Below, in pieces: positions 1 to 32,870 of a DNA stretch of 32,870 nucleotides; the first letter of the stretch is position 1, and the number at the start of each line of letters is the position of its first letter. The notes below the pieces were generated by a model. It was not told the DNA's origin, did not search any database, and saw nothing but the letters and a program-made list of their open reading frames with translations. Origin of the DNA: an uncultured Parabacteroides sp. (GTDB lineage Bacteria; Bacteroidota; Bacteroidia; Bacteroidales; Tannerellaceae); assembly GCA_946055095.1 (NCBI GenBank), contig CAMGEM010000005.1, positions 1 through 32,870 on the forward strand. The letters are read 5' to 3'. Both the position numbers and the translations under genes were made by a program.

Positions 1-70
1 CCAATCTTTCGAACTGGTCATTACTAATGACCGGGCTTAGGCATTGGTAATGTCTAACCGCAGACCATGC

Positions 71-2569
71 CTACTCCAATGGCAGTTTCAACAGCGTGAC
101 CGAGTTGGGCGGAAAGACATAATAGGGAGACCCCAGCGGGAAAGAGACGGAAAGGTGTTGCGGCACCACGGCCTGAGGCGCAGCAAAGCTGTTGCGTGCA
201 TCAGGCTCTCCCTTGATCTGAATCGCCTCACCCGTGCCAGATACCGTGAATCCGTCAAAATGCAAAGCGGTACGCTCCTCATGCTGCGTGGTGTTGACCA
301 CCTTCAGCAACAGCTGCTGGTTTGCCTCATCCACCGTGGCGACGCAGGCCAATGCGGGAATCGTAGGCCACTCCACCTCTTGCAACAAGCGACCATCCAC
401 ATAGCAAGCGATACGATTCTCATCACACTCCAACCGCACCGCATACCAGCGATTGCTCTCGAAGGCGGAGGGGGCTGATTGGGCCAGCGCCTCTTTCACA
501 CTGCCCGACTGATGGTAAAACTCGGCTTGACCACCTCCTAACGTTAAGCAGAGATAGTCCGCCTCATCCCCCGTCCGACCGTTATCACAGAAGCGAACCT
601 CCACCGTACCGCTCCCTTTCGTCCGACGTAGCTTCAACGAGAAAACGGTATGGATCGTCGCACTATCCCCCACCAACAGTCGATTCCAACGATTCGCCTC
701 CGCGACGGGTTGGCCTATAGCCGGCAGCTTCCATCCGCCACTCAACACCTCCAACCGACTCACAGGTTGGCCATTGATCTGCACATCTGTAAACTCGAAG
801 CTGTTGTCGAACAGAAAAAGCCCCGGACGACCCATTCGTACGCCTGGCCGCCTATAGGTCTCCACCTCGCTCTGCAACAACTTATCCCCTCGATGCGTAG
901 CAAACAATTGCCACACCTGATAGGAGGGCGACAGGGCTACGCTGTCCCGGAAAAAGCGGATCAAAGGCTCTCGTTGAAGCGCAAACCCGGTATTCCCCAA
1001 GACAGGCGAATAGGCCAACCGACGCACACGATCCGGGTTGTTCTCCGCACCGATCAAAAAGCAAGCCTCCGCAATTGCCGCCCGCAAAGTGCCTGCCACC
1101 CCTCGCTCCGCTGTACCCATCTCCCCTACGAAAGCAGGGGCCTTGCGACGTGGATAATTGGGGTTATCAAATCGCGACGTGTTGGAAAGGAAAAAACGCG
1201 CATTCGCATAGAAGTGGCCATCCACCCACTCCAAACGATTGGTCCGGTCACTCACCGAGGCACTACTGATCACCGTGACCTCTGGATAGGCCGCCTTAAT
1301 GGCCGCCTCAAACAAGACAAAACGGCGCTTATACTCAGGGCCCTGATTCTCGCTGCCAATCTCCACATACTTCAAGCCGAAGGGGGCCGGATGTCCATGC
1401 TCAGCCCGCAAGCCACCCATGGCCGAGTCTGCCGGCGCATTGGCATAGGCTATAGCGGCCAGTGCCTCGTCCACCAGCTTGTCCATCGCCGTGATGTCCT
1501 CAAAACGGGGCCGACGGCTCTGGCTCGTCACGCCACTATTGATCACATAGATCGGCTCTGCCCCCAGATCCTCACAAAGCTGCAAATACTCGTGATACCC
1601 CATGCCGTTGGTCGTTCCATAGGCCCAGACGTTCCAGAAACTTTTCCGATTAGCCACATTGCCCACCGTCTCTCGCCAAGTGGGGAAGGTACCCGCCGTA
1701 TAGCCCTCCACGAAACTTCCTCCGGGAAAGCGAATAAAGCGAGGCGCCAAAGAGTCGATCAAGGCCACCAAGTCTGGCCGCAACCCGTTGTCTCTCCCCT
1801 GCCAGGTCTCTTCCGGAAAGAGGGAGACCATGTCTATCCAAAACATATTCGTCGTATCGGAGGTGAGCGCCAAGACCGCATCCGGCACATCGGCTGTCGC
1901 CGTGAACGTATGTTCATAACGACGCCACTCCGGGATGGGAGCGACCTCATAGACCTCACTCAGCGCCGTTGTCACCTGCTCATCAGCCAATCCAACCCGT
2001 ATATTTCTGGGCACCAAGCTCGTACCTTTAGCATAGAAAGAACAGCGATAACGCTTTCCTTGGCGAAGGGGAATCCCCCGATAGCCCTCCGCCACTACTC
2101 CTCCCGGACCGCTCTCCGACGTGGCAGAGACAGCCACCAACAGCGAGCGACGGTTCCGCTCATTGATCAGCTCACGGGTATCTGGATAAAGTTGCGTCAC
2201 AGCCGGGTTCAACCGACGCCAACCCGGCAAAGAATCACTACGGAGAAACGGGATGGTCCATCCATTCGGGGTGATCAACACATTGCGTGTCGCATCATAC
2301 GGGCAGTTCAGGGGAGGCATGCCATCCTCAAAACTCCGGTTCTGAATCAATTCGGCATAGAGTCCACCATCCATGCCATGATTGATCTCCTCCAAGGTCA
2401 AGCCGTAAAGGTCTGGATTCACAGCCACCTCCTGCCGATCTTTATGCACGGTAATCGACGAGCTCATCGGCAACTCCGACTGACAACCAACCCCCATGCT
2501 GAGTAACAACCACCAAGCGACGCAGCGTCCAATCGCCTTGATCCTCTTAACTATATTTCGTATGCTCAC
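71..2569 (-). CDS. Alpha-L-arabinofuranosidase (GH51-type), lipoprotein, with C-terminal LamG/concanavalin-like region
   Basis: 832 aa ORF. N-terminal lipobox-like LLLSMGVGC; motifs VNPDLYGLTLEEINHGMDGGLYAELIQNRSFED, FIRFPGGSFVEGY, YVEIGSENQGPEY, VGEMGTAERG are typical of the family; C-terminal LamG-like stretch. Confidence 0.9.
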   Translation of the reverse strand: MSIRNIVKRIKAIGRCVAWWLLLSMGVGCQSELPMSSSITVHKDRQEVAVNPDLYGLTLEEINHGMDGGLYAELIQNRSFEDGMPPLNCPYDATRNVLITPNGWTIPFLRSDSLPGWRRLNPAVTQLYPDTRELINERNRRSLLVAVSATSESGPGGVVAEGYRGIPLRQGKRYRCSFYAKGTSLVPRNIRVGLADEQVTTALSEVYEVAPIPEWRRYEHTFTATADVPDAVLALTSDTTNMFWIDMVSLFPEETWQGRDNGLRPDLVALIDSLAPRFIRFPGGSFVEGYTAGTFPTWRETVGNVANRKSFWNVWAYGTTNGMGYHEYLQLCEDLGAEPIYVINSGVTSQSRRPRFEDITAMDKLVDEALAAIAYANAPADSAMGGLRAEHGHPAPFGLKYVEIGSENQGPEYKRRFVLFEAAIKAAYPEVTVISSASVSDRTNRLEWVDGHFYANARFFLSNTSRFDNPNYPRRKAPAFVGEMGTAERGVAGTLRAAIAEACFLIGAENNPDRVRRLAYSPVLGNTGFALQREPLIRFFRDSVALSPSYQVWQLFATHRGDKLLQSEVETYRRPGVRMGRPGLFLFDNSFEFTDVQINGQPVSRLEVLSGGWKLPAIGQPVAEANRWNRLLVGDSATIHTVFSLKLRRTKGSGTVEVRFCDNGRTGDEADYLCLTLGGGQAEFYHQSGSVKEALAQSAPSAFESNRWYAVRLECDENRIACYVDGRLLQEVEWPTIPALACVATVDEANQQLLLKVVNTTQHEERTALHFDGFTVSGTGEAIQIKGEPDARNSFAAPQAVVPQHLSVSFPLGSPYYVFPPNSVTLLKLPLE

Positions 2570-2645
2570 CTTATTTCGCTCACTTAATTTTCAGCGCGAA
2601 CTTAATCAAAAATGGCATTACTCAGTCGCAAAGCTATTTTTTTAA

Positions 2646-2653
2646 TATCTTCG
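2646..2653 (+). promoter_or_regulatory. Putative Bacteroidales -7 element (TATCTTCG, near TAnnTTTG) upstream of queD
   Basis: TATCTTCG ~30 nt before the ATG at 2684; one mismatch to consensus. Confidence 0.35.
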
Positions 2654-2683
2654 CGTCATTGAAAGCGTAATAAGGGAAAAAGC

Positions 2684-3016
2684 ATGTACACCGTCATCAA
2701 ACGAATGGAGATTTCTGCCGCACATCGGCTTAACCTCTCCTACCGCAGCAAATGTGAGCATCTGCATGGACACAATTGGGTCATCACCGTCTATTGCCGT
2801 TCCAAGGAGCTGAATGCCGAGGGAATGGTCGTTGACTTCAGCCACATCAAGCAGGCGATCAAAGCCAAATTGGATCATCAGGTCTTGAATGAGGTGTTGC
2901 CTTTCAACCCAACAGCCGAGAACATCGCCCGTTGGGCCTGCGAGCAAATACCCTGTTGTTTCAAGGTGGAGGTACAGGAGTCAGAAGGCAACATAGCAAT
3001 CTATGAGAAAGATTAA
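2684..3016 (+). CDS. queD: 6-carboxy-5,6,7,8-tetrahydropterin synthase (QueD/PTPS family)
   Basis: 110 aa; FSAAH-like (ISAAHRL), CEHLHGHNW, MVVDFSHIK, LDHQVLNE and PTAENIARW motifs. Confidence 0.93.
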   Translation: MYTVIKRMEISAAHRLNLSYRSKCEHLHGHNWVITVYCRSKELNAEGMVVDFSHIKQAIKAKLDHQVLNEVLPFNPTAENIARWACEQIPCCFKVEVQESEGNIAIYEKD

Positions 3017-3548
3017 CGAGATTTTTTATAGCCTGCAAGGTGAGGGGTTCCACACCGGAACCCCCGCCGTATTCATTCGCTTTTCCGGCTGCAACCTCCG
3101 TTGCCCCTTCTGCGACACCCGTCATGAGGAGGGTACGTTGATGAGCGATGAGCAGCTGATAGAGGCCCTTGCCGCCTATCCCTGCCGCATGGTGATCCTC
3201 ACCGGTGGAGAGCCCTCGCTCTGGATTGACGAGGCACTCATTGAGCGGCTGCATCAAGCGGGGAAATATATCTGCATCGAGACCAACGGCACGCATCCCC
3301 TGCCCAACGGGATCGACTGGGTGACCTGCTCACCCAAAGAGGGCGCACCGGTCGTCTTGACCCATATCGACGAGGTGAAGGTGGTCTATGTCGGACAGCC
3401 CTTGGCCCCCTATGCCGCCCTTCCTGCCCAGCACCATTTCTTGCAACCCTGCTCCGGACAGAATACGGACGAGGTCGTCCGCTATATCCTGACACACCCG
3501 GAGTGGCGGCTCAGCTTGCAAACACATAAACTGATCCATATCCCCTAA
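3003..3548 (+). CDS. queE: 7-carboxy-7-deazaguanine synthase (radical SAM, QueE)
   Basis: 181 aa; INEIFYSLQGEGFHTGTPAVFIRFSGCNLRCPFCDT with CxxxCxxC radical SAM motif; overlaps queD by 14 nt. Confidence 0.93.
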   Translation: MRKINEIFYSLQGEGFHTGTPAVFIRFSGCNLRCPFCDTRHEEGTLMSDEQLIEALAAYPCRMVILTGGEPSLWIDEALIERLHQAGKYICIETNGTHPLPNGIDWVTCSPKEGAPVVLTHIDEVKVVYVGQPLAPYAALPAQHHFLQPCSGQNTDEVVRYILTHPEWRLSLQTHKLIHIP

Positions 3549-3553
3549 GCCTT

Positions 3554-5266
3554 TTGGACAGCCCGGTTGAGATACTCAAACGTTATTGGGGTTATGAGGG
3601 ATTCCGCCCCGGTCAGGAGGAGGTGATCCGCAGCGTCCTCGCGGGTGCGGACACTTTGGCCTTAATGCCGACAGGCGGAGGAAAATCCATCACCTTCCAA
3701 GTGCCAGCCTTGGCACGTCCAGGCATTTGCCTCGTCATCAGCCCACTCGTCGCCTTGATGAAAGACCAGGTCAGCCACCTGCTACGGAGAGGCATACGGG
3801 CCTCCTTTATCAGCTCGGAGATGCCCCGTGCCGAGATCCTGCAACAATTAGAGAACTGCATCTTAGGCGACTACAAGTTTCTTTATATCTCCCCCGAGCG
3901 TATCTCGTCAGACCTCTTCCAGAGCAAACTGACCGCACTGAAAAAGAAGGTCAATCTCTTGGTGGTGGACGAGGCGCACTGCATCTCGCAATGGGGAAAT
4001 GATTTCCGGCGAGACTACCGCCTGATTGCCGATATTCGCGATGTGATACCCGATGTGCCGGTGATTGCCGTGACCGCGTCAGCCACCGCTGGGGTGGTAG
4101 CAGACATTTGCGAGCAGCTGCATTTTCGCAAAGGCTACCAGGTGTTTCATTCGGCCTTCGAGCGTCCCAACCTGACCTTCGTGGTGCGCAAGACCGACAA
4201 TAAATTGGCTGAGATCTGCCATATCCTTCAGGCAGTCCCCGGATCGGCGATCATCTACTGCCGTACGCGACAAGGGGTGGAGAGCTATGCCCAGAAACTG
4301 CGTGCGGCCGGTATCGCTACCGACTACTTCCATGCCGGATTGGATCCTCAACTGAAAAATGAGCGGCAACAGCAATGGCAAAACGGGCAAACACGGGTGT
4401 TGGTGGCGACCAACGCCTTTGGCATGGGTATCGACAAGGGCGATGTGCGCGTGGTGATCCACACCGATTTCCCAGACTCCTTAGAGGCCTACTACCAAGA
4501 GGCCGGACGTGCCGGACGAGACGGGAAACGAGCCTACGCCGTCGCGCTGTTGGAGCCACAAGAGATCAGCCAGATCAAACGAAGACCATCCAACGCTTTC
4601 CCCTCCCTCGAATACATCTGTCGGGTCTATGAATCACTCTGCAACCGTTTTCAGCTGGCAGAAGGCGATGGTCAAGGGGTGTCTGTCTATTTAGACGAAC
4701 CGACGTTCTTGCGGGATTGGCACCTCGATAAAGGCCGGCTACGCACCTCCTTAGAGATCCTCTCCCTGTCCGGCTACATCAAGTTCGAGCCCTATCCCAA
4801 CACGCAACCCTACTTGCGGTATGACGCTCCTCGCTGGACACTGAATGATTTCCTCCACAGTGACACGCCTGCCTCCCGGGTGGCAGAGGAGCTGCTGCGC
4901 CTCTATGCCGGCCTCTTCTCCGACGGTTGCTTTGTGCAGGTCGATCTCTTGGCTAAACGCACCGGCATCCCACCTGAGCTGGTGACCAAGCTGTTGAGCT
5001 ATCTGCGCAATGTTGGCTTTTGCTATGTGCCCGCCCGCAAAGAGCCACGTATCACCTTCTTGCAGGTACGAACACCGATCTCTCGCTTACGGATCACCCC
5101 CTCAGCGTATGACATTCGCTTAGCCGCTTTCCGGTCACGCATTGAGCAGGTCGTCGCCTACCTCGAAACCACCGAATGCCGACAAGCTTTTATCAGCCAC
5201 TACTTCGGAATGCCCTCCTCCCCCTGTCATTGCTGCGACAATTGCTTGAAAGAAAGGAAGGGATGA
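3554..5266 (+). CDS. recQ: RecQ-family ATP-dependent DNA helicase (TTG start)
   Basis: 570 aa; YWGYEGFRPGQEEVI, MPTGGGKS (Walker A), VVDEAHCISQWG, GMGIDKGDVRVVIH, EAGRAGRDG; C-terminal CHCCDNC zinc ligands. Confidence 0.92.
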   Translation: MDSPVEILKRYWGYEGFRPGQEEVIRSVLAGADTLALMPTGGGKSITFQVPALARPGICLVISPLVALMKDQVSHLLRRGIRASFISSEMPRAEILQQLENCILGDYKFLYISPERISSDLFQSKLTALKKKVNLLVVDEAHCISQWGNDFRRDYRLIADIRDVIPDVPVIAVTASATAGVVADICEQLHFRKGYQVFHSAFERPNLTFVVRKTDNKLAEICHILQAVPGSAIIYCRTRQGVESYAQKLRAAGIATDYFHAGLDPQLKNERQQQWQNGQTRVLVATNAFGMGIDKGDVRVVIHTDFPDSLEAYYQEAGRAGRDGKRAYAVALLEPQEISQIKRRPSNAFPSLEYICRVYESLCNRFQLAEGDGQGVSVYLDEPTFLRDWHLDKGRLRTSLEILSLSGYIKFEPYPNTQPYLRYDAPRWTLNDFLHSDTPASRVAEELLRLYAGLFSDGCFVQVDLLAKRTGIPPELVTKLLSYLRNVGFCYVPARKEPRITFLQVRTPISRLRITPSAYDIRLAAFRSRIEQVVAYLETTECRQAFISHYFGMPSSPCHCCDNCLKERKG

Positions 5267-5354
5267 CAGGCATCCCGACCACAGGCACAAATAGATCGGA
5301 TAAAATAGGGGCCAATCGTAGGATAAGTCCGAAAGAATCGCTATCTTTATGCCC

Positions 5355-5375
5355 GCAATCCAGAGAGCGGATTGC
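5355..5375 (+). other. Perfect 7-bp hairpin GCAATCC-agagagc-GGATTGC in the 5' leader of the GDPD gene
   Basis: Inverted repeat read directly; lies just after a TATCTTTA (5342-5349) -7-like element. Confidence 0.5.
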
Positions 5376-5419
5376 AAGTAATATTCGAGTTTTATGGATA
5401 CAAACAGAGGTATTTAAGC

Positions 5420-6193
5420 ATGAACAGAAGATTTTTTTTGATGAGCATCGCTTGTTTAGCGATCGCGTCGTGGGTTGCCGCTAAAAGCCCAATGAAGGTG
5501 ATTGCCCACAGAGGTTACTGGAAAACAGAAGGATCTGCTCAAAACTCCTTGCGTGCCTTGGAGAAAGCCGCGGAAGTGAAGGTCTATGGTTCAGAGTTCG
5601 ATGTGCATTTGACGGCAGACAACGTGTTGGTTGTCAACCACGATAACGACATTCAAGGCAAGCCTATCCAGACTTCCACCTATGCGGAGTTGAAAGACCT
5701 GAAGCTGCCCAACGGGGAGTGCATACCCACGCTGGAGCAATATTTGTTGAAAGCCAAGGAGAAGGGAAACCGCAAGGTTCGTTTGATCTTCGAGTTGAAA
5801 CCGCACCAGACACCTGAGCGTAACCAGGAAGCGGCTCGCCGATGCGTGGAGATGGTGAACCAGCTGAAGTTGGCGAAACGCACCGAATACATCTCATTCA
5901 ACCTCGATGCTTGCAAGGAGCTGATTCGTCAGGCACCGAAGGCGGACGTGTATTACCTCAATGGCGAATTGAGCCCGAAAGAGCTGAAGGAGTTGGGATT
6001 CGCCGGGCTGGACTATCACTACAAAGTATTGCGGACGCATCCGGAATGGGTTCAACAGTGCAAGGCCATGGGATTGAAGAGCAATGTCTGGACCGTGGAT
6101 GACACAGCCGTGATGCGTGAGATGCGCGACATGGGTGTCGATTTCCTGACGACGAATCAGCCAGAGGAGGCCTTGCAAATCATGAACGAGTGA
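5420..6193 (+). CDS. Glycerophosphodiester phosphodiesterase family protein with signal peptide
   Basis: ORF opens at 5372, but MNRRFFLMSIACLAIASWVAA (start 5420) is a better signal-peptide start. VIAHRGYWKTEGSAQNSLRAL, GSEFDVHLTADNVLVVNHD are GDPD catalytic motifs. Confidence 0.92.
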   Translation: MNRRFFLMSIACLAIASWVAAKSPMKVIAHRGYWKTEGSAQNSLRALEKAAEVKVYGSEFDVHLTADNVLVVNHDNDIQGKPIQTSTYAELKDLKLPNGECIPTLEQYLLKAKEKGNRKVRLIFELKPHQTPERNQEAARRCVEMVNQLKLAKRTEYISFNLDACKELIRQAPKADVYYLNGELSPKELKELGFAGLDYHYKVLRTHPEWVQQCKAMGLKSNVWTVDDTAVMREMRDMGVDFLTTNQPEEALQIMNE

Positions 6194-7680
6194 GCATGGG
6201 TAGAGGGGCTTGTTTACTTGCGCTAATCGGTTGGCTATGTGGATGGACACTTTGGGCGGGTGTGCCACCTAAAAGGGAGATCCGAGCGGTTTGGCTGACT
6301 ACTGTTTATGGCCTCGACTGGCCGCATAGACCTGCCACTGACGCACGCAGTCGCCTGGCGCAACAGCAAGCCCTGACAGAGATACTCGACCGTCTGCAAG
6401 CGGCCAATTTCAACATGGTCTTTTTGCAGACGCGCCTTCGCGGGGACGTGATCTATCGTTCGAAGATCGAGCCTGCAAGTTCCACATTCAGCGGACGTTT
6501 GGGAGAGCTACCTGGATATGACCCATTGGCCTTTGCCATAGAGGAATGTCACAAGCGAGGCATGGAGTGCCATGCGTGGTTTGTCACCTTCCCGGTGGGC
6601 ACCGAGAAGCATGTCAAGGAGATGGGTAAACGATCGGTGGTTCGCAAGCATCCCAAACTTTGCAAACGACACAACGGCGAGTGGTATCTCGACCCTGGCG
6701 TGCCCGGCACAGCTGATTACCTGCTCTCCTTGGTGAAAGAGATCGTGGAGGGCTATGATATTGACGGCATTCATTTCGACTATATCCGCTATCCCGAGGA
6801 GGCCAAGACATTCCCGGATAGCAAATTATACAACCAATCAGGGAAAAAACGTCCGTTGGCGGATTGGCGCAGGGAGAACATCAACCGAATGGTCTATCGG
6901 TTTTACGACTATGTGAAGCAGGTGAAACCTTGGGTACAGGTGAGCAGCTCGCCCTTAGGCAAATACAGCCGGATCGAGCAGGTGCCCAATGCCGGATGGA
7001 CAGCCTATGAGAGTGTCTATCAAGATCCCAAGCGCTGGTTAGAGGCGGGCAAGCAAGACATGCTTGTCCCCATGATGTATTACCTGCACAAGAACTTCTT
7101 CCCCTTTGTGGATAACTGGGTATCGCTGAGCAATGGACGACTGATCGTCCCGGGCTTGGGAGCCTATCGGATGGACAAGAGCGAGGCGGATTGGACCGTC
7201 AACGACATCACCGACCAGATCGATTACAGCCGCTATTTTGGAGGTGCGGGATGCGCCTTCTTCCGCTGCGGCAATGTGCTCTACAACGAGAAGGGGCTGT
7301 ATCAAGAGCTGCGGGATCATTATTATCCCTATCCCGCCCAGCTGCCACCCCTCACCTGGCTCAACGATCGCGTGCCCAACGCCCCCAAAGAGATCCGTGT
7401 GGCAAGGGAGGGCGACGAGTTATGTCTGACCTGGGACAAGCCTGCCGACGAGCCTGCGGATTTGACCTACACGGTCTATTATGCCTTGAACGACTCGATA
7501 GACAGCCGCTCCGCCCACAACATCTTGGCCACGCTGGTACATGGGGAGAGGCTTTACCTGCCGGTAGATACCCTGCGGGAGCAAGGCTACACCTTCTCCG
7601 TCTCCGCTTCGACCCGCTACCATGTGGAAAGTGCCCCCTCACCCACCACCTATTACTATCTTTCCAAGTATGTGAAATGA
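6190..7680 (+). CDS. Family 10-like glycosyl hydrolase (GHL10/DUF187, DigH-like), secreted
   Basis: 496 aa; signal peptide; PKREIRAVWLTTVYGLDWP, NFNMVFLQTRLRGDVIY, GYDPLAFAIEECHKRGMECHAWF, YDIDGIHFDYIRYP; C-terminal Fn3-like region. Start overlaps the GDPD stop (GTGA); an alternative ATG lies at 6196. Confidence 0.88.
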   Translation: MSMGRGACLLALIGWLCGWTLWAGVPPKREIRAVWLTTVYGLDWPHRPATDARSRLAQQQALTEILDRLQAANFNMVFLQTRLRGDVIYRSKIEPASSTFSGRLGELPGYDPLAFAIEECHKRGMECHAWFVTFPVGTEKHVKEMGKRSVVRKHPKLCKRHNGEWYLDPGVPGTADYLLSLVKEIVEGYDIDGIHFDYIRYPEEAKTFPDSKLYNQSGKKRPLADWRRENINRMVYRFYDYVKQVKPWVQVSSSPLGKYSRIEQVPNAGWTAYESVYQDPKRWLEAGKQDMLVPMMYYLHKNFFPFVDNWVSLSNGRLIVPGLGAYRMDKSEADWTVNDITDQIDYSRYFGGAGCAFFRCGNVLYNEKGLYQELRDHYYPYPAQLPPLTWLNDRVPNAPKEIRVAREGDELCLTWDKPADEPADLTYTVYYALNDSIDSRSAHNILATLVHGERLYLPVDTLREQGYTFSVSASTRYHVESAPSPTTYYYLSKYVK

Positions 7681-7722
7681 GCAAGTCAATCGCATTTTAG
7701 TTCATAATTCATAATTAGATTG

Positions 7723-7730
7723 TATCTTTG
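7723..7730 (+). promoter_or_regulatory. Putative housekeeping -7 element TATCTTTG upstream of the ECF sigma operon
   Basis: Exact TAnnTTTG match in the 170-nt intergenic region. Confidence 0.4.
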
Positions 7731-7773
7731 CGACGCAAAATAAGCGCAGAAAAACGATATTTTTTTCACGCGG

Positions 7774-7805
7774 TTTGCAGCGTTTCGGTCACAGCTTGCA
7801 TCTGT
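7774..7805 (+). promoter_or_regulatory. Candidate ECF (autoregulatory) promoter TTTGCAGCGTTT-N12-GCATCTGT
   Basis: Positioned ~45 nt before the sigma start; resembles -35 (GCAACG-like) and -10 (CATCT/CGTC-like) elements of Bacteroidota ECF promoters. Pattern recognition only. Confidence 0.35.
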
Positions 7806-7850
7806 GCAATCGAAGAGCTTCCCCGAAAGAAGGGTTCAATAGCACATTGA

Positions 7851-8390
7851 ATGGACGAACTACAACTGATAGAGGGTTGTCGGAAGGGCGATAGACGTGC
7901 GCAGAAGGCACTGTATGAGACCTTTTCCCGCAAGATGATGAGCGTTTGCCTTCGCTACGTGAGCGATTGGGAGACAGCTCGTGATCTCTTGCAAGAGGGT
8001 TTCGTAAAAGTCTTTACCCACATCGACAGCTACACCGGGAATGGTTCCTTCGAGGGGTGGATCCGGAAGATCTTTGTCAACAGTGCTTTGGAGTATTTAA
8101 GACACGCGGATGTACTGCGGGAATCGACCGACTTAGACCAAACGGCAGAAGTGGCACAGACCGACAGCTCACCCCTATCGGACATCTCGGCCGCAGAGCT
8201 CATGCAGTTGGTCCAAAGCCTTCCCGCTGGTTTCCGAACGATTTTCAACCTCTTCGCTATCGAAGGGTATTCGCACAAGGAGATCAGCGAGCGATTGCAC
8301 ATCACGGAGAGCACCTCCCGTTCGCAATACACACGGGCAAAGCAGCTGTTGCAACGAAAGGTCAATGCCTTATATGGAGAAAGAAGATGA
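7851..8390 (+). CDS. RNA polymerase ECF sigma-70 factor (Das-like partner of the dual membrane-spanning anti-sigma)
   Basis: 179 aa; ALYETFSRKMMSVCLRYVSDWETARDLLQEGFVKVFTHI (region 2), GSFEGWIRKIFVNSALEYLR, LPAGFRTIFNLFAIEGYSHKEISERLHITESTSRSQYTRAKQLL (region 4). Confidence 0.95.
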   Translation: MDELQLIEGCRKGDRRAQKALYETFSRKMMSVCLRYVSDWETARDLLQEGFVKVFTHIDSYTGNGSFEGWIRKIFVNSALEYLRHADVLRESTDLDQTAEVAQTDSSPLSDISAAELMQLVQSLPAGFRTIFNLFAIEGYSHKEISERLHITESTSRSQYTRAKQLLQRKVNALYGERR

Positions 8391-9598
8391 TGAACGAGGA
8401 ACGAGATAAATGGGATGAGGCCATTCAGGCCAAACTGTTCGACCACGAGGTGGAGCCAATGCCAGAAGATTGGGCAGCGATAGCCAACCGACTGCCCGAA
8501 AGGCAGCCTGTCGCCTTTCGTTATTGGTCAGCTGCCGCAGCCGCGGTCTTAGCCCTCGTTGTAGGCGGCGGTATCTACCTGTTCGAGCCAGATCCAGCGG
8601 TAGTTCGTCTGGCCGATGAGACAAGGGGCATGGGAACAGACACTCCTGCCGCTCCTGCCGCTGCGCCTTCTGTGCCGCCTATTTCAGCGGCTACCACACC
8701 TTCGGTCACCTCCTGGGTGGCCCAAGCCCATCCTTCCCGATCACTTCGGGCCTCCGCGCAACAACCTGTCGAGCAAGCCACGGCTCAGGAAACAGCCCAA
8801 ATAGCCGTGGTTGAGCCCTTACAGCGTGAGGAGGCTCCACAGGAAGAGGAGGCTCCTCAAACGCCGGTCGTCAGCCAACAACCTCGCACCAAAGCGGCTG
8901 ATGCCGCAGCACCCACACCCCTACAACCCGCTAAACAACGGAGATGGAGCTTTGGGATGGGAGCTGGCAACCTTTCGGTCGGGACATCACAACTGGTGCC
9001 GCACTATGTGACCAACAGCGCGGCTTTACGCAGTGAAAACCTGATGAGCATGAACACATGGGGTGCGATCAAAGAGGCCTCACCCAAGACGGATATCCAG
9101 CATCATACGCCTATCAGCTTTGGAGTTTCGGTAAGCCGACAGCTTTCCAACCGCTTCTATTTACAGACGGGATTGAATTATAGCTATCTGCGTTCGGAAT
9201 GGTCCACCAATGGCACCTACCACACCGAGACCGATCAACGTTTGCATTTCCTGGGATTGCCTCTCTCGATCGCCTATCGCATCGCCGAGTGGAACCGTTT
9301 CCTGTTCTATGCTTCTGCCGGAGGCATGGCTGAGGTCAATGTGGCAGGCAAACAACAGTTACAACTTTTCAGCGACGAGATCGCTATTGTTAAACAAACG
9401 GAACATATCCGCATGAAAGAATGGCTGTGGTCGGTGAATGGTAAAGTGGGGGTCAGCTATCCAATCATTCGGTTTGTGAGTGCCTTCGGAGAGGTCAGTG
9501 CCAACTATTATTTTGACAATGGCAGCACGATCGAGACCATTCATTCAGAGAAGCCGTTTACAATCGGGTTCAACATGGGATTCAGGTTGGGATTTTAA
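8387..9598 (+). CDS. dma: Dual membrane-spanning anti-sigma factor (Dma-type): cytoplasmic anti-sigma-like N-terminus, single TM, disordered linker, outer-membrane beta-barrel
   Basis: The ORF track gives 8057..9598, but the start is the ATG at 8387 in an ATGA overlap with the sigma stop (403 aa). Residues ~1-45 are cytoplasmic (WDEAIQAKLFDHEVEPMPEDWAAIANRLP), TM ~47-66 (WSAAAAAVLALVVGGGIYLF), linker ~67-186 rich in P/A/Q/E, then an OMP barrel (RRWSFGMGAGNLSVG ... SFGVSVSRQLSNRFYLQTGLNYSYLRSEW ... NMGFRLGF) ending in Phe. Confidence 0.85.
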   Translation: MMNEERDKWDEAIQAKLFDHEVEPMPEDWAAIANRLPERQPVAFRYWSAAAAAVLALVVGGGIYLFEPDPAVVRLADETRGMGTDTPAAPAAAPSVPPISAATTPSVTSWVAQAHPSRSLRASAQQPVEQATAQETAQIAVVEPLQREEAPQEEEAPQTPVVSQQPRTKAADAAAPTPLQPAKQRRWSFGMGAGNLSVGTSQLVPHYVTNSAALRSENLMSMNTWGAIKEASPKTDIQHHTPISFGVSVSRQLSNRFYLQTGLNYSYLRSEWSTNGTYHTETDQRLHFLGLPLSIAYRIAEWNRFLFYASAGGMAEVNVAGKQQLQLFSDEIAIVKQTEHIRMKEWLWSVNGKVGVSYPIIRFVSAFGEVSANYYFDNGSTIETIHSEKPFTIGFNMGFRLGF

Positions 9599-9651
9599 GA
9601 GCATAAAAATGAATCAATAAAAATAGTATCATTATTAAACAACAAGAGAAA

Positions 9652-10419
9652 ATGAAAGTATTTAAGTGGATGGGCACGCTCGCAGTAGCTGTGTCATTAT
9701 TAACCTCCTGTTTAGGAGAGTCAGACAACCGCTTCACTCGTCAAGGATTTGCGGTAGCAGGTGTATCTGAGAAGAGTTACAAAACGGTGTTATATACCTC
9801 TTATGGCCCCATGTATTCCGCCAACCTGATGTCGCAGGTGGTTGATGGCGCTTGTTACACGGTTCAGTATGAGGTGGATCTGAACGCTCCTGAGAACAAG
9901 ACCCAGACCATGGATTACTACACGGCAACCATCACGGTGTTTGATGAGGTCAGCAAGGGCAACACGGTCTTCTATAATGTCCCCGATACCACGACGATGA
10001 TGGCAGAAGAGCAAGTAGTGACCAACGTGGCAGGTTTCACCGGTGAGGTGGGTGGCTACCTGAACGGCTACCTGTTCCTCAATGCGACATTGAACGAGCT
10101 GAAGGAGCAAAAGAACAACTTCACGCTCTACTGGGATCGTAGCAAGGAGGCAGAAGAGAACAGCGAAGGCATTCCTACCTATACCCTGTTCTTACGTGTC
10201 GTGAAGATCGCTGATGGCACGGGTTCGGCAGCAACCTCCACCAATGAGATCCGGGCTTATCGCCTGAAAGAGGTGATCGACGCTGTCAACAAGACAGAGG
10301 CTGAGAAAGGCTCTGATCGTTTCAACCTCCGGATCAACTACATCAAAGAGGCCTCTGAGGAGGGCAAACCGAGCTGGGACAAGTACGATTATCAGTTCGC
10401 TGTTTACAAGGAATCCTAA
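9652..10419 (+). CDS. nigD: NigD-family lipoprotein
   Basis: 255 aa; lipobox SLLTSCLG; YGPMYSANL, YTVQYEVDLNAPEN, NNFTLYWDRS, ending YDYQFAVYKES, resemble NigD-like proteins; sits directly after the sigma/anti-sigma pair. Confidence 0.75.
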   Translation: MKVFKWMGTLAVAVSLLTSCLGESDNRFTRQGFAVAGVSEKSYKTVLYTSYGPMYSANLMSQVVDGACYTVQYEVDLNAPENKTQTMDYYTATITVFDEVSKGNTVFYNVPDTTTMMAEEQVVTNVAGFTGEVGGYLNGYLFLNATLNELKEQKNNFTLYWDRSKEAEENSEGIPTYTLFLRVVKIADGTGSAATSTNEIRAYRLKEVIDAVNKTEAEKGSDRFNLRINYIKEASEEGKPSWDKYDYQFAVYKES

Positions 10420-10423
10420 ACGA

Positions 10424-10453
10424 AAAAGAGGGTGGTCTCCCACCCTCTTTTTT
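10424..10453. terminator. Intrinsic terminator (bidirectional) AAAGAGGGTGG-TCTC-CCACCCTCTTTTTT
   Basis: Perfect 11-bp stem with T tract on + and A tract on the other side; sits between convergent genes. Confidence 0.9.
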
Positions 10454-10476
10454 GTTACCATCCGATAAGCGCCTTA

Positions 10477-11313
10477 CTACTCACCCGTGGCATGGCCCAA
10501 TTTCTGATTTAAATAATCCATCTTTTTCGCAGATTTGGCCTTGAGCGTCTCCATCGCATGAATATCACTTAAGACCGTGGCTAAATCAAAGGTTTTCACG
10601 ATAGCCTCCTTATCCGCGTCGGCCATATAAATGGTATAGGGTTTTCCGCCCTTGTACTCCACCTTGATTCGCTCCTTCGCGTTGGCATAGATCAGTTTAA
10701 CCGCCGACTCACAATGTTCTCCTTTATAGGTCACCACCTCTGTTGTCTGTCCTAAATCCGTAAAACGGTAGTTCAAGCCGCCATCAAAAGGAATCGTCGC
10801 AGTCTCCGCCTCTTGTCCATCCTTCGTAGAGAGCCTGACGCTGGTGTGCTCGATCGGCTTACCGCCATAAAAGACACTGGCCAAATACATCTCACCCTCC
10901 TCATTGACACCACACCGCACATAGCAACGTTGCACATTGCGCTCAATGGTCTGTCGCTTCCAGATGTAATGGCCAATCTCCTCATAGGCGGAATCCTTCT
11001 CGAAAACAAAGCCCGCTTTGAGTCCGACCAACTCCTCCCTCTTGATCGGCAACACACTATCACAGAAAGCGATATTGCGCTCCGCCTCCTTCCACTCTAC
11101 CTGACGCATCAAGTTCAGCGCCTGGCGTAACACCGTGACCTCCTTCGGATAGAGCATTTTAATACTGTCGATCTCATTCTTCGCACCAAAAAACTCATTG
11201 CGTTCATAGAGAGCTTGCGCCTGAGCCAAACGCTCCTCGGCCGCTCTCCGATCACCCTCACAAGCGGTCAGCAAAGCAGCCACTAACGGGATATAAATCG
11301 CTATCTTTTTCAT
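10477..11313 (-). CDS. Conserved hypothetical lipoprotein
   Basis: 278 aa; MKKIAIYIPLVAALLTACEGD lipobox followed by a helical stretch; no recognised catalytic motif. Confidence 0.75.
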   Translation of the reverse strand: MKKIAIYIPLVAALLTACEGDRRAAEERLAQAQALYERNEFFGAKNEIDSIKMLYPKEVTVLRQALNLMRQVEWKEAERNIAFCDSVLPIKREELVGLKAGFVFEKDSAYEEIGHYIWKRQTIERNVQRCYVRCGVNEEGEMYLASVFYGGKPIEHTSVRLSTKDGQEAETATIPFDGGLNYRFTDLGQTTEVVTYKGEHCESAVKLIYANAKERIKVEYKGGKPYTIYMADADKEAIVKTFDLATVLSDIHAMETLKAKSAKKMDYLNQKLGHATGE

Positions 11314-11365
11314 CTTCGACCTTTCTCATTTACTGTATGTCCGCGAAAGTACATGAAAATTTGCG

Positions 11366-11373
11366 TATCTTTG
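11366..11373 (+). promoter_or_regulatory. Putative -7 element TATCTTTG upstream of the CCA nucleotidyltransferase
   Basis: Exact TAnnTTTG match ~44 nt before the ATG; no clear -33 TTTG found. Confidence 0.4.
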
Positions 11374-11416
11374 CGGCAATTAGGGTTCATTTTAAAAGCG
11401 AACAGTATTTTAAACT

Positions 11417-12847
11417 ATGTATATTAGCGAAGAAGAGATATTGGATCACCTCAACACCAAGCCCTTTCGACTCATTGCTGAGGCGGCGGACGAGTTGGGC
11501 GTGGAGGCCTATGTGATAGGTGGGTATGTGCGAGACCTCTTTCTGAATCGTCATTCAAAAGATATTGACATCGTAGCCGTTGGAAGCGGCATTGAGCTGG
11601 CCAAAAAGGTAGCACATAAGTTCGGACGCAAGGTATCGCTTTCCGTATTCAAGAACTTTGGAACCGCACAGGTGAAATGTGATGACTTGGAATTGGAGTT
11701 TGTCGGTGCCCGCAAGGAATCATACAGCCATGACAGTCGGAAGCCGGTGGTGGAGAATGGCTCCTTGGAGGACGACCAAAACCGCAGAGACTTCACGATC
11801 AACGCCATGGCCCTATGCCTGAATGCCGATCGGTATGGAGAGTTGGTGGATCCATTTGGCGGGATTGATGACCTGGAGGACTTGACGATCCGTACACCGC
11901 TTGATCCGGATATTACCTTTAGTGATGACCCTTTGCGCATGATGCGAGCCATTCGCTTCGCCACGCAGCTGGGCTTTTTCATCGAGCCAGACACCTTTGA
12001 GGCCATCGAACGCAACAAGGCACGCATCGAGATCATCTCCCGCGAGCGTATCGTGGACGAGTTGAACAAGATCATACTCTCCCCCAAGCCCTCCTACGGC
12101 TTTGAGCTGTTAGACCAATGCGGGTTGTTAGACTATATCTTCCCTGAATTGACAGCCTTGAAAGGGGTAGAGACCAAAGAAGGCATTGGCCATAAAGATA
12201 ACTTCGCCCATACCCTGATGGTCTTGGACCGCTTGAGCCGCACGACCGACAAACTTTGGCTACGATGGAGCGCCCTGTTCCATGATATAGCCAAGCCCGC
12301 CACGAAACGATTTGACAACCGATTGGGATGGACGTTCCACAACCATAATTTCATCGGCGAGAAAATGATTCCCGGCATCTTCCGGAAGATGAAACTGCCG
12401 ATGAACGAGAAGATGAAGTATGTACAGAAAATGGTGAGCCTTCACATGCGCCCGATCGCCTTGTCAGACAATGAGGTGACCGACTCCGCCATTCGCCGTT
12501 TGCTGTTCGACGCAGGGGATGACATCGACGATCTGATGCTGCTTTGCGAAGCGGACATCACCAGCAAGAACCCGGACAAGGTGCGCCGCTTCTTGGAGAA
12601 TTTCCGAGAGGTGAGGGCTAAGTTGGCGGAGATAGAGGAGAAAGACCGTGTGCGCAATTTCCAACCACCCATCAGTGGCGAGGAGATCATGCAACTCTTC
12701 GGATTGACCCCCTCCCGCCCGGTAGGTGTCTTGAAAGAGGCGATCAAGAATGCCATACTCGATGGCGTGATCCCCAACGAGTATGAGCCGGCCAAAGCCT
12801 TCCTCTTGGAGAAGGCGGCTGAGATGGGAATCACCCCTATAGCCTAA
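11417..12847 (+). CDS. CCA tRNA nucleotidyltransferase / poly(A) polymerase family with HD domain
   Basis: 476 aa; [62 protein letters not shown] (HD). Confidence 0.93.
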
Positions 12848-15800
12848 CCACCTCCACCTTACTGCTTGAGCTGTGTCCCTCCTGGATCACCTGGATCTGT
12901 ACGGGGATACGCTCTCGCAACTCCTCCACATGGCTGATGAGACCTACCTGACGATGGTTATGTTTGTGCAACATCCGCAGGGTCTGTACAGCCTGCTGGA
13001 GATGCTCCTCGCTGAGGGTGCCAAAACCCTCGTCGATAAAGAGTGTATCCACCTTGAGATCCGCTGAAATATCAGACAACGCCAATGCCAAGGAGAGCGA
13101 CACCAAGAAGCTCTCACCACCCGAAAGGGTGCTTGCCATCCGGCGAGTATAACCTTGATAGGCATCCTCCAACGAAATGATAAAGGTGCCAGGCACTACC
13201 TGCAATTGATAGCGATTGGTCAGCATTTGCAGATAGTGATTAGCCGCATGGATCAAATGGCCCAACACATAGCTTTGCGCTATCTTCCGGAAACGTTGCC
13301 CATCCGCACTGCCCAACAGCTCATTGAGCCTACTCCACCGTGTATAGAGGAGTTTACGTTTTTCCGCCTCCTCCATCAAATGCAGCTGGTTGCTTCTGTT
13401 TTGCGCATCTCGCTCCAACTGACTCCGAAGCGTTCCTTTCCGCACCAGACTATCCTTCAAAGCCTGCTCCTGCTGGGCCAATAACGACTCCAAGTAGGCC
13501 GGTTGCGTCTCTTCCTCCGTCATCGGCGGCTTTTGCGCAGCCAGCGCAGTCTGATCCTGCTGAATCTGACGCAATGCGGATTCCCGTTCCACCCGCAACT
13601 GTCGGATAGCCTCATTCGCCCGGCTCTTTTCGGCAATCCATGTGGGAGCATACTGATCCAACTCCGCCAACCGGGTCAACGTATATTCGGGATGAGCCTC
13701 CACATAGCGATCCAACTCCGCTTGCAACCGCTCCTGTTGCTGTTGGTTATTGGCCGCCTGATCCAAGGCTGAGCGCAAATCCGCATAGAACTGGTTCCAC
13801 TCCGCCACAGGTTGCTTTACGTTAGCTTCGCCCACTACCGGCAAATCCTGCCAAGCGGGTTGACAACGCCAAACCTCCTGCCGGATCGTCTCAACCTGCT
13901 CCAGCAGCTCCCGCAAACGGCTCTCCTCTTGCGCAACCTGTTGTTCCTCCTGTTGCCAGCGCATATAGCGTTCAGACGCTTCCCTCAACTGACGCAAGAA
14001 CTCCTCTGGATGGGTTGACCAGACCGCCTGCCAAGCCGGGACAGCCTCCAACATAGCCTCCATTCTTTCCGCTGTCTGTTGAGCCTGTGTTTGATGAGTC
14101 GCTAACTGACTACGATGATTCTCCAAGCTCTTGGCCACCAAGGCCACTGAACGATCACACTTAGCCAACTTTTGCTGCATCGCCTCATGCGCCTTACGAG
14201 CCTTTTCTAAGGCCTGACGAACCTGCTCCACCACCTCTCGCTCAAAACGTTCAGCCGCCTCGATCTGTCGATCGGTGGCCGACTGCCTGGCCGTGAGGAT
14301 CCGCTCATAATCGGCCAAGGTTTGCATGGTCTGCTCATTCACCTCCGTTATATGGCACTGTTGGCAATCAGACACGCTACGTTCCGCTTTCGCTTGAAGA
14401 GCCACTCGCTCCTTTTCGAGTGCTCTCTGCCGCTCCTCTGCCAACTCCTGTTGCAAGATGTATGCTGAACTGACCTTCGCCAACCGCTCCTGTTGCTCCT
14501 CCATCTGCTTTTGAGCCGCTCGCAACTGCGCCTCCACCTCCCGATAAGCCTGATCCCATACGGCCTCATGCGGAAGCGGATCTGGAATCACCTGCCCACA
14601 GACCGGACAATGATCCCCCGCCTTCAATTGCGCCCGCATCGCTTTCGCCCACTTGTCGATGGTGCGTTTCTGCGCCTCCCAATGCTGTTGACAAGTGGCG
14701 AAGAAGGATTTATATTGCGCGTCCAACTGCTGTTCCACGACCTGCTGACGAGCCAACTCCGCTTGCTTGGCCACACAAGCCGCTGCCTCCTGCTCATGCT
14801 GAGCCAGGAGCTGCTTCGCCTCCATCCAAGCCTGCAAGCTATGCTTTGCGTTGTTGAGTAAGAGTCTCTTTTGGTTGCATAGCTCTTTCGTCTGGCGTAA
14901 AGCTGGCAGGCCCATCTGCTCGAACACCTGCTGCTGAGCCATTAGTTGATCCTGTAGATCCGCTACCTGCCGCTGGGCTTCTCCCGCCTTGGCCTGTACC
15001 TTCTCCCACTCGACTTGCAGCGATTGCCCCTGTGCCGTTTCTTGCGCAATCTCATGGGTCAACCGCTGAGCTGCCTCTTTCAGCTGCCTCCATTGGGCGA
15101 CCTTCTCCGCGATCACCTGACTCTGCGCATAGACCGGGGCTTTCTCCCCCTCCGCTCGCAAGGCCAACCGCAGCTGCTCCACCTGCGCCTGACACGCCAT
15201 TCGCTGACGTTGCCATCCACACAACCCTTGCGATAGGCGCAGATAAACGGACTGTTTCTTTTGAAGTTCCTGCTGCCATACGGCTGCTTGCGACACACAC
15301 AGCCGCCAATTACGTGCTAACGCACGCACCTCAATCGTCTCTTTCCATGCGCTTACCTCCTGCTCTTGCCGACGGAAATCGGCTGACTCCATCTGGCTGA
15401 CGATCGCTGCCCGTCGCTCCTCAGCAATCTTTCGCTTCTGGCTCAAAGCCTCAAACTGCGTCAACCAATCTCGTTTGCGCAGCGTTACAGCCTTCGCCGT
15501 TTGCAGCTGTTCGATCGATAAATCCAACTGCCTCAACTGCTCCTGGTAGTCGGCAATCTCCGCTTCGGAAAATAGCTGAACCGCCTCTACCTCCTGTCTT
15601 TTCAGCTGATAATCGACCTCTTTCTGACGGGTTATCTCATAGATCTTCCGGCCAATCCGCGCATAAGCCTCCATGCCGGTAATCTTCTCCAAGATAATCG
15701 CCTTCTCATTGTCGTTACTATTGAGGAAACGGGTGAACTCTCCCTGCGCCAATAGCGTAGTTCGGCAGAACTGGCCAAAGTCTAAACCGACAGCCCTTTG

Positions 15801-16247
15801 AATAGCCGCTTTTACCTCCTGTACCCGGGTCAGTAACTGCCCCGTTCGCACATTCAACAAACTCCACTGCCTATCCTGTAATTTGGCATTCTCCCGTTTA
15901 CGCGCACGAGCCACGCTCCATTGCGCCTCATACGTCACCCCATCACTTCCCTCGAAGCTGAGTTTCACATAGGCCTCTCCTGTATGCTGACGCATCAACT
16001 GACGAGGGTCTTTGATGGAAAGCGAGTCTTTCACCTCATCAAACCTACCCTCCATCTTCAGGTTTCTCATCCGAGGGGTATCGTCATACAACGCCAAGCA
16101 GATCGCATCAAGCAAGGTTGATTTGCCCGACCCGGTTTTTCCTGAGATCAAGAACACCTCGCTATCTACCAATGGAGCTGCTTCGAAATCAACCGTCGCA
16201 TCCTCAATCGAGGCAATGTTATGCAATGTGAGCTGTTTTAATTTCAT
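12837..16247 (-). CDS. sbcC: SbcC-like exonuclease subunit (AAA/SMC-type ATPase)
   Basis: 1136 aa; [21 protein letters not shown] Walker A, long coiled coil with zinc hook [23 protein letters not shown] signature and [12 protein letters not shown] Walker B. Confidence 0.93.
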
Positions 16248-16258
16248 AGGTCATTCGC

Positions 16259-17434
16259 TTATTCCTCCCGCTCCTCCGCTTGAAGCTGGGTCAAGGTCTC
16301 TTTAAACAAGGAGACCAAATCCTCCTCGAAGTCGATCCCCTTATCTTTCGCGTACAACGTGGCAATGTCTAATGGGCTGAGTTGTTGAATCTCGGCGGTC
16401 GTGAACATACGTCCTCCCTCACTGTCCGACTTGCGTTCCTTCCGTTGCGCCTGAATCAAGCAGAATCGGCAAGTCTTCCCCTCCGCAATCGAAGCGGCCT
16501 CCATCTGGGCTCCGGGAGGCAAAAAGTCGTCCACCTCCACACGCAGTCGGATATAACCAGGTTGCTCATCGGGGAAAGCTTGGAAGAGGGATTTGACGTT
16601 GTCCCAATCAGCAGCCTCCGAAACAGGCAGGGTAATCAGCGGCCGAGGATTCATCATCTCAATCGCCTCAACACGCGGTGCATCCCCGTGGTGATCAAGC
16701 TCCACCCATGACACGGAATGCGGATAGCACTCATCAAAATGAACCGGCAAAGGCGAACCACAATAGCGTGCCCGACCCTCGCTGCCTCTCACCTCCTGCG
16801 CATGGTGGATATGCCCCAAGGCCAAGTAGTCATAACCGGATCCAAAAAGCGAGAGATCCCATCCCTCGATACCTCCGACAGCTTCACCCTCAGCATCCGC
16901 ATGGCCCGTAGCGTCGCTTCCCGACACATAGGTATGAGCCGTTAAGATCACCGGCAATCGCTCCGGGTTACGTTCAGCCACCCGATCCAAGAGCCGCTGG
17001 AAAAAACCTTCCGGCAGATTGCGCTCATGCACATAAGGCACACCCACTACAAACCCTTTGCCTGGAAGTTCTACGATATAATGGTCTGGCGACTCTTCCC
17101 GGTTCACTAACCCAATGGCTATCACGCCCAAGGCCTCCCAAGCCGTCCGAAAGATCTCATGGCGAGTAGCGCTGTCGTGATTGCCCGCCAACAACAGGAT
17201 CTTCATAGCCGGAGCCGCCGCACGAATACGCATCAAGGCATTGATAAACAGTTGTTGCGTGGCGGCATTCGGTTGTACCGTGTGATACACATCTCCGCAG
17301 AGCAAGAAAAGATCGGGCTGTCGCTCCGCTACGATACGAGTGATCTGATCCAGCATCGCCTGTTGCTCTTCGCTCCGATCGTAGTTATAGAGGGTATGCC
17401 CCAAATGCCAATCGCTGGTATGCAAGACCTTCAT
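16259..17434 (-). CDS. sbcD: SbcD-like exonuclease subunit (metallophosphoesterase)
   Basis: 391 aa; KVLHTSDWHLGHTLY, LFLLCGDVYH, LAGNHDS, HTYVSG, LALGHIHHAQ. Confidence 0.94.
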   Translation of the reverse strand: MKVLHTSDWHLGHTLYNYDRSEEQQAMLDQITRIVAERQPDLFLLCGDVYHTVQPNAATQQLFINALMRIRAAAPAMKILLLAGNHDSATRHEIFRTAWEALGVIAIGLVNREESPDHYIVELPGKGFVVGVPYVHERNLPEGFFQRLLDRVAERNPERLPVILTAHTYVSGSDATGHADAEGEAVGGIEGWDLSLFGSGYDYLALGHIHHAQEVRGSEGRARYCGSPLPVHFDECYPHSVSWVELDHHGDAPRVEAIEMMNPRPLITLPVSEAADWDNVKSLFQAFPDEQPGYIRLRVEVDDFLPPGAQMEAASIAEGKTCRFCLIQAQRKERKSDSEGGRMFTTAEIQQLSPLDIATLYAKDKGIDFEEDLVSLFKETLTQLQAEEREE

Positions 17435-17449
17435 GCCGCCATTCTCCCC

Positions 17450-18187
17450 TTATTGCAGCGCACGAATACGCAGCTCAATGCCACTGCCCTCCAGCAAGGC
17501 CGGTAAGGTCTCAGCCACAGGAGTCTGACTATAATGGTAGGGATAGAACACCTTGGGCTTGATCACCCGAGCCGCACGAGCCGCCTGCTCCGGTGTCATG
17601 GTATAGGGCTGGTTCACGGGCAGGAAAGCCACATCTATATCCTTCAGATTGCTCAGTTCTGGAATGTCCTCTGTATCACCAGCCACATAGACCCGAAAAC
17701 CGTCAAAATCGAGCACATAACCGTTGTCTCTATTTTTCGGATGAAATTTGTCTCTTCCTTCGGTCGTATTATAAGCAGGCACAGCTTCAATCTTGATTCC
17801 CTGCCACGTCTTCGTGTCGCCATTACGCATCACCTGCGCCTTGGGATTCTCCACCTGCTCGGCAGCCGCAGGATTGGCGATCACCGTCGTTCCCTCCTTG
17901 CGCAACGCCTCGATCGCCTTCAGATCCAAATGATCGCCATGCGCATGACACACCAGAATCAAGTCGGCCTTGGGGAAGGCACTATAATCGGCATACTCCG
18001 AAACAGGATCGATCTGAATCTGTTTTCCATCATAGCTCATAGCCAAACTACCATGACGCACAAACGTAATGGTCAACTCCTTGCCTGCGGGCGTACGGAA
18101 ACGATCCGAAGCGAAATCTGCCGCCATCACACCAATGGTCATACACAATCCCAAACACACACTTACAGCTTTACTCCAACACATCAT
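17450..18187 (-). CDS. Secreted MBL-fold metallo-hydrolase (UlaG-like)
   Basis: 245 aa; signal peptide-like N-terminus (KAVSVCLGLCMTIGVMAAD); LVCHAHGDHLD (HxHxDH), YVAGDTEDIPEL, YPYHYS. Confidence 0.87.
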   Translation of the reverse strand: MMCWSKAVSVCLGLCMTIGVMAADFASDRFRTPAGKELTITFVRHGSLAMSYDGKQIQIDPVSEYADYSAFPKADLILVCHAHGDHLDLKAIEALRKEGTTVIANPAAAEQVENPKAQVMRNGDTKTWQGIKIEAVPAYNTTEGRDKFHPKNRDNGYVLDFDGFRVYVAGDTEDIPELSNLKDIDVAFLPVNQPYTMTPEQAARAARVIKPKVFYPYHYSQTPVAETLPALLEGSGIELRIRALQ

Positions 18188-18204
18188 GATCTATCGTTTT
18201 AAAG

Positions 18205-19563
18205 TTATTCTGACAAATAGCGAACCTCTTGCCCACGCACAGCCTCATTCACCTGCCCATCGCTATAGGCTAACTGCCCATTGACGAAAGTTTTCCAGAC
18301 CGCATGGTGGAACGTATAGCCCTCGAAAGGCGACCATCCACATTTATAAAGGATGTTCTCCGGAGCGACTGTCCAGGTGGCCTGCGGGTCGATCAGCACC
18401 AAATCCGCATAATAACCAGGACGGATATAGCCCCGACGGTCGATACGGAACAGGTCAGCCGGATGGTGTGTCATCTTCTCCACCACCTTCTCGTACGTGA
18501 AGCGTCCCTCCATCGCCAACTCCAACATCACGATCAGCGAGTGCTGAATCAACGGGCCCCCTGAAGCCGCTTTCAAGCAGGAACCCTCCTTCTCGCTCAG
18601 TAGATGAGGCGCATGGTCCGTCGCGATAATGTCGATCGTATTGTCATTGACTGCCGCCCGTAAGGCTGTCCGATCCGCCAACGACTTGATCGCTGGATTC
18701 CACTTGATGCGGTTGCCAAACAGGGCATAGTCGCCATCGTGGAACCACAGATGATGCACACAGACCTCGCCAGTGATTCGCTTCTCCTTCAACGGCAGAC
18801 TGTTGCTCAACAGTGACAGCTCACGCTGCGTGGAAAGATGCAAGATATGCAAGCGAGCGTTCAGGCGAGTAGCCAACTCCACGGCCTCAGCGGAACAACG
18901 ATAGCAGGCCTCCTCGTCGCGAATCTTGCTGTGGAAAGAGATGTCCAGATCCTCCCCATACAGACGTTTATATTCCTCGATATGCTGCTTGATGATGGAT
19001 TCCTTCTCCGCATGGATAGCGATCAGCATACCGCTCTCCCCGAAGATACGCTCCAAGGAGCCGGGATTATCCACCAGCATGTTGCCCGTCGATGAGCCCA
19101 AGAAAAGTTTCAATCCGGGCACTCGGCTCCGATCCAATCGCTGGATCTCCGCATAATTGTCGTTCGTTCCACCGAAGAAGAAGGAGTAGTTGGCCCGTGA
19201 GACAGCCGCAGCCCGATCCCACTTACCTTGGAGCGCCTCGATCGTAGTGGTTTGCGGCTTTGTGTTAGGCATGTCCATATAGGTCGTGACACCGCCAGCC
19301 ACAGCCGCCCGGCTCTCGCTCTCGATGTCACCCTTATGGGTCAATCCCGGATCCCGGAAATGCACCTGATCGTCGATCACACCCGGCATCAGCCATTTCC
19401 CAGTCGCATCGATCACCTCATCTGCGCCGTTCCACACACCTTCGGGAACGGTACCCTCAAACACATCGGCGATTTGCTCACCCTCTACCAAGACGCTCCC
19501 CATAAACGAACGCCCCTCGTTAATTATCTTTGCGTTAGCAATCAGTCTTTTCATCTCACCCAA
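18205..19563 (-). CDS. pyrC: Dihydroorotase
   Basis: 452 aa; [62 protein letters not shown]. Confidence 0.93.
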
Positions 19564-19585
19564 TTTCAGTTCTAATTTCTCAATC

Positions 19586-20326
19586 CTATTTATGCGCTTG
19601 CGGATACTTACGGAAGAAGCTCCACCATTTCAACTGCAATACCCCGAACAGTGCCTCGCCAAAGATCGAGCTGTTCATCTTGGAGACACCCAACACCCGA
19701 TTGACAAAGATAATCGGCACCTCCACTAATTTGAAACCACACTTGTAAGCCGTGAACTTCATCTCCACCTGGAAAGCATAGCCCTTGAAATGGATCTTAT
19801 CCAATCCGATTGTCTCCAGCACCACACGTCGGTAGCACTTGAAGCCTGCCGTCGTATCATGAATAGCCATGCCCGTCACGATCCGCACATAGACAGAGGC
19901 GAAGTAAGACATCAGCACCCGTCCCAACGGCCAGTTCACCACGTTCACCCCATTGCAATAACGAGAACCGATCGCTACGTCAGCGCCCTGCTCCGCACAA
20001 GCCGCATAAAGCCGAGGCAGATCGTTCGGATTATGACTGAAGTCAGCATCCATCTCAAACACAAAATCATACTTATGCTCGATAGCCCACTTGAACCCAC
20101 AAATATAGGCCGTACCCAACCCCAACTTGCCGGAACGCTCCACCAAGAAAAGCCGATCGGGAAACTCCTGCTGCATACGTTTCACGATGGCGGCCGTACC
20201 GTCAGGAGAACCATCATCAATAATCAGAATATGAAATTTCTTCTCCAAGCCAAAAACAGCCCGGATAATGGCCTCAATATTTTCCTTCTCGTTGTAAGTA
20301 GGAATAATGACTATACTATCAGACAT
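19586..20326 (-). CDS. Polyprenol monophosphomannose synthase-like family 2 glycosyltransferase
   Basis: ORF track opens at 20401; [25 protein letters not shown] is the likely start (20326 or 20332) because a promoter-like element lies at 20358-20387. DMxxDFSHxP-type motif ([14 protein letters not shown]), [10 protein letters not shown]. Confidence 0.9.
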
Positions 20327-20357
20327 ATTCATTGTATTACGCATTCTATAACCTTGC

Positions 20358-20387
20358 CAAAGGTACACTTTTTTCCAAATATGCCAA
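20358..20387 (-). promoter_or_regulatory. Putative Bacteroidales promoter TTG-N19/20-TACCTTTG for the glycosyltransferase gene
   Basis: Plus-strand CAAAGGTA 20358-20365 and CAA 20385-20387, 19 nt apart; read on the minus strand this is TTG-N19-TACCTTTG. Confidence 0.6.
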
Positions 20388-20424
20388 GCGGGTGCTGTCA
20401 CTTTCTCTACAGCACCCGCTTTTT
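20387..20424. terminator. 12-bp perfect stem-loop AGCGGGTGCTGT/ACAGCACCCGCT
   Basis: Stem arms 20387-20398 and 20409-20420 with a 10-nt loop; T run follows on the + strand only. Confidence 0.75.
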
Positions 20425-20470
20425 AGTCGATCACTCCATGGAGAATCTGATCATCTCGCACAAAAAACGC

Positions 20471-22213
20471 TTATTCCAAGGCACGCAAAAGGGCACGCCC
20501 CTCCTGAAGCATCTGCTCCACATTCACCTCTGGCCCTATAACAACGGGAGCAAACTTCTGCAATTCCGAGTTCAAGCGAGTGAGTTTATTCCCCTTCAAC
20601 TCCTTACGCAAGATGCGGATCTTCTCAAAATCTTGGATACCCTCCACCAATCGCTTCATACGGATGCTACTACCTCCCGGATAAACCAAGGCGCAATCAC
20701 CTGCCGGCCAAGTGCGGAAGCGGCTGTCTTGCCAAGCCTCCTTGACCCAACTGTTGTAAGCCCAACGCAGATAACCGCTGTAACCGGCTGCCATCGCATG
20801 CCAACCCAAGAAGGCACTCTCAGCGGGAGCGGAGAAGGTAAAGGTGTTGGGACGTTCGGGGCTACAGCAGGTGTAGAAGGTCACCCGATTGCCCTTGTCC
20901 AGATGGCTGCTCAACTGCTCCAACGTGAGCAAAGGCTGCTCGTAGGAGAAGCTGATGTCATACATACGCTCGGCCACCTCGGGTCCGAAATAGTTGACCG
21001 CCCCTTTCACACGCCACTGCTTATCTGCCTTGTATAATACGGTATAAGCGGGTTCCAAGAGATGCTTGGGACGCTCATCCATCGCGATACAGGTCTTCCC
21101 AAACCAACCTTTTGCCTTCAAGTGAGCCGCAAAATCTTTCAAGAAGGGCAACAGGTAGGCCTCATACTCCTCCGAGCCAGGATTCAGTTTCAACTGGCGA
21201 GTGCAATTGGTTCCTTCATCGTAATACTCGAAAATCAAATGCCATGGCACAATCGTATAGCAATCAATCTGCTCCGTGATGCCACAGCTCATCATGAACT
21301 CCACCCAACGGTCGAACACGGCATAATCGTAACTCCAAGAGCCATCCACAGCCTTCCGCTTACCGATCATACTCTCGAAAGGATCCTCCGTCTGTGAGTT
21401 CCAAGGATGTTGGATGATGCTGGTCGTAATCACCTTCTGCCCGGCTGCCGCCAGTTCCTCCATCAACGGACGCATCAAATCGAAATGCGCTTGGCTCCAC
21501 AGGGGAACTTGATGAAAACGGGCCACCGCATAGGGGTTCTGCCACAAATCCAAATGGAACGCCCAATCTGCGGGTTTCGGCAACTGCCGCTTGCTGACTT
21601 GCAGCGTGAATGGAAGACTTAACGATTGTCCATCGCATGTAGCAGTCAGCGTGCCCTTATACTTGCCTGGCAGAGCCGACTCCGGTACCTGAATCTCTAT
21701 CCACAACGGACGTACCGTTTGCGACTCAACCGTCATCACAGGCGCAGGATCCAAGCGGTCAGCCACCAAGAAAGAGTCGAAGGCCGCAGTCAGATGTGCC
21801 CCATGATTCTCTTTTCCACTTTTATCCAAATAACTATCTGTCAATACATAGCGTACAAAATAGGTATGTACGGCCTCGGCAGGTATCACCTCCTTGCCAC
21901 AACGCAAGTCACTCACCGAGAATCGTAACTGCTGGATGGCTTGTGGTGCCAACAGGACGGCTTGTGCGTTCACTCGCTCCCCTCTCCAAGCATACAGCTC
22001 CAACTTTTTTGTCGATGTCGGTACCTCATTCTTCTGATACCGCAGATCTGTCGTTCCCCAACCTAACTCTACCTGCTTCACCGCTTGCCAAGGTGCGGAA
22101 GGAGCCGGATGCGGATCCGCACACTCCCGATCAACCTGTTGCGCAAATAGGGGCATAGCCGCCAAGATAAGCCCCGCCAACACTAAAATCTTTTTCATGA
22201 TATATAAAACCAT
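20471..22213 (-). CDS. DUF4091 domain-containing protein, GH123-like glycoside hydrolase candidate, secreted
   Basis: ORF 580 aa, likely start MKKILVLAGLILAAMPLFAQ a few codons in (~22198). CIAMDERP (Asp-Glu pair), VNYFGPEVAERMYDISFSYEQP, GYSGYLRWAYNSW, RMKRLVEGIQDFEKIRIL are DUF4091/GH123-type segments. Confidence 0.83.
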   Translation of the reverse strand: MVLYIMKKILVLAGLILAAMPLFAQQVDRECADPHPAPSAPWQAVKQVELGWGTTDLRYQKNEVPTSTKKLELYAWRGERVNAQAVLLAPQAIQQLRFSVSDLRCGKEVIPAEAVHTYFVRYVLTDSYLDKSGKENHGAHLTAAFDSFLVADRLDPAPVMTVESQTVRPLWIEIQVPESALPGKYKGTLTATCDGQSLSLPFTLQVSKRQLPKPADWAFHLDLWQNPYAVARFHQVPLWSQAHFDLMRPLMEELAAAGQKVITTSIIQHPWNSQTEDPFESMIGKRKAVDGSWSYDYAVFDRWVEFMMSCGITEQIDCYTIVPWHLIFEYYDEGTNCTRQLKLNPGSEEYEAYLLPFLKDFAAHLKAKGWFGKTCIAMDERPKHLLEPAYTVLYKADKQWRVKGAVNYFGPEVAERMYDISFSYEQPLLTLEQLSSHLDKGNRVTFYTCCSPERPNTFTFSAPAESAFLGWHAMAAGYSGYLRWAYNSWVKEAWQDSRFRTWPAGDCALVYPGGSSIRMKRLVEGIQDFEKIRILRKELKGNKLTRLNSELQKFAPVVIGPEVNVEQMLQEGRALLRALE

Positions 22214-22233
22214 TAACTAATTGATAATCCTTG

Positions 22234-24333
22234 TCAACGAGCCGTCATGCGCTTGATGATACTGTACGCATTATAGATGCCAAGCTCTCCAGCCTTACTC
22301 AAATCAGCGATACCGTCTGTTGCCTGTCCTAAAGAGAGTTTTGCCAATCCTCGATTGAAATAGGCAGCCGCAAAGTCTGGATCGCGACGAATCGCCTCGT
22401 CATAATCCACAATCGCCGCCCGGAAATCACGTTGCGCACAACGCAAATTAGCCCGGTTGAAATAGGCAAACACAAAGCTGGGATTCAACTGGATCACTCG
22501 ATCATAATCACGGATGATCTGCTCGTGCTCCACCGCCCGCTTGTTGTCTCGCAGTTGGGCGGTCGTCACATCATTCTGCTTCCCGGTGGCAGGACGGGCA
22601 GATTTACCAATATTCAGATTCATCGTGCCATTCGTCAAGTCATAGCTCTCTGCATCCGATTGTTGAGATTGATTGTAGATTAATTGCTTGTAACGCTCTA
22701 CCGCCCGACAGAAATAGGCCAACGAGAAATCGGGATTCAACTCGATCACGCGGTTCAGGTCGGCGATCGACTCATTGAAGTCCTGCACCAACATGAAATC
22801 CATCGCACGTCCAAAAAGGGCATAAGCATTGCTCGGATCTCGATCAATACGAGCGCTATAATCATCAATAGACTGGAAATGACGAGCAATTTGATCCTCC
22901 GTCAAAGCCCCCTCCTCATTGGTCAGACGAAGCTGGTGGCTCAATACCATCAGTCGGTTAAACTCCTCGACCGATTTATCATAATAAACCAATTTCTTCA
23001 CGGGATCCGGCTTCTCGTAATAGGTCAGCACAAACTGTGGCTCCAGATCAACACGCACATTGCGGTCTTGCACACGCCCACGCACCTCGCTTTGGTATTT
23101 GCTCTTTCGTTCTGTCTCCTTATCATACACCACCAAGCGATTGAACTTATTGATGTTTCGATCGGATTCCTCACGGGTGTTGCGCTCCTCGTCCGTCACG
23201 TCGGCGTTAGCTGTGGCATTCTCCTTCTTAGGCAATTGTCCCTTCTTGGCCTGCTCTTCCATACGAATAGCCGCCCAATAATCCCGATCCGCCCCTGCTA
23301 CATCACCCAACTTCCGTTTGGCCTCTGAACGGCTGATAAATCCAGGCAAGAAGGTAGGGTATTGATTCAACACCACATCGTAGTCGTCGATCGCTCCCCG
23401 ATAATCTCCGGTCTCAAAACGAAGCAGCGCTCTGTTATACAAAGCCATGTAGTTATCCGGTTGTTGCTCAATCACCACATCAAAGTCTTCGATGGCCCGG
23501 TTGTTATCTCCCACCTGGAAACGCAGCAACCCTCGATTGAAACGAGCAATTAAGTTTTGGGAATCCAAGTCAATCACTTGGTCATAATCAGCCATCGCTC
23601 CACGCAGGTCATTCATCTGATAGCGCACCAGTCCTCGATTGATATAATAACCACTCTCACGGGTATCAAATCGCAATGCCTCATTGAGGTCGTCTAATGC
23701 CTCTTGGAAATGGCCCATTTGATAATGCAGAATCGCTCGATTGCCATAAGCTGGTGGGTAATAGGGATCCATTGAGATCGCCTTATTGTAATCCGCCAAG
23801 GCTTTTAAGGTGTCTCCCTCCTCAATATACATGGCACCACGGGAAAGGTAGGTCATGGCATACTTGGGATGGGCGGTCAGCAACTCATCAAAGGCCTGCT
23901 CTGCCCCCTTATAATCCTTTTTCTGGATATAGGCGACCGCCATATTGACCAACATCTGCCTATCCGCAGGCTTGAACTCCAATCCCTTCTTATAATCCTC
24001 AATCGCCCCATCAAACACATCCTGGCTCTGACGAGCGATGCCCCGTGCGTAATAGGCTTGCGTTAAAAAAGGGTTCCGCTGAAGACAAAGCGAACAGTCT
24101 TCTTCGGCACCCTTGTAGTCATCCAAATTGATCTTGGCAACAGCCCGGTAGAAATAGGGCTCAGCCAACCATGGCTTCGCCTTTATGACTTGGTTAAAAT
24201 ACTGGATAGACAGCACATAATCCTCAAAATAGAGGGCATTGCGGCCAATTGCCAATACGCGATCAGTATTGATTTGCGCATGTAACGCAACAAAGATACA
24301 CTGTATGATTAAAAAGAGAATTGCCTTCTTCAT
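22234..24333 (-). CDS. Secreted tetratricopeptide repeat protein with a central non-TPR insertion
   Basis: 699 aa; signal peptide (AILFLIIQCIFVALHAQ); many TPR units (e.g. AYYARGIARQSQDVFDGAIEDYKKGLEFKP, ARFNRGLLRFQVGDNNRAIEDFDVVIEQQP). Confidence 0.9.
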   Translation of the reverse strand: MKKAILFLIIQCIFVALHAQINTDRVLAIGRNALYFEDYVLSIQYFNQVIKAKPWLAEPYFYRAVAKINLDDYKGAEEDCSLCLQRNPFLTQAYYARGIARQSQDVFDGAIEDYKKGLEFKPADRQMLVNMAVAYIQKKDYKGAEQAFDELLTAHPKYAMTYLSRGAMYIEEGDTLKALADYNKAISMDPYYPPAYGNRAILHYQMGHFQEALDDLNEALRFDTRESGYYINRGLVRYQMNDLRGAMADYDQVIDLDSQNLIARFNRGLLRFQVGDNNRAIEDFDVVIEQQPDNYMALYNRALLRFETGDYRGAIDDYDVVLNQYPTFLPGFISRSEAKRKLGDVAGADRDYWAAIRMEEQAKKGQLPKKENATANADVTDEERNTREESDRNINKFNRLVVYDKETERKSKYQSEVRGRVQDRNVRVDLEPQFVLTYYEKPDPVKKLVYYDKSVEEFNRLMVLSHQLRLTNEEGALTEDQIARHFQSIDDYSARIDRDPSNAYALFGRAMDFMLVQDFNESIADLNRVIELNPDFSLAYFCRAVERYKQLIYNQSQQSDAESYDLTNGTMNLNIGKSARPATGKQNDVTTAQLRDNKRAVEHEQIIRDYDRVIQLNPSFVFAYFNRANLRCAQRDFRAAIVDYDEAIRRDPDFAAAYFNRGLAKLSLGQATDGIADLSKAGELGIYNAYSIIKRMTAR

Positions 24334-24398
24334 CCTTATATAGCTGATTCGGAAGGCAAATGTAAGTAATTTATCTTACTTTCCCGCTATTTTCACCA

Positions 24399-24956
24399 TT
24401 ATTTACCGACTGCCTTTGCCCGGTATGAGCAACGAGCTGTACCTTTAATGATACTGTTCAGCTTGCTCTTATTCAATTGCCGACGAATCGCTGAGACATT
24501 GTCAATGAACACGTGGCCTGTAAGGTGCTCACACTCATGCTGCACGATACGAGCTGCAAACCCAGAGATCGTCTCCTCATGCGCTTGCCAATCCGCATCG
24601 AAATATTGGATACGAATAGATTTCGACCGACTCACCTTCTCGTGTACACCAGGAAGGCTCAAACAACCCTCTTCCATGGAGTCCGTATCCGCACTCTTCT
24701 CCAGGAACACAGGATTGATCATTGCCCGCTTAAAACCTGCACACTCCGGGAAATCATCTTTCAATACATCGCCATCTATCACCAACAACCGCAGAGACAA
24801 ACCCACCTGCGGAGCGGCCAATCCTACGCCATCCGCCTTGTACATGGTCTCAAACATATTGGCTATGAGTTGTTTCAACTCAGGATAATCTTTCGTAACC
24901 TCTTCAGCCTCTTTCCTAAGGACAGGCTGACCATACAAATAAACCGGTAAAATCAT
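24399..24956 (-). CDS. def: Peptide deformylase
   Basis: 185 aa; [33 protein letters not shown] (HExxH). Confidence 0.95.
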
Positions 24957-25381
24957 AAATTCAAACGATATTTTTTACTTTCTAAATAGGCTTGCAAGAT
25001 AATGACCGCACTGATCTCATCCACCAACGCTTTTTCTTGCCGCTTCTTCTTGCGCAAACCGCCATCCAGCATCGCTTGATGCGCCATCACAGAGGTGAAT
25101 CGCTCATCATAATACTCGATAGGTATTTGTGGGAGCGTGCGCTTCAAATGCGTCACAAAGGCTTGCACATACCTCATATTCTCAGAAGGCTCATTGTTCA
25201 TCTGCTTAGGCTGTCCCACGACAATCAGCTCCACTGGCTCCTTTGCCATATAGCTCTGTATGAACTTAACCAACTCACCACTGGGTACAGTCGCCAAGCC
25301 ATTCGCAATCAGTTGCAGGGGATCCGTCACCGCCACACCGGTACGTTTCCTACCATAATCTATTGCCATTATTCTTGCCAT
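24953..25381 (-). CDS. ruvX: Putative pre-16S rRNA nuclease / Holliday junction resolvase-like RuvX (YqgF)
   Basis: ORF opens at 25447; likely start 25381 ([20 protein letters not shown]) or 25369. [39 protein letters not shown]. Overlaps def by 4 nt. Confidence 0.92.
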
Positions 25382-25386
25382 GGCCA

Positions 25387-25394
25387 CAAAGGTA
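25387..25394 (-). promoter_or_regulatory. Putative -7 element TACCTTTG directly upstream of ruvX-def
   Basis: Plus-strand CAAAGGTA; a CAAA at 25418-25421 is a possible -33 but the spacing (23 nt) is long. Confidence 0.4.
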
Positions 25395-25450
25395 CAGATA
25401 AAAACTGGAAGAATGAGCAAACGAATCGAAATCCGTACGAACAACACACG

Positions 25451-26848
25451 TTAATAAGCGTTCTTCTCTCCCTTAAACATGTTCAAGACCGTGACGATAA
25501 TAATCTTTAAATCAAGGAAGAAGGTCCAATTCTCAATATACCAGACATCCCTTTTCACACGGCCCTCCATCTGCTCCAACGTCTTTGTCTCCCCACGATA
25601 GCCGGTCACTTGTGCCCAACCCGTCACACCGGGTTTCACTAAATGCCGTACCATATACTTATCAATCAAAGCAGAATACTGCTCCGTATGCTTCAACATG
25701 TGGGGACGAGGGCCGACCACCGACATATCCCCCAAGAAGACATTCACAAACTGAGGGAACTCATCCAAATTACTCTTTCGCAAAAAATTGCCGATACGTG
25801 TCTTCCGTGGATCATCCTTTACCGCCTGCATGGTATCCGCTTCCGCATTCACACGCATAGTCCGGAATTTAAAACACTCGAAATCTCGCCCATACAATCC
25901 GGTTCGCTTCTGCCTAAAAAGAATAGGACCCGGGGAACTCAGCTTAATTAACACACCCAGTATCACATAGAGGATCGGATAGATCGTCAACAGCACCACC
26001 GAAGAGAACAACAAATCGAAAGCACGCTTCAAACAACGGTTGTACATGGATTGCAGGGGTTCCCGCCGGATGGTCAACAGAGGGATAGATTCCATCATCT
26101 CCATCACCATGCTCTTCTTCACATTGCGATAAAATTCAGGCACTATATAAAAACGTATCATGTGCTTCTCCGCAAAATTCAATAGACGCACGATCTTCCC
26201 ATCATTCGTACCAGGCAGGGTACAGTAGATCTCGTCTATCTCATGCTTCAGCACATAATCCTCCACCTCTTTCGTGCTTCCCAAGTAGTTGGGTAACGCA
26301 TCCTTCAAGGCGATATTATCATCAAAAAAACCACAGATATTAAAGCCATAACTCAAGTCATCTTTCATCACCTGATACAGCTCCATACCATTCTTACCCG
26401 CTCCCACAATGACCACACGCTTGAAATTATACCCTTTCCGACGATATAACTTAAGCGATAAGCGCACAAACACACGCCACAGCGCAAACGACACAAGCGC
26501 CACCACATAATAGACCACTAAGAAGGTAGCCATCAAATCACCTACATTCAAAAAAATCAAGCATGTGGCAAATAACAACACCAATACGGTCACCAAGCTG
26601 AAAGCACGTTGCACAATCTTATCTATGAAAACCACAGACAGATGCAACTGAACAGGAACAAAATAGAGCGAGAAAAAATAACAGAAGTTCAACAACAACA
26701 GCACCTCCCGATGATTATTGGCAATCGCATGGGTATATGTATATCCCAGCAAATTAAAGACAAAGAGGAAGACGAAGTTTAAGACAAACATATCCCCAAC
26801 CCCGATCAACCAACGAATCAAGTAACCATGTCTTTTATTGAGCACCAT
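25451..26848 (-). CDS. Undecaprenyl-phosphate glucose phosphotransferase-type exopolysaccharide sugar transferase
   Basis: 465 aa; N-terminal multi-TM, VVIVGAGKNGMELYQVM, C-terminal RAFDLLFSSVVLL, SPGPILFRQKRTGLYGRDFECFKFRTMR, SNLDEFPQFVNVFLGDMSVVGPRPH, KPGVTGWAQV. Confidence 0.93.
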   Translation of the reverse strand: MVLNKRHGYLIRWLIGVGDMFVLNFVFLFVFNLLGYTYTHAIANNHREVLLLLNFCYFFSLYFVPVQLHLSVVFIDKIVQRAFSLVTVLVLLFATCLIFLNVGDLMATFLVVYYVVALVSFALWRVFVRLSLKLYRRKGYNFKRVVIVGAGKNGMELYQVMKDDLSYGFNICGFFDDNIALKDALPNYLGSTKEVEDYVLKHEIDEIYCTLPGTNDGKIVRLLNFAEKHMIRFYIVPEFYRNVKKSMVMEMMESIPLLTIRREPLQSMYNRCLKRAFDLLFSSVVLLTIYPILYVILGVLIKLSSPGPILFRQKRTGLYGRDFECFKFRTMRVNAEADTMQAVKDDPRKTRIGNFLRKSNLDEFPQFVNVFLGDMSVVGPRPHMLKHTEQYSALIDKYMVRHLVKPGVTGWAQVTGYRGETKTLEQMEGRVKRDVWYIENWTFFLDLKIIIVTVLNMFKGEKNAY

Positions 26849-26900
26849 CTCACTTAGCTGTTAAGCGGCAACAAAAGTACATATTTTTTATGGCAAAAGA

Positions 26901-26931
26901 AAGGCCGCACCTCAAAGAAGTGCGGCCTTTT
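26901..26931. terminator. Intrinsic terminator AAAGGCCGCAC-N9-GTGCGGCCTTT downstream of the ompA-like gene
   Basis: Perfect 11-bp stem; T-rich on both strands after the stem. Confidence 0.9.
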
Positions 26932-26953
26932 TATAAGGTAAATTTGAAATAGC

Positions 26954-28099
26954 TTATTTAGCAGCTCTCATGATAACCACGCGGTTCCAGTTGTTCTCAT
27001 CATACGGTTGCTCATCAGAACCCTTCCACTCAATCGTGATCTGGTCAGAAGAAACACCATACTTGTCGATCAACTCCTTCGCAACGGCTCTTGCACGCTT
27101 CTCAGACAGGCCCATGTTGTAGTTAGAAGTACCCGTCTTCTTGTCAGCATAACCAATCACCTTGATCGGGGCATTGTTCTCCTTCACGAACTGTGCCGTA
27201 TTGAAGATATTGATCTGCTGGTTCTTGTCAATCTTAGAGCTGTTCAAACGGAAGTAAACCACATTATCTACATAGTTGTTAACTACCTCTGTTACGGCAG
27301 GAGCGCACTCCGGACAAGAAACCGGACGCTTGCTCAACTCGTCGTTCTCAGCACGCAACTTGTTGATCTGGCCATTCAAATCGTTCAACAAAGCATAATC
27401 CATCGGCTCTAATACCTCGAAGTCTGTCTTACCCAACTTGAAGGTCAAACCTGCGCTCAACTGCACGATACCATCTGTCAAGTGATTCATAGACACACGG
27501 TTGAACTGCTCGTTCAGCAAAGAACCTTGAACCTCAACGTTCAAATCAACACGCTTGCTCAAACGGAAAGCCGTCAAGATACCGGCATTCAACGTCGGAG
27601 ACTCTGTACGTGCACGCTCAACAGCCTCGTCTGTCTTGAAACGCTGCGCATAACCAAAACCGACCCAAGGAATCAAACGGAATACCTTCTTCTCGTTGTA
27701 AGGAGCCCAGAAATTAGTTACATCCCACAACAAATCTACATGAGCTGCCATGTATTTATTGTGCTGCATGTACTCAGGACCTACACCCTCGAAGCCATGA
27801 AGAACACCACCGTTCAATTGCGCACGGAATGCCAAATAGGGATTGAACCACTTACCGAAAGAGAACTGAGGAGCGAAGTTCAGACGGCTACCGAAACTTG
27901 CCTCGCTATTTTGGTCGCCCAACAACATGCTGGCACCACCTGCAATGGAGATAAACCAATTGTCACCTGCTTTGTTTTTCTTAAAGTTGGTCTTGTAACC
28001 AGCTTCTTTGCTGAATCCGACCATCGGCTGAAACTCTTGTGCACCTAATGAGAACACAAACGCCGATAACAAAGATAAAAGAAATACTTTAGTCTTCAT
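26954..28099 (-). CDS. OmpA-family outer membrane porin
   Basis: 381 aa; signal peptide, N-terminal barrel, C-terminal YFRLNSSKIDKNQQINIFNTAQFVKENNAPIKVIGYADKKTGTSNYNMGLSEKRARAVAKEL. Confidence 0.93.
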   Translation of the reverse strand: MKTKVFLLSLLSAFVFSLGAQEFQPMVGFSKEAGYKTNFKKNKAGDNWFISIAGGASMLLGDQNSEASFGSRLNFAPQFSFGKWFNPYLAFRAQLNGGVLHGFEGVGPEYMQHNKYMAAHVDLLWDVTNFWAPYNEKKVFRLIPWVGFGYAQRFKTDEAVERARTESPTLNAGILTAFRLSKRVDLNVEVQGSLLNEQFNRVSMNHLTDGIVQLSAGLTFKLGKTDFEVLEPMDYALLNDLNGQINKLRAENDELSKRPVSCPECAPAVTEVVNNYVDNVVYFRLNSSKIDKNQQINIFNTAQFVKENNAPIKVIGYADKKTGTSNYNMGLSEKRARAVAKELIDKYGVSSDQITIEWKGSDEQPYDENNWNRVVIMRAAK

Positions 28100-28151
28100 A
28101 TTTTCAACATTTTAGTTAAACAATAATCTTTTTAATTCCTAAAAACCGCCA

Positions 28152-28182
28152 CAAAATTAACGCTTTTCTTGATTAAAACAAA
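28152..28182 (-). promoter_or_regulatory. Putative Bacteroidales promoter TTTG-N19-TAATTTTG for the ompA-like gene
   Basis: Plus-strand CAAAATTA 28152-28159 and CAAA 28179-28182, 19 nt apart; implies a ~45-50 nt leader. Confidence 0.6.
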
Positions 28183-28253
28183 CATTAGGACAGTTTTGTT
28201 GCCTAAATTATCAAGATTATAGGCAAAGATCTCAACCAAATCACTCAAAAACA

Positions 28254-29135
28254 TCACGAATGAGTTTCGGCCAATCGAAGCAAATATTGCCCGTATGGAT
28301 TCTTACGCATTGGCTCAGCGACTGCCCGCAACCGCTCATCAGAAATCCATCCCTGCCTGAAAGCGATCTCCTCCAAGCAAGCCACTTTCAAGCCTTGACG
28401 TTTCTCGATTACCTCCACAAAAGTAGAGGCCTCAGAAAGTGAATCATGTGTACCGGTATCCAACCATGCGAAGCCACGTCCCAACAGCTGTACCTTCAAG
28501 TTTCCTTCTTCCAGGAATCGCTGATTCACACTGGTGATTTCCAACTCCCCACGGGCGGAAGGCTTAATCTGCTTAGCCACATCGACCACCTTATTGGGAT
28601 AAAAGTATAATCCCACAACCGCATAATTGGATTTCGGATGAGTCGGTTTCTCTTCGATACTCAACACGTTACCTGCTTCGTCAAATTCAGCCACGCCATA
28701 ACGTTCCGGGTCATTCACATAGTAACCGAATACGGTTGCCTTAGAAGCCGTTTCCGCTTGTCGGACTGCCTCTTTGAGCATGCGAGTAAAACTTTGCCCG
28801 TAAAAGATATTATCCCCCAAGACTAAACAAACCGCATCATCACCCACAAACTCTTCTCCAATCAAGAAAGCCTGTGCCAATCCATCCGGTGAAGGTTGCT
28901 CCGCATAAGAAAAACGAACGCCATAATCACTGCCATCACCCAATAGCCTTCGGAACCCAGGTAGATCTTGCGGTGTAGAAATGACCAAGATCTCCCGAAT
29001 GCCCGCCAACATCAACACCGAGATCGGATAATAGATCATCGGTTTATCATAAATAGGAAGCAACTGCTTCGAAACACCCTTTGTAATGGGATAAAGACGT
29101 GTGCCTGAACCTCCCGCTAACACAATTCCTTTCAT
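28254..29135 (-). CDS. rmlA: Glucose-1-phosphate thymidylyltransferase
   Basis: 293 aa; [85 protein letters not shown]. Confidence 0.96.
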
Positions 29136-29182
29136 ACTATCTATATGCTTTTATTTGACTCTACCAAAACTTACTACTTGCC

Positions 29183-30046
29183 TTACGGTTTCGCATAATT
29201 ATACTCAAAAGTATATACATACTCCTTGCTTTCCACCACCTCACCAGTCTCTCCATACAGCTGCCGCTCAATGGTCATCTGCGTCACATAATCGCCTGTC
29301 GTCACATAACGATAGGTATATTCAGCGATCATTTGCGACACATTGGGCACCGCATACGTATATGCGCGAACCGGCAAGTATTGGCTCGCTTGACCATACA
29401 GCAAGTTGAGTGGAGAAATCGACTCAAAACCCACAGGATCATAGCTACCGATCACACGCAACGGAAAGTTCGCAGGGCGTAGCTGCGTACCATATTCATA
29501 CCGTATCTCTCGTGCATCTTGCGACTGCGCAAAGAGCACGATATTATTGTTTTCCCAGCTATAACGCTCATACTCCGCATAGGTGCGTGAATCATAACCG
29601 CCCCCACTCACAGGCCAAGTGGTTACCCAAGAGGTATAGGTCAGCTTCGCTCCACTGTAATGATAGGTGTATGCGTCACTCACATACATCGCATGGCTCA
29701 CCTGAGGATTCTCCTGGCTGATCTTGCGACTGACTATCACCTCTCCCGACAGTCCATACTCCATCTGTGAGGAGGTCGATGCGACAGAGGTCACCAACAA
29801 TTTCCCATCCGCATACATGAATAGCCACTCTCCTTGGGTCTCTCCCATCAACCGGATACTATTGATCTTGCCATCTGGATCATTGTAAGCAATCGTAGCC
29901 GAAAAGACAGGATTGACCAGTCCCTGCTCATAGCAGGAAACTTTCGTCAAGCGATTCAACGCCGGAGTAGGAGTCTCCTCCTTGTCACAAGCCACCAATC
30001 CCAAGAGGCCACACATACATAAATAATATAATGTAGAAGACTTCAT
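29183..30046 (-). CDS. Hypothetical lipoprotein
   Basis: 287 aa; lipobox LLGLVACDKEETPTP; beta-rich repeats reminiscent of DUF4595-like Bacteroidales lipoproteins; family not certain. Confidence 0.7.
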   Translation of the reverse strand: MKSSTLYYLCMCGLLGLVACDKEETPTPALNRLTKVSCYEQGLVNPVFSATIAYNDPDGKINSIRLMGETQGEWLFMYADGKLLVTSVASTSSQMEYGLSGEVIVSRKISQENPQVSHAMYVSDAYTYHYSGAKLTYTSWVTTWPVSGGGYDSRTYAEYERYSWENNNIVLFAQSQDAREIRYEYGTQLRPANFPLRVIGSYDPVGFESISPLNLLYGQASQYLPVRAYTYAVPNVSQMIAEYTYRYVTTGDYVTQMTIERQLYGETGEVVESKEYVYTFEYNYAKP

Positions 30047-30124
30047 GCTTTCTCTTCATTTTAATGGACAAATGTAGGGCTTTTCTTTGGATAAATAAGC
30101 GCATTTGATATGCCACAAAACATG

Positions 30125-30155
30125 TTGGCCTCAAACAAATAAAAATGTACCTTTG
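30125..30155 (+). promoter_or_regulatory. Putative Bacteroidales promoter TTG-N20-TACCTTTG for the GH3 gene
   Basis: TTG 30125-30127 and TACCTTTG 30148-30155 with 20-nt spacing; leader of ~85 nt to ATG 30246. Confidence 0.6.
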
Positions 30156-30245
30156 CGCACAATAGCAAACGTATCGCAAACAGCTATTGGCAAAGAGTTT
30201 ACAATAAGCATAATCTAAATAAAACAATATCTAAAACTCAACAAA

Positions 30246-32852
30246 ATGAAAATGAAACAGCTTACCGTAGCGGCTTTCACCTTGCTGCTTACGGTTTCTT
30301 GTACAGAAAAAAAACAAGATTTCCCCTTTCGGAATCCCGATCTGCCGATCGAGGAACGTATTGAAGACCTGCTCTCCAGATTGACACCTGAGGAAAAAGT
30401 GGGGCAAATGATGCACGAGACGCCAGCTATCGAGCGTTTAGGCATCCCTCCCTACGACTGGTGGAACGAGGCTTTGCATGGTGTCGCTCGTGCCGGACAA
30501 GCGACCGTATTTCCACAAGCCATCGGTATGGCCGCAACCTTTGACGACGAAGCGGTGCTCCGTACTTTTACGATGGTCAGTGATGAGGCACGTGCCAAGT
30601 ATCACCATTATCAAGCAAACAACGAATATGACCGTTATAAAGGATTGACCTTCTGGACACCCAACATCAACATCTTCCGTGACCCGCGTTGGGGACGCGG
30701 CATGGAGACCTACGGTGAGGATCCCTATTTGACTACCCAAATGGGTGTGGCCGTTACCAAAGGATTGCAGGGTGACGATGACAACTACTTCAAGACCCAT
30801 GCCTGCGCCAAGCACTATGCCATCCATAGCGGACCGGAATGGAATCGCCATGAGTATAACGCAGAAGCTACTCCCCGTGATTTGTATGAGACCTACTTGC
30901 CTGCTTTTGAGGCCTTGGTTAAACAGGGTAACGTACAAGAGGTGATGTGCGCCTACAACCGTTTCGAGGGGGAGCCCTGCTGCGGTAATGATAAGCTCTT
31001 GATCGACATTCTGCGCAACAGCTGGGGCTATAAAGGGATCATCCTCTCTGACTGTGGTGCGATTGACGATTTCTGGGTAAAAGACAAGAATACCCCTCGT
31101 CATGAGTCACATCCCGATCGGGAGAGCGCATCTGTTGATGCAGTCTTGAGTGGCACAGACCTGGAGTGTGGTGCCAGCTACCGTATCTTGACTAAGGCCT
31201 TGGAGCACGGAACAATCACGGAGAAAGATCTCGATGTCTCCCTGCGTCGCCTGCTGAGAGGCCGTTTTGAATTAGGCATGTTTGATCCGGATGAGCGTGT
31301 TCCCTATGCGCAAATTCCTTATAGCGTAGTAGAAAGCCCTGAACACGTGGCACAAGCCTTGGAGATGGCCCGCAAGAGCATCGTCTTGCTGAAGAACCAG
31401 AACAATCGCCTCCCGTTAGACAAGAACTTGAAGAAGATCGCCGTGGTTGGACCGAATGCCGCTGACTCCACCATGTTGTGGTCTAACTACAACGGCTTCC
31501 CCACAAAGACGACCACAATCTTAGAGGGTATCCGTGCCAAGGTACCCAACACAGAGGTTGTCTATGAGTTAGGTTGCAACCACACAGCTGATTTCGTCAT
31601 TACCGATTTAGGTAACTACATCACTACCTCTACCGGACAAGGTTTTACGGCTGAATACTTCAACAACACCGACTTCAGTGGTGAGCCCGTCTATAAAGGC
31701 ACAGCGAAAGAGTTGCATTACACGACCGGAGGCAACACCCAATTTGCGCCTAACGTGAACTTGTCTAATTTCACGGCTCGTTTCACAGGTGTCTTCGAGG
31801 CCCCCATGGATGGTCCCATCGAATTTAAGCTATCAGGTAATGATGCGTTCCGCCTCTTTATCGACACGGCCAAAGTCGCTGAGGTATGGTCGAATGAATA
31901 TGGTGCAGAACGCATATACACGCTGCAAGCCGAGAAGGGCAAGAAGTATCCAGTCAAGATCGAGTACATGCAGTTATTAGGCAGTGCCGACCTGAACTTC
32001 ACGGTAGGCGTACGTACGCCGGTGGATTGCCAAGCGACAGCCAACAAGGTGAAAGACGCAGATGTGATCGTCTATGTAGGTGGTATCTCTCCCCGTTTGG
32101 AGGGTGAGGAGATGCCGGTAGATGCTGAGGGATTCCGCAAGGGAGACCGTACGAACATCGAGATTCCCAAAGTACAGAAAGAGATGGTCAAGGCATTGGT
32201 AGCGACAGGGAAGCCGGTAGTCTATGTGGTTTGTACAGGTAGCGCATTGGCGTTGAACTGGGAGAATGAGCATGTGGATGCGATCCTCAATGCCTGGTAT
32301 GGTGGCCAAGAGGGTGGTACCGCTGTTGCGGATGTGCTCTTTGGAGACTACAATCCGGCGGGCCGTCTGCCGATTACCTTCTATAAGTCCGTCGATCAGT
32401 TGCCCGACTTTGAAGACTATAGCATGAAGGGACGCACCTATCGCTTTATGACACAGACACCGCTCTATCCCTTTGGCTATGGTTTGAGCTATACAACTTT
32501 CGCATACAGCAATGGCGCACTCTCCAAGTCAAAGATCGCAGCCAATGAGGGCGTGACCTTAACATTTGATGTGGCGAACACAGGCAAGCGAGACGGAGAT
32601 GAGGTCGCACAGGTCTATGTCAAGAACCCGAACGATCCCGCAGGACCGATCAAGGCACTGAAAGCTTTCAAACGCATCAGCACCAAGGCGGGCGAGACTC
32701 AGCAAGTCACCGTCCAGCTTGCGCCGGAGGCTTTCCAATCCTTCAACGACAAGACACAGACCATGGAGATCAGACCGGGTAAATACCAGTTGCTCTATGG
32801 TTCCTCTTCTGCTGATAAAGATTTGAAGAGCGTCAATTTGGTGATTGAGTAA
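30246..32852 (+). CDS. Glycoside hydrolase family 3 (beta-glucosidase/xylosidase-like) lipoprotein with inserted PA14 domain
   Basis: 868 aa; lipobox LLLTVSCTEK; RIEDLLSRLTPEEKVGQM, WGRGMETYGEDPYLT, KHYAIHSGPE, GIILSDCGAIDDF, PA14 segment GFTAEYFNNTDFSGEPVYKG ... GPIEFKLSGNDAFRLFIDTAKV, C-terminal Fn3-like. Confidence 0.93.
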   Translation: MKMKQLTVAAFTLLLTVSCTEKKQDFPFRNPDLPIEERIEDLLSRLTPEEKVGQMMHETPAIERLGIPPYDWWNEALHGVARAGQATVFPQAIGMAATFDDEAVLRTFTMVSDEARAKYHHYQANNEYDRYKGLTFWTPNINIFRDPRWGRGMETYGEDPYLTTQMGVAVTKGLQGDDDNYFKTHACAKHYAIHSGPEWNRHEYNAEATPRDLYETYLPAFEALVKQGNVQEVMCAYNRFEGEPCCGNDKLLIDILRNSWGYKGIILSDCGAIDDFWVKDKNTPRHESHPDRESASVDAVLSGTDLECGASYRILTKALEHGTITEKDLDVSLRRLLRGRFELGMFDPDERVPYAQIPYSVVESPEHVAQALEMARKSIVLLKNQNNRLPLDKNLKKIAVVGPNAADSTMLWSNYNGFPTKTTTILEGIRAKVPNTEVVYELGCNHTADFVITDLGNYITTSTGQGFTAEYFNNTDFSGEPVYKGTAKELHYTTGGNTQFAPNVNLSNFTARFTGVFEAPMDGPIEFKLSGNDAFRLFIDTAKVAEVWSNEYGAERIYTLQAEKGKKYPVKIEYMQLLGSADLNFTVGVRTPVDCQATANKVKDADVIVYVGGISPRLEGEEMPVDAEGFRKGDRTNIEIPKVQKEMVKALVATGKPVVYVVCTGSALALNWENEHVDAILNAWYGGQEGGTAVADVLFGDYNPAGRLPITFYKSVDQLPDFEDYSMKGRTYRFMTQTPLYPFGYGLSYTTFAYSNGALSKSKIAANEGVTLTFDVANTGKRDGDEVAQVYVKNPNDPAGPIKALKAFKRISTKAGETQQVTVQLAPEAFQSFNDKTQTMEIRPGKYQLLYGSSSADKDLKSVNLVIE

Positions 32853-32870
32853 CCTACCTTCATACTCAAA

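Follow-up and report, generated by a model that had tools for sequence, protein, structure and literature searches.

The window (the whole stretch of 32,870 nucleotides analysed here, from an uncultured Parabacteroides sp.) contains a sigma factor gene, a barrel-protein gene and a gene for a NigD-like lipoprotein, all on the forward strand and preceded by two candidate promoters (Table 1). The barrel-protein gene overlaps the sigma gene by 4 nt and is followed, after a gap of 53 nt, by the NigD-like gene. The sigma factor also matches TIGR02937 (6e-28), and it scores 92 against the Bacteroidota model TIGR02985, for which the cut-off is 126. For the barrel protein, no NCBIfam model scored above its cut-off.

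Table 1. Features of the sigma factor-barrel-NigD operon, in positions of the window.
Feature	Position	Strand	Basis
TATCTTTG, candidate basal promoter	7723..7730	+	match to housekeeping -7 box; aligns in most relatives
TGCAGCGTTT-N13-CATC, predicted ECF sigma factor promoter	7776..7802	+	conserved motif upstream of sigma gene
ECF sigma factor, Das1-like, 179 aa	7851..8390	+	Pfam Sigma70_r2 (8e-15), Sigma70_r4_2 (8e-14)
Dma1-like anti-sigma barrel protein (predicted), 403 aa	8387..9598	+	Pfam, AlphaFold2 model, Foldseek, alignment of relatives
Cytoplasmic anti-sigma head (predicted), residues 1-45	8387..8521	+	helices at 3-19 and 26-35 in model
Inner-membrane helix, N-in (predicted), residues 44-65	8516..8581	+	AlphaFold2 model, charge pattern
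Disordered periplasmic linker (predicted), residues 67-185	8585..8941	+	pLDDT, length statistics
Outer-membrane beta-barrel (predicted), terminal Phe, residues 186-403	8942..9595	+	Pfam, Foldseek
NigD-like lipoprotein (255 aa) with a signal that ends in LLTSC	9652..10419	+	Pfam NigD_N-like PF22221 (E 2e-17)

Gene boundaries and conservation of the operon

The mechanical reading frame runs from a GTG (8057..9598, 513 aa) and is 110 codons longer than the gene itself, as the initial annotation had argued. The start at ATG 8387, giving a product that ends in GFRLGF, is supported by its overlap with the sigma factor stop (TGA, 8388-8390) as ATGA, and by the relatives, which start at the equivalent position, mostly with M-x-x-K/E-x-R-D. 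A second in-frame ATG, at 8390, is a possible alternative start, with a product one residue shorter.

That the protein is encoded in 28 of 41 close genomes (E <= 0.001, most matches near full-length) and at 79 loci in a scan of named genomes, mostly of Parabacteroides and Tannerella (the best match, L031, being 80% identical), argues against a chance reading frame. Of 197 Bacteroidales genomes sampled with a profile, 126 gave matches, although a large share of the weaker matches extended over the N-terminal half only. A paralogue search returned no second copy in the source genome, which is 84% complete. The neighbourhood is also maintained. With neighbours recognized by position, length and sequence start, and not by a family search for each, almost every locus covering the region has an ECF sigma factor gene immediately upstream, either overlapping or no more than about 33 nt away, and nearly every one has a NigD-like lipoprotein gene as the next gene downstream. 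The same order appears to be kept in several other Bacteroidales families (L152, L155, L156, L159, L162, L165).

A four-part protein predicted to span both membranes

The C-terminal part of the protein matches Pfam OMP_b-brl_2 (residues 186-375, E 2e-11), an AlphaFold2 model places well-predicted strands there (residues 235-375 mostly at pLDDT > 90), and Foldseek matches the barrel model to OmpA, OmpW, NspA and OmpX. In 65 of the 74 aligned relatives the chain ends in Phe. The barrel that had been read from the sequence is thus corroborated, and the structural check on this domain produced an OmpA/OmpW-like barrel, not a soluble fold. Automatic annotation would probably call the whole product a porin family protein.

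The linker in front of the barrel (119 aa: A25, P18, Q13, T11, E10, V10) has pLDDT below 50 across residues 87-165 and is poorly conserved in sequence, the mean frequency of the majority residue among the 74 aligned proteins being 0.27 for the linker versus 0.57 for the head and 0.62 for the barrel; its earlier description as low-complexity and rich in Pro, Ala, Gln and Glu holds. Its length varies from 97 to 167 aa and is never below 97 aa. The contour length of an extended chain is about 0.36 nm per residue, so that even the shortest linker, of 97 residues, would provide some 35 nm, enough for crossing a periplasm.

The single hydrophobic helix noted at the outset is likewise found in the model, and the best 19-residue hydropathy window lies at residue 48 (mean 2.04). 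Lys and Arg residues flanking the helix average 4.7 on the N-terminal side and 1.8 on the C-terminal side, and the N-side count equals or exceeds the C-side count in 74 of 74 aligned relatives, a pattern that predicts a cytoplasmic N-terminus. The charged head, too, is as first described; it has two predicted helices and conserved positions, W29 being invariant and E21, I32 and L36 nearly so. Sequence searches (Pfam, and the family profile against PDB sequences) assigned the head to no known anti-sigma domain, the PDB matches being weak (best E 0.02). All four parts occur in unchanged order across the 74 aligned relatives. Together, the model, the conservation and the charge pattern support the proposal of a single chain composed of a cytoplasmic head, an uncleaved inner-membrane helix, a linker of periplasmic length and an outer-membrane barrel. 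The neighbouring sigma and NigD-like genes, which account for this design, and the predicted role of the head as anti-sigma domain for the adjacent ECF sigma factor were absent from the initial annotation.

Predicted promoters and a candidate second regulon gene

Alignment of relatives reveals two conserved boxes upstream of the sigma gene. The first resembles the Bacteroidota housekeeping -7 box, whose consensus is TAnnTTTG. The second follows the consensus TGCARCRTTT-N13-CRTC, with the layout of an ECF promoter; of 71 named loci, 61 have an exact TGCARCRTTT ahead of the sigma gene, and in almost all of those 61 the distance to CRTC is constant. The copy at 7776-7802 is the sole match in the window at 0-1 mismatch (0.05 expected), and across 16 same-genus genomes the whole motif matches 56 times versus 5 for the reversed pattern. 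As the motif is conserved, of ECF type and located upstream of the sigma gene, autoregulation is predicted, with the ECF sigma factor driving its own operon from this site. We restrict the promoter claim to Tannerellaceae, since the other Bacteroidales families examined lack the exact motif or have a degenerate form of it, with a TGCAGCTAT variant in a few. At three loci from such families (L155, L159, L162), TGCAGCTAT(T/C) lies upstream of the sigma gene at unchanged spacing to CRTC, which suggests that the promoter may have drifted along with the sigma factor.

The source genome contains three matches to the motif: the one in the sigma operon, C78:3256-3282 and C2:49867-49893. The C78 match (minus strand; locus L140/L176) is exact and lies 33 nt upstream of an unannotated ORF of 77 aa for a single-helix membrane protein, beginning MRLLILSFFAVLLGYSLLFDQQEE... 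(MRLLILSFFAVLLGYSLLFD...), which has no Pfam family and sits between what we read from sequence as nqrF and AMP nucleosidase genes. Of 25 same-genus genomes, 22 contain relatives of this ORF, and the motif occurs without mismatch 30-40 nt upstream in all 17 Parabacteroides copies with an assignable start (60-77 residues), the source genome included. On the strength of this association, the small membrane protein is predicted to belong to the sigma regulon, as its second member after the operon. The third match, also exact, lies 51 nt upstream of a gene resembling a nucleotidyltransferase/aminotransferase fusion; it may be due to chance and is left out of the regulon count. The promoter motif and the small membrane protein look new, provisionally so, as neither was found in a search of the Dma literature that left Pardue et al. 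(2024) and its supplements outside.

Relation to the Dma family and a proposed mechanism

The Das1-Dma1-NigD1 system of Bacteroides thetaiotaomicron has been described by Pardue et al. (2024, PNAS 121:e2321910121; as cited in PMC12596196 and PMC13088901). Dma1 restrains Das1, and the release of Das1 raises both nigD1 expression and vesicle production; the related Dma2 has an anti-sigma head, a TM helix, a disordered tether and a C-terminal barrel, along with a cognate ECF21 sigma factor, and a dual-membrane topology is reported for Dma proteins of this species (PMC13088901). In the protein described here, from a gut Parabacteroides, the barrel, the single TM helix with its cytoplasmic head and the disordered tether are all predicted, in agreement with every part of the published plan, and an ECF sigma gene is adjacent; by these features, the ones that can be tested in sequence, it is a member of the Dma family. 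The adjoining NigD-like gene, a matter of gene neighbourhood alone, speaks for Dma1 over the other Dma types, and by the published domain plan and gene order the protein is most likely the Parabacteroides counterpart of Dma1. The topology was first judged exceptional, which was fair from sequence alone, and the arrangement is striking; as the Dma family was described in 2024, however, the claim to novelty is not supported.

The two systems share the domain order, the adjacent ECF sigma gene, the NigD-like protein and hosts within Bacteroidota; they differ in that Dma1 is known from Bacteroides, while the present one belongs to Parabacteroides and Tannerellaceae, is known from its genes and is compared by description. 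Dma2/Das2 shares the four-part protein and the adjacent sigma gene, of ECF21 type in its case, but the dma2 operon has DUF4943/DUF4858 neighbours, not nigD, and is limited to B. thetaiotaomicron and close relatives (PMC13088901). Dma3 shares family membership and the general plan, but has the sigma domain fused at its N-terminus (PMC13088901); such a fusion is found here not in the window but in a same-genus genome (L029:358-2007), where sigma regions 2 and 4, a tether and an OMP barrel form one protein of 549 aa. Regulators of the FecR/FpvR type likewise have a cytoplasmic head and one helix and put an ECF sigma factor under outer-membrane control, but their receptor is a separate TonB-dependent transporter, whereas the protein in question joins the sensor barrel and the anti-sigma head in one chain.

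It is very probable, in our judgement, that this Dma1 counterpart holds the upstream ECF sigma factor by its head, senses an outer-membrane or surface condition by its barrel, and activates the operon by releasing the sigma factor. This reading draws on the barrel, helix, linker and head, on the sigma and NigD neighbours, on the L029 fusion, on the promoter and on the published Dma plan. The head would bind the product of the adjacent upstream sigma gene and hold it, the chain would cross the inner membrane once, and the disordered tether would span the periplasm to the small barrel in the outer membrane. When the condition sensed by the barrel changes, the head would let go, probably through proteolysis or a pulled tether, and the freed sigma factor would switch on the operon that encodes it, with the NigD-like lipoprotein gene, and probably also the gene for the small membrane protein elsewhere. 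In B. thetaiotaomicron the output is an increase in outer-membrane vesicles; we infer sigma binding, repression and vesicle output here from that species. As to the manner of release, proteolysis in the linker or helix, as in the RseA/FecR systems (PMC9249621), is the conservative guess, and a pulled tether the bolder one. There is perhaps a slim chance of a further elaboration, in which the intact chain, pinned in both membranes, would read the distance or tension between them, bulging of the outer membrane as vesicles form would directly pull the head off, and the two-promoter regulon (the operon and the small membrane protein) would feed back on blebbing.

Cleavage might also be constitutive: the whole chain would be made, and a cut in the periplasm would then set the barrel free, leaving the head and helix to repress the sigma factor on their own. 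The linker is exposed to proteases and other anti-sigma classes are controlled by cleavage (RseA; FecR, PMC9249621), but the parts are joined in the same order in all 74 relatives, with the linker never under 97 aa, and a barrel that is permanently cut away would have no reason to stay fused, making this quite improbable. That the head is needed for activation of the sigma factor and not for its restraint, a notion based on some FecR-type regulators with a similar head and single helix that activate their own sigma factor (PMC9249621), is very unlikely, given that sigma output is activated in B. thetaiotaomicron when dma1 or dma2 is deleted (PMC13088901) and that the sigma-barrel-NigD operon has no TonB-dependent receptor gene next to it. 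Scarcely credible, and rejected, is an ordinary outer-membrane barrel with a signal peptide cleaved close to residue 66 and a head that is no more than a long leader: Gly-Gly-Gly after the hydrophobic core might form a weak signal peptidase site, and the Pfam match makes a porin-type annotation probable, but an n-region of 45 residues far exceeds those of Sec signals, the head is helical in the model and far better conserved than the linker, and an ECF sigma gene precedes the barrel gene in nearly all loci.

With the anti-sigma reading, the Dma1-type system, known from Bacteroides, would extend as a tight operon-level unit across Parabacteroides and Tannerella, supplied with a testable promoter sequence and a candidate regulon gene, and genes annotated as porin family proteins beside ECF sigma genes in Bacteroidota may turn out to encode regulators.

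Two other regions of the window deserve mention. An alpha-L-arabinofuranosidase is encoded at 71-2569 (minus strand); the match to its C-terminal domain covers residues 493-823 and seems to be interrupted by a laminin-G-like domain at about 667-737. Adjacent SbcC-like and SbcD-like genes occupy 12837-17434 (minus strand), the SbcC-like gene converging on a PolyA polymerase/HD gene (11417-12847) with an overlap of 11 nt.
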